52,004 nt of DNA from contig JAAUZZ010000005.1 in assembly GCA_014804345.1 (NCBI GenBank), positions 1 to 52,004 of the forward strand, given 5' to 3'. Position 1 is the stretch's first letter, and every line of letters begins with the position of its first letter. The notes under the pieces were generated by a model. That model saw nothing but the letters and a program-made list of their open reading frames with translations. It searched no databases and was not told the origin of the DNA. Positions 1 to 52,004 of the stretch are shown piece by piece. Source of the DNA: Lachnospiraceae bacterium. GTDB taxonomy: Bacteria > Bacillota > Clostridia > Lachnospirales > Lachnospiraceae. The position numbers were made by a program, and so were the translations under genes.

Positions 1-60
1 TGCTCTGCTCTGCTCTGCTCTGCTCTGCTCTGCTCTGCTCTGCTCTGCTCTGCTCTGCTC
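1..60. repeat. Pentanucleotide tandem repeat (TGCTC)12
   Basis: Twelve perfect tandem copies of TGCTC (GAGCA on the minus strand) fill the first 60 bases and may continue beyond the window edge. The unit is five bases, so one copy gained or lost shifts the reading frame. On the minus strand the tract lies inside an open frame that starts at 82. Its five codons (AGA GCA GAG CAG AGC) contain no stop in any frame. Tracts of this kind near a start codon are typical phase-variation switches, such as the pentamer repeats of Neisseria opa genes. A repeat-collapse artefact at a contig end is the alternative. Confidence 0.97.
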
Positions 61-82
61 TTAGCATTTTGTCATTTGTCAT
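1..82 (-). CDS. 5' end of a gene with RAEQS repeats, probable second Rpn-family protein (partial)
   Basis: An open frame starts at ATG 82 (MTNDKMLRAEQS...) and runs off the left edge of the window. A GAGG motif lies about 12 bases upstream. The GAGCA tract encodes repeats of Arg-Ala-Glu-Gln-Ser. The next gene to the right, an Rpn-type nuclease, has a single similar unit near its N terminus (STAEQT), and the sequence around its start (ATGACAAATGA) is identical to that here. This suggests the partial gene is a tandem paralogue of that nuclease. Only the first 27 codons are visible, so the family assignment is an inference. Confidence 0.5.
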   Translation of the reverse strand, partial: MTNDKMLRAEQSRAEQSRAEQSRAEQS

Positions 83-210
83 TTTCTGTGTCAACCTCTT
101 TTTTATATTTTTTGCAATTTTCTTTGATACTGCCTACATAATCTGCATTAATTCTACCATTTATGGACTTTACGGTCAAGAAACACATGATATTGCGATA
201 TAGGATAAGA

Positions 211-1032
211 TTATACTAACTGCATTGTTTGGTTTTCTAATTCCTTAACTGTATCAAGTGATAACTCCGTAGCTTCTGCTATTTCCTCTAAAGTCATCTT
301 ACCTAATTTTATTAAACGAATCGCTGTCTTTTTTGCATTATCCAATGCCGCTTCATTCCTCATATCTTCTATCATTTTACACATAGCCGCCACTCCTTCC
401 TTGTCCTGTTTATAATACCTCGCTTTTTTAGCAAGCGCCTCATAATTCATATCATCGGGATTCGTACATGAAAAATCGTGCATCAGCTTTCCGATTTCAT
501 CATTGCCCCTATACTTACCATTCACATATAGAATATGCGAACCATCTCCAAACAATACCTTTTCTTTCCCGATGGTGACATATCTCTCTACCGGATAGAT
601 TGCCTGATTACCTTTCATCACATCATTTTCTGTAATAAAAATGACATAACTGTCAGGAATGTCCTCCGAATCAGTTCCGGGTTTTAATATATGTGCATCT
701 AATAAACTGCTGTTATGTCTTGCTCTTTTTGCGCCTGCTCCTGCATCTGACCTTTGAATTTCTACATCAAATTCTTTATTGGCACTGTCGACCGCATGAA
801 CATCTAAAACGGCGGAACGCCCCTGCAGATTCTTCATCGATTCCTGTGTCCGAACCGATTTAATCTTAATATCTTCCTGTCCTAAAATAATCCGAAGAAT
901 CAGTTCCACGCCTTCAAAATTATCTGCAAGGCAGACAGTCATAAAATCATCATCCATATATCGGAGTAATTTCACACGCTCTAAATCTAACAAATGTGTC
1001 TGCTCCGCTGTACTCAAAAATATCACCTTCAT
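211..1032 (-). CDS. Rpn family recombination-promoting nuclease / PD-(D/E)XK transposase-like protein
   Basis: A 273-residue protein of the Rpn/PF12784 type, a PD-(D/E)XK nuclease family that cuts DNA and, in E. coli, promotes RecA-independent recombination. The nuclease core is visible as Asp77 in AVLDVHA and the E-x-Q pair Glu91/Gln93 in FDVEIQ. The C-terminal part is charged and helical, ending in a short helix-turn-helix-like stretch (LEEIAEATELSLDTV). Length is normal for the family, so it looks intact. The ATG at 1032 has no clear ribosome binding site. A TTG five codons further in, preceded by AAGGTG, is a possible alternative start. No inverted repeats bound the gene. Confidence 0.85.
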   Translation of the reverse strand: MKVIFLSTAEQTHLLDLERVKLLRYMDDDFMTVCLADNFEGVELILRIILGQEDIKIKSVRTQESMKNLQGRSAVLDVHAVDSANKEFDVEIQRSDAGAGAKRARHNSSLLDAHILKPGTDSEDIPDSYVIFITENDVMKGNQAIYPVERYVTIGKEKVLFGDGSHILYVNGKYRGNDEIGKLMHDFSCTNPDDMNYEALAKKARYYKQDKEGVAAMCKMIEDMRNEAALDNAKKTAIRLIKLGKMTLEEIAEATELSLDTVKELENQTMQLV

Positions 1033-1226
1033 TTGTCATTTTTGTTTTTTGCTTTGGCTTTCATATTGCCCGTATAAGTTGACCTTATTTTATCATTTGG
1101 GAATTTTACTGTCAAGGAACACGAAATCTATAGACATACGCAATTATTAGCGGACTTGTATTTCCTCAGTAAACCAACTATAATTACAGCAAGATGAATA
1201 TGTAACGGGAAAGTGAGAAGCTAAAC

Positions 1227-1664
1227 ATGAAATATATCATTAAACGATTTGAAGAATTAACAACCACAGAATTATATGAAATTTTGAAATTACGCTCGGA
1301 AATCTTTGTGGTGGAGCAAAATTGCGTCTATCAGGATTTAGACGATATTGACTATCAAAGTCTGCATATTTTTTGTGAAGAAAATCACAATGTTTTTGCC
1401 TATTTAAGAATCTATCCAAAACGCGGCGAAACCGATGTTGTCCAAATCGGCAGAGTTGTGACATTAAAGCATCGAACGGGCAGTGGAAGCGCTTTAATGG
1501 AAAAGGGCATTCAGACAATAAAAGACACAATGAACTATAAAAAAATTTATATTGTGGCGCAAAAACGGGCAATCGGATTTTATGAAAAATTTGGGTTTAT
1601 TGTTACCTCCGATGAATTTTTGGAGGACGGTATTGTTCATGTCGCTATGGAGTTGGCATTATAG
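1227..1664 (+). CDS. GNAT family N-acetyltransferase, ElaA-like
   Basis: A 145-residue acetyltransferase of the GNAT fold, which moves an acetyl group from acetyl-CoA to an amine. The N-terminal block LRSEIFVVEQNCVYQDLD matches the ElaA subgroup (LR-x-VF-VEQ-x-C-x-Y-x-E/D-x-D). The acetyl-CoA pyrophosphate loop is seen as HRTGSGSALM, and a FYEKFGF block near the C terminus is typical of GNAT proteins. The substrate is unknown. The gene stands alone, divergent from the Rpn gene and convergent with the SIMPL gene, with a terminator between. The ribosome binding site before 1227 is weak. Confidence 0.88.
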   Translation: MKYIIKRFEELTTTELYEILKLRSEIFVVEQNCVYQDLDDIDYQSLHIFCEENHNVFAYLRIYPKRGETDVVQIGRVVTLKHRTGSGSALMEKGIQTIKDTMNYKKIYIVAQKRAIGFYEKFGFIVTSDEFLEDGIVHVAMELAL

Positions 1665-1688
1665 CGATCTATTCATAAATACCACACG

Positions 1689-1724
1689 AAAAGAGCGGTT
1701 CGCAATGAGCCGCTCCTCTTTTAT
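1689..1724. terminator. Bidirectional terminator between GNAT and SIMPL genes
   Basis: GAGCGGTTC pairs with GAGCCGCTC across a five-base loop (GCAAT), flanked by A-rich sequence on the left and CTCTTTT on the right. It sits between two convergent genes and can serve both. Confidence 0.85.
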
Positions 1725-1738
1725 GTATTTCTCCCCTT

Positions 1739-2530
1739 TTAATCCACAGCATAGTTTAATTTGACCGTAATCGTCGCTGTCTTGTTTCTTGATCTTGTGT
1801 CAAACGCGCCGCCGTAGCTGTATTCGGAATCGGAATTTTGCGCCGTGATTTGGAATACTCCCAAATTCGCGCTCAAAAGACGGCTCGTGCCAGAATCCGT
1901 ACCTTCCGCGATGATATCCGCTCTTGCCTTCGCGTTGTCCGTCGCCTGTTCAATCAAATCCAGTTTCAATTCGTCCAATTTTGTATAGTAATACTCTGGA
2001 GAATCCGATTCAAATTCAATATTGGATTCAATCAGTTTTGTGATATCTCTTGAAATTTCGTCCACTTTGTCTACGTCCTCGGAAGTTACCGTAACAGACT
2101 GATACAAGTCATAGCCGTCCAAATGTTCACCGGTACGTTTTCCGTCATCATTGTATTCTGTAACCCACCTCTGCGAAATGGAAATCGAACTAAACGAAAG
2201 TTCATCCTCGGAGATCCCGTTCTCCATTAAGTATTCTTTCACAACTTCCGCGCTGTTTTTAATCGACCGATACGCGCTCTTTGGCGTCGAACCGTAAGCG
2301 GAAAAGCTACCGCGCCATACGATCAAATCCGACTCAAAATCGCAGCTTGCCGAACCGGTAACAGTAATGCCGCTGCCTCCGGTATATTTTTTGTACTTTA
2401 CAATGCTTCCGGAAAAAATGCTGACGCAGATAATTGCGGAAATTCCCGCGATAAGCGCAATCAGAACCGCAGTAGACATGCCTTTCTTTTCCGGTTTGGT
2501 CTGTGATGCATTGTTTTCATTTTGTTCCAT
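1739..2530 (-). CDS. SIMPL domain-containing membrane protein
   Basis: A 263-residue protein with a short polar N terminus, one membrane segment at about residues 19-41, and an extracytoplasmic SIMPL (DUF541, YggE-like) domain covering the rest. Family features seen are ITVTGSASCDFESD at the start of the domain, a central helix with YRSIKNSAEVVKEYL, the SISQRWVTEYNDDGKRT strand, and an ATDNAKARADIIAEG helix. SIMPL proteins are linked to envelope stress, but the molecular role is not established. A promoter (TTGCAT, 16 bases, TATAAT) lies at 2604-2631 on the minus strand, so it is probably monocistronic. AGGAC precedes the ATG. Confidence 0.9.
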   Translation of the reverse strand: MEQNENNASQTKPEKKGMSTAVLIALIAGISAIICVSIFSGSIVKYKKYTGGSGITVTGSASCDFESDLIVWRGSFSAYGSTPKSAYRSIKNSAEVVKEYLMENGISEDELSFSSISISQRWVTEYNDDGKRTGEHLDGYDLYQSVTVTSEDVDKVDEISRDITKLIESNIEFESDSPEYYYTKLDELKLDLIEQATDNAKARADIIAEGTDSGTSRLLSANLGVFQITAQNSDSEYSYGGAFDTRSRNKTATITVKLNYAVD

Positions 2531-2603
2531 AATTGTCCTCCATTCTTACTTGTTCTTTCTTTTCTATCCTTAATAAAATAGGTATAAAATTTTTGCTGTT
2601 TTC

Positions 2604-2631
2604 ATTATAGCAGATGATACAATGTATGCAA
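2604..2631 (-). promoter_or_regulatory. Promoter of the SIMPL gene
   Basis: Minus-strand TTGCAT (2626-2631), a 16-base spacer and a perfect TATAAT (2604-2609), about 75 bases before the ATG. Confidence 0.7.
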
Positions 2632-2711
2632 GAATATCCGACAAAATGATGCAAAGATGATGTAAAAACGATAAAAATATGATCATAGATTCTAAAAGGG
2701 CATTCTGAACT

Positions 2712-3080
2712 TTAGTATGTCGATGCCACCGCCTCTGTCATATACCACTTTCCATTCCTTTTGACTGCCTTCATGGATAACTGCAAACCCCACACATGCT
2801 TACCGCCGCCAAACACAGCCGCATTTACTCTGCTTTGTCCTACGATCTTCGCCTGTTCTCCATTCACTGCAATCTCCATATGTTCCGTCTTTTCGGAATA
2901 ATAATTTAATGTGCCGTTTGCAATATAATCCATATACTGGCTCTTTGTCTGCCGCATCCCTGTCATATGAACCAATACAAAAGATTCATCTAAAGATTCT
3001 TCCAGCAGTTCCATATCTTTCTCAATCATCCCACGATACATCATATGGTAGCATTGTGTAAGCAGTTCTTTATCGTCCAA
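2712..3080 (-). CDS. NTF2-like (SnoaL/DUF4440-type) small protein
   Basis: A 122-residue single-domain protein with the alpha+beta cone pattern of the NTF2-like superfamily: N-terminal helices (DDKELLTQCYHMMYRGMIEKD), a short loop with ESFVLVHMTG, then strands ending in GLQLSMKAVKRNGKWYMTEA. Members bind or convert small hydrophobic molecules, and this one has no residues that fix a reaction. It is the last gene of a leftward set that starts with the aldo/keto reductase, with the DUF4405 remnant in between. It may therefore be co-transcribed with the redox genes. Confidence 0.75.
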   Translation of the reverse strand: MDDKELLTQCYHMMYRGMIEKDMELLEESLDESFVLVHMTGMRQTKSQYMDYIANGTLNYYSEKTEHMEIAVNGEQAKIVGQSRVNAAVFGGGKHVWGLQLSMKAVKRNGKWYMTEAVASTY

Positions 3081-3151
3081 AATTTATCCTTCCTTTCCTC
3101 AAAGAACCGGCATGTTTGCCACGATACCGGTCAAAAAATATAATCCTGTGG

Positions 3152-3378
3152 CTATTTTTTTGAAACCCCAGAAATCCCTTTTGCCAGATAATGTCCAACA
3201 CATACAAACAAAGCCATGACTGCCAGATAATCTATCAAAAATAAGGGCAAAGGTTCCTCAAAATCATAAAACGCAAATCGGGTTTTTAAGAACATATACT
3301 CTGTAAATCCCCTTATAAAGGAAGCAGTATAATCATAGCAAGGTCTGTTGCCATTCTGATGTTTCTTTTAGTTGACAT
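3152..3378 (-). pseudogene. DUF4405 membrane protein, internally deleted remnant
   Basis: The minus strand from ATG 3378 reads MSTKRNIRMATDLAMIILLPL then meets TAA. In the next frame the sequence continues as FTEYMFLKTRFAFYDFEEPL and ends ...GHYLAKGISGVSKK at stop 3152-3154. The first piece is the normal N terminus of a DUF4405 cytochrome-b-like membrane protein and the second is its normal C terminus. From memory of the family, roughly 150 residues with the remaining membrane segments and histidines are missing at a junction near 3311-3320. DUF4405 genes commonly accompany flavodoxin and aldo/keto reductase genes, as here. The clean ends point to one internal deletion rather than slow decay. 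Confidence 0.8.
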
Positions 3379-3390
3379 AACTTTCCCCTC

Positions 3391-4203
3391 TTATTTCAGA
3401 ATTCCGGAGTTACTGATCCATTCTTCGACTTCTTTCTGTGCGCTTCCTGCATCAGAACCTCTCACTGAGAGTCCATCCAAAAGCTGTGCATCCGGACAAA
3501 TAGATGCAATATCACTTTCGCTTCGCCCCAACTTACTCCCTTCATGGATACAAAGGGGCAATATGGTTTTCCCTGAAAAATCATATTCTTCTAAGAAAGT
3601 AAATACCGGCTGTGGAAGCGTTCCCCACCAATTAGGATAAATCAGTACGACCGTATCAAACGCATCCATATTTTCCACATGAGACGAAAGTTCCGGACGT
3701 GCGTCATCATTCTGTTCCGTTTTTGCCTGATCGGTTGTTCCACGATATTCCGCAGGATACTTCTCCACAGTTTCTATGAAAAATAAGTCTCCGCCTGTCA
3801 TCTCTTGAACCATTTCTGCAAGTAATTGTGCGTTACCGGAAACATTGCTTCCATCCATATTTACACTGGCAGAAGTAACTGCGTCAATATTTTTGTCAAA
3901 ATTCATATTTCCTACCCGCGAAAAATAGACAATCAAGATATTACTTTCTGTTTCTTCTTCCTCACCAACTGTTCCCACGCCATCTTCCGTATTTTCATGG
4001 GCTTCTGTTCCTGCCTCCTCCGCCACAAGTTCACTGGCCAAGTCCGCAGCGCTATCCTTTCCGGAACCGCCCTCTATCTGTCCTAGAGCATCCTGCCCGC
4101 TTCCTGACTGTCCGCTATTATTGCCACATGCTGTCACCCCAATCAGCAAAGCAGAGGTAAGCATAACAGTGAATATTCTTTTTATGAAATAATTTTTTTC
4201 CAT
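3391..4203 (-). CDS. Flavodoxin-domain lipoprotein
   Basis: A 270-residue secreted lipoprotein: a signal peptide (KRIFTVMLTSALLIGVTAC) with lipobox cysteine Cys26, a Gly/Glu-rich linker to about residue 87, and a long-chain-type flavodoxin domain from about 88 to the end. The FMN phosphate region is NILIVYFSRVGN, followed by IYPNWWGTLPQPVFTFLEEYDF and THEGS-like IHEGSKLGRSESDI, typical of the flavodoxin family of Clostridia. It probably carries electrons at the outer face of the membrane. The start at 4203 was chosen for its GAGGAT site, because the longer frame lies inside the upstream reductase gene. It follows that reductase by 31 bases. Confidence 0.88.
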   Translation of the reverse strand: MEKNYFIKRIFTVMLTSALLIGVTACGNNSGQSGSGQDALGQIEGGSGKDSAADLASELVAEEAGTEAHENTEDGVGTVGEEEETESNILIVYFSRVGNMNFDKNIDAVTSASVNMDGSNVSGNAQLLAEMVQEMTGGDLFFIETVEKYPAEYRGTTDQAKTEQNDDARPELSSHVENMDAFDTVVLIYPNWWGTLPQPVFTFLEEYDFSGKTILPLCIHEGSKLGRSESDIASICPDAQLLDGLSVRGSDAGSAQKEVEEWISNSGILK

Positions 4204-4234
4204 TTTTTGCACATCCTCTTTAAACAATCTTCTG

Positions 4235-5353
4235 CTATTTTTCAAATTCCCCTGCCACATCAACCAACAGTTCACGAATTTGAAGATGCTGCGGACAGGC
4301 TTTCTCGCACTTGCCGCATTTGATACATTCCGAGGCTTTCGCCTTTCCGCCGCCGGTATGTACCACATTATAATAATAATCGGCATTCCAGTCATGATAA
4401 ATCTGCTTTGTATTCATAACCGCAAACAAATCAGGAATCGCAATACGTTTCGGGCATCCTGCCTCACAGTAACGGCAGGATGTGCAGGGAATCAGATTCA
4501 TGGAACGGAAAATCTCCTGTACCTGACCGACCGCATCCAGTTCCTTATCCGACAAGGGCTTGAAATCCTTCATGTAGCTGATGTTGTCCTGCATCTGCGC
4601 CATATCGCTCATACCGGAAAGAACCATCATGATTCCTTCAAAATCGGCAGCAAATCGGATTGCATAGCTGGCAGGACTCCCGCCCCCTAGTTCTTCTAAA
4701 ATTGCCTTTGCTTTTTCTGGCAGATTGACAAGATTTCCTCCTTTTACCGGCTCCATGACGATCACAGGCTTGCCAAATTTCCGACAGACTTCGTAGCATT
4801 TACGGCTCTCCACTGCCGGATCATCATAATCCACATAATTAAATTGAATCTGCACCACTTCTATCTGCGGATACTCGGTCAAAATCTGCTCTAAAACCTC
4901 AGTCCGGTCATGGAAGGAAATGCCAAAATGACGGAACTTCCCCTCTGCCATCAGTTCCAAAGCAGTTTCATAGGCACGACACTTTTTAAAATAGGCAAAA
5001 TTATCGGCGCCCTGTGCATGCATCAGATAAATGTCAAAATATTCCACGCCGCAAGCTTTTAACTGACTTTCAAAAAACGGACGGATATCCTCCTGCTTTT
5101 TGAAGAAAAAATTGGTCAGCTTATTGGTAAGGATGAATCTGTTTCTTTCGTAACGGTCGGTAAGGGAAGTCTTTAACGCTTTTTCGCTTTTTCCCTGCAA
5201 ATACCCATGTGCTGTATCAAAATAGTTAAATCCACTCTCAAGAAATAGGTCTACCATCTTATTCATTTCTTCTGTATCAACTTCGCCGTTTATCATAGGC
5301 AGACGCATACAGCCAAATCCAAAGTTCTTTTTCACGCCTTCTATCATCTTCAT
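4235..5353 (-). CDS. Aldo/keto reductase with C-terminal 4Fe-4S domain
   Basis: A 372-residue oxidoreductase. The TIM-barrel reductase part has the catalytic tetrad Asp46, Tyr51, Lys78 and His112 (FDTAHGY, LTNKL, LMHAQG) and an NADPH-binding end (GMSDMAQMQDN). The last 80 residues carry two cysteine clusters, CTSCRYCEAGCP and CIKCGKCEKACP, able to hold two 4Fe-4S centres. This architecture is common in anaerobes and suggests electron exchange with ferredoxin or flavodoxin. The substrate is unknown. It heads an operon with a flavodoxin lipoprotein and a broken DUF4405 gene. A TTGATT/TATACT promoter overlaps an element shared with the 9.2-kb redox operon. Confidence 0.93.
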   Translation of the reverse strand: MKMIEGVKKNFGFGCMRLPMINGEVDTEEMNKMVDLFLESGFNYFDTAHGYLQGKSEKALKTSLTDRYERNRFILTNKLTNFFFKKQEDIRPFFESQLKACGVEYFDIYLMHAQGADNFAYFKKCRAYETALELMAEGKFRHFGISFHDRTEVLEQILTEYPQIEVVQIQFNYVDYDDPAVESRKCYEVCRKFGKPVIVMEPVKGGNLVNLPEKAKAILEELGGGSPASYAIRFAADFEGIMMVLSGMSDMAQMQDNISYMKDFKPLSDKELDAVGQVQEIFRSMNLIPCTSCRYCEAGCPKRIAIPDLFAVMNTKQIYHDWNADYYYNVVHTGGGKAKASECIKCGKCEKACPQHLQIRELLVDVAGEFEK

Positions 5354-5415
5354 ATACTCCTTTCTGTGTCAGAATTCTTTAAGCAACATTTTTCGCGCAA
5401 CAAACTCCTTTTTAC

Positions 5416-5444
5416 AGTATAAAATGAACGATCCTTTCAATCAA
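5416..5444 (-). promoter_or_regulatory. Promoter of the aldo/keto reductase operon
   Basis: Minus-strand TTGATT (5439-5444), 17-base spacer, TATACT (5416-5421). The -35 region overlaps the start of the element shared with 9299-9348. Confidence 0.75.
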
Positions 5445-5490
5445 TTCGACTTTTAAGGGTAGTTCATTAGAAATACTTATATGAATTTTC
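5441..5490 (-). promoter_or_regulatory. Shared operator-like element, copy 1
   Basis: About 43 of 50 bases match the segment at 9299-9348, which holds the same place relative to another redox operon promoter. Inside it is the dyad TTCAT (5463-5467) / ATGAA (5481-5485). It lies just upstream of, and slightly overlaps, the -35 box. That position suits an activator such as a LysR- or AraC-type regulator encoded elsewhere. Confidence 0.65.
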
Positions 5491-5503
5491 TTCTAAGCAC
5501 ACT

Positions 5504-6955
5504 CTATTTACGCGCGGTTCGAAGGATCCAATCCACAGCCGCCTCAGCGTGTGTTGGCAGATTTTTTGGAGCTGTCTCGATTTGCTTTTCTTCTATGCCC
5601 TTATGAAAAGTCTGCAAAGCGTATTTCGCCAGCAATTCCGAAACGCGCCCTCTTTCTATCGAATCCTCTGTGCCCAGAACAATAACCACGAGATCATGCT
5701 GCGTGTTCCCATCATCCACTGCCAAAGACGTGACAAGACAGGCTCCTGATTTGTTGGTCGTTCCGGTTTTTAGTCCTGTGACTTCGGGCAGATTATGCAG
5801 AAGCGGGTTCGTATTGCGCACTTCAAGGTCAAGCGATTGCAAGGTGGCAGATTCCAGAGATGTGATATCCGTGATCTGTGGATAAACTCTCAAAAGGTAT
5901 GATACCAGTCGAAACATGTCCTCAGCGCTCATGCGGTTCTGACGCTTTGAGGGAATGGGCTCTTCCGTATAAGAGGGCAGACCGTTGCTGTTGTAAAAAA
6001 TCGCTTGCGAAAGTCCTAAGTCCACAGCCTTCTGATTCATCATTTGCACAAACGCTTCCTCCGAACCGGCGATCGATTCGGCAAGGCACAGCGCGCATTC
6101 GTTGCTTGACGGAAGAAGGGCTCCCAACAGGAGCTCATGCACTGTGATTTGTTCTCCGGCTTTTAAGGGAATTACCCCATCATCCGACTCCGCCAGCGCC
6201 TGAACCGCTTCCGAAATTGTGACCTGTTGTTCAAGAGAAAGATGTCCTGTCGAGATGGCATCCATCGTCAAAAGGCATGTCATAAGCTTGGAAGTGCTGG
6301 CTATCGGATAAGGCGTATCAGACTGATACTGGTAATAGATTTCTTCTGTGGCGGCATCTCCTACCAACACACTGTTGACTCCGTAAAAATAGCCGTCCTG
6401 TTCCAAATCGGAAGGGGATATACAAAACGGAGCCTGTGTGTTAATCTGCAAGCTGCCCGCATCAGAAACGGCAATATCCGCATCCAGAATCATAGCCAGA
6501 TCTGCTGCCATCATAAAGCAATCGTAATGACCTGACGGCAGTGTCATAATCAGCGTATAATATCGCACTTCTTGTTCTCCTACTTTGAATTCGTTTCGCC
6601 GTAGGGTAATATCCGGATTTTCAGGGTTTTCCCAAGGGGCATTCTCCACTCCTACAGGCGTGTAGGATCCTCCCGGATTTAGGGCGACGGCGTTTTTTGT
6701 GATTTCTAAAGAAAAAGATTTCTCTGTGCCATTCAAAACCACGGCGATGTCACGCAGAGATAGATAGCTGTTGTGGTCATAGCTATAATCCAGCGTTTTT
6801 ACCGTGTATGCAGCGCCAGTATCCGTCTGTACCTGACAGGTTCCTGGAATCTCATAACTTGCGTCTGCACTCACAGGCAATATAAAGCATATCAGAATTA
6901 CGGACAATAAAAAGAAACTTATTTTCTTTAAGGTTGTTTTCATAGTAAATAACAT
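5504..6955 (-). CDS. D-alanyl-D-alanine carboxypeptidase (peptidase S11) with N-terminal accessory domain
   Basis: A 483-residue secreted penicillin-binding protein that trims the terminal D-Ala from peptidoglycan stem peptides. It has a signal peptide at about residues 5-33 (ending PVSADA), an accessory domain to about residue 190 that resembles copper-amine-oxidase N-terminal-like domains (YLSLRDIAVVL, FMMAADLAMIL), and the S11 catalytic domain. All three active-site motifs are present: SxxK as STSK, SxN as SSN and KTG as LKTGTTNKSG. No C-terminal amphipathic anchor is obvious. It lies 30 bases after a hypothetical membrane-anchored protein and is probably co-transcribed with it. Starts at 6955 or four codons later are both possible. 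Confidence 0.9.
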   Translation of the reverse strand: MLFTMKTTLKKISFFLLSVILICFILPVSADASYEIPGTCQVQTDTGAAYTVKTLDYSYDHNSYLSLRDIAVVLNGTEKSFSLEITKNAVALNPGGSYTPVGVENAPWENPENPDITLRRNEFKVGEQEVRYYTLIMTLPSGHYDCFMMAADLAMILDADIAVSDAGSLQINTQAPFCISPSDLEQDGYFYGVNSVLVGDAATEEIYYQYQSDTPYPIASTSKLMTCLLTMDAISTGHLSLEQQVTISEAVQALAESDDGVIPLKAGEQITVHELLLGALLPSSNECALCLAESIAGSEEAFVQMMNQKAVDLGLSQAIFYNSNGLPSYTEEPIPSKRQNRMSAEDMFRLVSYLLRVYPQITDITSLESATLQSLDLEVRNTNPLLHNLPEVTGLKTGTTNKSGACLVTSLAVDDGNTQHDLVVIVLGTEDSIERGRVSELLAKYALQTFHKGIEEKQIETAPKNLPTHAEAAVDWILRTARK

Positions 6956-6985
6956 ACTCCTCTCTCGCTCTTTTTTATCGAATCC

Positions 6986-7699
6986 TTACCGATTTTGGGC
7001 TTGCTGTAATGTGTATATCACAGGAGAATGACCGGAATCGCTTTCCTCGTACAGGATCAGGTTGGAGTCCTTTCGGATATAGTATTCCGTCTTTGCAGTG
7101 ACCGTCTGACCATCATCAAACTGTCTGGTTAAGATGCCTTCTGCCGTTTTATAAGCGCCACTGCCGTCATATTGAGCCTGTAAATCCTCTAAGGGAGGCA
7201 ACAGATTGGGTCCGCAGGACTTCAAATAAGAAACTGTGGACATTCCAAAAGTTTCCGTTACAAGCGCTTCAATGGTTTCCTTGTCTGTGTTACCCGTATA
7301 GCCTGCCATGAGAAGCCGCTCGGTCAAAAGTTCCTCGAAAGCCGCGGCAAACGCCTCATAGGCAGCCTGATTACAGGCATCGTAGCTTTCCGGCAGGATA
7401 TTGCTGTGGAAAGTTCCCTCAGAGTTTCCGGTTTGCTCTAAGGTTAAATTGACTTCTATAGTCAACCCCTGCATATAACCTTCCATATCTTCCAAAGAGA
7501 TAGAAACCGCGTCTATGTCCTGCAGCCAGCTAAGCGCTGTAACAGCGGACTGCTTTGTCATGTCCAGCTTTGCTGTCCAATTTCCGGATAAATCTTTGTC
7601 ATCCGACGCAAAAAAGTGCAGATATGATAAAAGCGCAGTAAAAGTGATTAAGAATAAAAACAATCCGATTAATATGCTATTCTTCAAAATTTTTCTCAT
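6986..7699 (-). CDS. Hypothetical membrane-anchored extracellular protein
   Basis: A 237-residue protein not recognised as a named family. It has an uncleaved signal or membrane segment at about residues 7-28 (NSILIGLFLFLITFTALLSY) followed by an extracytoplasmic region rich in acidic residues. GNWTAKLDMT suggests a lipocalin-like or DUF-type beta domain start, and the C terminus (TAKTEYYIRKDSNLILYEES) is strand-rich. It sits directly upstream of the carboxypeptidase gene in the same operon, with GGGAGG before its ATG, so a cell-envelope role is likely. Confidence 0.75.
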   Translation of the reverse strand: MRKILKNSILIGLFLFLITFTALLSYLHFFASDDKDLSGNWTAKLDMTKQSAVTALSWLQDIDAVSISLEDMEGYMQGLTIEVNLTLEQTGNSEGTFHSNILPESYDACNQAAYEAFAAAFEELLTERLLMAGYTGNTDKETIEALVTETFGMSTVSYLKSCGPNLLPPLEDLQAQYDGSGAYKTAEGILTRQFDDGQTVTAKTEYYIRKDSNLILYEESDSGHSPVIYTLQQAQNR

Positions 7700-7747
7700 T
7701 AAGATGCCTCCCTCTTTCTCTGCATCAGCGTATGCACAAAAAGAAAA

Positions 7748-7776
7748 TTGCCCGAGCTGTCAGGCTCAGGCATTAT
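7748..7776 (-). terminator. Probable terminator after the SDR-flavodoxin operon
   Basis: On the minus strand GCCTGAGC pairs with GCTCGGGC (one G-U pair) around a six-base loop, followed by AATTTTCTTTTT. It lies downstream of the flavodoxin gene but also downstream of the next operon's promoter. Confidence 0.6.
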
Positions 7777-7832
7777 TTATCATTGTTTACAATTGCAATT
7801 CCGTGAAAGCATGTAAGCTTTTCCTTATTTAT

Positions 7833-7861
7833 AATCTATCATGCAGTCACCGAATTGTCAA
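7833..7861 (-). promoter_or_regulatory. Promoter of the carboxypeptidase operon
   Basis: Minus-strand TTGACA (7856-7861), 17 bases, TAGATT (7833-7838). The -35 box touches the stop codon of the flavodoxin gene upstream. Downstream at about 7748-7776 a hairpin (GCCTGAGC/GCTCGGGC) followed by T-rich sequence lies in the leader. It could terminate flavodoxin transcripts or attenuate this operon. Confidence 0.6.
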
Positions 7862-8368
7862 TTATACATTGCAGAAGCTACGCACTTTCTCTTTGGCGCT
7901 GTCTGCCATACTTCCCGGGATGGAAAGTCCTTTTAGAATATTTGCTCCTTTGCAGATCTTTTTTAAGTCGCTTTCACTTTTTCCAAAGCCGCTTCCTTCA
8001 TGCGTCACAAAAGGGTGAATCGTCTTTCCCATCCAGTCAAACTGCTCTAAAAATGTAAAGACTGCCATTGGCATTGTGCCCCAATAATTCGGAAAACCGA
8101 GGTAGATTTCATCATATGCATCAATGCTTTCCAAATTGTTTAAAAGCTCCGGTCTTACATTTCCCTGCAAATCTTTCTTCGCCTGATCAATGCAAGTGTT
8201 GTAATCGGCGGCATAGGGAATTTTCTGCTCGATTTTAAAGAGTTCCGCCCCTGTCGCTTCCGCAATCATTTTTGCTACTTTTTCCGTGTTGCCAACCTCA
8301 ATGTAGCGCATTGCTCCACCAAAATAATTTTCGTCTGCCCTTGAATAAAATGCTACTAATTTTGCCAT
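7862..8368 (-). CDS. Flavodoxin
   Basis: A 168-residue cytoplasmic flavodoxin, an FMN electron carrier. The phosphate-binding start is LVAFYSRADENYFGG..., the second FMN loop is FPNYWGTMPMAVFTFLEQFDW, and the family motif THEGSGFGKSESDLKK is present. It resembles the flavodoxin domain of the lipoprotein at 3391-4203 in the same motifs (NWWGT/NYWGT, EGSKLG/EGSGFG) but has no signal peptide. It is therefore probably its cytoplasmic counterpart. It follows the short-chain dehydrogenase gene by 24 bases and is likely co-transcribed with it. Confidence 0.92.
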   Translation of the reverse strand: MAKLVAFYSRADENYFGGAMRYIEVGNTEKVAKMIAEATGAELFKIEQKIPYAADYNTCIDQAKKDLQGNVRPELLNNLESIDAYDEIYLGFPNYWGTMPMAVFTFLEQFDWMGKTIHPFVTHEGSGFGKSESDLKKICKGANILKGLSIPGSMADSAKEKVRSFCNV

Positions 8369-8392
8369 AAATGAACCTCCAATCTCAATCTA

Positions 8393-9226
8393 CTATTGTT
8401 CCGGTTTTAACGGACCGTAAAAATAACTTGCCGTTGCTCCACCGTCGCATAAAAAGTCAGTTCCTGTGATAAAAGCGCCTTTTTCGCTCATAAGAAGCTC
8501 TGCTACGTTTGCCACCTCATCGGCTGTTCCCGGTCTGCCGGCAGGACACTTTGCAAACATGTTTTTGTAGAAATCGCCGCGCGGTCCGTTAAATTCATCG
8601 ATTGCCAGCGGTGTAACAATGATTCCTGGGGAAATGGAATTGATTCTTGCGCCTTTTTCTCCCCACTTTACCGCTTCGTACATCACGCGTTTTTCGTTGC
8701 AGCGTTTTGCCATCTGATATGCATGGAGCGTATCCTTGATATTTTCGGGCTGCAGCAGCTCCAGTGAAAGCAGTTCCTCTGTCGGCGTGCATGCAAGCTG
8801 TTCGTCTTCTGCCGGAGATAACTGCGGCATGCGGTGCCCTGACTGGCTGGAAATCGTCACGCCGACGCCGCCTTCCTTGATGATTTTTCCGACTTCCTCT
8901 AAAAGCACAGCCGTACCATATAAGTCGACTTTCAGGATTGTTTCAACGGGCGCCTGTGACGGAGATACCCCTGCCGCGTTAATGAGCATCGCAATTTCCC
9001 CGTATGTTTGTCCTGTCTGAATAAAATTTAAAATAGATGTCCTGTCCGATAAATCCATTGAAACGGGAACTACGTCAAAGCCCGCGTCATTCATGATTTT
9101 TGCTATTGCTTGCACGTTTTCTAATTTTTTGTCACCTACAACAATCTTCTTTCCGGTGCCGACACGTCTTGCAATCGCCATTCCAATCTGTCCGGCGCCC
9201 GCCCATAAAACAACATCTTTTTTCAT
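8393..9226 (-). CDS. Short-chain dehydrogenase/reductase (SDR)
   Basis: A 277-residue Rossmann-fold oxidoreductase. The nucleotide-binding glycine motif is GAGQIG near the N terminus, followed by the INAAGVS motif (NNAG equivalent), TISSQSGH carrying the catalytic serine, and YQMAK with catalytic Tyr and Lys. The C terminus has the usual SDR ending GTDFLCDGGATASYFYG. The GKKIVVGDK segment could favour NADP. The substrate is unknown. It heads an operon with a flavodoxin under a promoter sharing a 50-bp element with the aldo/keto reductase operon. A common response, for example to reactive carbonyls or quinones, is plausible. Confidence 0.92.
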   Translation of the reverse strand: MKKDVVLWAGAGQIGMAIARRVGTGKKIVVGDKKLENVQAIAKIMNDAGFDVVPVSMDLSDRTSILNFIQTGQTYGEIAMLINAAGVSPSQAPVETILKVDLYGTAVLLEEVGKIIKEGGVGVTISSQSGHRMPQLSPAEDEQLACTPTEELLSLELLQPENIKDTLHAYQMAKRCNEKRVMYEAVKWGEKGARINSISPGIIVTPLAIDEFNGPRGDFYKNMFAKCPAGRPGTADEVANVAELLMSEKGAFITGTDFLCDGGATASYFYGPLKPEQ

Positions 9227-9271
9227 TTTATTGACTATGCTCCTTTCTTGTTTTTCCTCGTCTTTTTCTTA

Positions 9272-9301
9272 ATCATATAGAAAAATTATCCGCAAAGTCA
9301 A
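9272..9301 (-). promoter_or_regulatory. Promoter of the SDR-flavodoxin operon
   Basis: Minus-strand TTGACT (9296-9301), 18-base spacer, TATGAT (9272-9277), about 46 bases before the ATG. Confidence 0.75.
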
Positions 9302-9348
9302 TTCGACTTTTGAGGATAATTCATTAGTAAAACTTATATGAAATTTTG
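9299..9348 (-). promoter_or_regulatory. Shared operator-like element, copy 2
   Basis: Second copy of the 50-bp element described at 5441-5490, with the same dyad TTCAT (9320-9324) / ATGAA (9338-9342) and the same overlap with the -35 box. It ends five bases before the stop of the next upstream gene. Confidence 0.65.
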
Positions 9349-9352
9349 CAAA

Positions 9353-9706
9353 CTATACATTTCCGGATGAGTTATAACCGCAGCTGCAAGAACCCGCATA
9401 GCCCGCATTCATTTCCCCGCAAAGTGGACATTTCCAGCCCTTTGACACTTCCGAGGCAGCAATCATTTTCTTTGAATCACCGGAAGCATTATTTGCAACA
9501 ACCGACTCGTCGGAACCGAAATAATTTTCTTCTTTTACAAATACATGTTTTTCCGGCGCCAGTATTGCAACGATCAATGCAACAAGTCCAAAGAAAAATC
9601 CCCACCAAAACCAATTTTCAGTATATCCCTTATTCTGAACAATCTCATTGACCGCCTTTCCCCAAATACATCCAAAAATGATAATGAACAATAAACGCCA
9701 TATCAT
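9353..9706 (-). CDS. Small membrane protein with C-terminal zinc ribbon
   Basis: A 117-residue protein, not assigned to a named family. Two hydrophobic segments (about 3-17 and 31-49: WRLLFIIIFGCIWG and WFWWGFFFGLVALIVAIL) form an N-terminal hairpin. The C terminus carries a zinc-ribbon-like cysteine set, CPLCGEMN...CSCG. Similar two-helix proteins with a tail zinc ribbon occur widely in Firmicutes with no known function. It is monocistronic, with AGGAAA before the ATG at 9706. Confidence 0.75.
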   Translation of the reverse strand: MIWRLLFIIIFGCIWGKAVNEIVQNKGYTENWFWWGFFFGLVALIVAILAPEKHVFVKEENYFGSDESVVANNASGDSKKMIAASEVSKGWKCPLCGEMNAGYAGSCSCGYNSSGNV

Positions 9707-9834
9707 ACGCTATTTCCTCCAAATGTTTTTTCTATTGATTCCTTCTTTTTCGACCAGTATAGCATAAAATAATAACAACTTCAATTCATACTGCTCCCAA
9801 TCATTTAAAATCGGTCAAAACGCACGTTGCCGTT

Positions 9835-10497
9835 TTATTTGATGCTCTCCCACCATGAACTATACAAAACAGCATCCCATATTGCGTTTGACACGAGCGG
9901 TTTCAGAAAAAATCCGATCAGAAAAACGGCTCCAAAAATGATCACAGGTCCATACTTCATGGGAACTGTTTTTTCTCTTTCGGATATTTTAAACGGCAGT
10001 TTGAAGGAAAACATTTTTGCAATGCCATATCCAAGCGCCGTTCCGAGTGTATTTGTGATCAAGTCGTCAATATCCGTAAAACGGAATGTAAATATCTGCA
10101 ATATCTCAATGATAGCAGACACAGCTAATCCTGTAAGCGCCATCTTTTTTGCATCATGATACTCGCTCCATATAACGGGCAGGAGAAAACCTAATGGCAT
10201 AAACAAAAGGATATTCAATACAGTATTTTTAATATATTCTGCGGGGCTGTTTATAATATCGATCAAAGGTATGAGGTTCAAGCTGAAATTAAACCGCAGC
10301 GTGTACGCGGTTGGAAGACCTGTCACGGTATACATTGCCATAAAATAAACCGTAGTGACAAGCACCATAACGAATTGATAAAAACTGTGCTGTTTGAATA
10401 AAATATATTGTAATATAATAATAACGGGTATCAGAAAAACCATTGAGGAAATGCATTCTATTCCCATTGATAATAAGTGAACCATTGCTACCTCCAC
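9835..10497 (-). CDS. VanZ family membrane protein
   Basis: A 220-residue membrane protein with about five hydrophobic segments. The VanZ signature is complete: NILLFMPLGFLLP, the EILQIFTFRFTDIDDLITNTLGTALGYG block with Glu-x-x-Gln, and Asp-x-x-Asp-Leu-x-x-Asn-x-x-Gly. VanZ gives low-level teicoplanin resistance in enterococci. Most family members are of unknown role and are thought to act at the envelope. No van genes are nearby, so a resistance role should not be assumed. GGAGG-type sequence (TGGAGG) precedes the start. Confidence 0.9.
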   Translation of the reverse strand: MEVAMVHLLSMGIECISSMVFLIPVIIILQYILFKQHSFYQFVMVLVTTVYFMAMYTVTGLPTAYTLRFNFSLNLIPLIDIINSPAEYIKNTVLNILLFMPLGFLLPVIWSEYHDAKKMALTGLAVSAIIEILQIFTFRFTDIDDLITNTLGTALGYGIAKMFSFKLPFKISEREKTVPMKYGPVIIFGAVFLIGFFLKPLVSNAIWDAVLYSSWWESIK

Positions 10498-10658
10498 AAA
10501 ACGTATCTTTTGAATTACTAATTTTGTACCATGTACAAGTTTAGCATACCCTTGGCCATTATTGTATTAAGTTTTGCTTAATATTTGTTAAGGTTTGCTT
10601 TTTGATATTCAATAATATTTTTAAGCTAAAATTTTTGAAATGTTCTGTGGTCTAATCG

Positions 10659-10889
10659 TTGCAAAAAAGGAGAAAAAATGATTCAGTCATCTATAATTTG
10701 GACAGCGAATTTCCGGAATGGGATTTCCAATCCATTAACGAGGACACTACGTTTTATGTCAATGAAAATGGAAAGCTGATGATTGTGTTCGACGAATACG
10801 AAGTCGCTCCCGGATACATGGGCAGCGTAGAATTTGAAATTCCTACAGAAGTTGTACAGGATTTGGTACAGGATGGGTTTTTGGAATAA
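10659..10889 (+). pseudogene. C-terminal fragment of a DUF3298/RsiV-like protein
   Basis: The frame from a TTG at 10659 gives 76 residues, of which FPEWDFQSINEDTTFYVNENG and LMIVFDEYEVAPGYMGSVEFEIP match the end of DUF3298 domains (RsiV/PdaC-like extracellular domains). The expected signal or membrane segment and the rest of the domain are absent, and an in-frame TAA lies just before 10659. An AGGAG site and an ATG at 10678 exist but in another frame. This suggests a deletion or frameshift that joined a start region to the tail of the gene. It is probably a remnant, but a short functional peptide cannot be excluded. Confidence 0.6.
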
Positions 10890-10894
10890 TCAAC

Positions 10895-10925
10895 AAAAAG
10901 GGCTGTCAAAATCACAGCCCTTTTT
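10895..10925. terminator. Bidirectional terminator
   Basis: AAAAAGGGCTGT and ACAGCCCTTTTT form a perfect 12-bp stem with a seven-base loop between two convergent coding regions. Confidence 0.95.
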
Positions 10926-10940
10926 GTATGGTTTGCGATA

Positions 10941-13900
10941 CTACTTAATATCAGATGCTACAATTGTAAATGTCGCTGTCTTGCTTCCCACATATTCACT
11001 ACCATCTGCACCGGTAATGATTACGGTTGCTTTGCCCTTGTTGATATTGCTTAAGTATCTTACGTTATATTTATCATTGTTGCTATTATTAATTGTTGCT
11101 CCATTCACTGCAACACTGCACTCCGGTTCAAGCGGGCTTCCTGTATAAGCAGGCTTGCTCGGATTGAACGTTATCTTTGCCTTGGAAAGGTCTGTACCGT
11201 TTTCATGGATATTGTAGCTGACTGTCCGTGTCCCTGTATAGTTACCCTTTGCAGCGTTCTTCGGCTCAATCTTAACCCATATCTTACCGCTTGTAAGCTT
11301 TCCGTCGCTGCCCTTCATTTCCTTTGTCATTGCTTCATCCACATAATATGTGAATTTGAATTCGGAAGACTTCACTAATGCATCTGCCTCATTATCAATA
11401 ATATACGGAACAGATTTATATATTCCCGGCTTCCCTCCCGATGTCTTATCTGTGATGATAATATTATCTTCATAAAAATCTGCAATGTTAAATTGGTTAA
11501 TTTTGAATTCCTTTGTTATCGCCTTTATGCCTTTGTAGTTGCCGATGAAGTTAATCTTACACTTTGCGGTTCCCGCCTTCTTGTTGTTGCTGTAAGCAAG
11601 TGTGTAGTCTTTGCCTTTTTCAAGCCATGTGCCGTCCTTTAAGGTAACACTTGGATCATACGCAGTAACTCCGGTGCTCACGAACGTGTACCCGCCTGAA
11701 GACGGTTCGCTGACATTAATATCACTTGCCTGTTTTGCGGAAGGCTTGATTTTGTAAGACTTTGTGACAGTGCCTGTGTAATCGCCGATTCCTACAACCG
11801 TAAATTTCACGGTTCCGGCGCTTATAATATTTTCAGGATATACCACAATGTATGCTTCGCCTTCTTTGTTTGTAATATCAGTCTTCTTCGCATCTAATAC
11901 GGTAAATGCCGGGTATTTTTCCGTGCCATCATAAGCGAGATTTTTGTTCTTTGCATTGTCAAGCTTGATGCTGATTTTGTTCAATGCGCTCTTTTCCACA
12001 ACTTCAACATTGATTGTGCGTGTACCCGTAAAGTTCCCTTTACCTGTGAGTGTAATCGTGCCATTAGCGCTGAATTTATCATTTGCTTTTGGATTATCAA
12101 AGTCTTTCTTGCTTAAGACTGCACCATTGTAAACTAATATCGGCGTTGCCTTCGCGTTGCTTACAACCTTTACGCTTCCCGCTTGGACATCAGCATCCCC
12201 AATGTTTTTCTGTGTAATCTTAAAGGTATAATCATGTTTTCCGCTTAAGCTGCCCTTTCCAGTTATCGTAAGCTTTGCAGGTTTTGCGTCCGTTGAAACA
12301 TTGATGTTATTCGCATACTTGACAGTGAAATCCGTTCCCTCTTCCAGATATTCTCCGTTATAGGTTACCTCAATCCATGGTGTAACTGCGCTTCCGGTGT
12401 AGGTATAGCTTGGCGTTTCATTTTCTTCATAGCCGTCAAAAAATACTTTCAGACCACTGGTATCGGGTGTGTCATCGCCTGTTGATGGAGCTCGTGTGAT
12501 AACTTTAAAAGTTCCACCTTCGATATCTGCGCTTGTTGCAGTGTTGTAAATGGTGATGTCTGCGCTGTCGCCTACAGAACTTTCGGGCTTTTCAAGCGTC
12601 AAATAATATCGTGTGCGTCCACCTGCTGTTTTTGATGTAATCGCTGCCTTGATCACGCTGTCTGCGGGCGTTACTCTTACGCCAAGCACGGAGCCGTCCG
12701 CGTCTGTGGGCGTTAAGGTAATGTCATAATCCGCGCTTGTTTTGGGCAAATTCAGCTCTCCCTTGGAAGAAACATTTTTTACCTTTACCTGTGTCGGATA
12801 ATTTGTCTCGGATGTCGTGATTTTTTTCACCTCTATGACAACCTCTGTATCCGCATTGACTGCCAGAACATAACTGAAAGAGTTTGAATCACGAGGCACC
12901 TCGCTGCCGTCTACCTTGGCAGTCGCGCTGTATCCTTCGTCACAGATGAATTGGAACAGAATTTCTGTTCCCGCCTCCACATTTAAAATACCGTAATTGC
13001 CATCCACAGTAAGAAGGCTATAATCGCTGTCCTCAGAGTTCTTATATTTATAGATTAAATCTACATGCCCATCCTCCGGATAGCGGAAACGAACAGTATA
13101 CGTATCTTCCGGATCGCTTCCTTCCTGCTTTTTCGCAGTTGTTATAATAATCTCTGTATCGGCAGTGATTGTTATGGTATAAGTTCCTGTCTTCGTGTCA
13201 TAAGGAATTTCAACGCCGCCCACTGTCACGGATTTGATCTCGTAACTTTCATCGGTAACTTCTGTTTTAAATGAAATCTGTTTTCCGGTTTCCACGCTGA
13301 GCTGGTTATTTTCCGGTTTGACACCATCTACTGTTACCGTAACATCTGCGGGACAGGTGAATGTTACTGTGGATGTCTTATCGGGATCACCGGGGTTATC
13401 CGGATTATCCGACTTAACTGTTCTGACAATGATTGTCGCTTCATCCCTCGTCGGTTTTACCGTATAAACACCGTCTTTGTCGGGCGTAATCACATTGTCA
13501 CGAGCAGAAACGCTCTCAACCTTATAACCATAGTCCGGCTCCGCAATAAAGGATATGCTGTCACCTTTCGCAATCAAATACTCCCATGAGCAGTCATTTT
13601 CTCCGTTTGTATAATATTCACCATATATATATGGCAGCTTATACTCTGGATCTCTTATTATCGCATTTCTTGTCGCAAATCCGACACTGTAATAGCTTGA
13701 TACATTTGTTCGCTCGACAGTAACCGTAATGGTCTTATCCTCTGTCAGTTCTCCTATTCCGTACTCTAAGTATCCGTCTTCATTTCGAACCAGCTTCAAC
13801 TCGCTTGTTTCCGACGCTCCTGTCATGGTTACCTTCGCTGTATATCCTTTTATCGGATTGACCTGCACGGTATTCGATACCGTATTGGTAACATTTGCCT

Positions 13901-16900
13901 TATTGTCTTTTAAACTATAAGACTCACTGTATCCGTCAGTGCCAGTATAATATACAAGATAAAGACTCTTGATCTGATCCGGCGCCTCATTGGAAAGCGT
14001 AACTTCATAAGTATCATTATTGGATTCGATTACAATTGTTGCTGTCGCAGCCGGCTGTGTAACATCTTTCTTCTGCGCGACCGTATAAACCGCATACCGG
14101 TACTCATCATCCCAGTCATCTTTGATTGTTCTGTAGTCTTTTGTAAGTGTAAAGGAATCGCTCTCCTTAATCGTCATCTTGTATAACAAATTATCATAGT
14201 CAGGAATATAGAAGGAATAGCTATCATTTGCCGGTACTGCAATCCTTTTAGAATCAATCCGCTCGTTGTCTTCCTTATCTTCCCATTGATAGATATATAA
14301 AGAACCCGTTGTATCAAAACTCAACGTATAAGATGCCTTCATATTTACTTTGACTGTAATGTCGCCCGTATTGCCATATCCTGTGCCAATGAGATAGCCT
14401 ACATTTTTCTCATTTCCGTCTTCGTTTCTTTCAATCAGTGTATCTTTTCCGCTTGCGTCTGTCGCAACAACACGATCCACCATATACCCATCTTCTGCTA
14501 TAATATCAAAAAGATACTCTTTATCATTTTTTAGAGTAATCTGATTATTGGTTAGTAATAATGGATCCTCAAAACTGTCATGCTCGCCTTCTTCCCAAAT
14601 CTTAATATCAAATCCGTCCGTGTTGGCAAATTTTAAAGTGTATTCTTCCGCCGGAACCGCATCAAGATAAATTGTAGTATTTCCTGTTATTTTGATTTGG
14701 TATTCTATACCATCATAAGGGTTATAATTTCCGGATGCCAACTGCTTTGTCCCACCGTTTACCTCATATTCAACCTTTCGAATATACGTTTCATCCTGAA
14801 GTTCTATACTATTGATGGAAAATGTTGAATTTTCCCTTATATTTTCAAAAGCATATTCAGCATCATTAATCGAACCTTCCGGCGAATAATAATATGTAAT
14901 TCCATTGCCTTTTTTCACTGTGACAGTATAGTCTTCAAGCGGTGATATCTTGATGCTGATTGTTGTGTCAGAAGTCGGAACAACCTTGTAAATCTGCCAC
15001 TCTGTTCCGCCATCCTTATATGTTTCATAAAATTCCAGATTACCGCTGGTATCGCCTGTTGTGCTGATATATTCCAATTTATCGTTAAAGTGATAACTGA
15101 TACCGATAAACAAATCTTCATTTTTATCCGCAACAGCCGTATTGTTTTCTATCTCATCATAATACCAGCTTTTACCGCCTTCTTCGTCATCAACAAGATA
15201 AAATTTTCTAGGAAGATTTAATCTTCTTGTATCATCTATCTCAAAATTGATGGTAACAAGATCATAGCTTCTGATGAAGACTTTTTTATAATATCCTATA
15301 TTTAACTCATAGATCGCATATTCTTCCTCACCACTAATGCTGTCCGATTCCTCTATATACTCTATCCATGTTCCGCCATCGCCGTCATCAACCTCGGCTC
15401 TTACATCATATCGCTTTCCTGCCTCTTTCTTGATTTTTAGGCGCGTTTCTTCCCAGTTGTTATAATAATCAATGCTGTTATTGTTTGACAACTCAATATC
15501 TACATATCCTTCGACATCATCATTATAACGACAGACCGAAAAATCCACGTCTTCATCCGTGTCCACTATAAATTTTGCGGGCTCCACATCTAATATGACC
15601 GTTGTATCAGCGGTCGGCGTAAGGCAAAAATAATATTCTCCATCGTCACTTTTCTTTGTTATTTCAACATTTTCTGCACTCGCCGTCGAAGTTCCGTATT
15701 CGGATTCCTGATATACCCAGAACATCAGTTCATATCCTGCAGGAATTTTAAAACTATATTCGCGTTCAATTGTTTCGCCACTTTCCTCATCAGCCGATGG
15801 CAGTTCTCCATCTATTTCATCCTCTCCGTTGTATCTGTAATATAATCCTGTAACATGATTATTTACTGCCTTAAATGTAATATTACAAATATCCACTACG
15901 GAAATTTTTACGGAAACATTGCCTGATATATCATTATTTACATAAAAAACATATCTTTCATTTTCTTCGTCATACTCGTATGGATATACGGTCGTTTCTC
16001 CGCTTGCTTCATCCGTACCTTCTAACAAAACACTCTTTTCTCTGTCCTTGGGTTTTACATAAACTTCTATATAACCGTTTTCTGTAACTTCTAGTGTCTT
16101 ATTATTCTCCGATAACAAAACAGGGTCATTTCCGTCACTGCCGGCATAAACATCCGCCTCAGCCGCGGACCAGTCAAAAGTTGCGTTGTATGTTTTTAGT
16201 TCCTCAGCCACTACAAAAATAGTCGTTGTGTTCTTAAAGCTGCCGCTATTGTTAATGTTTATCTTGCATATTGCGGCATTGAAGTTTTCCTCTTTTATCT
16301 TTTCTCTAGAAACAACAACTCCTGTACTGTTGGAATCAACAGCTTTCACCACTTTGTTTTCTTCAGGAACTACATAAAATATTTCCTCCTGTTTCTCAGA
16401 AACCGTCAATTCCGTAAGTTCTTGATTGTTTTCAATATCTTCCAAAGAGTGGTAAATTTTTGCACCCTCTGTCCTGAATATAACATCAAAACAGCGATAC
16501 GCATTGATGTAGATATTTGTATTCTCTTCTACATTTGCAATCTTATAAACTTCATTCTCTACTACAATCGTAGTAGACGGTGTGTTCTCAGTTCTATATG
16601 TTACAGTATCTATTTCACATTTATATTGAAATACCGGCTTAAAATATAGAATGTTTCCAATTGGCACTTCAAACTTAATGTCTTCATCATTTTTTACCAT
16701 ATCATCGAATGAAACTTCTGGATTATATGGAGTATATGTAATATCATCTTGCGACTCATTCTCACATATGGCATATTCAAAGCTTTCTAACAGATTTTCT
16801 TTTCTGCTTCTTAAGCCCGGTTTAGCACTCGTTTCACGATAAGGTATCTTAACAACCACTGTAGTTTTCTCTACAGTATCACCATCGTCCGGATCATCAC

Positions 16901-17249
16901 CTTCTGCCTTCAAATCATCACCGGACTCGCTTCCCTCATCATTCATTACGGTTTCAGAAACATTCTCCATTTCCAGTTCAACAGCCTCTGTAGTTTCTGT
17001 CTCCGTCACCGTTTCCGTTTCTTCTACAAGCTCCGTTTCATTCCCCTTTTCTGTTTCTTTTGCAGCCTTAACTTCCGTTTCGGCCTCCGCAGTGTTTTCT
17101 GTTTCAATATGCCCGTCAACAACTGCTGTACTTTCCGTTTCCTCTGCTGCCAACACAGTCAGCGCATACTGCGGCACGGATGTCACAATCATTGCCAAGG
17201 CAAGAAACATTGCTGCAATACGTTTTGTTCGTTTTTTGAACTGTTTCAT
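10941..17249 (-). CDS. Very large repeat-rich secreted surface protein
   Basis: A 2102-residue protein with a signal peptide ending near residue 35 (VPQYALTVLAAEE), then an acidic Glu/Thr-rich stretch to about 135. From there to about 1480 come many diverged beta domains of roughly 70-110 residues, each built around 'YTVTF...ADVTVTVDG...GKQISFKTEV' and ending in 'TADTEIIITT'-like strands, as in bacterial InlB-B-like repeats. A bacterial Ig-like segment lies at about 1483-1595. About five MBG-like units of about 100 residues follow, with the pattern YTGS..P...V.YNG..L..GTDFTV.Y.NN and GKGNFTGT. No LPxTG motif, S-layer domain or membrane anchor ends the protein, so its attachment is unknown. 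No enzyme motif was found, and an adhesin or matrix role is an inference. AAGGAGG precedes the ATG. Confidence 0.9.
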   Translation of the reverse strand: MKQFKKRTKRIAAMFLALAMIVTSVPQYALTVLAAEETESTAVVDGHIETENTAEAETEVKAAKETEKGNETELVEETETVTETETTEAVELEMENVSETVMNDEGSESGDDLKAEGDDPDDGDTVEKTTVVVKIPYRETSAKPGLRSRKENLLESFEYAICENESQDDITYTPYNPEVSFDDMVKNDEDIKFEVPIGNILYFKPVFQYKCEIDTVTYRTENTPSTTIVVENEVYKIANVEENTNIYINAYRCFDVIFRTEGAKIYHSLEDIENNQELTELTVSEKQEEIFYVVPEENKVVKAVDSNSTGVVVSREKIKEENFNAAICKININNSGSFKNTTTIFVVAEELKTYNATFDWSAAEADVYAGSDGNDPVLLSENNKTLEVTENGYIEVYVKPKDREKSVLLEGTDEASGETTVYPYEYDEENERYVFYVNNDISGNVSVKISVVDICNITFKAVNNHVTGLYYRYNGEDEIDGELPSADEESGETIEREYSFKIPAGYELMFWVYQESEYGTSTASAENVEITKKSDDGEYYFCLTPTADTTVILDVEPAKFIVDTDEDVDFSVCRYNDDVEGYVDIELSNNNSIDYYNNWEETRLKIKKEAGKRYDVRAEVDDGDGGTWIEYIEESDSISGEEEYAIYELNIGYYKKVFIRSYDLVTINFEIDDTRRLNLPRKFYLVDDEEGGKSWYYDEIENNTAVADKNEDLFIGISYHFNDKLEYISTTGDTSGNLEFYETYKDGGTEWQIYKVVPTSDTTISIKISPLEDYTVTVKKGNGITYYYSPEGSINDAEYAFENIRENSTFSINSIELQDETYIRKVEYEVNGGTKQLASGNYNPYDGIEYQIKITGNTTIYLDAVPAEEYTLKFANTDGFDIKIWEEGEHDSFEDPLLLTNNQITLKNDKEYLFDIIAEDGYMVDRVVATDASGKDTLIERNEDGNEKNVGYLIGTGYGNTGDITVKVNMKASYTLSFDTTGSLYIYQWEDKEDNERIDSKRIAVPANDSYSFYIPDYDNLLYKMTIKESDSFTLTKDYRTIKDDWDDEYRYAVYTVAQKKDVTQPAATATIVIESNNDTYEVTLSNEAPDQIKSLYLVYYTGTDGYSESYSLKDNKANVTNTVSNTVQVNPIKGYTAKVTMTGASETSELKLVRNEDGYLEYGIGELTEDKTITVTVERTNVSSYYSVGFATRNAIIRDPEYKLPYIYGEYYTNGENDCSWEYLIAKGDSISFIAEPDYGYKVESVSARDNVITPDKDGVYTVKPTRDEATIIVRTVKSDNPDNPGDPDKTSTVTFTCPADVTVTVDGVKPENNQLSVETGKQISFKTEVTDESYEIKSVTVGGVEIPYDTKTGTYTITITADTEIIITTAKKQEGSDPEDTYTVRFRYPEDGHVDLIYKYKNSEDSDYSLLTVDGNYGILNVEAGTEILFQFICDEGYSATAKVDGSEVPRDSNSFSYVLAVNADTEVVIEVKKITTSETNYPTQVKVKNVSSKGELNLPKTSADYDITLTPTDADGSVLGVRVTPADSVIKAAITSKTAGGRTRYYLTLEKPESSVGDSADITIYNTATSADIEGGTFKVITRAPSTGDDTPDTSGLKVFFDGYEENETPSYTYTGSAVTPWIEVTYNGEYLEEGTDFTVKYANNINVSTDAKPAKLTITGKGSLSGKHDYTFKITQKNIGDADVQAGSVKVVSNAKATPILVYNGAVLSKKDFDNPKANDKFSANGTITLTGKGNFTGTRTINVEVVEKSALNKISIKLDNAKNKNLAYDGTEKYPAFTVLDAKKTDITNKEGEAYIVVYPENIISAGTVKFTVVGIGDYTGTVTKSYKIKPSAKQASDINVSEPSSGGYTFVSTGVTAYDPSVTLKDGTWLEKGKDYTLAYSNNKKAGTAKCKINFIGNYKGIKAITKEFKINQFNIADFYEDNIIITDKTSGGKPGIYKSVPYIIDNEADALVKSSEFKFTYYVDEAMTKEMKGSDGKLTSGKIWVKIEPKNAAKGNYTGTRTVSYNIHENGTDLSKAKITFNPSKPAYTGSPLEPECSVAVNGATINNSNNDKYNVRYLSNINKGKATVIITGADGSEYVGSKTATFTIVASDIK

Positions 17250-17283
17250 AATAATTCCTCCTTTTTTGATAAAAATAATATAT

Positions 17284-17339
17284 TAACGCCACTCTACAAC
17301 TTTGTTACTTTTTTATCCAAAAACCGTAGAGTGGCGTTA
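17284..17339. promoter_or_regulatory. 14-bp perfect inverted repeat in the leader of the surface-protein gene
   Basis: TAACGCCACTCTAC (17284-17297) and GTAGAGTGGCGTTA (17326-17339) are perfectly inverted around 28 bases. They lie between a candidate extended -10 (TGGTATATT, minus strand, -10 at 17350-17355) and the ribosome binding site of the surface-protein gene. They contain the half-sites ACTCTA and TAGAGT found in the XRE operators 110-215 bp away. Possible roles are an RNA hairpin at the mRNA 5' end, or a regulator binding site acting as a roadblock. Confidence 0.7.
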
Positions 17340-17446
17340 GTACCCGCACAATATACCATTTTGAAATTATTTATATTATATTTTTCAACTATGTGTATCC
17401 ATTTTACTTTGCCTATTAACAAAATTTTTAAAATCACAATCTTTTT

Positions 17447-17463
17447 TAGAGTTTATTACTCTA
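17447..17463. promoter_or_regulatory. Operator dyad 1 upstream of the XRE gene
   Basis: The 17-base sequence TAGAGTTTATTACTCTA is an inverted repeat (TAGAGT-N5-ACTCTA). An identical copy begins 39 bases downstream. Paired identical dyads before an XRE gene are typical of autoregulation. Confidence 0.75.
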
Positions 17464-17485
17464 TAAAAGTTACATGATTCTATTT

Positions 17486-17502
17486 TAGAGTTTATTACTC
17501 TA
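17486..17502. promoter_or_regulatory. Operator dyad 2 upstream of the XRE gene
   Basis: Second identical copy of TAGAGTTTATTACTCTA, 53 bases before the XRE start codon. A TTGTCA box overlaps its edge, but a well-spaced -10 is not evident (TATACT lies 21 bases on), so the exact promoter is uncertain. Confidence 0.75.
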
Positions 17503-17554
17503 GTTGTCAATCCTTTTTCTTCTTATCCCTTATACTAATTCCGAGGTGTCAAAC

Positions 17555-17779
17555 ATGAAATATTATGAGCGAATACGGGAAATCAGAGAAGATCACTCTT
17601 TGACCCAACAACAAGTCGCCGACTTGCTGCACATAGGACAGAGAACATACTCGGACTACGAATCGGGCAAGACCAGAATACCCATTGACAGCATTATGAT
17701 TCTTGCCAAATATTACAACTTGTCTATGGATTATATTACCGGCGCAAGCAATCTCAAATCGCAATATCCCCAAAAATAA
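17555..17779 (+). CDS. XRE-family transcriptional regulator
   Basis: A 74-residue single-domain helix-turn-helix protein of the Cro/C1 type. The helices are visible as YERIREIREDHSLTQQQVA, DLLHIGQRTYSDYESGKTR and IPIDSIMILAKYYNLSMDYI, the normal layout for this family. The ATG at 17555 was chosen because GAGGTG lies nine bases before it; a longer frame from 17504 lacks a site. Two identical operator dyads precede it. The divergent surface-protein gene has related half-sites in its leader, so this protein may repress both. There is no partner domain, and it is not obviously phage-borne. Confidence 0.9.
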   Translation: MKYYERIREIREDHSLTQQQVADLLHIGQRTYSDYESGKTRIPIDSIMILAKYYNLSMDYITGASNLKSQYPQK

Positions 17780-17794
17780 GCGTGTCGGGAAAAA

Positions 17795-17821
17795 AATCGC
17801 CGGTCAAAATGACCGGCGATT
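17795..17821. terminator. Bidirectional terminator after the XRE gene
   Basis: AATCGCCGGTCA and TGACCGGCGATT form a perfect 12-bp stem with a three-base loop, flanked by A- and T-rich sequence. The genes on either side converge here. Confidence 0.93.
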
Positions 17822-17836
17822 AAAAATCTTTTGGTT

Positions 17837-18145
17837 TTACAGTGCTTTTAATTTATTATCGTGCATATTAATATAAATATCTTGTATTTCCTGCCTATCC
17901 TTTACATCGTTTGAAAGTCTTATACTTTCATTTAACTTTCTTGATAAATCAAGATGCCCCTCCGCTACACGCTGGATATTTACACGGATTTCATTTTCAA
18001 CTGTTATATCTGTTCTTATTACTCTTTCTTTCACTTCCCGAAGATCTGATTCAACAATTCTTACTTTTTTATCAAGACAATCCAGTTTTTCGTCAAGATT
18101 ATTTACCTTTTCAAGAATGGAATCCAGTTTTTCACTATCCGTCAT
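17837..18145 (-). CDS. Small coiled-coil protein of unknown function
   Basis: A 102-residue, highly charged protein. Heptad-like spacing of Leu/Ile/Val through residues 5-55 (LDSILEKVNNLDEKLDCLDK) predicts a coiled coil, and a second helical part follows (NIQRVAEGHLDLSRKLNESI). No signal peptide, membrane segment or catalytic motif is seen. Similar short proteins are frequent in Lachnospiraceae near regulators, but their role is not known. CGGAGG precedes the ATG at 18145. It is convergent with the XRE gene. Confidence 0.8.
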   Translation of the reverse strand: MTDSEKLDSILEKVNNLDEKLDCLDKKVRIVESDLREVKERVIRTDITVENEIRVNIQRVAEGHLDLSRKLNESIRLSNDVKDRQEIQDIYINMHDNKLKAL

Positions 18146-18274
18146 ATGTATCCTCCGCCCTATGCCTATATCAATTTATGGTTTGTATCCTTTCACTATT
18201 AGTATATCATAGGGTAATTATGAAGTCTATTGAACTATTTGGGACATTTAATCCAATGTTAAAGGAAAGCCTTT

Positions 18275-19393
18275 TCAAATCTTAATCAACTCATACTGAT
18301 CCGTACCAAGTCCAATTTTCACAGCATGCGCAATGCACGATTTCCACTCCGTATCGGGATGCGTCATATGGAAATGGTCATGACCTTCATGGTTTCCATG
18401 TTCTTTTAGATTTTCCCCTAAAATACTGTCCGCAACGGGTTCCATCTGATTGCACAAGTCTGCGCAAGCCTGATCCAACGCCACGGGGTCAAACGACGCA
18501 AGCATTCCGACATTCGGTATGATCGGAATATCATTCTCCGCATGGCAGTCGCAGTTGGGCGACACATCACAGATCAGTGACACATGGAAGCATGGTCTGT
18601 CCTTGCATACAGCAAGACTGTACTCTGCCATTTTATAATTCAAAACTGCAATCGAATCGGAAAAATCTGCCGCAATCACATCTTTCGGACACACTGCAAG
18701 ACAACGTCCGCAGCCGACACACTTCTCATGGTCGATTTTTGCTTTTCCGTCCGTTATGATTGGCGCTCCATGTGCGCAAATTCTGCCGCATGTGCCACAT
18801 CCGATACAGCCGCTCTGGTCTACGCTTGGCTTTCCATCACAGTGCTGCTCCATTTTTCCCGCTCTGGAACCGCATCCCATTCCGATGTTTTTCAGTGTAC
18901 CGCCAAAGCCCGCCATCTCATGTCCTTTGAAATGTGTCAGCGAGATAAAGATATCCGCATCCATGATTGCCTGACCGATTTTCGCTTCCTTGACATACTC
19001 GCCATTGATCGGCACAAGCGCCTCGTCCGTTCCCTTTAAGCCGTCGCCGATGATCACATGACAGCCTGTCTGGTAGGGGGAAAATCCATTGATGTAAGCA
19101 GTTTCCAAGTGGTCAAGCGCATTCTTTCTGCTGCCGACATATAAGGTATTGCAGTCCGTCAGAAACGGTTTTCCACCTAGCTCCTTCACATAGTCTGCCA
19201 CGACTCTTGCATAGTTTGGACGCAGAAATGCGAGATTTCCATACTCTCCAAAATGTATCTTGATCGCCGTATATTTTTCTTTAAAGTCAATTGTTTCAAA
19301 ACCCGCTGTTTTCATCAACCGATGTAGTTTCTGCAAAAGAGTTTCGCTGCCTGTCACCTTAAATGATGTAAAATATACTTTTGAACTATTCAT
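18275..19393 (-). CDS. DUF362 domain ferredoxin-like protein
   Basis: A 372-residue DUF362 protein with a central ferredoxin insert. Two cysteine clusters, CIGCGTCGRIC and CVGCGRCLAVCP, would bind two 4Fe-4S centres. Before them, HFKGHEMAGFGGTLKNIGMG is the conserved DUF362 core. A His-rich tail (HGNHEGHDHFHMTH) near the C terminus could bind metal. The function of the family is unknown. It follows the transketolase C-terminal subunit by 15 bases and looks like the last gene of the pentose operon, which is an unexpected place for it. GGAGG precedes the start. Confidence 0.9.
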   Translation of the reverse strand: MNSSKVYFTSFKVTGSETLLQKLHRLMKTAGFETIDFKEKYTAIKIHFGEYGNLAFLRPNYARVVADYVKELGGKPFLTDCNTLYVGSRKNALDHLETAYINGFSPYQTGCHVIIGDGLKGTDEALVPINGEYVKEAKIGQAIMDADIFISLTHFKGHEMAGFGGTLKNIGMGCGSRAGKMEQHCDGKPSVDQSGCIGCGTCGRICAHGAPIITDGKAKIDHEKCVGCGRCLAVCPKDVIAADFSDSIAVLNYKMAEYSLAVCKDRPCFHVSLICDVSPNCDCHAENDIPIIPNVGMLASFDPVALDQACADLCNQMEPVADSILGENLKEHGNHEGHDHFHMTHPDTEWKSCIAHAVKIGLGTDQYELIKI

Positions 19394-19408
19394 ATCATTC
19401 CTCCAAAA

Positions 19409-20353
19409 TTATTTATTAAGGAACTCCTTAACCTGCTCATAAACGCCCTTTGCGTCAAGCTTATACTTCTCGATCAAAGCTGCTGCCGAACCGGACTCAC
19501 CGAACATATCCTGCATACCAATCTTGTAAACAGGCGCCGGATAAGATTTGCAAAGCGCGTCACAAACGGCGCTGCCAAGTCCGCCGATTACAGAATGCTC
19601 CTCAGCGGTTACACACTTTCCTGTTTTCTTAACGGAATTGACAATAACCTCCTCGTCAAGCGGCTTAATTGTACAGATATTGATCACTTCCGCACTCACA
19701 CCGTCCTTCTCAAGCATTTCGGCTACACCGAGCGCAGAATCCACACAGATACCTGTAGCCACGATAGTTACATCTGTTCCCTCTCTGACAACCGTACCTT
19801 TTCCAATCTCAAACTTGTAATCCGGTCTGTCATTAATCACAGGCACTGCCGCACGTCCGAAACGGATATAAACAGGTCCTTCGTATTCCACTGCCGCACG
19901 AACTGCCGCTCTTGCCTCCACATCATCCGCCGGGCACATAACCACCATACCGGGAATCGTGCGCATCAGGGCAATATCCTCATTACACTGATGAGAAGCG
20001 CCGTCCTCGCCTACCGTGATGCCCGCATGTGTCGCACCGATTTTTACATTTAAGTGCGGATAACCGATCGAGTTTCTTACTTGCTCAAACGCACGTCCTG
20101 CCGCAAACATCGCAAACGAGCTCATAAACGGAATCTTTCCCGAAAGCGATAAGCCTGCTGCGATACCTGCCATATTACATTCCGCGATGCCACAGTCAAT
20201 ATGTCTGTCCGGAAAAGCTTTCCGGAACACGCCGGTCTTCGTCGCTGCCGCAAGGTCAGCGTCAAGAACGACCAAATTCGGATTTTCCTTACCGATTTCA
20301 ACGAGAGCATTTCCGTAGCTCTCTCTTGTTGCCACTTTTTTTACATCTGCCAT
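19409..20353 (-). CDS. Transketolase, C-terminal subunit
   Basis: A 314-residue protein corresponding to the pyrimidine-binding and C-terminal domains of transketolase. Family features are RESYGNALVEIG, the FMN-less TPP-activating glutamate in DCGIAECNMAGIAAGLS, GEDGASHQCNEDIALMRTIPGM, and the C-terminal domain with TAEEHSVIGGLGSAV. It must pair with the N-terminal subunit encoded just upstream. The two together transfer two-carbon ketol units between pentose phosphates and glyceraldehyde 3-phosphate. Split transketolases are common in Clostridia. Here the pair is in an arabinose-type operon, indicating a dedicated pentose enzyme. Confidence 0.93.
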   Translation of the reverse strand: MADVKKVATRESYGNALVEIGKENPNLVVLDADLAAATKTGVFRKAFPDRHIDCGIAECNMAGIAAGLSLSGKIPFMSSFAMFAAGRAFEQVRNSIGYPHLNVKIGATHAGITVGEDGASHQCNEDIALMRTIPGMVVMCPADDVEARAAVRAAVEYEGPVYIRFGRAAVPVINDRPDYKFEIGKGTVVREGTDVTIVATGICVDSALGVAEMLEKDGVSAEVINICTIKPLDEEVIVNSVKKTGKCVTAEEHSVIGGLGSAVCDALCKSYPAPVYKIGMQDMFGESGSAAALIEKYKLDAKGVYEQVKEFLNK

Positions 20354-20381
20354 CTCTATATCATACTCCTTTCTCTATCCA

Positions 20382-20474
20382 CAGAAGAACGCATTTTTGC
20401 GTTCTCCCTGCGTGAAACTTAGTACTTCCCCGCGAAACAGCCTTTGCTGTAAGCGGCTGGAAGCGCTTTTCACG
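20382..20474 (-). repeat. Structured intergenic repeat, copy 1 (3' of transketolase N subunit)
   Basis: On the minus strand a large stem-loop (outer stem GCGTGAAA/TTTCACGC, inner GGCTGTTTCGCGGGGAAGT region) starts at the stop codon and is followed by a second hairpin, AGAACGC/GCGTTCT. The block AGCA-AGGCTGTTTCG-GGAAGTACTAA is shared with the segment downstream of pfkA (46120-46232). It separates the two transketolase genes by 116 bases and could adjust their relative mRNA levels. Confidence 0.65.
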
Positions 20475-21303
20475 CTAACTGCTGCGCTATCTTTTCCAAA
20501 TCTGCCATCGCAACAGCATACTCGTCATCGTTCGGAGCCTTGCCGTGCCAATCAATATTTCCTTCCATGAACGATACGCCTTTACCCTTCAATGAGTGCG
20601 CGATAATCGCCGATGGCATTCCTTTTGTTTCCCTCGCCTCTTTGAATGCTGCGCGGATTTTATCAAAATCGTGCGCATCGTCCAGTCTGATCACATGGAA
20701 ATTAAACGCCTCAAACTTTTTGTCGATCGGATTCGGAGAGCATACATCATCAATACTTCCGTCAATCTGTAAACCGTTGTTATCAACGATCACACAAAGA
20801 TTGTCAAGCTTTCTGTGACCTGCAAACATTGATGCCTCCCAAACCTGACCCTCCTCCAACTCACCGTCGCCGAGAAGTGTGTAGATACGATAATCCGCAT
20901 TGGACATCTTCGCGCCAAGCGCCATGCCGCATGCCACGGAAATACCCTGTCCGAGAGAACCGGAAGACATATCAACACCCGGAACATGCTGCATACAAGG
21001 ATGTCCCTGAAGATACGAACCAAGTTTTCTCAGTGTCACCAAATCTTCCACGGGGAAATAACCGCGGTTTGCAAGCGCCGAATAAAGACCGGGAGCCGTA
21101 TGTCCCTTTGACAAAACAAATCTGTCCCTGTCCTCTTTCTTGGGATTTTTCGGATCAATGTTCATTTCCTCGAAATAAAGAAATGTAAAGATATCTGCTG
21201 CGGAAAGCGATCCACCCGGGTGTCCTGCCTTTGCCGCATGAACGCCTGTAACGATACCCTTACGAACTTCATTTGCCATTTTTTGAAGTTCCAAATTTGT
21301 CAT
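20470..21303 (-). CDS. Transketolase, N-terminal subunit
   Basis: A 277-residue TPP-binding subunit. AGHPGGSLSAADIFTFLYF is the transketolase start, GHTAPGLYSALANRGYF follows, and the TPP-Mg motif runs from GDGELEEGQVWEAS to IVDNN (GDG-N-NN). It forms the active enzyme with the C-terminal subunit encoded next. A 116-base gap with a strong structured repeat separates the two genes. AGGAGG lies before the ATG at 21303, which follows araD by 13 bases. Confidence 0.95.
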   Translation of the reverse strand: MTNLELQKMANEVRKGIVTGVHAAKAGHPGGSLSAADIFTFLYFEEMNIDPKNPKKEDRDRFVLSKGHTAPGLYSALANRGYFPVEDLVTLRKLGSYLQGHPCMQHVPGVDMSSGSLGQGISVACGMALGAKMSNADYRIYTLLGDGELEEGQVWEASMFAGHRKLDNLCVIVDNNGLQIDGSIDDVCSPNPIDKKFEAFNFHVIRLDDAHDFDKIRAAFKEARETKGMPSAIIAHSLKGKGVSFMEGNIDWHGKAPNDDEYAVAMADLEKIAQQLA

Positions 21304-21316
21304 GTTAAAATACCTC

Positions 21317-22018
21317 CTATTCCTCTTCTACTTTGTTGCCGTAATAAGCATTTGCGCCATGCTTTCTATAATAGTGCTTATCCTGTATGCGCTGCGGCGC
21401 AGGCTCCACGTCGGGCTTTAACTGCTCGGTAAAGAGCGCCATCTTTGCAACCTCCTCAAGCACTACCGCATTATGTACAGCTTCCTTTGCATCCTTGCCC
21501 CACGCAAACGGACCATGGTTTTTACAGAGCACTGCCGGAACTGCCATAACATCTTTATCCTGAAACGTTTCTACAATAAGCGTACCTGTGTTCTTCTCAT
21601 ATCCACTGTCAATCTCCTCCTGTGTCAGCACGCGCGCGCAGGGGATTTCTCCATACATATAATCCGCATGCGTCGTACCATAGCAGGGGATTGCCCTACC
21701 CGACTGCGCCCAGCTTGTCGCATATGTACTGTGCGTATGAACAACGCCGCCGATTTCCGGAAACGCCTTGTAAAGTTCCAAATGTGTCGGCGTATCGGAA
21801 GAAGGATTATATTTTCCTTCTACCTTGTTGCCCTCCAAGTCCATAACAACCATATCTTCGGGTTTGAGCAGATCATAATCGACACCGCTTGGCTTGATCA
21901 CAAACAGTCCGCTCTCACGGTCTATCGCGCTGACATTTCCCCATGTGAATGTCACAAGACCGTACTTGGGCAGATCCATATTCGCCTCATACACCTTTTT
22001 CTTTAATTCTTCCAGCAT
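21317..22018 (-). CDS. araD: L-ribulose-5-phosphate 4-epimerase
   Basis: A 233-residue class II aldolase-fold enzyme that converts L-ribulose 5-phosphate to D-xylulose 5-phosphate, close in length to E. coli AraD (231). The zinc ligands are visible in [11 protein letters not shown] (two His) and [10 protein letters not shown] (third His). TWGNVSAID and [11 protein letters not shown] form the phosphate-binding loops, and [15 protein letters not shown] is a family motif. The start at 22018 was chosen for its GAAAGGAG site and the match to the family length; a start 12 codons upstream has none. Its product feeds the transketolase encoded downstream. Confidence 0.93.
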
Positions 22019-22077
22019 ATCTGTACTCCTTTCATCTTTTTCAATATCCGTCAATCTATTTTAAAGAACGCTGTCCT

Positions 22078-23673
22078 TTACATGTTTTCGACCGCTGCGC
22101 GCTCAATCGCAAGTCCTTTTTTATAACGCTCGATAAATGTTTCGAAGCCTGCCACGTCTTTTGCATCCGGCTCCATGCGCACGGACTCCTCGCCCGCAAA
22201 TACCTTGTTATTGAGATAATCGCTCAAAGACTCGTCCGCGCCCTTCTTTATCATATAATTTGCAAGCACTGCAATGCCCCATGCACCGCCTTCTCCTGCT
22301 GTCTTCATTACCGAAACAGGCACATTGACTGCCGCTGCAACCACTTTCTGACCGACACCCTCAGTCTTGAACAAACCGCCGTGTCCCAAGAGCTCATCTA
22401 ATGTAACATTCTCCTGTTTGAACAGGATATCCATGCCTATTTTAATTGCGCCAAGCGCCGTAAACAGATTCACGCGCATAAAATTTGCAAGGTTAAACTT
22501 CGCATCAGGCGTGCGCACAAACAACGGTCTGCCTTCCGCAAAGCCCGTTACATGCTCTCCCGAAAAATAACCGTATGACAGCAATCCGCCGCAGTCCGCA
22601 TCACCCTCAAGCGCTTTGCGATAAAGCGTTCCATAGAGCTCATTCATATCAACCTTCTGACCCATGGTTTCCTGAAATTCCTTAAACAGATTCACCCATG
22701 CATTCAAGTCCGAAGTACAGTTATTGCAGTGCACCATCGCAACCAAGCTGCCGTCGGGCGTTGTCACAAGGTCAAGTTCATCATAAGACTTTGACAGATC
22801 CTTCTCCAGAACCGCCATCGCAAACACGGATGTTCCCGCAGAAATATTACCGGTTCTCTGTGCCACGCTGTTTGTGGCAACCATACCCGTACCCGCGTCA
22901 CCCTCGGGCGGACACATCGGAATACCCGCCTGTAACGTGCCTGTCACATCGAGAAGCTTTGCGCCTTCCTCAGTCAGCGTTCCTGCCTTGTCGCCCGAAA
23001 CCAGTACCTTTGGCATAATATCCGCAAGCTTCCAACTGTAATTCTTGTCTGCCACAAGCTCGTCAAACTGCGCGATCATTTTTTTATTAAAGTCTTTTGT
23101 ATCAATGTCAATCGGGAACATACCGGATGCCTCGCCGACGCCAAGCGCCTTTTCTCCGCTGAGTTTCCAATGGATATAACCTGCAAGCGTCGTAAAGAAT
23201 GCAACACTTCCCACATGCTCCTCGCCGTTTAAAATCGCCTGATAGAGATGTGCGATACTCCATCTTTGGGGAATGTGGTAATTAAATAAGCTTGTAAGCT
23301 TTTCGCTCGCGTCCTGCGTGATCGTGTTTCTCCATGTACGGAACGGCACTAAAAGCTCACCGCTTTTGTCAAATGCCATATATCCGTGCATCATCGCGCT
23401 GAAACCGATGGAACCAAGCGTCTTAATGGAAACACCGTACTTTGTCTTTACCTGTTCTGCCAAATCCCGATAGCAATCCTGAAGTCCCTTCCAAATCGCG
23501 TCAAGACTGTATGTCCAGATGTTGTTCACAAGCTGATTTTCCCAGTCATGATTTCCGATCGCAAGAACCTCATGGTTTTCATCAATGAGCACTGCCTTGA
23601 TTCTGGTAGATCCAAACTCAATACCAAGCGCGGTCTTTCCGTTTTCAATCGCATTCTTCGCGTCAAGTCCCAT
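22078..23673 (-). CDS. FGGY-family carbohydrate kinase, probable L-ribulokinase
   Basis: A 531-residue sugar kinase of the FGGY family with the two actin-like domains. [17 protein letters not shown] is the phosphate-1 motif, [12 protein letters not shown] and WRNTIT lie in the sugar site, [25 protein letters not shown] is the central ATP motif, and [14 protein letters not shown] is the C-terminal adenosine motif. It is unlike classical AraB or XylB. Position directly before araD and transketolase points to L-ribulose phosphorylation, as described for the non-orthologous AraK kinase of Clostridium. This assignment is inference from context. AGGAGG precedes the ATG, and a TTGACA/TATAAC promoter lies just upstream. 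Confidence 0.85.
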
Positions 23674-23693
23674 AAAATTGTAACCTCCTGTTT

Positions 23694-23740
23694 GTTATAT
23701 TTTTCACAAATATGTTGTCAAAATGCACAAATTTTTTGTG
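23694..23740 (-). promoter_or_regulatory. Promoter and candidate operator of the pentose operon
   Basis: Minus-strand TTGACA (23716-23721), 16 bases, TATAAC (23694-23699). A perfect dyad CACAAA-N3-TTTGTG lies at 23726-23740 immediately upstream of the -35, and a third TTTGTG half-site falls in the spacer (23705-23710). The arrangement suits an activator or repressor of the operon. It does not match the AraR or cre consensus. Confidence 0.65.
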
Positions 23741-23821
23741 ATACCCTGCCTTCATTATATCAACTGCGCAAAATGAATGCAACAACATTTGGGTTTCCAT
23801 ACCAAAAAACCGCTTTCCTAT

Positions 23822-24580
23822 TTAACAATACACATCCGCCTCCACATTCAGCTTCCCCTTGCGGGTTTCACCCGACACACCCACAAACGCAAACCGTCCG
23901 AACCCTCTGACCGACACTTTATCACCGGACTTAAGCTGTCCGCTGTTATTCTCATTCAATCTGCCGTTTACAAACACCTTCTTTGCCCGAAAAAGATCTA
24001 CGCTCTCACTGCGCGACAGATTATACAGCTTTGCGATAATGCTGTCCGCCCGCGCTGCGCTCACCTGAAATGTCTTTCGCTCGAGCCTCGTGACTGTGCT
24101 TTTTGGTATCTCTTTGGCAATCTCACACCGCACGCTCGTGTGGCGCACTTTGTCAAGCTCTTCTATAATATAAGAAGACATCTTTTCCGTACAGAACAAA
24201 AACGCGTGTTTCCCGATGATCACGATATCGCCGAGCGTCGCGCGCTCAATCCCCAAATTCATCAGCGCTCCCAAATAATCCCTGTGATTTAGTTCCTCCC
24301 CGAACTTTTCGACAAGCGGCGCAATCTCCACACACGCAATCGGAAACGCCTCCTCATAACCGCAAAGCTCCTCGTCCCCGAATCGCAGCATCACCCGCTC
24401 GCAGTCCGCGGTTCCGCCAAAAACCGTCACAGGCACATAGGAAAGCTCCCGCTCCATTTGATAATAACTATTCAGCTCCGCAAGCGACAAAAAGCCCGTA
24501 AACAAATACCGACTGTCTGTGTACGCCTTATTTGCAAGCTCCGCCAACCTCTTTTTAAACAATACTTCATCTGCGTCCAT
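23822..24580 (-). CDS. ylmH: YlmH-type RNA-binding protein with S4 domain
   Basis: A 252-residue protein of the YlmH family. The N-terminal half is the YlmH-specific domain (FTGFLSLAELNSYYQMER, ERVMLRFGDEE, HRDYLGALMNLGIERATLGDI), and the last 75 residues are an S4 RNA-binding domain (ARADSIIAKLYNLSRSES through FVNGRLNENN). In Bacillus subtilis YlmH acts as an RqcP-like factor on stalled 50S subunits with peptidyl-tRNA. The gene usually sits in the sepF-ylm-divIVA region, but here it stands apart from cell-division genes. GAGGAG precedes the ATG. Confidence 0.93.
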   Translation of the reverse strand: MDADEVLFKKRLAELANKAYTDSRYLFTGFLSLAELNSYYQMERELSYVPVTVFGGTADCERVMLRFGDEELCGYEEAFPIACVEIAPLVEKFGEELNHRDYLGALMNLGIERATLGDIVIIGKHAFLFCTEKMSSYIIEELDKVRHTSVRCEIAKEIPKSTVTRLERKTFQVSAARADSIIAKLYNLSRSESVDLFRAKKVFVNGRLNENNSGQLKSGDKVSVRGFGRFAFVGVSGETRKGKLNVEADVYC

Positions 24581-24608
24581 AAAATACTCCTCATTTTCAC
24601 AATTCTAT

Positions 24609-25064
24609 TCACGTTTCTTCCAAATACTCGATATAATCCCTGTCCCACATCAAAATTTTCAGCTTTCTTGCCGCCTCCGCCGCAGGTTTTGTGAAATACT
24701 GATTGGTCATCACTGCGCCTACCATTCTGTCATAATAATCACGTCCTGCATATGCTTCCTGTACCGCTTTTACGCCCACAAGTCCCGTATACCGTTTGCA
24801 CTGTATCGCATACGTCACGCCGTCCTTTTCCGCAAGAATGTCAATCCCATAGTCGCCGCTACCTTTTGTGACCTCAACCTCGATAAATCCGTTTGCCGCG
24901 AGCAAATTCGCACAATAATACTCAAACTCCTGTCCTTCCATCGTATCCAACGCATGTGCCCGCGCATTTTTGCGAAATCGCCGACAAAGCACAATTCCCG
25001 CCGCTGCAATGATCACGATCCCCACAGCAACCGCAAGCACGACTTCTATTGTAAATTCTGTCAT
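24609..25064 (-). CDS. Membrane-anchored Mrr-like restriction endonuclease
   Basis: A 151-residue protein with an N-terminal membrane segment (about residues 5-27) followed by an Mrr_cat PD-(D/E)XK domain. The catalytic set is clear: FEYYCANLL at the start, GSGDYGIDILAEKDG with the Asp, and the AIQCKRY Q-x-K motif. Mrr-type nucleases cut modified or foreign DNA. The membrane anchor suggests a task at the membrane, perhaps incoming DNA, but this is inference. The start at 25064 follows GGAAGGG, whereas one six codons earlier has no site. It is divergent from folT. Confidence 0.85.
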   Translation of the reverse strand: MTEFTIEVVLAVAVGIVIIAAAGIVLCRRFRKNARAHALDTMEGQEFEYYCANLLAANGFIEVEVTKGSGDYGIDILAEKDGVTYAIQCKRYTGLVGVKAVQEAYAGRDYYDRMVGAVMTNQYFTKPAAEAARKLKILMWDRDYIEYLEET

Positions 25065-25155
25065 CCTATACCCTTCCCTCATTTGTTGATAGGTTCATCA
25101 TACCACACAAACATCAGTTCTCACAAGCATAAAAATGCTTTTTTTGAAATACTTA

Positions 25156-25184
25156 TTTACAAAGCATCAACATTGTTGTATAGT
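25156..25184 (+). promoter_or_regulatory. Promoter of folT
   Basis: TTTACA (25156-25161), 17 bases, TATAGT (25179-25184). Transcription would start near 25191, about 30 bases before the THF aptamer. Confidence 0.75.
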
Positions 25185-25219
25185 TTCCATTGTAACACAT
25201 CATAGGAATTTATTTTTAT

Positions 25220-25480
25220 GCAGAGTAGGATTTCGTGCGTTAGGAGCTGTTAAGAAATCACTTGTGCTAAGGACGCTGTATAAATGTTCAGTTGCAAAGA
25301 AGAAAATTGCAGGCGTAGCGGGCTACGTCTAGATTTTCTGATGTCGCAAATGAATATTTAGACAAGTCATTGGCATGAGTTATTTCTCAACAGTTCCTTA
25401 AGTGCCTTGTGAACAGGGAGTTGTCATGGGGACGAAAAAGCCTTTACGGGCTTTGCGGTACGGGGTTCGCATCCCGCTGC
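25220..25480 (+). ncRNA. Tetrahydrofolate (THF) riboswitch interrupted by a MITE
   Basis: The 5' part (25220-25242) has GCAGAGTAGG and TGCGTTA. The 3' part (25399-25480) begins TTAAGTGCC and continues with AACAGGGAGTTGTC, GGGACGAAAAAGC, GCTTTGCGGTA and TTCGCATCCCGCTGC. Joined at the shared TTA these give the class I THF aptamer in order, including the core GCGTTAAGTG. The closing helix pairs GCAG with CTGC, where other members pair GGAG with CTCC. Between the halves is a 156-bp fold-back element. Class I THF riboswitches control folate transport and synthesis genes, and the next gene is folT. Whether the split aptamer still folds is unknown. Confidence 0.85.
25243..25398. mobile_element. 156-bp fold-back MITE inside the riboswitch
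   Basis: The ends GGAGCTGTTAAGAAATCACT (25243-25262) and, inverted, GGAACTGTTGAGAAATAACT (25379-25398) match at 17 of 20 positions. The TTA on each side (25240-25242 and 25399-25401) is the target duplication. The interior is also a long imperfect palindrome, with arms such as TAAATGTTCAGTTGC against TAAATATTCATTTGC and GGCGTAGC against GGCTACGTC at the centre. No coding region fits inside. A full-length transposase copy is not in the window, so the parent insertion sequence is unknown. Confidence 0.9.
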
Positions 25481-25533
25481 TACATCTTTTTGTGTAGTTT
25501 TCGGTCTCGCTGCATTAGTGGAGGCGTTTTTTT

Positions 25534-26091
25534 ATGCAAAAAATCAAACAGTTCTATCTCGATTCCATCAACCAGCTCAAAATTACCCAAAATCTCGTGA
25601 TCTGCGGTCTTATGGCAGCGCTTGCCGTCGTGTTAAACTATGTGGCAAGCATTGATTTCGGTCCCTATATCCGAATCGGCTTTTCCGGCATTCCAAACCG
25701 CATTATTGAATTTTTGTTCGGTCCGATTGTCGGCTCGATTTTCGGAGGTATGCTTGATATCCTAAAATATCTGGTCAAGCCAAACGGCGCGTTTTTCTTC
25801 GGTTTTACCTTTGATGCGATGCTCGCGGGTGTGATTTACGGCTCTCTTCTTTATAAAAAGCCGGTAAAACTGTGGCGCATCGCGCTCGCGGAATTTCTCG
25901 CAAAGTTAATTGTAAACTGCGGCTTTAACACTCTTTGGATCTGTGTACTATACGGAAAAGGGTTTTTTGCTCTTCTTCCCGCGCGCATTCTCAAAAATGC
26001 TATTATGCTCCCATTGGATACGGCAATATTATTTTTTGCGCTGACTTTTTTGTCTAAAATGTCGAGCGTCCTGCATCTCAAAAACCGATAA
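25534..26091 (+). CDS. folT: Folate-family ECF transporter substrate-binding (S) component
   Basis: A 185-residue membrane protein with about six hydrophobic segments. It belongs to the folate-type S components of energy-coupling factor transporters: LVICGLMAALAVVLNY, IRIGFSGIPNRIIEFLFGPI and GMLDILKYLVKPNGAFFFGF are characteristic. It binds folate outside the cell and works with a shared EcfA/A'/T module encoded elsewhere. GGAGG lies before the ATG. The THF riboswitch upstream supports folate as substrate. The C-terminal AR-x-LKN helix that contacts EcfT is visible as LLPARILKNAIMLP. Confidence 0.93.
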   Translation: MQKIKQFYLDSINQLKITQNLVICGLMAALAVVLNYVASIDFGPYIRIGFSGIPNRIIEFLFGPIVGSIFGGMLDILKYLVKPNGAFFFGFTFDAMLAGVIYGSLLYKKPVKLWRIALAEFLAKLIVNCGFNTLWICVLYGKGFFALLPARILKNAIMLPLDTAILFFALTFLSKMSSVLHLKNR

Positions 26092-26115
26092 TTTTGTTGT
26101 GGGCATTGTGTTTTT

Positions 26116-26124
26116 TGTGGATAA
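26116..26124 (-). promoter_or_regulatory. DnaA-box match
   Basis: TGTGGATAA is the reverse of the perfect DnaA box TTATCCACA. A second, oppositely oriented perfect box lies 40 bases on. Confidence 0.45.
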
Positions 26125-26155
26125 CCAAAACCACAACATCTTGTATCTCAAAATT

Positions 26156-26164
26156 TTATCCACA
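26156..26164 (+). promoter_or_regulatory. DnaA-box match
   Basis: TTATCCACA, a perfect consensus DnaA box, inverted relative to the one at 26116-26124. The pair also forms a 9-bp inverted repeat in an AT-rich gap between folT and the Hpt gene. Confidence 0.45.
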
Positions 26165-26340
26165 CATGCTTTAGTATGCTAAAGGATTCGATTACATAAA
26201 AACTTACATTTTAATTTCACTTTTTATTGAACACGTTTTTAGACTTTTATACTTCAAAAAAGTGTGGTAAGATATCCCTAGTGATTTTTTAGGGGGGAGT
26301 ATCACGAAGGAATGCATTACTTTTCTACCGGAGGGATACT

Positions 26341-27237
26341 ATGGATCATAACTACAACATAATATTAGAAGAAATCAGGAAGCTTATCAATAAATCGGCA
26401 ATACTTTTACTTAGTTTTATGGCTGTGTTATCACTGACCATCGGCATTTTGTGTTTCGTGGGCATATTTCCCACTGCGGCGCTCTGGGCGTTTTGCGGGA
26501 TTGTTCCAACTGCGGTTGCGCTCGCCTTTGCTGTGATCTGTCTTCACAAAAAGGCAGACGCTTTTTCTAAAAAGCAGCAGATTTCCATGATGGCATTTCT
26601 TGCGAAACAGGCGTTCAACACTTTTCAACAGGAATTTCCAGATACGTTTGTGAGTGATTGTCATATTCGGATGCGCTACCTCGCCAGAAACGGCGTTAAT
26701 GTGGACAATGCGTTGAAAAAATTGGACGGAAACGTTGACGCGTACAATCAGCTTGTGCTTTCGTTTTTAAATGAGAGTGAACGTTTGGAAGACGAGCTTT
26801 ATGATCTGATGCAGCAAGAAACGATTTTTGAATACGGTCACAAGGCGCATTCTCTACGCGTAAAGGTAAATGAACTCGGTATTGTCAAACTTACCGATAC
26901 GGCATTTTTTCATGAGATTGAAGCGTACGCCGGAAATCTGGACATGGTTCGCGATAATTGGAAAAAGCTTTCGTTTGAACTGGACGAGGCATATGATATC
27001 TTTTTTGAATATATCAAGTCTTTGGGACTTGAAAACGCTCCGGGCAAGGAAGAAGCGCAGATGACCTGCAAACGCTGGGGAGAACGTCTTCAGGAAGCGT
27101 TCAATGCACTTGAAACATATGATACCGGCAAGGCAAAACGCATCTTGAGCGAATTGACAAAATACCAGATTGATACGGACATCAATAAAACCCTGCAAGG
27201 CATTATCGCAAACATTGATGAAATCATGGCAAATTAA
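26341..27237 (+). CDS. Membrane protein with a histidine-phosphotransfer (Hpt) domain
   Basis: A 298-residue protein with two hydrophobic segments (about residues 18-40 and 44-68) and a cytoplasmic part holding an Hpt-like helical bundle. GVNVDNALKKLDGNVDAYNQLVLSF is the usual Hpt beginning, and YGHKAHSLRVKVNELGIVKL carries the phospho-accepting His within A-H-S-L followed by the conserved Leu-Gly. A C-terminal helical region follows (EAFNALETYDTGKAKRILSE), like the tail of hybrid-kinase Hpt modules. No kinase or receiver is encoded nearby, so partners are unknown. GGAGGG precedes the ATG. Confidence 0.75.
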   Translation: MDHNYNIILEEIRKLINKSAILLLSFMAVLSLTIGILCFVGIFPTAALWAFCGIVPTAVALAFAVICLHKKADAFSKKQQISMMAFLAKQAFNTFQQEFPDTFVSDCHIRMRYLARNGVNVDNALKKLDGNVDAYNQLVLSFLNESERLEDELYDLMQQETIFEYGHKAHSLRVKVNELGIVKLTDTAFFHEIEAYAGNLDMVRDNWKKLSFELDEAYDIFFEYIKSLGLENAPGKEEAQMTCKRWGERLQEAFNALETYDTGKAKRILSELTKYQIDTDINKTLQGIIANIDEIMAN

Positions 27238-27250
27238 CCAGACACGATTT

Positions 27251-27277
27251 AAAGGAAGCTTCTATCGCTTCCTTTTT
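27251..27277 (+). terminator. Terminator after the Hpt gene
   Basis: AAAGGAAGC and GCTTCCTTT form a 9-bp stem with a seven-base loop, followed by TTTC. Confidence 0.9.
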
Positions 27278-27326
27278 CGATATATTTTATATTTTATATT
27301 TCCTATCGTTTTTATGCAAATATAGT

Positions 27327-27400
27327 GTATAATGTCGATAGACATTATACTCGCCCGAATGGGCATGAATATAACATAATTGCAAAGCAATTATGTTATA
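27327..27400 (+). promoter_or_regulatory. Three tandem hairpins / dyads upstream of pflA
   Basis: GTATAATGTC (27327-27336) and GACATTATAC (27341-27350) form a perfect 10-bp inverted repeat. GCCC/GGGC pairs follow near 27353-27364. Then a perfect 14-bp inverted repeat with a three-base AAA loop spans 27370-27400. TATAAT boxes fall in both large dyads (27328-27333 and 27397-27402). These may be redox or oxygen regulator sites over promoters, or an mRNA leader structure. Confidence 0.6.
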
Positions 27401-27436
27401 ATATAAATATCTATATTACCAAATTGGAGGTTAAAT

Positions 27437-28195
27437 ATGAAAGGAAGAATACATTCACTGGAATCTTTTGGAACGGTTGACGGACCGGGCGTGCGCTATG
27501 TCGTTTTTGTACAAGGCTGTCCGATGCGGTGCGCTTACTGTCATAATCCCGACACATGGGAGATGAACGGAGGCACATTAATTGAAACCGATGAAATCCT
27601 TGAAAATTATGAGCGCAATAAACCCTACTACCGCGAGGGCGGCATTACGGTCACGGGCGGAGAGCCGCTGATGCAAATAGATTTTTTATTGGAGCTTTTC
27701 ACAAAGGCGCATGCGCGCGGTATCCACACATGCCTTGACAGCTCCGGTATCGCCTATAAGCCCAACAACAACCCCGAATGGCTTGCAAAACTTGACAAGC
27801 TCTGCGAAGTAACGGACTTGGTAATGCTTGATATCAAGCACATTGATCCCGAAAAGCACAAAGACCTTGTCAAACAGCCAAACGACGGTATTCTCGCGTT
27901 TGCCGAATATCTCGATAAAATGGGTGTTGATATGTGGATCCGTCATGTGGTTGTCCCCGGAATCACAGACGATCCGGAAGATCTGCGCAGACTCGGGTAT
28001 TTTATCGGCGGTTTGAAAAATCTCAAAGCGCTTGATGTACTGCCCTATCACACCATGGGCAAGAAAAAGTACAAAGAGCTTGGCATGGAATACCGTCTTG
28101 AAGATGTCCCCGATATGGACAAAAATAAAGTTCCGGAGTTAAAGCAGTATATTCTTAACGGAATCAAAGAACGCCGCGGACTGCCTATCAAATGA
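27437..28195 (+). CDS. pflA: Pyruvate formate-lyase activating enzyme
   Basis: A 252-residue radical SAM enzyme that places the glycyl radical on pyruvate formate-lyase. The iron-sulfur motif C-x3-C-x2-C is seen in QGCPMRCAYCHNPDTW, ITVTGGEPLMQ is the SAM-binding GGE motif, and the C-terminal LDVLPYHTMGKKKYKELGMEY is typical of PflA. The length is normal. Its target would be the free glycyl-radical subunit at 38653-38892, encoded 10.5 kb away rather than adjacent. GGAGG precedes the ATG. A ferredoxin gene follows and could supply the reducing electron. Confidence 0.96.
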   Translation: MKGRIHSLESFGTVDGPGVRYVVFVQGCPMRCAYCHNPDTWEMNGGTLIETDEILENYERNKPYYREGGITVTGGEPLMQIDFLLELFTKAHARGIHTCLDSSGIAYKPNNNPEWLAKLDKLCEVTDLVMLDIKHIDPEKHKDLVKQPNDGILAFAEYLDKMGVDMWIRHVVVPGITDDPEDLRRLGYFIGGLKNLKALDVLPYHTMGKKKYKELGMEYRLEDVPDMDKNKVPELKQYILNGIKERRGLPIK

Positions 28196-28284
28196 CAGAA
28201 TACAACTGTTCAGCGCCTTCACAGTTACGAGCAAAAAATTATATTTTCTCCTTGTATTTAAGGGTATTTTATATTACAATATCT

Positions 28285-28322
28285 ATAACGTATTTCGTTA
28301 TATTGACAAATATTTGTCAATA
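28285..28322 (+). promoter_or_regulatory. Two dyads upstream of the ferredoxin gene
   Basis: ATAACG-N5-CGTTAT lies at 28285-28301. Directly after it, 28301-28322 is a perfect 22-bp palindrome centred on AAATATTT with TTGAC/GTCAA arms. The TTGACA in its left arm could be a -35 box, with CATAAT 19 bases further on. The position suggests an operator controlling the ferredoxin. Confidence 0.65.
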
Positions 28323-28366
28323 GGAATCATAATGTGTGAATATAATTGTATAAGGAGGAAATTGTT

Positions 28367-28537
28367 ATGGCATACGTAATTTCAGATGCATGTGTTTGCT
28401 GTGGAGCGTGTGAAGCTCAGTGTCCTGTTGGCGCAATCAGCATGGGCGACGGCAAATTTGAAATCGATGCAGATAAGTGCATTGACTGCGGCTCTTGCGC
28501 CGGCGCCTGCCCTACGGGTTCTATCTCTCAGGCATAA
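28367..28537 (+). CDS. 2[4Fe-4S] ferredoxin
   Basis: A 56-residue clostridial-type ferredoxin with two complete clusters, CVCCGACEAQCP and CIDCGSCAGACP, separated by the usual 26 residues. It is a low-potential electron carrier for enzymes such as hydrogenase, pyruvate:ferredoxin oxidoreductase or radical SAM activases. The ATG at 28367 follows AAGGAGG; an upstream TTG in frame is not needed. It has its own terminator and probably its own promoter. Confidence 0.96.
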   Translation: MAYVISDACVCCGACEAQCPVGAISMGDGKFEIDADKCIDCGSCAGACPTGSISQA

Positions 28538-28557
28538 TAAAACATAAAACAGATGTG

Positions 28558-28597
28558 AAAACCACGCTCTTTTCAATCGAAAAAAAGCGTGGTTTTT
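28558..28597. terminator. Terminator after the ferredoxin gene
   Basis: AAACCACGCTCTTTT pairs with AAAAAAAGCGTGGTTT across a short loop, followed by TTTG. It also lies just past the stop of the convergent MerR-type gene. Confidence 0.85.
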
Positions 28598-28620
28598 GTA
28601 TTGGTTTGATGATATGTATA

Positions 28621-29457
28621 TTATTGAAACTTTGCCTCGGGCGTCTTTTTAAACAGGTGAAATTCCTTTTTCGCTTTCGGCTCTTTTTCTTTGCTCGCAA
28701 GCGGAAAGTTGATTGTCTTTTCTTCCTTCTCTTTTTCTTTCTCCTTTTTCGAGAACTTCCCTCTTCCTCTGTATTTGCTTAAAAGCTCATCGATGCGCTT
28801 GTAATATTCCTCGTTGCGCTTGTCCTCTATCGACATTCTGTTCGTTGCGCGTTCCTCGTCGCGTTCCTCAAAAAGCCGGAACTGATAATCAAGCTCCTTG
28901 CACACATCGCCCTTAACGTTCTCAGAAATACGTTCCACAATCTTACTGATGATTTCCTCATTGTTTTCCGCCACAGCCTCCTTCACCAGCTTTTGGAACA
29001 GATATTGCAATCTCTGCGTTTGTTCCTCCGTCGTCGGTTTTACCTCGGAAACCTCATTCTTCGGCTTCATAACCGACTTGATGGATTTTATCTCAATCGC
29101 CGTTTTCTTGGGCTGTGATTCACTGTGCGCCGTATCGTCATAATCTCTTTCATCATAGTGATCCTCGTTATGGTCGCTTTCCGCGTTTTCGACGGTCACC
29201 TTTGAAATTTTTGTAAGCTGTTTTTGCGCAAACGGATTGTCCGACAAAAACGTTTTTACGGCTTTGAGCTGTAACCCTTTGTCCTTTAAGCTCTTGATCT
29301 TGATAAACTTGTCGATATCCTCCCGTGTATAGATTCGATGCCCCTGCGGATTTCTCTTAATTGGCAGCTCCAACTCCTCCTCCCAGTATCTGAGCACATG
29401 TGACTCTACATGCACCTCTTTTGCAGCCTCATTGATTAAATACGTTTCCTTTCCCAT
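28621..29457 (-). CDS. MerR-type HTH protein with long charged C-terminal region
   Basis: A 278-residue protein. Residues 1-75 form a MerR-like winged helix (YLINEAAKEVHVESHVLRYW, LPIKRNPQGHRIYTREDIDK, LKDKGLQLKAVKTFL). A low-complexity acidic linker follows, then a helical region (LQYLFQKLVKEAVAENNEEI) and a Lys/Glu-rich tail. There are no effector-binding Cys residues as in metal sensors. The layout resembles DNA-binding proteins such as RacA that use a MerR head and coiled-coil tail in chromosome handling, so a structural role is an alternative to gene regulation. The start at 29457 was chosen for AAAGGAG. It is 148 bases past dnaB. Confidence 0.8.
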   Translation of the reverse strand: MGKETYLINEAAKEVHVESHVLRYWEEELELPIKRNPQGHRIYTREDIDKFIKIKSLKDKGLQLKAVKTFLSDNPFAQKQLTKISKVTVENAESDHNEDHYDERDYDDTAHSESQPKKTAIEIKSIKSVMKPKNEVSEVKPTTEEQTQRLQYLFQKLVKEAVAENNEEIISKIVERISENVKGDVCKELDYQFRLFEERDEERATNRMSIEDKRNEEYYKRIDELLSKYRGRGKFSKKEKEKEKEEKTINFPLASKEKEPKAKKEFHLFKKTPEAKFQ

Positions 29458-29544
29458 TATTAACTCTCCTTTCTTTCCGAAATGTAAAAAGAGGGCATGC
29501 TCCTTGTTCATGTCCTCTTTCGTAAATTAAAATAGTCTTCCACA

Positions 29545-29605
29545 ATTACTAGATTTGTGCAGAGAATGCCTCCTTTTGGCATTCTCTTTGGGTGAGAATT
29601 TCACC
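29545..29605 (-). repeat. Structured intergenic repeat, copy 2 (3' of dnaB)
   Basis: Directly after the dnaB stop on the minus strand come GGGTGA-AATTC-TCACCC and then AGAGAATGCC-N7-GGCATTCTCT followed by GCAC. The second hairpin is almost identical to the last hairpin after pfkA (46120-46147), and its position after a stop is the same. Confidence 0.65.
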
Positions 29606-30946
29606 CTATTTCGCTAAATTTGCAAATTGTGTATAGTCCGGCAGCCATGCAAGATTGATCGTTCCAATCGCGCCGTTTCTCTGTTTTGCAATAATAATCT
29701 CCGCCGTATTTTTCAGCTCCGTGTCCCTGTTATAATAATCTTCACGGTAAATGAACATAACCACGTCCGCGTCCTGCTCGATCGCTCCCGACTCTCGAAG
29801 ATCCGAAAGCATCGGTCTGTGATCGGGACGCTGTTCCACAGCTCGTGATAGCTGCGATAACGCAATCACGGGCACATGCAGCTCACGCGCAAGCGCTTTG
29901 AGTGACCTTGAGATTTCCGAAATTTCCTGCTGTCTGGACTCGTTACCTTTTCCCGAGCCTGTCATCAACTGCAAGTAATCGATGATCACCATCTCCAGAT
30001 TATTCTCAATCTTGAACTTGCGGCATTTCGAACGCAACTCGCCAAAGCTGATACCCGGCGTGTCGTCAATCAAAAGCTTCGAGCCTCCAATCACATCTGC
30101 ACCCTCAATCAGACGCTCCCACTCGTCATCTTTCATGTTTCCCGTACGGATTGCCTGTGAGTTTACCTTAGATTCCAGTGAAAGCAAACGATTCACGAGC
30201 TGTTCCTTCGACATTTCCAGTGAAAAGATTGCCACTGTTTTCTCCTCGCGAAACGCCACATGCTGCGCAATGTTTAAGACAAAAGCCGTCTTTCCCATAG
30301 ACGGACGCGCCGCCACAAGAATCAGATCTGAGGGCTGCATTCCGGCAGTTTTGTAATCCAGATCGAGGAAGCCCGTCGCAATTCCCGTAACTGCACCGCG
30401 GTTTTTAGACGCCTCCTCAATCATGTTCATGGTATTCATAACGATTTGTCTGATTGGCACAAAATCGCCGTTGTTGCGCTTTTGTACAATATCAAAAATG
30501 TTTTTTTCGGATTGTTCCAGTATCGATTCAAGCGTGTCATTCTGCGCATAACAGATGTTTGCAATCTCCTCGTTGACGCGAATCAGCTTTCTTAGCACTG
30601 ACTTTTCCGCCACGATCTGCGCATAATATTTGACGTTTACAGATGTCGGCACTGCCGCCATGACATCTCTTATGTACTCCAAACTGTATATTTCCGGCGG
30701 TGCGCTTTTTTCTTTCAGCCGTTGCTGCAGTGTCACCAAATCGACCGGCTTTCCTGCGTCGTTTAGTTCGACCATTGCGTCAAAAAGGACACCATACTGC
30801 TTTCCGTAAAAGTCATCGCCGCTTATCTGCTCACTTGCAATGGTGATTGCTTCCTTGTCAATCAGCATAGAACCGATGACCGACTGCTCCGCCTCAATGC
30901 TGTGAGGCAGAATCCGCTTTAAGACCGCCTCGTCCATTTCCGGCAT
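29606..30946 (-). CDS. dnaB: Replicative DNA helicase DnaB
   Basis: A 446-residue hexameric helicase that unwinds DNA at the replication fork. The N-terminal domain begins LPHSIEAEQSVIGSMLID. The RecA-like domain has Walker A in LVAARPSMGKTAFVLNIA, Walker B in MVIIDYLQLM, and the arginine-finger region in LSQLSRAVEQRPDHRPMLSD. Length is normal and no intein is present. It lies 26 bases after rplI in the conserved Firmicutes cluster gdpP-rplI-dnaB. GGAGG precedes the ATG. Confidence 0.98.
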   Translation of the reverse strand: MPEMDEAVLKRILPHSIEAEQSVIGSMLIDKEAITIASEQISGDDFYGKQYGVLFDAMVELNDAGKPVDLVTLQQRLKEKSAPPEIYSLEYIRDVMAAVPTSVNVKYYAQIVAEKSVLRKLIRVNEEIANICYAQNDTLESILEQSEKNIFDIVQKRNNGDFVPIRQIVMNTMNMIEEASKNRGAVTGIATGFLDLDYKTAGMQPSDLILVAARPSMGKTAFVLNIAQHVAFREEKTVAIFSLEMSKEQLVNRLLSLESKVNSQAIRTGNMKDDEWERLIEGADVIGGSKLLIDDTPGISFGELRSKCRKFKIENNLEMVIIDYLQLMTGSGKGNESRQQEISEISRSLKALARELHVPVIALSQLSRAVEQRPDHRPMLSDLRESGAIEQDADVVMFIYREDYYNRDTELKNTAEIIIAKQRNGAIGTINLAWLPDYTQFANLAK

Positions 30947-30972
30947 AGTAATCCTCCATTCCTGTACAGTTC

Positions 30973-31419
30973 CTAAATCGCTGTAACATGTACCTTAAGC
31001 TTTGCTGCTACCTTCGGGTGAAGCTTCACGGTTACTTCATGTGTTCCTTCTGTCTTAATCGCCTCGGAAAGCTGTATCTTTTTCTTGTCAATCTCCTTGC
31101 CATACTGATCCAAAACGCCCTTTGCAATCTCCTTCGAGGAAACGGATCCAAAGGTTTTTCCGCCTTCACCGCCCTTAATCTCAAGCTTTACGGTCATCTT
31201 TTCCAGTTCTTCCGCAAGGGCTTTTGCCGCCTCAAGCTGTTCCTTTGCAATTTTTTCTTTATTCTGATTCTGTAGCTTTAAGGTGTTTAAATTTTGACCT
31301 GTTGCCTCCACTCCAAGCTTTTTGGGGATAATAAAATTTCTGGCATAACCTTCTTTTAACTCAACCAAATCACCTTTTTTACCTACCGACTTTACGTCCT
31401 CCAATAAGATTATCTTCAT
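30973..31419 (-). CDS. rplI: 50S ribosomal protein L9
   Basis: A 148-residue L9 protein. The rRNA-binding N-terminal domain begins MKIILLEDVKSVGKKGDLVE and includes GYARNFIIPKKLG. A long connecting helix (NQNKEKIAKEQLEAAKALAE) and the C-terminal domain with GKTFGSVSSKEIA and VTVKLHPKVAAKLKVHV complete the family pattern. It lies between gdpP and dnaB. Confidence 0.98.
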   Translation of the reverse strand: MKIILLEDVKSVGKKGDLVELKEGYARNFIIPKKLGVEATGQNLNTLKLQNQNKEKIAKEQLEAAKALAEELEKMTVKLEIKGGEGGKTFGSVSSKEIAKGVLDQYGKEIDKKKIQLSEAIKTEGTHEVTVKLHPKVAAKLKVHVTAI

Positions 31420-31442
31420 TGTATTCGCTTTGCTCCTCTCTT

Positions 31443-33488
31443 CTACAGTGCACCCTCTTCAAGCATTGCGCTGACGGTTTCCTTGATAATTGCCACAGCC
31501 CGCTCGGGCGATATATCCGCAAGCTGCGCACCCGCTATATTCATATGGCCGCCGCCGCCCAAACGCTCCATGATAATCTGCACGTTTACCTCATCGATCG
31601 ACCTTGCGGAAATATAGATTTTTCCGTTGTACTCTGTCGCCACAAAGCTTGCCTTGATGCCGTTGATGCCTAACAGCTCGTTTGCCGCCTGTGCCCCGAT
31701 TTCCGTCGGGCTCGCCAAGCCGCCTGTCGGACAGATGCCAATCGCATACGCATTTCTGTAAATCTCGGCGCCTCGCACCGTTTCCGCTTTTGCCTTATAT
31801 TCCAGTGCGCCGTCCCGAAACATCTTCCGCACTCTCGTCACGTCAGCGCCGCATCTTCGCAGGAAAGCTGCCGCTTCAAATGTTCGAACGCCTGTTTTTG
31901 TTGTAAAGTTGTTGGTGTCGACGATAATTCCCGAATAAAGACAATCCGCTTCGTTGCTTCGCACCTTCACGTTTCCGTTCGCAATGTACTGCAAGACTTC
32001 CGCGACCATCTCACATGCGCTCGACGCATAAGGCTCCACATAGGATAAGGTTGCGTTTTCAATCACCTCGGAGCTTTGTCTGTGATGATCGAGAACCACC
32101 ACGGTACGACATGCCTTGATCAACTCGGGACACTCCGTGATACTTGGCTTGTTTACGTCAACCACCACAAGCGCCGTGCTGCTGTCGGCAAGCTCGAGTG
32201 CGTCGGAACTGCTGATGATAAAGTCCTCGTCATAATTATTTGTGTCCTTAAAAAGCTCTACCAAGGGCTTTACAGAGGTCGTAATATCGTTTATGACAAT
32301 ATGGCACTTCTTACCGAGCGCCTTCGCGATACAACTAATCCCCACTGCCGAACCAAACGCGTCGGCATCGGAAAGCCTGTGTCCCATGACAAGCACTTTA
32401 TCCTTGCTGTTGATGATTTCCTGAAGCGCATTCGCCTTTACCCGCGCCTTTACGCGTGTACTTTTCTCAACCTGCTGGCTCTTTCCTCCATAGTAGATTA
32501 TCGAGTCAGGCGTTTTGACTACAGCCTGATCCCCGCCTCGTCCTAATGCCAAATCTATTGCTGTACGGGCATATTCGCATTTCTGCGCATAGGTAGGCGC
32601 ATCTAACCCTACGCCTATGCTAACCGTGACTGCCATCTCATTTCCGATATTTACGGTTTTTACATCCTCTAAAAGGTCAAAGCGTGACTCCTTTAACGCG
32701 AGCGTTGCCGCTTTACGCATAATGACCATATACTTGTCCTTCTCCGTCTTGCGCACAATACCGTCAAGCGCGGAAAAATATTTATTGATCTTTCTGTCAA
32801 TAAGCGCGATTAAAAGCGACCGCCGCACATCCTCCACACTCTCAAGCGCCTCATCGTAATTATCAATATAAATCATACCGACGGCAAGGCTTTGCTCGTC
32901 AATCTTGCGAAGCGCTTTTTTCAGCTCCGTTTCGTCAAACAGATACCCTGCGATCAGACCCGAATCCTGCTCGTCCGCCTCCAAAATTTGGCTGTTGTCG
33001 AGCACATCCTTAATCGAAATTCGCTTGAGTTTTAAAATATATTCATGCTCCTCAAAGGTAATATCCATCTCAAGTTCCTGTTCGAACTTCAGCTTTTCAT
33101 TTGTCACGGCGGGAAACAGGGTAGCGATTGACTTCCTGTAACCTTTGTCTTTATGAATGATTTCTTCAAATGCTTTGTTTGTCCAAATAATTTTACCCGC
33201 GTCATCCATCAGCACATGCGCAAGCTCTAGCTCTCTTAGCAGTTTGCTCTGCACCTGACCATACTGTGTCGCGAAGTCGATAAATTCATTCAAGATGATT
33301 GGCTTGCTCCGACGCAGCAATACGCCCATCGCGATCATATAAATGATGAGAAAAATCGATACGCTCATTCCTGCCGACAAATCCAGCATATAAATTCCGA
33401 CATTGACAATCGCTAACGCAATGCCGAGCAGCATAGCCGTATTCAGATACGTCTTTAACTGCCCTTTTAATTTCACTTTTCTATTCAT
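31443..33488 (-). CDS. gdpP: Cyclic-di-AMP phosphodiesterase, DHH family
   Basis: A 681-residue membrane protein that hydrolyses c-di-AMP to pApA. It has two membrane segments near residues 17-58, a PAS domain (ELAHVLMDDAGKIIWTNKAF), a degenerate GGDEF domain (ALGRGGDQAVVKT in place of GGDEF), and DHH/DHHA1 domains. The metal-site motifs are HRLSDADAFGSAVG, VVVDVN and VVVLDHHRQS, and the GGGGHMNIAGAQL motif ends the DHHA1 part. All key motifs look intact. The start at 33488 is preceded by GGGAGG; an in-frame ATG 20 codons earlier is weaker. It heads the operon with rplI and dnaB. Confidence 0.96.
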   Translation of the reverse strand: MNRKVKLKGQLKTYLNTAMLLGIALAIVNVGIYMLDLSAGMSVSIFLIIYMIAMGVLLRRSKPIILNEFIDFATQYGQVQSKLLRELELAHVLMDDAGKIIWTNKAFEEIIHKDKGYRKSIATLFPAVTNEKLKFEQELEMDITFEEHEYILKLKRISIKDVLDNSQILEADEQDSGLIAGYLFDETELKKALRKIDEQSLAVGMIYIDNYDEALESVEDVRRSLLIALIDRKINKYFSALDGIVRKTEKDKYMVIMRKAATLALKESRFDLLEDVKTVNIGNEMAVTVSIGVGLDAPTYAQKCEYARTAIDLALGRGGDQAVVKTPDSIIYYGGKSQQVEKSTRVKARVKANALQEIINSKDKVLVMGHRLSDADAFGSAVGISCIAKALGKKCHIVINDITTSVKPLVELFKDTNNYDEDFIISSSDALELADSSTALVVVDVNKPSITECPELIKACRTVVVLDHHRQSSEVIENATLSYVEPYASSACEMVAEVLQYIANGNVKVRSNEADCLYSGIIVDTNNFTTKTGVRTFEAAAFLRRCGADVTRVRKMFRDGALEYKAKAETVRGAEIYRNAYAIGICPTGGLASPTEIGAQAANELLGINGIKASFVATEYNGKIYISARSIDEVNVQIIMERLGGGGHMNIAGAQLADISPERAVAIIKETVSAMLEEGAL

Positions 33489-33639
33489 GTATAATGCCTC
33501 CCGCATTTCAGCTCGGGATATTTTCCTAATTCGTATAATGCCATTCAATGATACTATTCTAGTATAACATTAATTGGGACAAAGTTCCATAGCATATTTT
33601 GTCTTAATATAGACTTGTTTGCCAAAAAACAATATTTTT

Positions 33640-34890
33640 CTATGCATCGCACGGTAACAGCACAATGTATTTCAAAATTTCCACGATCGTCTCCATATCC
33701 TCGATGCACGCAAATTCATTTCTTCCATGATGCCCCTCCGAACCTGTACATATATTGGGACAGAGAAGTCCGTCAAAGGAAAGCCTTGCGCCGTCCGTAC
33801 CACCACGAATCGGGGAAATCTTCGGTTCCACGCCCGCACGCCGCATTGCACGGACTGCGTTGTCAACGATGGACATTTCTTTCTCAATCATCTCGCGCAT
33901 ATTGCGGTACTGCTCCTTCATCTCGAGCGTAAAAGTTTTCTCACCGTATTTGGCATTGAGCATTTCAACATTGTCTCTGACAATCTGCTTTCGCTGCTCA
34001 AATTTCTCGCTATCATGGTCGCGTATGATCAGTTCCACAATCGTTTTCTCCACATCTCCGCGAATGCTGTCCACATGATAAAAGCCCTCATAGCCTTCTG
34101 TATTCTCGGGGCACTCATTCGGAAGCGCGCTGATAAACTCATATGCCAGTTTCACAGCATTTTTCATGATATTTTTTGCGGATCCCGGATGAACGCTCTT
34201 GCCTCGCACCGTAAGCGTCGCGCCCGCCGCGTTAAAGCATTCATAACTCATATCACCGAGTTCTCCGCCGTCCACGGTATAGGCATAATCCGCGTCGAAG
34301 CCTTCGATGTCAAAAAACGCCACACCGTTTCCGACTTCCTCATCCGGCGTAAAGCCAATGCAGATTTTCCCATGCTCTACCTCGGGATGTTTCAGAAAAT
34401 ATTCTGCCATTGCCATGATCTCCGCAACGCCTGCCTTGTCATCTCCGCCAAGCAGCGTGTTTCCGTCCGTCACGATCAGGCTCTTTCCTTTGCATGCTTG
34501 AAGTATCGGAAATTCTGACACGCGTGTCACAATATTATCTTCTTCATTGAGCACGATATCTTCTCCGTCGTAATCTTCTATGATGCGCGGCCTAACATTT
34601 TCCCCGCTCACGGCCTCGGAAGTATCGATATGCGCGATAAATCCGATTTTGGGAATCTGTTTTTCGCGGCTCACATTGGACGGTATTTCCGCATAGACAT
34701 AACAATGCGCCTCATCGTAACGCACGTTTGACGCGCCCAGCTTTAAAAGCTCGTCCCGAAGCAGACACGCCAAATCCCGCTGCTTTTCGGTGGAAGGCGT
34801 TCTGTCTGCATACCGCTCAAGCGACTGTGTATCAATCTTTACATATCTTAAAAAATTTTCCACGACTGTGGAGTATGTCTTCTCTGCCAT
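33640..34890 (-). CDS. pepT: Peptidase T (tripeptide aminopeptidase)
   Basis: A 416-residue M20-family zinc peptidase that removes the N-terminal residue of tripeptides. Zinc ligands and catalytic residues are visible in IGFIAHIDTSE, TLLGGDDKAGVAEIM, GFTPDEEVGNG and TVDGGELGDMSYECFNAAGA. The last His ligand lies in CTGSEGHHGRNEFA. The start at 34890 was chosen for its GAGGAG site and for matching the family N terminus. It is monocistronic, downstream of the terminator of the rpsF operon. Confidence 0.97.
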   Translation of the reverse strand: MAEKTYSTVVENFLRYVKIDTQSLERYADRTPSTEKQRDLACLLRDELLKLGASNVRYDEAHCYVYAEIPSNVSREKQIPKIGFIAHIDTSEAVSGENVRPRIIEDYDGEDIVLNEEDNIVTRVSEFPILQACKGKSLIVTDGNTLLGGDDKAGVAEIMAMAEYFLKHPEVEHGKICIGFTPDEEVGNGVAFFDIEGFDADYAYTVDGGELGDMSYECFNAAGATLTVRGKSVHPGSAKNIMKNAVKLAYEFISALPNECPENTEGYEGFYHVDSIRGDVEKTIVELIIRDHDSEKFEQRKQIVRDNVEMLNAKYGEKTFTLEMKEQYRNMREMIEKEMSIVDNAVRAMRRAGVEPKISPIRGGTDGARLSFDGLLCPNICTGSEGHHGRNEFACIEDMETIVEILKYIVLLPCDA

Positions 34891-34940
34891 TTTACGCTCC
34901 TCTTTTATAACAAAAGTATTGATAACAAATGTACTATAAT

Positions 34941-34984
34941 AAAAGACCAATGAACGAACAGTCTCGAGGGTTCATTGGTCTTTT
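34941..34984 (-). terminator. Terminator of the rpsF-ssb-rpsR operon
   Basis: AAAAGACCAATGAAC and GTTCATTGGTCTTTT form a perfect 15-bp stem with a 14-base loop, next to T/A-rich sequence, 15 bases after the rpsR stop. Confidence 0.9.
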
Positions 34985-34998
34985 AAATTTTTTGCTTC

Positions 34999-35262
34999 TT
35001 AGTCGATTGTGTAAGGCATCAGCGCTAAGTGACGTGCACGCTTGATTGCTACAGTAAGCGCTCTCTGGTGCTTTGCACAGTTTCCTGTGATTCTTCTGGG
35101 AAGGATTTTTCCTCTCTCAGATACATATCTCTTTAACTTCGCTGTGTCCTTGTAATCAATTACATTATCCTTGCCGCAAAATACGCAAACCTTTTTTCTT
35201 CTACGAATGCCGCTTCTTCTCTTCATCGGCGAATCCGCTTTCTCAGTTTTATTAAAAGCCAT
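34999..35262 (-). CDS. rpsR: 30S ribosomal protein S18
   Basis: An 87-residue S18. The family core [19 protein letters not shown] and [20 protein letters not shown] is complete. It is the zinc-type (C+) form, with CVFCG and CAKH supplying the four ligands. It is the last gene of the rpsF-ssb-rpsR operon. Confidence 0.98.
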
Positions 35263-35317
35263 GATAAAAGCCTCCTATCTTTCAATCTCAAATCACTGTT
35301 CGGAATAGATACTGACT

Positions 35318-35764
35318 TTAGTTAAACGGCAGCTCCTCGTCAATTCCGTCGGGAATATTCATGAAACCGTCATCTGCTGCCGCCGGTGCGGGAGCGGACT
35401 GGCTGTTTCCGTAATTTCCTCCGTCTGAGTTACTGCTGCTATTCTTACTCTCAGCAAATTCCTGATCTTCAACAACAACTTCTGTGGTATAAACTTTCAC
35501 ACCATCCTTATTGGTATAACTACCTGTCTGGATACGGCCTGACACGGCAATCTTTGTGCCTTTGCGGAAATAACGCTCCGCAAATTCTCCCGCCTTGCCA
35601 AATGCAACGCACGGAATAAAATCTGCTGTGTTCTCGTCGCCGTTACGGTTAAATCTTCGATCTACCGCAAGCGTGTATCTTGCAATCGCCAACTGGTTCT
35701 CGCCCTGTGTATATCTTACCTCAGGGTCTCTTGTTAAACGTCCCATTAAAATTGCTTTATTCAT
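35318..35764 (-). CDS. ssb: Single-stranded DNA-binding protein
   Basis: A 148-residue SSB with an OB fold (MNKAILMGRLTRDPEVRYTQ, FIPCVAFGKAGEFAERYFRKG, SGRIQTGSYTNKDGVKVYTT), a Gly/Ser/Ala-rich linker, and the acidic C-terminal tip EELPFN that recruits replication and repair proteins. Placement between rpsF and rpsR marks it as the main replicative SSB. GGGAGA precedes the ATG. Confidence 0.98.
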   Translation of the reverse strand: MNKAILMGRLTRDPEVRYTQGENQLAIARYTLAVDRRFNRNGDENTADFIPCVAFGKAGEFAERYFRKGTKIAVSGRIQTGSYTNKDGVKVYTTEVVVEDQEFAESKNSSSNSDGGNYGNSQSAPAPAAADDGFMNIPDGIDEELPFN

Positions 35765-35800
35765 ATTTAAGTTCTCCCACTATACGCCTATGCGTATCTT

Positions 35801-36094
35801 CTATTTCTCGTCCTGTCTAACGCACAAAAATCTGACAACGTTCTCGTTCAGACGAATTCTTGATTCGATTTCTGCCGGAACATCTGATTCGCCATCAAAC
35901 TGAATGAAATAATAGAAAGCTTCTTTCATCTTGTTTACTTCGTAAGCAAGTCTTTTCTTTCCCCACTCATCCACGTTTGTGATCGTACCGCCATGCTTCG
36001 TAATCATGTTTTTTACTTTCTCGACGGTAGCTGCTCTGTCATCGTCCTCAAGCTTTGCGCTGACAACAACGGCTAATTCATATTTGTTCATCAT
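35801..36094 (-). CDS. rpsF: 30S ribosomal protein S6
   Basis: A 97-residue S6 protein. YELAVVVSAKLEDDDRA, ITNVDEWGKKRLAYEVNKMK and FYYFIQFDGESDVPAEIE are family features. S6 pairs with S18 on the 30S platform, and both are encoded in this operon. Start with AGGAGG upstream (AAAAGGAGGTAAC). It is the first gene of rpsF-ssb-rpsR. Confidence 0.98.
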   Translation of the reverse strand: MMNKYELAVVVSAKLEDDDRAATVEKVKNMITKHGGTITNVDEWGKKRLAYEVNKMKEAFYYFIQFDGESDVPAEIESRIRLNENVVRFLCVRQDEK

Positions 36095-36255
36095 GTTACC
36101 TCCTTTTGGTCTCTGGCCTTTCCCATGATTGGAAAAAGCAAGGATTTTTATATATCACGAAAACTTATATTAACACAGCTTGGATATTTTTTCAAGTAGT
36201 TAAAAAAACTTTTTCAAAAATTTTCAAAATTTTTTCAAATTCTTGCCGTTTTTTA

Positions 36256-36438
36256 TCATTGCTGCTTTGTTAATCCCTTTGTGTTTTTCTCTACCTGGCG
36301 TCTGGGAAGCATAATCTGGTGTCCGCAGCCTGTGCACTTTAGACGAAAATCGGCGCCCACGCGCAAAATCTCCCACTCATAGCTGCCGCAAGGGTGCTTT
36401 TTCTTTAATTTCACAACATCGCCCACTTCATAATCCAT
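36256..36438 (-). CDS. DUF951 family protein
   Basis: A 60-residue protein of the DUF951 family, a small beta-rich domain common in Firmicutes: VGDVVKLKKKHPCGSYEWEI, VGADFRLKCTGCGHQIMLPR. Three cysteines (CG, CTGC) could bind zinc. Function unknown; in Firmicutes it is often found near rpsF and ychF. It precedes the rpsF operon with a 161-base gap, so it may be transcribed separately. Confidence 0.92.
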   Translation of the reverse strand: MDYEVGDVVKLKKKHPCGSYEWEILRVGADFRLKCTGCGHQIMLPRRQVEKNTKGLTKQQ

Positions 36439-36523
36439 TTACACTTCTCCCCGTCCGTTTATTTGTATCAATAACCTGCGTTTTTTATTATTCAGAAAAT
36501 TGCAACAACGTATAATATTCTGG

Positions 36524-36572
36524 AAAGAATTTACGTAGTAAATTCTTTGAACGCAAGCTGCCGAGCTTGCGT
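36524..36572 (-). terminator. Tandem hairpins after the sirtuin gene
   Basis: On the minus strand AACGCAAGCT-CGGC-AGCTTGCGTT is followed two bases later by AAGAATTTAC-TAC-GTAAATTCTT. Both stems are perfect and start just after the stop. There is little T-run, so they may protect or process the mRNA end rather than act as a simple terminator. Confidence 0.65.
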
Positions 36573-37295
36573 TTATATCCGAATCTGCGAAAAGACTTCC
36601 CCTATACTGTCTGTGATCACCAGATTTGCCATGGTGTCGCGCGCTGTCGGCGTCTTGTTGATCAATACCAGCTTATTTCCGCGGTAATAGTCAATTAATC
36701 CCGCCGCGGGATAGACCGCAAGCGACGTTCCGCCGATGATCAGCATATCCGCCTCGCTGATCGCACGCACAGACTCGGACAGTGTATTCTGGTCAAGCCC
36801 TTCTTCGTAAAGCACTACGTCCGGCTTGATCCTGCCGCCGCATTCGCAGACAGGCACACCCGAAGACTCTATGATCGCGTGAATATCGTAGAATTTGTTA
36901 CATTTTTCACAATAATTGCGCAAAACACTGCCATGCAGTTCCAGGACTTTTTTGCTCCCCGCCGACTGGTGGAGTCCGTCGATATTCTGCGTTACCACAG
37001 CCGTCAGCTTTCCCGCCTCTTCCAACTTAGCGAGCGCGACATGCGCGGCATTCGGTTTCGCATCGGTAAACAGCATTTTGTCCCTGTAAAAACGAAAAAA
37101 CTCGTCTGGCTTCTTTACATAGAAAGTATGGCTCAAAATCGTTTCAGGCGGATAGTCATATTTCTGATTGTAAAGTCCGTCAACGCTCCGAAAATCGGGA
37201 ATGCCGCTTTCCGTAGACACGCCCGCGCCTCCAAAAAATACAATCCGTTCGCTCTCATCAATCATTTTCTGTAAGGTTTCGATTTCCTTGCTCAT
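36573..37295 (-). CDS. NAD-dependent protein deacylase (sirtuin)
   Basis: A 240-residue Sir2 enzyme that removes acyl groups from lysines using NAD. The NAD site FFGGAGVSTESGIPDFRS, the catalytic-His motif TQNIDGLHQSAG, a four-cysteine zinc site (CEKC...CECG) and LIIGGTSLAVYPAAGL are all present. The start at 37295 follows AGGAGG; the longer open frame lies inside the upstream lysozyme gene. It lies 16 bases after the GH25 gene, so the two are probably co-transcribed. Confidence 0.96.
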   Translation of the reverse strand: MSKEIETLQKMIDESERIVFFGGAGVSTESGIPDFRSVDGLYNQKYDYPPETILSHTFYVKKPDEFFRFYRDKMLFTDAKPNAAHVALAKLEEAGKLTAVVTQNIDGLHQSAGSKKVLELHGSVLRNYCEKCNKFYDIHAIIESSGVPVCECGGRIKPDVVLYEEGLDQNTLSESVRAISEADMLIIGGTSLAVYPAAGLIDYYRGNKLVLINKTPTARDTMANLVITDSIGEVFSQIRI

Positions 37296-37311
37296 ATTGG
37301 TATCCTCCTTT

Positions 37312-38478
37312 TTAATACGCTTTATAAGAGATATTAAGGTCAACGTTTGCATTGATTCCCGCCACGCTTCCCTTTTCCGTGTACTGCCATATTTCGACTT
37401 GATAGGGCATATACATATAGTCGTCATAAAAAGCATACCACTTTTCATAATCGTTAAGCCTTGTCATATCAAGCAGCTTCGTGAAACATTTCACATTGCC
37501 GTAAATCATTGGCGTGTAGCCCGCCTGCTTTATTTTGTCGCAAAAAGCAATCGCGATATCCGTGCGCTCCTTCTGCGAGAGGTCGTTTGCCCTGCCGTCG
37601 TCATTTACGATCATCTCCACGTCAAACACAACCGGATAGGTCACATCATATCCCGCTATATTTTGCAGAACATAATCCGCCTCCTCAACCGCCTCTTCGA
37701 CGGTGATCGCCTGTGTGAAAAAATAAACGCCTGTTCGAATTCCAGCATCTTTTGCGCCGCGCATATTCCGATCATAAAACTCGTCAAGCGCAAGCTTTCC
37801 CGAGCCGTATCCGCGGATTCCCAGCCGCACAAAGGCGTACTCGACACCGTCCGACGCCACTGCTGACCAGTCAATGGTTCCCTGATATTTCGATACATCA
37901 ATCCCCTTATGTGAAACGACTACACCGTTCTCTATGTACTGCATCTCTCCGTCGTCTGTCGATACGAAGTTTTCCGGCAGATAATTGTGCTTTGTCACAC
38001 CGTCGAGAACGGGTGCAAACACATACTCATCCTGGTCGGCATAAATCAAATTTTCCGGAAAGAACGAACGCAGCATCTTTAACGGACTTCCGTTCTCGGC
38101 AAGCACAAGTTCCTTCATGCGCTCTTTCACAGACGCCTCCATTTCGTCTTCCTTATTCTGAAGCAGTTCGCTGATGTCAATCGCGTTTCCGGCATCTCCC
38201 ATTACCTCGACATATTCCTTCGAAGTGTCCTTCTTTTCCCCGTCGGGAAGTTCCAAACTATTGGAAATCACAGGCTCCGCTGCCTCCAGTCCGGCAATCC
38301 GCGCCTCATATTCTGCGACAAGCGTTTCCTTCTCTTTCTTCCCCTTCATGTACCATGTTCCGAACACTGCCGCAAGCGTCGCAGATGCGATCGTCGTGAT
38401 GATCAACAGCGCAATGATCACCGTGCTCCCCGTTTTCTTTCGTCTCGGCATGCGTTTTATTCGCTGCATGTTATCCAT
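37312..38478 (-). CDS. Membrane-anchored GH25 lysozyme
   Basis: A 388-residue protein with a basic N terminus, one membrane segment (about 18-41), a coiled-coil/linker region to about 185, and a GH25 muramidase domain. The domain starts KGIDVSKYQGTIDW with the conserved Asp, contains YAFVRLGIRGYGSG and YFFTQAITVEEAVEEADYVL, and has the catalytic DVE in YPVVFDVEMIV. It would cut the MurNAc-GlcNAc bond in peptidoglycan. The anchor keeps it at the cell surface, suggesting growth-related remodelling rather than a phage lysin. Confidence 0.93.
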   Translation of the reverse strand: MDNMQRIKRMPRRKKTGSTVIIALLIITTIASATLAAVFGTWYMKGKKEKETLVAEYEARIAGLEAAEPVISNSLELPDGEKKDTSKEYVEVMGDAGNAIDISELLQNKEDEMEASVKERMKELVLAENGSPLKMLRSFFPENLIYADQDEYVFAPVLDGVTKHNYLPENFVSTDDGEMQYIENGVVVSHKGIDVSKYQGTIDWSAVASDGVEYAFVRLGIRGYGSGKLALDEFYDRNMRGAKDAGIRTGVYFFTQAITVEEAVEEADYVLQNIAGYDVTYPVVFDVEMIVNDDGRANDLSQKERTDIAIAFCDKIKQAGYTPMIYGNVKCFTKLLDMTRLNDYEKWYAFYDDYMYMPYQVEIWQYTEKGSVAGINANVDLNISYKAY

Positions 38479-38607
38479 ATAAAAATTGATACCCCTTTCC
38501 GTTTTCCAACGTGACGGCGCAAACAGCCGCTTTTGCTTTATAGTTTACACTAAAATGCGCCGAGACGCAACTACTACGCACTTGGCAAAAAAAACAAGAC
38601 ATGACAA

Positions 38608-38636
38608 AAATCCCCGAGGACAAGCCTCGGGGATTT
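38608..38636 (-). terminator. Terminator of the pfl operon
   Basis: AAATCCCCGAGG and CCTCGGGGATTT form a perfect 12-bp stem with a five-base loop, followed on the minus strand by TTTG, 17 bases past the glycyl-radical subunit gene. Confidence 0.93.
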
Positions 38637-38652
38637 CATATTTTTCTGATAA

Positions 38653-38892
38653 CTAGATTGCCTCATGGAATGTACGAGAGATAACGTCTGCCTGCTGCTC
38701 CGGTGTCAACTTGATGAAGTTTACAGCGTAGCCTGAAACACGGATTGTAAGCTGAGGATAGTTCTCAGGATGCTTCTGAGCATCTAACAATGTGTCTCTG
38801 TTAAGTACATTTACATTAAGGTGATGTCCACCCTTTGTTGCATATCCGTCCAATAAAGATACTAAGTTATCAACCTGTGCTGCGTTGTCCAT
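38653..38892 (-). CDS. Free-standing glycyl-radical subunit of pyruvate formate-lyase (GrcA-like)
   Basis: A 79-residue protein equal to the C-terminal domain of pyruvate formate-lyase. It contains [40 protein letters not shown] and ISRTFHEAI. Gly54 in RVSGYAV is the residue activated to a radical. In ordinary enzymes this domain is part of the same chain. Here the large subunit upstream stops before it. E. coli GrcA and phage T4 Y06I are known free versions, used there as spare parts. AGGAGG precedes the ATG. It is the last gene of the operon and the presumed PflA substrate. Confidence 0.9.
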
Positions 38893-38922
38893 TTTTCATA
38901 CCTCCTAAAAATTTAATAATAT

Positions 38923-39126
38923 TTATTGATCGTCCAATCCCTCGTGCAGCGTCGGAACACTGCATGCCATCGGATTGGCGGAACAGTCTGTACATCCGAG
39001 AGTTTCAACCTCTTTTGTAGAAGAACCTTCTTTGACATCTACGTTGAAATGTCCCACAGCCTTATCTTTGGAAAATCCCGCATCAAGCTGTGCCACAAGG
39101 TCATCAATCATTGATTTCTCATCCAT
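38923..39126 (-). CDS. Small cysteine-containing protein resembling the start of the glycyl-radical domain
   Basis: A 67-residue protein between the two pfl parts. Its first 31 residues (IDDLVAQLDAGFSKDK, GHFNVDV) align with residues 7-29 of the glycyl-radical subunit ([22 protein letters not shown]), keeping D-x-LV-x2-LD and GH-x-NV-x-V. The rest differs: instead of the Gly-radical loop it has a tail with three cysteines, LGCTDCSANPMAC. It is not recognised as a named family. It might bind the core in place of the radical domain, for example in assembly, storage or protection from oxygen, but this is speculation. GAGAGG precedes the start. Confidence 0.75.
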   Translation of the reverse strand: MDEKSMIDDLVAQLDAGFSKDKAVGHFNVDVKEGSSTKEVETLGCTDCSANPMACSVPTLHEGLDDQ

Positions 39127-39154
39127 AGATTACACCTATTCCTCTCTATCGTAA

Positions 39155-39185
39155 GGCAACTGTAAAGTGCGCCTCTACAGTCGCC
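39155..39185 (-). promoter_or_regulatory. Intercistronic hairpin between the pfl core gene and the small Cys protein gene
   Basis: On the minus strand GGCGACTGTA pairs with TACAGTTGCC (one G-U pair) around 11 bases. No T-run follows, so it is unlikely to be a full terminator. It may set the ratio of core to small subunits through mRNA processing or stability. Confidence 0.65.
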
Positions 39186-39206
39186 TTCCTACTGCAAGTA
39201 CATAAA

Positions 39207-41246
39207 TTATTTGTTCAAGTCAAGCTCGATATCTCCTGAGAAGACCTTTGCTTCCTTACCAAGAGCGTTCGGAATGATTGTAAAGGTATTTGAGATACCG
39301 TCCTGTGCATCCTTAAACGGAAGTTTTGATACAGATGACAGTGAAGCGACTGCACCATGAGTATCACGTCCGTGCATCGGGTTAGCGCCCGGAGCAAACG
39401 GCTGTCCCTTCTTACGTCCGTCAGGTGTGTTACCTGTAGCCTTACCATAAGTTACGTTAGATGTAATTGTAAGGATTGAAGTTGTAGGGATACCGTTTCT
39501 GTAGGTATGATGTCTTCTTACAGCTGTCATAAATCTATGAACAACGTCCTGCGCGATCAAGTCAACGCGGTCATCATCATTACCATATTTCGGGAACTCA
39601 CCTGTTGTCTCGAAATCAACGATGATTCCGTCCTCGTCACGGATCGGCTTAACCTTTGCATACTTAATTGCTGATAAAGAGTCAGCAACGATTGAAAGTC
39701 CTGCAACACCCGTAGCGAAATATCTCTTAACATCTCTGTCATGAAGAGCCATCTCTGCTCTCTCATAGCAGTATTTATCATGCATATAGTGAATGATATT
39801 CAGTGTATTTACATACACATCTGCCTGCCACTCCATCATATCGATGAATTTTGCAAATACATCATCATAATCAAGCACATCGCCTTCTACAGCGCGATAC
39901 TTCGGTCCAACCTGTTTCTTTGTTACTTCGTCTACACCGCCGTTTAAAGCGTACAGCAAGCACTTTGCAAGGTTTGCACGAGCGCCGAAGAACTGCATTT
40001 CCTTACCAACAACCATTGAAGATACGCAGCAAGCGATTGCATAGTCATCGCCGTGTGTTACTCTCATGAGGTCGTCGTTCTCATACTGGATTGAAGAAGT
40101 CTGGATAGACATCTTTGCGCAGTATTTCTTCCAGCTCTCAGGAAGTCTTGTAGACCAAAGAACTGTTAAGTTCGGCTCAGGTGAAGGTCCGAGGTTTGTA
40201 AGCGTATTTAAGTAACGGAATGACATCTTTGTAACAAGAGGACGTCCGTCTACGCCAACGCCGCCGAGGGACTCTGTTACCCATACCGGATCGCCTGCGA
40301 AAATCTGATTATACTCAGGTGTACGCGCAAACTTAATCAGACGAAGCTTCATAATGAAGTGGTCAACAAACTCCTGAATCTGCTCCTCTGTGAATGTTCC
40401 GTTCTTTAAATCTCTCTGTGCATAGCAATCAAGGAATGTAGAAGTACGTCCAAGTGACATTGCAGCGCCGTTCTGCTCCTTAACTGCACATAAATAACCA
40501 AAGTAAGTTGCCTGAATAGCCTCTTTTACGTTTGTAGCCGGCTTTGAAATGTCACATCCGTAAGATGCTGCCATTTCCTTCATCATCTTCAACGCTACCA
40601 TCTGCTCTGAGATCTCCTCACGAAGACGGATAACATCATCTGTCATAACGCGTCCCGTAGAGTCCTTCTGATCCTGCTTATCCTCGATGAGTCTGTCGAT
40701 ACCGTAAAGAGCAACTCTTCTGTAGTCGCCGATGATACGTCCACGACCGTAAGCATCGGGAAGACCTGTGATAATGTGTGAAGAACGGCATGCTCTCATC
40801 TCCTGATTGTAAGCGTCAAAGCAGCCTGCATTATGTGTCTTTCTGTGTGTAGAGAAGAATTCGCTAATCTCGGGATCTACTTCATAGCCGTTGTCAGAAC
40901 AAGCTTTCTCTGCCATTCTGATACCGCCGTACGGCTGTAAAGAACGCTTAAAAGGCTTATCTGTCTGGAAACCAACGATTGTTTCCTTGCTCTTGTCAAG
41001 GTATCCGGGACCATGAGAAGTAATCGTAGAGATTACCTTCGTATCCATATCCAATACGCCGCCTGCTTCTCTTTCCTTCTTCTGAAGGTCAAGAACCATT
41101 TCCCATAAATCCTTTGTGTTCTGTGTAGGTCCGGCTAAGAAAGACTCATCACCGTCATACGGAGTGAAATTCTTCTGAATGAAGTCACGTACGTTAATTT
41201 CGCTTTCCCATTTGCCACCTACAAAATCTGTCCATTCTGGTCTCAT
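39207..41246 (-). CDS. pflB: Pyruvate formate-lyase catalytic core lacking its glycyl-radical domain
   Basis: A 679-residue formate C-acetyltransferase core that, once activated, turns pyruvate and CoA into formate and acetyl-CoA. The catalytic pair Cys406-Cys407 is in [48 protein letters not shown] and [20 protein letters not shown] are family motifs. The chain stops after [20 protein letters not shown], just where normal enzymes of about 740-760 residues continue into NLVSLLDGY...VSGYAV. That part is encoded two genes downstream. The stop is followed by an intergenic region with its own signals, so this is not a simple frameshift. AGGAGG precedes the start. Confidence 0.95.
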
Positions 41247-41284
41247 TTTGCAATGCCTCCTAATAATATAATTTAATTTTTTAT

Positions 41285-41351
41285 GCGGTATTCATACCGC
41301 CGGTTACTGAAAATTGCGAATGTTATTGCCTAAGTAGTATTTGCAATTTTC
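41285..41351 (-). promoter_or_regulatory. Two leader hairpins of the pfl operon
   Basis: GCGGTA-TTCA-TACCGC lies at 41285-41300. Further upstream GAAAATTGC (41309-41317) pairs with GCAATTTTC (41343-41351). Both are between the promoter and the ribosome binding site and may stabilise this highly expressed mRNA. Confidence 0.6.
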
Positions 41352-41370
41352 CGTCTAACATTCTAACAGT

Positions 41371-41400
41371 ATTATAGCCTCAATTTTGTATACACGTCAA
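41371..41400 (-). promoter_or_regulatory. Promoter of the pfl operon
   Basis: Minus-strand TTGACG (41395-41400), 18 bases, TATAAT (41371-41376); strong sigma-A type. Confidence 0.8.
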
Positions 41401-41756
41401 TATTATTCTTTGTACTTTTTCATGTACAGAATGGAAAAAATTATGAATTTTTTGTTAAAATTTACTAAAGACTTGAAAGTAGATTGAAAATGTATTATTA
41501 TGGTTAATAATATGCGTTTTTATCTTTTTGAATTTTTACAGTTGGTCTCACCTTTTACTACATTTTTCATCATTTGATCAACGTCTGTTTTTCAAAATCC
41601 TCTATGGATTTCGCGCGCGCCGCGATTTTATTCCATCGCCTCAGTACAACTAAATCGGTCTGCGGAGCTCTTGTCGTTGGCGATTATTAAATTTTCGTTA
41701 AAAATAATACAGGACTTGATAATTTTTCAAAGATGTACGATAATGAATGATAGTTT
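41401..41756. other. Non-coding stretch with a GC-rich island
   Basis: Mostly AT-rich DNA upstream of the pfl promoter. Between about 41580 and 41690 lies an unusually GC-rich patch (GCGCGCGCCGCG) that on the minus strand reads as a short peptide, RRWNKIAARAKSIEDFEKQT-LIK, ending at a stop near 41579. There is no start codon or ribosome binding site. ATCGCC/GGCGAT ends could close a hairpin. It looks like a remnant of a repeat or gene, not a present gene. Confidence 0.4.
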
Positions 41757-41910
41757 GTAACTATTCAGAGCCATGCAGATTTATAAAAAACAGACTATTC
41801 AAGCCTGCTTGATAAAGGCTGGTTTTATAAATCTATATGGCGAGAAGCCATACATGAGCAAAAAGTAAGCCTCGTAGAGGCGGTTTTGCGAATGAGGTCC
41901 GAATAGTTAC
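41757..41910. repeat. 154-bp cloverleaf-like inverted-repeat element
   Basis: The ends GTAACTATTC (41757-41766) and GAATAGTTAC (41901-41910) are perfectly inverted, 12 bp with the flanking TT/AA. Inside are three hairpins in series: AGATTTATAAAA (41777-41788) with TTTTATAAATCT (41823-41834), enclosing AGCCT/AGGCT; TATGGC/GCCATA (41836-41852); and GCAAAA/TTTTGC (41858-41889), enclosing GCCTC/GAGGC. The outer ends resemble those of the two 131-bp elements near 43.3 and 44.1 kb. It ends 57 bases before the DUF1858 gene. Confidence 0.75.
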
Positions 41911-41967
41911 AATAATTGAAATAATTCACATAAAAATAATTGAAAAAAATTCAGGAGGATTATAACT

Positions 41968-42162
41968 ATGGCAGAAATAACAAAGGATATGACAATCGGC
42001 GAAATTTTGCGGACAAACCCTGACGTTGCTCCGATTTTGATGAATGCGGGAATGCATTGTCTTGGATGCCCTTCCGCACAGGGCGAAACATTAGCAGAAG
42101 CTGCAATGGTGCACGGACTCGACGCAGACGCGCTGATGTCTGAGATTGCGAAGCTTTCGTAA
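41968..42162 (+). CDS. DUF1858 domain protein
   Basis: A 64-residue protein made entirely of a DUF1858 domain: [56 protein letters not shown]. The CLGC pair in this domain is suggested to be redox-active, and the family is linked to hybrid-cluster or disulfide chemistry in anaerobes. Function is not established. AGGAGG lies before the ATG and a strong terminator follows, so it is monocistronic. Confidence 0.93.
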
Positions 42163-42194
42163 ACAGACTTCGAAACGTGTTTCGATTCCAAATG

Positions 42195-42237
42195 AAAAAG
42201 CCTAATGCCACATTTTTCATAGCATTAGGCCTTTTTT
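42195..42237. terminator. Bidirectional terminator between DUF1858 and mecA
   Basis: AAAAAGCCTAATGC pairs with GCATTAGGCCTTTTT around a 13-base loop, followed by T-rich sequence. Confidence 0.92.
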
Positions 42238-42278
42238 ATTTTCCTTAAAAGCGAAATCAGTATAACGTGTTAGGCACG

Positions 42279-43088
42279 CTAAATTTTCGCTAACACCTGC
42301 ACTGCATTATCCTTGATCACTGCATCAAAATGCTCCTCCATATACGCCTCGCTTGCGGATGCAAACTTCTCGGGGCTTCCATACTCGGAGAGCATGTTGC
42401 AAATCTTGTTAAACTCCTCGGGCGTATGCTTTGACTGCGCAACGACAAGAACGTAGTTGGACTGCTTTTCGTTTTTATATAAGGAATTTCTCCCCTCATA
42501 ATGTCCGTCAAGCACATGCGCAAGGCGCGTCACCTGATTCAGACTGTCAAACGCATAAATGCGTGTAAGATCAATTCCCTCTATCGCCTTTGCAGTGCTG
42601 CTTTCTTTATTTTTGCCGCTCCTTCTGCCTGCCTGTTTGCCCAAATCAGAAAGTGTATCCATCGTGTTTGCGATCGTTTCTGCGATTGAGCCATCATGAA
42701 TCTTTCGAAACAGGTCAAGCACATCATCCGCACCGTCGGAAATACTCTGAAGCACTCCCGAAAGCGTGTCATCATATTCCTCATCCTCGTCATCGGTCGC
42801 GGAAGGCGCGAACTTCGCAAAACGCGTGTCAAGCTCCTCGGGATCTTCCACCTTTGTGATCACAAGGACAATACACTCGGAATTGAGCGGAATCGCCTCT
42901 ATCATAAGCGGAATGTCGTCCGCGTCAAATCCAAATTCGTATGACGCTTGCTGCATCATGTCCCGAAAAAGGTTTTTTGCCCTCTCCGTGCCGTATGCAA
43001 GCTCGCTTATTTTTAATTCACGCTCCGCTAAATCTGCTTTTGTCAGTGTACAGCGAATCTGATGGTCATTTACTTTCTCAATCTTCAT
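42279..43088 (-). CDS. mecA: Adaptor protein MecA
   Basis: A 269-residue adaptor that delivers substrates to the ClpC-ClpP protease. The N-terminal substrate-binding part is MKIEKVNDHQIRCTLTKADL with AKNLFRDMMQQASYEFGFD. An acidic linker follows (ATDDEDEEYDD), and the C-terminal ClpC-binding domain has IYAFDSLNQVTRLAHVL, NSLYKNEKQSNYVLVV and FNKICNMLSEYGSPEKF. Length is slightly above that of Bacillus MecA (218). It is monocistronic on the minus strand. Confidence 0.95.
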   Translation of the reverse strand: MKIEKVNDHQIRCTLTKADLAERELKISELAYGTERAKNLFRDMMQQASYEFGFDADDIPLMIEAIPLNSECIVLVITKVEDPEELDTRFAKFAPSATDDEDEEYDDTLSGVLQSISDGADDVLDLFRKIHDGSIAETIANTMDTLSDLGKQAGRRSGKNKESSTAKAIEGIDLTRIYAFDSLNQVTRLAHVLDGHYEGRNSLYKNEKQSNYVLVVAQSKHTPEEFNKICNMLSEYGSPEKFASASEAYMEEHFDAVIKDNAVQVLAKI

Positions 43089-43332
43089 AATATATTCACA
43101 CCCTCACTAAACCTAATAAATTATAGGAAACAACGAACATTGTTTCTATATGAGCTGTCCGCATGTTGCGAAAGCAACTAAATTCCCTGTGTGGACATGT
43201 GCATTCATATATCATAAACGGCAAATCATTTTGTCGTTTATGTTAGTCTTAATTTTCTACCACCTATATTAATGTGTAAAAAAGCCTAAGTCAATAGGAT
43301 ACAAAACTGTTTTTCAATTTTTTATAATCTTG
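43089..43332. other. Intergenic region upstream of mecA
   Basis: AT-rich DNA with no convincing coding frame. A dyad CATAAACG/CGTTTATG lies near 43220-43250. The mecA promoter must be here but no clear -35/-10 pair stands out. Confidence 0.4.
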
Positions 43333-43463
43333 TTACTGTTCACTCCGTTCCAGTAACAGATAAAAATCCATGCAAAATCACCTTCGGTGATGGATTTTTA
43401 CTTGGCCGCGGCATGTTTTCTTACAGAATTAGCAGTAAATGCTAATTCCTGTCTGAATAGTAA
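43333..43463 (+). mobile_element. 131-bp MITE-like structured repeat, copy B
   Basis: Ends TTACTGTTCA and TGAATAGTAA are imperfect terminal inverted repeats. Inside are hairpins TTACTG/CAGTAA, TAAAAATCCAT/ATGGATTTTTA with ATCACC/GGTGAT at the tip, and GAATTAGC/GCTAATTC. A copy of exactly the same length lies in opposite orientation at 44073-44203, with most positions identical. No coding capacity. This identifies a non-autonomous mobile repeat. Confidence 0.88.
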
Positions 43464-44072
43464 TATAATCTTCTTTTTGATTATATCGAATAAAATGTCA
43501 AAATAACATACGTTATTAGGTGAATTTCATATTAATTTTTACATTTCGGGCGAATTATTACATTTCGCTCTGCATAATTTTTTATTTTATGCTAATAATT
43601 TACTTATAAGATGCAACTGCGGCAAAACCGTACAGGAAAGGAGCGTTTTAACCGCCGAAAAATGTTGTAATACATGAAATCTATTTGCAAACGCTGATGT
43701 TCAAGCTGATTTTTATTCATTGTCTTATTAGCTTGTGCGGATTAGCGAAAAATATTTTGCCAAATACTAAAAGTATTTTTTCAAAATACTTTGTACGTTT
43801 ACAATCCTTAATAATTGCCACGCAATTATTGTACTTAATGATTATTATACAACATTTTTTCGACAATAGGTACCTGTTTCAGTCATCTTTTTAAAATTTT
43901 TTGGTTTCTTGCATTTATATATCACGAAATACTTTTGGACTTTGGCAGCAAAATCGATAAGGCCCCTCTTTATCGTCATATCTCAATGCATCTATATAAT
44001 AGCATATGCATCTGAAAAATGATAGTAACTAAAATATTCCATTTTTCAATTTGGAAATTGCATAAAATTTAG
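43464..44072. other. AT-rich segment between two inverted repeat copies
   Basis: About 610 bases with no supported gene. A 69-codon plus-strand frame at 43685-43894 has no ribosome binding site and a composition like random AT-rich sequence. A denser patch at about 43610-43670 (GCAACTGCGGCAAAACCG, then ACCGCCG and GTTG) could fold with GCGG/CCGC pairing, preceded by TTTACT...TATAAG, and might be a small RNA. The evidence is weak. Confidence 0.35.
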
Positions 44073-44203
44073 TTACTGTTCAATCAGGAATTAGCATTTA
44101 CTGCTAATTCCGTAAGAAAGCGTATCGAAGCCAAGTAAAAATCCATCACCGAAGGTGATTTTGCATGGATTTTTACCTATTACTGGAACGAAGTGAACAG
44201 TAG
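44073..44203 (-). mobile_element. 131-bp MITE-like structured repeat, copy C
   Basis: The reverse complement of copy B in outline and in most bases: the central stem TAAAAATCCATGCAAAATCA and the GAATTAGC/GCTAATTC hairpin are the same, while the segment after TTTTTACTTGGC differs. It ends 113 bases before the GH18 start codon, next to that gene's promoter. Confidence 0.88.
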
Positions 44204-44286
44204 AACAATAGATGAATATGTTAAAGTCTTAAAATCAAAAAATCAAAAAACTTCAACAATTTTTGTGTACGAAACAGCAATCATTT

Positions 44287-44294
44287 GCTATAAT
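44287..44294 (+). promoter_or_regulatory. Extended -10 promoter of the GH18 gene
   Basis: TGCTATAAT is a perfect extended -10 element 23 bases before the start codon. The -35 region is poor, as is usual for extended -10 promoters. Confidence 0.65.
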
Positions 44295-44316
44295 GAGAAC
44301 GATTGGAGGTATCCGA

Positions 44317-46047
44317 ATGAAAAAAAGGATTTTTACGATACTTGTGCCGATCGTTCTCATTATTTTTGTGATTGCGGCGGCAGTTGGAGTGAAATTGATC
44401 GAGCGGTTTTCTTACTCGAAGGAACAGGCAGATTTGAACGATTATTTCGGCATTACGCAGGAAGACGATATGGCAATTATTTTACAGGACGAAATTTTGG
44501 AGGATATGGCAAAATTTACCAGTGGAACCTGTTATTTCAAGTTATCAACCGTAGAGCAATATTTTACAGATCGATTTTATGTAAATACCGATGAGCAAGT
44601 GTTGCTCTTTACGACTGATACCGATGTCATTCGGGTAAATATCGGCGAAGCCAGCAATACAATGTACGTTTCCGATGTGCCGCAGAGCCTCGGTTCAACG
44701 GATCCGAACTATATGGCGGCATTCTATGACGGCGACGTGCTTTATATCAGTGCGGAATATCTGAAAAATTTTGTCAATTTTGAATATTTCGGTTTTGCTG
44801 AACCGAATCATGTACAGGTTTATACCCAATGGGACGAGTACACTTACGCAAGTCTTTCCAAAAAGACTGCCGTGCGCTATCAGGGCGGCATCAAGAGCCC
44901 GATTTTACAGGAGCTTCCGGCAGACGCCCAAGTGACTATCCTCGAGGAAATGGAAAACTGGTCTAAGGTAAAGACGGAAAGCTCGATCATCGGGTATGTG
45001 GAAAATAAATTCTTAACGGACAAGACTGTATCGGAGCGGATCTGCAGTACGAATTTTCAGGAAATCGTTTTCCATAATGTCCAGAAAGACGGCAAGATTA
45101 ATCTCGCGTTCCATCAACTGTTTGAGAATGTTGACGGCAGTTATCTTGCCAACGCTCTAAGTTCGACCAAGTCAGTCAATGTTGTCTGTCCGACATGGTT
45201 TCGGTTAAACGATAACAGCGGAAACTTTACCAGCCTTGCGAATACTTCTTATGTCGCTAAGGCACATGAACTTGGCGTAGAGGTCTGGGCGCTTGTGACG
45301 GACGTGGACAGCCAGAGCCTGTATGATGTGACCATTGATTTTAACGAACTTTTATCGTCGTCCGAAAACCGTAAGACCCTCATAAACGGTCTTATGGCAC
45401 AAGTTGACACTTACGAGCTTGACGGACTGAACATTGATTTTGAAAAGGTAAAAAATCCGGCGGGAACACATTTTGTGCAGTTTTTGCGCGAGCTTTCCAT
45501 CGAAACAAGAAAGCGCGGCGTAGTTCTCTCCGTTGATAACTTTGTGCCGAGTGAATATACGGCGCATTACAATAGAAAAGAACAGGGAATTGTCGCTGAT
45601 TACGTGATCATTATGGGATATGATGAGTATTATGTCGGCGGCGGCGCGGCGGGTCCCAACGCATCCATCAAATTTGTGGAGGATGGCATCATAAACACGA
45701 AAGAGGTCGTTCCCGCGGACAAGATTATCAATGCGATTCCGTTCTATACGCGAATCTGGGAATCGGGACCGAACGGTCTTACAGCGTCCACGCTTGCAAT
45801 GTCGGCGGAGCAGTCATGGATTGCTCAAACAGGCGTTTCCCCTACATGGCTTGACGAGTATTGTCAAAATTATGTCGAATATCAGTCAGGAGATACATTA
45901 TATCAGTGCTGGCTTGAGGATATTGACTCAATCCGTGTAAAGCTGCAAGTGATGCAGACGCATGAAATAAAAGGCGTTGCAAGTTGGAAACTCGGACTGG
46001 AAACCAACGCTGTCTGGGACGTGATTGAGGAATATGTCGGACAATAG
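44317..46047 (+). CDS. Membrane-anchored glycoside hydrolase family 18 protein with SH3 domain
   Basis: A 576-residue envelope protein: membrane anchor or signal (residues 5-27), an N-terminal region like copper-amine-oxidase-type domains to about 185, an SH3-like domain (KTAVRYQGGIKSPILQELPA through IGYVENKFL), and a GH18 barrel from about 270. The catalytic motif is LDGLNIDFE with Glu376, as in the spore peptidoglycan hydrolase YaaH group. VIIMGYDEYYVGG and the final IKGVASWKLGLE complete the barrel. It probably cleaves peptidoglycan GlcNAc linkages. The start at 44317 follows TTGGAGG. It is followed by a strong terminator. Confidence 0.92.
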   Translation: MKKRIFTILVPIVLIIFVIAAAVGVKLIERFSYSKEQADLNDYFGITQEDDMAIILQDEILEDMAKFTSGTCYFKLSTVEQYFTDRFYVNTDEQVLLFTTDTDVIRVNIGEASNTMYVSDVPQSLGSTDPNYMAAFYDGDVLYISAEYLKNFVNFEYFGFAEPNHVQVYTQWDEYTYASLSKKTAVRYQGGIKSPILQELPADAQVTILEEMENWSKVKTESSIIGYVENKFLTDKTVSERICSTNFQEIVFHNVQKDGKINLAFHQLFENVDGSYLANALSSTKSVNVVCPTWFRLNDNSGNFTSLANTSYVAKAHELGVEVWALVTDVDSQSLYDVTIDFNELLSSSENRKTLINGLMAQVDTYELDGLNIDFEKVKNPAGTHFVQFLRELSIETRKRGVVLSVDNFVPSEYTAHYNRKEQGIVADYVIIMGYDEYYVGGGAAGPNASIKFVEDGIINTKEVVPADKIINAIPFYTRIWESGPNGLTASTLAMSAEQSWIAQTGVSPTWLDEYCQNYVEYQSGDTLYQCWLEDIDSIRVKLQVMQTHEIKGVASWKLGLETNAVWDVIEEYVGQ

Positions 46048-46056
46048 GACGAACGC

Positions 46057-46092
46057 AAAAAATAGCGCGTGTTGTTTAACGCGCTATTTTTT
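46057..46092. terminator. Terminator after the GH18 gene
   Basis: AAAAAATAGCGCGT and ACGCGCTATTTTTT form a perfect 14-bp stem with an eight-base loop. Confidence 0.95.
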
Positions 46093-46109
46093 CTATTAAT
46101 CTTTTGATC

Positions 46110-46232
46110 ACAAATCAGTGCAGAGAATGCCGACCTTTGGCATTCTCTCGTATGAGATTTAGTACTTCTCCACGAAACAGCCTCTGCTGTGAGTGCAAAT
46201 GGCTGAAAGCCATTAGAAGTACTTCTCACACT
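46110..46232 (-). repeat. Structured intergenic repeat, copy 3 (3' of pfkA)
   Basis: On the minus strand, starting next to the pfkA stop: GTGAGAAGTACTTC pairs with the later GGAGAAGTACT-AAATCTCA, enclosing GGCTTTCAGCC and CAGCAGAGGCTG hairpins. AGAGAATGCC-N7-GGCATTCTCT follows. The first part is shared with 20382-20474 and the last hairpin with 29545-29605. Confidence 0.7.
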
Positions 46233-47306
46233 TTAATCGCCGAAACTGATGCCAAGCATCTTAGCTTCCTCAATAATCGTAGACTTCGGATCCACGGTCT
46301 TAAGCTTTCCGGCAACTTCCTCAAGAGGCACTTTTACAACTTCTCTGTTGCGATATCCTACCATGAAACCGTACTCGCCCTTCAGAATCAGTCTTCCCGC
46401 CTCTGCGCCTAAACGGCTTGCAAAAACACGGTCATAAGAGTCGGGGCTTCCGCCTCGCTGTGTATGTCCCGGAACGGTGACACGCACTTCCATACCGCTT
46501 TTCTTTGTAATCTTCTCCGCAATCTCATAAGAAACGCTCGGATATTTGTAATCCGCCATATACTTTTTAAATTCTTTCTTCGAGAGTGCCGCAACTTCTT
46601 TCGAAATAGCGCCTTCCGCCACTGCAAGGATTGTGAAACGGCTTCCGCCTTTCGCGCGCAGATTAATTGCCTCAATGATCTTATCAAGATCATACGGAAT
46701 CTCGGGAATAAGAATAATATCCGCACCACCCGCCATACCGGCATTTAAGGTCAGATAGCCTACTTTATGTCCCATTACCTCAACGATAAATACTCTTCCG
46801 TGCGATGCCGCAGTTGTGTGGATCTGATCGATGCACTGTGTCGCAATATCAACCGCGCTCTGGAAACCAAAGGTCATGTCAGTTCCCCAAAGGTCGTTAT
46901 CAATCGTCTTCGGAAGCGTTACCACATTCAATCCTTCCTCACGGAGCAGATTTGCAGTTTTATGCGTACCGTTTCCGCCAAGCACGACAAGGCAGTCAAG
47001 ACTCAGCTTGTGGTAATTGTGCTTCATTGCCTCAACCTTGTCCAGTCCGTTCTCATCCGGATCGCGCATCGTCTTAAACGGCATACGGGAACTGCCAAGG
47101 ATGGTTCCTCCCTTTGTCAGTATTCCCGAAAAGTCCGAACCTCCAAGCATTCTGTACTTTCCGTAAATGAGTCCCTTGTAGCCATCGATAAAGCCAAACA
47201 GCTCTATCTGTTCACCTGAGTTAAACAGCGTCTTTGCCACACCGCGCATTGCTGCGTTCAAAGCCTGACAGTCACCGCCGCTTGTCAACATACCTATTCT
47301 AATCAT
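46233..47306 (-). CDS. pfkA: 6-phosphofructokinase (group III-like)
   Basis: A 357-residue phosphofructokinase, which phosphorylates fructose 6-phosphate. MLTSGGDCQALNAAMRG is the phosphate site, LGGNGTHKTANLL the donor site, and LPKTIDNDLWGTDMTFGF holds catalytic Asp136. EVMGHKVGYL and PGHTQRGGSPDSYDR are substrate motifs. Compared with E. coli PfkA, Asp103 is replaced by Asn112 (GGNG for GGDG), Gly104 is kept (Gly113) and Gly124 is Lys133. Gly at the first site favours ATP over pyrophosphate, while Lys at the second is common in the pyrophosphate and group III enzymes. ATP use is likely but not certain. GGAGG precedes the ATG. Confidence 0.94.
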   Translation of the reverse strand: MIRIGMLTSGGDCQALNAAMRGVAKTLFNSGEQIELFGFIDGYKGLIYGKYRMLGGSDFSGILTKGGTILGSSRMPFKTMRDPDENGLDKVEAMKHNYHKLSLDCLVVLGGNGTHKTANLLREEGLNVVTLPKTIDNDLWGTDMTFGFQSAVDIATQCIDQIHTTAASHGRVFIVEVMGHKVGYLTLNAGMAGGADIILIPEIPYDLDKIIEAINLRAKGGSRFTILAVAEGAISKEVAALSKKEFKKYMADYKYPSVSYEIAEKITKKSGMEVRVTVPGHTQRGGSPDSYDRVFASRLGAEAGRLILKGEYGFMVGYRNREVVKVPLEEVAGKLKTVDPKSTIIEEAKMLGISFGD

Positions 47307-47454
47307 TGGAACCTCCTTCTTTGCAAGAATACATCTATGCGCTTTTTTCTTATTATAATCCCTTTTTGAGATTCGAACAACTTTTTATGCCGTGTTTTTT
47401 ATATTTTTGTATAATTTTAACAAAAGATTTTGTTTTACTCTTACGGTAATGGAA

Positions 47455-48468
47455 TTAGAAATTGTTTCCGCTGTTGTCTGATGAGAAACCGCTAAATCCA
47501 CCCGCATTCTGCATATATCCAATTTGTGCCACGCGGTTTAAGTTTTTCTGATCCTTTGAAATCGAAATAACAGTCGGTATTGCGCCAATTACGACAAATA
47601 GCATCTGCTGTGCAAAGCTTGCGAAGTAATCGCCCTTCATATCAAATTCCTCTACAAATGCAGGCACCGCCCTGAACCATTCGAAAACGCTTAAGTCCAC
47701 ATAGTCTCTCAGCTCGCTTGCAAGGCTGATTGACCAGTCGAGTCGATTCCCGAAATACGTCATGGCGATCATAATAACGCAGGAAATCACAATTCCGACT
47801 GCCGTAAGTTTTCCGCCAAGTTTATCAAATCCCTTTAGGGTGCAATATCCCATAACAATTCCCGAAATTACCGCCACATAGCCAAGCTGTCCTAAAATTA
47901 CGATACATGCCACACCGATCAGCGAACCCACAAGGGCTCCAATAATGCCTCCGATAATGTTGACGCTCTTGCGGTCGCGTTCCTGCGCCTTTACTTCGTT
48001 CTCACTCTTTGCCCTTGCCGCACAGTCCGCGCAGAGATGAAGACGCGCGTCCTTGAGCATAAAGCCCACTGTCTGCGTAGATGCGCCGCAAGTCTGACAA
48101 CACGGTGTAAAGTTTCTTTCGCGCAAAAATGCTGTCAATGCGTCAAGAATATATTGAACATTTTCGCGAACCTTCTCCTGCTTATTGCTGTTATTTTTTG
48201 TTACCACTGTGATTAAACTGTCTTTTTGCGTCATTGCCGCCGCGGGGGCTACGCTCTTTTTGAAAAGTGAAATCTCATCTTTCCCAAGCGTCACGTTGGC
48301 GCTTCTTGCCGCGGTTGTGATGGTAAAAAGATACGGATATCTCTGATCCGTAGCATAAATCAATATCTCATACCCGTTTCTTGTACCGTAAATGGTATTG
48401 GTAAACGCATCATATGTAAATCCGATGGCTGCCGCAAGATTTGTATAGTTGTCTGTAATTTTACTCAT
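47455..48468 (-). CDS. Membrane protein with zinc ribbon, unknown function
   Basis: A 337-residue protein not assigned to a named family. The N-terminal 110 residues look globular (YEILIYATDQRYPYLFTITT). Then comes a zinc-ribbon-like set CCQTCG...CADC. Four or five hydrophobic segments follow (IIGGIIGALVGSLIGVACIV, YVAVISGIVMGYC, AVGIVISCVIMIAM, and MLFVVIGAIPTVISI). The tail is Gly/Ser/Asn-rich. This layout is common in Lachnospiraceae hypothetical proteins. GGAGGGAG precedes the ATG. It is probably monocistronic. Confidence 0.8.
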   Translation of the reverse strand: MSKITDNYTNLAAAIGFTYDAFTNTIYGTRNGYEILIYATDQRYPYLFTITTAARSANVTLGKDEISLFKKSVAPAAAMTQKDSLITVVTKNNSNKQEKVRENVQYILDALTAFLRERNFTPCCQTCGASTQTVGFMLKDARLHLCADCAARAKSENEVKAQERDRKSVNIIGGIIGALVGSLIGVACIVILGQLGYVAVISGIVMGYCTLKGFDKLGGKLTAVGIVISCVIMIAMTYFGNRLDWSISLASELRDYVDLSVFEWFRAVPAFVEEFDMKGDYFASFAQQMLFVVIGAIPTVISISKDQKNLNRVAQIGYMQNAGGFSGFSSDNSGNNF

Positions 48469-49325
48469 TGTTCTCCCTCCATATGTAAAATTATCCTGTT
48501 TTCACATGCTCAGACAAGAAAATCAAGTAGACCCGTGTGCTAAACATTTGTTATAAATTGTCTGAACTTGTTGTTTATGATATCATAAAATGCCTGCAAA
48601 AACAACTGCTATATATTTACACACATTAAGAGCGGCCGCTACATCATCTTTTTGAGATATACCGACCGCTCTTACATCATTTCAATATCCAATTTTTTTC
48701 CTCTTTCTCGGCTTTCTCTTACTTATCTTTCTCACCAGCCGAATTTTATTTTTTTACTTTCTTAATTTTTGTGTTTCTTGTTTGTTTCCCTTTCATCCGA
48801 CTACTCTAACTGAAACATTCTCTTAACTTCCTTTATGTGTACAATCCTCTTAAATACACATCATCTCATTCTCATATTTATTAAGGATTTTCATTTTCAT
48901 CAGATTAAGGTTTGCGTCTCATCCAATGGACTCATCTCCTTTCTTTCCAATACCCTCTATAGCCATTGTTTGCAGCTACCGAAAATATCCTGATAAAGCA
49001 TTTAAGATTTTATCTTTTGTGCTTTTTTGTTTTTTCTTTGGTGTGATTGTAGAATAACATTATTTTTAGGATATTTCAAGGGGTTTTTGTCATTTTTCTC
49101 TTTTCTGTCGTTTTGCACAGTTTGTTTCAGTCATTTTGCATATTATTTTCTGAATTTTCAGACAATTTATCGTCCAACCTACACCAAAATTTCTATTCTG
49201 CGCATTTGCAGAGAATGAAAATTTATCGTATACTGTATTTATAAGTAATGCCGTAATTCTTTCTTAATATGGCATTTTGCACGGACAAAATAGATCAAAA
49301 GACAAAACCATTTGGAGGAAAAACC
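48469..49325. other. Long intergenic region, no supported gene
   Basis: About 850 bases, AT-rich, without a convincing coding frame; a 63-codon plus-strand frame at 49027-49218 has no ribosome binding site and is Phe-rich by composition. It contains a perfect 16-bp palindrome TTTATGATATCATAAA (48574-48589) near the start of the zinc-ribbon gene, a stem TAAGAGCGG (48627-48635)/CCGCTCTTA (48666-48674), and a promoter TTGCAG-N17-TATACT (49206-49234) for the CarD-like gene. The minus strand at 48700-48980 has many short Lys-rich frames that may be a decayed gene. Confidence 0.5.
49206..49234 (+). promoter_or_regulatory. Promoter of the CarD-like gene
   Basis: TTGCAG (49206-49211), 17 bases, TATACT (49229-49234), about 90 bases before the start. 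Confidence 0.65.
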
Positions 49326-49613
49326 TTGTTTCAAAAAAAAGAGATTATATACAGTGAAACCCTCGGCGTATGCACCGTCGACGATATCGTAAAACTTTCC
49401 GACAGCAGGAAAGATACCTATAGCTACTACTTACTGCGCTCCGTATACGACAAAACTAAAAAAGCATATATTCCCGTTGAAAATCACTCTGTCAAGCTGC
49501 GGGAGCTCATCTCTCTGGAGGAGGCGCAAGCGCTGAAAAACAGTGTCGATTTTGATCAATGCAGTCAAACGGTAAGGGACGAAGTTACCTATGTACTTGG
49601 CAAAAAAGTTTAA
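49326..49613 (+). CDS. CarD-like N-terminal domain protein
   Basis: A 95-residue protein matching the CarD/CdnL/TRCF RNA-polymerase-interacting domain: FQKKEIIYSETLGVCTVDDI, then SYYLLRSVYDKTKKAYIPVE and LRELISLEEAQAL. Full CarD proteins have a further C-terminal DNA-binding domain of about 100 residues, which is absent here, so only the polymerase-binding part is kept. The start is a TTG at 49326 with TTGGAGG seven bases before; upstream codons lie before that site. Its stop overlaps the stop of the convergent MFS gene by a few bases. Confidence 0.82.
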   Translation: MFQKKEIIYSETLGVCTVDDIVKLSDSRKDTYSYYLLRSVYDKTKKAYIPVENHSVKLRELISLEEAQALKNSVDFDQCSQTVRDEVTYVLGKKV

Positions 49614-50803
49614 TTTTCCACCTTTCTTTGCAATGCAAACACTCCCAGAACAAGCAAAATCGGGAAGATAACCGCCGCGAGAATCCCTTTTCGCAGGTCA
49701 TCGCCAAAACATCCCGACACAAATCCCGCAAGCGTCGGTCCGCCCGAGCAGCCGACGTCACCACCCAAAGCAAGCAGCGCAAACATCGCAGTGCCGCCGC
49801 CCTTAATCGTAGCGGACGCCTTGCTGAACGTTCCGGGCCACATAATTCCAACCGACAATCCGCATAGCGCACAGCCAAGCAATCCCACAGCGGCATTTGG
49901 CACAAGTGAGATCGCAAGATATGATGCGATACACAGCATACCGCTTCCAATCATAAAATGATCCAAATTCAGTTTATCTCCGTATTTCCCATATAACAGC
50001 CGCGACGTACCCATCAGCGCCGCAAACGTCATAGGTCCCGCCAGATCGCCTACCGTCTTTCCGACGCCAAGGCCTTTCTCCGCAAACGTCGATGCCCACT
50101 GGCTTACTGCCTGCTCACTCGCTCCTGCGCAAACCATCATCAACATAAAAAACCAAAACAGCTTTGTGGCAAACAGCGCTTTCAACGAAAGTCCCATTTC
50201 CCCCTCCGGCATAAGCGGCGCAATTGGCGCTTTCGCAAAGAGAATGCCGTTTATGATTGGCACAACCGCCCACACCATAGCGAGTATCTTCCAGTTTTCA
50301 ATGCCAAATATCGAAAAAAACACTGTGGAAAGAAGCGCCACGCCCACGTGCCCCCAACAGTAAAACGAATGCAAAAGACTCATTGCCTTTTCCTTGTTAT
50401 CAGTGGGACACGCCTCCATCACGGGGCTAACAAGCACTTCTAAAAGTCCGCCGCCGATCGCATAAAGAACCACAGAAAGCAGCAGACCGATAAAGGGATT
50501 CGAAAGCAGCTCCGGCAGTATTGCAAGCGAAAGAATGCCCACTGCCGCAAATCCGTGCGCCAAAAGCATCGAAACGCGGTAGCCTATCTTGTCCACAAAC
50601 TTCACGGATACCAGATCGACCAGAAGCTGTATGCCAAAATTAATCGTAACTAACAGTGTAATTTTGGAAAGCGCTATGCCGTACTGCGTCTGAAACGTCA
50701 AAAACAAAAGCGGCGCAAAATTGTTTACGATTGCCTGTACGATATAACCGATAAAACAGGCATAAATGGTTTTATTGTAATCTTCTTTTTGTATGTTTTT
50801 CAT
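49610..50803 (-). CDS. MFS transporter
   Basis: A 397-residue major facilitator superfamily permease with about 12 membrane segments (for example CFIGYIVQAIVNNFAPLLFL, YAIGGGLLEVLVSPVMEACP, FWFFMLMMVCAGASEQAVSQ). The family loop is seen as KFVDKIGYRVSMLLAHGFAA. The GGGLLEVLVSP and SVGIMWPGTFSKAS stretches resemble the fucose/glucose-type MFS group, but the substrate cannot be told. The start at 50803 follows AGAGGT; a longer frame begins in the divergent promoter region. It is divergent from folD. Confidence 0.9.
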   Translation of the reverse strand: MKNIQKEDYNKTIYACFIGYIVQAIVNNFAPLLFLTFQTQYGIALSKITLLVTINFGIQLLVDLVSVKFVDKIGYRVSMLLAHGFAAVGILSLAILPELLSNPFIGLLLSVVLYAIGGGLLEVLVSPVMEACPTDNKEKAMSLLHSFYCWGHVGVALLSTVFFSIFGIENWKILAMVWAVVPIINGILFAKAPIAPLMPEGEMGLSLKALFATKLFWFFMLMMVCAGASEQAVSQWASTFAEKGLGVGKTVGDLAGPMTFAALMGTSRLLYGKYGDKLNLDHFMIGSGMLCIASYLAISLVPNAAVGLLGCALCGLSVGIMWPGTFSKASATIKGGGTAMFALLALGGDVGCSGGPTLAGFVSGCFGDDLRKGILAAVIFPILLVLGVFALQRKVEN

Positions 50804-50958
50804 ATGATACCTCTTACTCTTTTTTGCTCGATATATTGTAGCACAGCTTTTGGGGTTATGGGTATAAAATCTTAATAATATATTTTGCATTGTATTTTAC
50901 GGAAAATATTGATAGAATTGAAAAAGAGGCAAAAGGCAAGAAAGGAGAATCACTCAAA

Positions 50959-51795
50959 ATGTACCAAATAATAGACGGAAAAAAAATATCACAGGAAATT
51001 AAGGACGAATTAAAGGACAAAGTTGCTACTCTCAAAGCAGAGGGAAAGAGCATCTGTCTTGCAGTCATACAGGTAGGCAGTGACCCTGCGTCAAGCGTAT
51101 ACGTCGGAAACAAGAAAAAGGCGTGCGCCTATATCGGAATTGAATCGCTCGCCTATGAACTGCCCGAGGAAACAACGCAAGAAGAGCTGTTAGACCTTGT
51201 TAAAAAACTGAACTCAGACGACAAGGTAAACGGAATTCTTGTACAGCTTCCGCTCCCGAAACAGATTGATGAGGAAAAAGTGATCCAGACCATTGCGCCC
51301 GAAAAGGACGTAGACGGTTTCAACGAAAAGAACGTCGGCGCGCTCTGCGTGGGCAGCAAAGGATATGTGTCATGCACACCACTCGGAATTATCCAGCTCT
51401 TAAAGCGCTCCGGCGTCGAAATTGCGGGAAAAAACTGTGTGGTTATCGGTAGAAGCAATATTGTCGGAAAGCCCATGTCACTCTTGCTTTTAAGAGAAAA
51501 CGGCACTGTCACGGTATGCCATTCGCGCACACAAAACATCAAGGAAATCACAAAACAGGCGGACATCTTAGTTGTGGCGATCGGAAAACCGAAATTTGTC
51601 GATGAAAGTTTTGTCAAAGAAGGCGCGGTCGTGATTGATGTCGGTATTCACAGAGATGCGAACAACAAGCTCTGCGGCGATGTCGATTTTGAGAAAGTCG
51701 CTCCTCACACAAGCGCAATCACACCCGTTCCCGGCGGCGTCGGTCCTATGACAATCGCCATGCTGATGTACAACTGTGTAAGTTCTGTTGAATAG
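50959..51795 (+). CDS. folD: Methylene-THF dehydrogenase / methenyl-THF cyclohydrolase
   Basis: A 278-residue bifunctional folate enzyme that interconverts 5,10-methylene-THF, 5,10-methenyl-THF and 10-formyl-THF. SDPASSVYVGNKKKACAYIG carries the catalytic Tyr and Lys, GILVQLPLPKQID and PEKDVDGFNEKNVG are the folate-site signatures, GRSNIVGKPMSLLL binds NADP, and TPVPGGVGPMTIAMLM is the C-terminal signature. Length is normal. The ATG at 50959 follows AAAGGAG. It ties in with the folate uptake gene at 25534. Confidence 0.97.
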   Translation: MYQIIDGKKISQEIKDELKDKVATLKAEGKSICLAVIQVGSDPASSVYVGNKKKACAYIGIESLAYELPEETTQEELLDLVKKLNSDDKVNGILVQLPLPKQIDEEKVIQTIAPEKDVDGFNEKNVGALCVGSKGYVSCTPLGIIQLLKRSGVEIAGKNCVVIGRSNIVGKPMSLLLLRENGTVTVCHSRTQNIKEITKQADILVVAIGKPKFVDESFVKEGAVVIDVGIHRDANNKLCGDVDFEKVAPHTSAITPVPGGVGPMTIAMLMYNCVSSVE

Positions 51796-51806
51796 ATATC
51801 ATATGC

Positions 51807-51836
51807 AAAAGGTTTCGCCCAACCGCGAAACCTTTT
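51807..51836. terminator. Terminator after folD
   Basis: AAAAGGTTTCG pairs with CGAAACCTTTT (11 bp) around eight bases, followed by TATT on the plus strand. It can also serve the convergent gene at the right edge. Confidence 0.9.
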
Positions 51837-51848
51837 TATTTTCACACA

Positions 51849-52004
51849 CTATCCCTCTAAAAGATAAGTTTCCTCAAATATCTCCCTTTTCACAATATAC
51901 ACATCGTTCTTGTCATTTGGAGAATAGCAAATATAATCGCCCACTTTTCCGTACATATAGTTCTCATAATTCCACTTCGAAAACACCTTTGTCGGAATTT
52001 CAAG
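51849..52004 (-). CDS. C-terminal part of an unknown protein (cut by window edge)
   Basis: The minus strand is open from the edge to a TAG at 51849-51851, giving the last 51 residues, which include KWNYENYMYGKVGDYICYSP and IVKREIFEETYLLEG. The GKVGDYICYSP...VKREIFEETY pattern resembles the small PGDYG-type domain (GDY-x-V ... V-x-x-x-IFE-x-TY) found in various uncharacterised proteins. Too little is visible for a firm name. Confidence 0.6.
   Translation of the reverse strand, partial: LEIPTKVFSKWNYENYMYGKVGDYICYSPNDKNDVYIVKREIFEETYLLEG

Follow-up and report, generated by a model that had tools for sequence, protein, structure and literature searches.

Three consecutive genes on the minus strand of a 52,004-nucleotide stretch of Lachnospiraceae DNA (hereafter the window) encode separate proteins related to pyruvate formate-lyase (PFL). 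The pflB core, the catalytic part of PFL, lies at positions 39207..41246 (679 amino acids (aa); matches to TIGR01255 and PF01228). It is followed after 80 nt by a middle protein, mid, at 38923..39126 (67 aa), which combines a half resembling a radical domain with a cysteine tail and has no glycyl motif, and then, after a further 30 nt, by the separate glycyl-radical subunit GrcA3 at 38653..38892 (79 aa; matches to NF038360 and to positions 51–106 of PF01228). Open reading frames and profile matches confirm the separate core, cysteine protein and radical protein proposed at these coordinates in the initial annotation. Each piece has its own start, as had also been proposed; the claim that each has a ribosome-binding site of its own stands, on reading of the sequence, for the core and GrcA3, both preceded by AGGAGG (41256..41261 and 38901..38906, minus strand), whereas the corresponding region of mid, GAGAGG ... 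TAGGTG (39133..39146, minus strand), is weaker.

A 12-bp inverted repeat with a T run on both sides lies directly past the GrcA3 stop codon (38608..38636) and is likely to be the operon terminator; the repeat is listed on the plus strand, and the T run of the minus strand was taken from the sequence itself. Upstream of the core, TTGACG-18-TATAAT (41371..41400, minus strand) agrees with a sigma-70-like promoter at 11 of 12 positions, as a consensus match only. The gene for the PFL-activating enzyme, a radical SAM protein (27446..28147, plus strand; TIGR02493, 296.2 bits against a cut-off of 231.75), is on the same contig, outside the operon of the split pfl. Divergent from this operon and upstream of it lies a gene for a DUF1858, or hybrid-cluster-protein-associated redox disulfide, protein (41968–42162, plus strand).

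The core and GrcA3 correspond to consecutive parts of a conventional PFL. Residues of the core cover positions 2–665 of the 744 in TIGR01255 at 1096.4 bits, above the cut-off of 994.2, so that the core alone scores as a member of the family. Its catalytic cysteine pair is present in the sequence ACCVSS, starting at residue 405, and CCVSS is found in all 59 full cores compared. The adjacent catalytic cysteines of Escherichia coli PFL are C418 and C419. The glycyl-radical residue is in another chain, as the profile match stops at position 665 and the radical half is a separate gene. The core had been described as ending right after ALG without a radical loop; the loop is indeed missing from its 679 residues, but 16 residues come between ALG and the stop codon. 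The Gly_radical model PF01228 (106 positions) is cut within the domain, with positions 1–50 on the core and 51–106 on GrcA3. The 79-residue protein passes NF038360, ‘autonomous glycyl radical cofactor GrcA3’, at 160.9 bits against a cut-off of 158; that name is silent on a truncated core and on mid. Its glycyl motif, RVSGYAV, in which the glycine is Gly54, is found in 79 of 79 relatives. When compared with E. coli PflB (PDB 1h16; TIGR01255), core residues 4–668 align to residues 10–680 and the GrcA3 profile to residues 682–759; the cysteine pair and the SGYA motif are common to both systems, but the E. coli enzyme is one chain and the PFL of the window two or three. At the level of sequence, these matches show a core that lacks the radical loop and a radical domain that is a separate, conserved protein.

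With mid as the query, the best 80 of 96 relatives were taken for a comparison of loci. The core was found in 78 of these, mid in 80 and GrcA3 in 79, and no locus was fused; the three-gene order is conserved in 77 loci, and the three incomplete loci are all at contig ends. Among the genomes not labelled as metagenome-assembled are Lachnospiraceae bacterium COE1, A4 and 1xD42-87. Mid occurs in each of the three frames relative to the core (26, 21 and 14 of 61 loci), and GrcA3 in each of the three relative to mid (36, 23 and 20 of 79 loci); the intergenic gaps range from 14 to 198 nt and from 13 to 690 nt, respectively. Between the window and 11 of these loci (10 in the case of the core), dN/dS is 0.022–0.054 for the core, 0.055–0.134 for mid and 0.010–0.081 for GrcA3, which points to purifying selection on all three genes. 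A small tandem duplication is present in two loci (L102 and L111), where part of the 3′ end of the core recurs between core and mid (in L102 as VFSGD.EIDLNN, for instance). In one further locus (L035, from genome G270), the mid gene is positioned after GrcA3 and not before it, which indicates that the gene order can change.

The separate radical subunit had been proposed to be obligatory, and this is supported as far as the genomes examined go. Apart from this locus, the window's own assembly (2.1 Mb, 76% complete) is free of Gly_radical and PFL-like matches at E≤0.001. Among 38 congeneric genomes, 18 of which have a completeness of 90% or more and a contamination of 5% or less, GrcA3 is found in all 38, a full-length match to mid in 33 (counted from search rows) and a core match in 31 (E≤1e-60), including 17 of the 18 best genomes; seven genomes have no core match at that threshold. 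In none of the 38 was a fused PFL found: all core matches break off before the part of the profile that holds the radical, and those that extend furthest reach positions 681 and 690 by reading through one stop codon. Three of the genomes have a weak match to the GrcA3 profile in a long frame (64.8–84.4 bits; 718–870 aa) that is not a PFL at E≤1e-60; these are presumably other glycyl radical enzymes.

At least two GrcA3 matches of at least 150 bits are found in 26 of the 38 congeneric genomes (counted from search rows). Nineteen GrcA3 loci were read in the genus, nine of them with no adjoining core. As judged by eye, six of these nine follow a Crp/Fnr-type regulator (L066, L072–L075 and L078), five of them with groEL before it; no such regulator precedes GrcA3 in L064 and L069, and L071 is cut. 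Genes resembling NfeD and SPFH proteins, also named by eye, lie downstream of GrcA3 in L064, L066, L069 and L078.

The distribution of the split was surveyed in 120 Lachnospiraceae genomes, one per genus, with a PFL threshold of E≤1e-100. PFL was found in 93 genera: 48 have a match extending to the end of the profile, 41 have a truncated core (window included), two have both and six are unresolved. Thirty-nine of the 41 genera with a truncated core have no intact PFL at this threshold. With the window's own core set aside, the remaining 40 truncated cores have a separate GrcA3 downstream in all 40 cases and a fused domain in none. In a sample of 291 genomes of the class, the GrcA3 cut-off is passed in at least 16. 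The 18 split loci read in this sample (window included) comprise nine with a mid gene, six with a cysteine tail on the core and three with neither. A quick tree of 99 cores, many of them partial rows, has a starred branch with 60 rows on one side; these include every split core but L050, together with four fused PFLs nested among them. One of the nested fused PFLs (L174) keeps the cysteine tail as a linker before the radical domain, and the other three (L168, L169 and L175) have a short linker. The minimum number of changes on this tree is at least four between split and fused and at least seven between mid and tail, label counts being slightly off as L035 is marked ‘none’ despite its mid gene after GrcA3. 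The simplest reading of the tree would be an old split, followed by later re-fusions.

Two explanations would deny that the split is a working arrangement. An assembly or sequencing error, or a programmed frameshift yielding one fused protein, is refuted by the data: nothing was found in its favour, the identical break recurs in many assemblies, and the varying frames and core–mid gaps are explained by neither a frameshift nor a sequencing error, which bears out the initial statement that a single frameshift cannot account for the break. According to the other explanation, the truncated core is a decaying gene and GrcA3 a mere spare for an intact PFL encoded elsewhere in the genome. It draws on the NCBIfam name, which is that of an autonomous cofactor, on the incompleteness of the window's own assembly and on the two of 41 truncated-core genera that also have an intact PFL. 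It is at odds with the conserved gene order, with core dN/dS values of 0.02–0.05 and with the lack of a fused PFL in the 38 congeneric genomes; we regard it as very improbable and already largely refuted. The search for an intact fused pfl elsewhere, by which the proposal was to be checked, has found none in the own assembly or in the genus. Sequencing error, frameshift and a decaying gene were rejected on the conserved order, dN/dS, the congeneric genomes and the reading frames.

Searches with the middle protein gave no match in Pfam or NCBIfam at E≤10 and nothing credible among the solved chains of the PDB (best E 0.1), and no name or description of it was found in these three collections. 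Over its first ~30 residues, mid can be aligned to the N-terminal part of GrcA3 (hhalign probability 93.4, E 2.5e-7, 30 columns). A search of the 291 genomes with the mid profile yielded 36 matches at E≤0.001. Nine of them are mids; of the other 27, 26 fall on radical domains (seven encoded separately, 19 within long frames where a radical domain is located) and one elsewhere. A model of mid tested on 58 loci matches GrcA3 with its positions 1–33 in all 58. The possibility that mid is an unrelated small protein was rejected on these three lines of evidence, its first half being radical-domain-like. From the alignment of GrcA3 to E. coli PFL, this half would correspond to the stretch before the radical loop, including barrel strand 10 as assigned in PMC8683613; a helix presumably precedes the strand in this stretch. 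AlphaFold predictions were uninformative, with a pLDDT of 42.3 for a chain of core, mid and GrcA3, and of 58 for mid alone, with one helix only. One alignment of the chains was replaced, as the mids had aligned onto GrcA3 in it.

In place of the glycine loop, the mid of the window has a cysteine tail, C-x2-C-x6-C (Cys 45, 48 and 55). The same pattern is present in all 80 near-relative mids, 74 of which have three cysteines and six four. Two cysteines, C48 and C55, belong to the invariant residues in an alignment of 12 mids, and the core tails likewise have two cysteines at some of their few positions without variation (alignment of 20 of the 22 tails). Cysteine spacing is variable among mids and tails, and several lineages have only two cysteines; L201 and L207 keep only C-x2-C. 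Of the 22 tailed cores, 10 are matched by positions 45–65 of the mid model, the scores being low (8 to 24 bits), and the mid profile has no match on the other 12. In the 40 family loci, 23 have mid with no core tail, 16 have a core tail (at least two cysteines) with no mid in the stretch read, none has both and one (L230) has neither, giving a Fisher P of 2.7e-10 with kinship ignored and the loci not independent. This distribution suggests that, where mid is missing, the core's own C-terminal cysteine tail usually takes its place. No cysteine element was found in the stretch read at L230, L038, L045 and L050.

A second small protein (~82–100 aa) weakly matches the first half of mid (20–26 bits) at four loci (L375–L378), one of which is in the window's own genome (L375, C21:191620–191736). 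Its C terminus reads GRCDVGSPWA...CD, and in three of the four loci read it adjoins, upstream, a 423-aa gene that resembles hisS by eye. The one copy scanned had no Pfam or NCBIfam match.

GrcA3-like genes also occur on contigs of viral collections, where 12 contigs were found with the protein of the window and 66 with a contig's own protein; the viral scan gave no match for mid and none for the core of the window. An IMG/VR contig of 109813 b (L281/L289) encodes a whole split PFL, with a 680-aa core and GrcA3 and no mid or cysteine tail, near a phage-type DUF3310 gene; as an ECF-transporter-like gene follows, the purity of this contig is unsure. The core of L282/L288 is interrupted by at least one in-frame stop codon, GrcA3 adjoins the anaerobic ribonucleotide reductase gene NrdD and a radical-SAM gene in L284, and L280 is another viral-collection contig with a GrcA3-like gene.

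Separate small proteins with the same radical loop as GrcA3 are known in YfiD/GrcA (PDB 6owr) and in Y06I of phage T4. Those proteins serve as spares for a cleaved intact enzyme, whereas beside GrcA3 no intact enzyme was found, either in the 76% complete own assembly or in the 38 congeneric genomes. YfiD has a disordered first half of 60 residues (PMC8683613); GrcA3, with 79 aa and a profile that aligns to PFL from residue 682, has no such half. The closest solved chains to the core are two named ‘Formate acetyltransferase’, 38la_A and 38lb_A (1096.7 and 1130.5 bits). Chain 38la ends at about ALGK, and 38lb reads ECDMCE just after this point and has no radical domain by the GrcA3 profile; judged from their sequences, they probably represent a split core of the tail type, 38la without the tail and 38lb with it. 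Adding 38lb to the tree lowered the number of starred branches from 45 to 39, and its position is not settled. The resemblance of both chains to a split core implies that another group has probably worked on one. No mid-like chain was found among PDB sequences, and a search of an open literature collection that lacks most subscription journals and bioRxiv listed no paper describing a naturally split PFL. The split is therefore partly known already, through the NCBI name GrcA3 and these two PDB chains. The initial annotation had noted neither this name nor the origin of mid and the distribution of the split. Overall, the system would work like PFL plus GrcA, yet it departs from PFL in not being one chain and from GrcA in not being a spare for an intact enzyme.

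Extrapolating from the chemistry of the E. coli enzyme, GrcA3 would dock on the core and supply the last barrel strand and the radical loop. The PFL-activating enzyme would charge GrcA3, and the radical would then be passed in trans to the cysteine pair of the core. After oxygen has cut the glycine, a new GrcA3 would replace the broken one, with which the second grcA3 copies elsewhere in the genus fit. In E. coli, residues 696–733, which are left on oxygen-cleaved PFL, are required for the binding and activation of YfiD, and YfiD binding to a core cut at residue 695 is not detectable (both from PMC8683613), so that a split core must have a docking solution of its own. A radical supplied in trans works in E. 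coli, where PflB with the G734A exchange makes formate if GrcA is present (PMC12338860).

We tentatively suggest that mid guards the radical site as a docking mimic. Its first half would copy the part of GrcA3 presumed to join the barrel, with the cysteine tail replacing the glycine loop; mid would fill or mark the vacant radical site on the core, protect it and pass it on to GrcA3, in a role parallel to that of E. coli residues 696–733, by which the spare part YfiD is recognized. Stated more fully, and with similar reserve, the enzyme could be a three-subunit PFL with mid as a decoy radical domain that has a docking half and a cysteine pair and no glycine loop. Seated in the vacant radical site of the core, mid would control how a replaceable glycyl-radical subunit is loaded and exchanged; each PFL dimer might contain one mid and one GrcA3, and the cysteine part would have moved between a separate gene and the core tail several times.

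Other roles for mid can be accommodated within a real split PFL. Mid or the cysteine tail might act chemically: a pair of thiols could quench the glycyl radical, or sense oxygen through a disulfide switch, and shut the enzyme down before oxygen cuts it. The two cysteines among the few invariant residues of mids and core tails speak for such a function, and their variable spacing is easier to reconcile with free thiols or a disulfide than with a rigid metal site; on the other hand, the radical-domain-like first half of mid is left without a reason, and some split PFLs have no cysteine element, which makes this role somewhat unlikely. 4-Hydroxyphenylacetate decarboxylase and benzylsuccinate synthase have small cysteine subunits, and by analogy mid might be a stable structural or metal-binding accessory subunit. 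A small cysteine protein encoded beside a glycyl radical enzyme, with three cysteines in 74 of 80 mids and four in six, is what this analogy leads one to expect; yet several lineages have only two cysteines at variable spacing, and the library and PDB searches described above detected no credible similarity of mid to cysteine-cluster small subunits or to any other solved chain, so an accessory subunit appears improbable. An obligatorily split pyruvate formate-lyase formed by the core and GrcA3, with exchange of GrcA3 and, as its more tentative part, mimicry by mid, is the best combined explanation of the locus, and probably the right one.

PFL is a central enzyme of anaerobic fermentation, important to many gut bacteria, and becomes inactive once oxygen cuts its radical loop. 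In about four in ten of the PFL-bearing Lachnospiraceae genera sampled (41 of 93), this fragile loop is on a separate protein, so that oxygen damage could cost ~80 residues and not the whole enzyme. The natural three-protein system offers a direct test bed for the way in which a spare radical domain locates its enzyme and inserts into it, and mid, unnamed in the libraries searched, has a role that can be tested. By keeping the oxygen-sensitive radical piece separate, the cell may be able to swap the fragile part of the enzyme.
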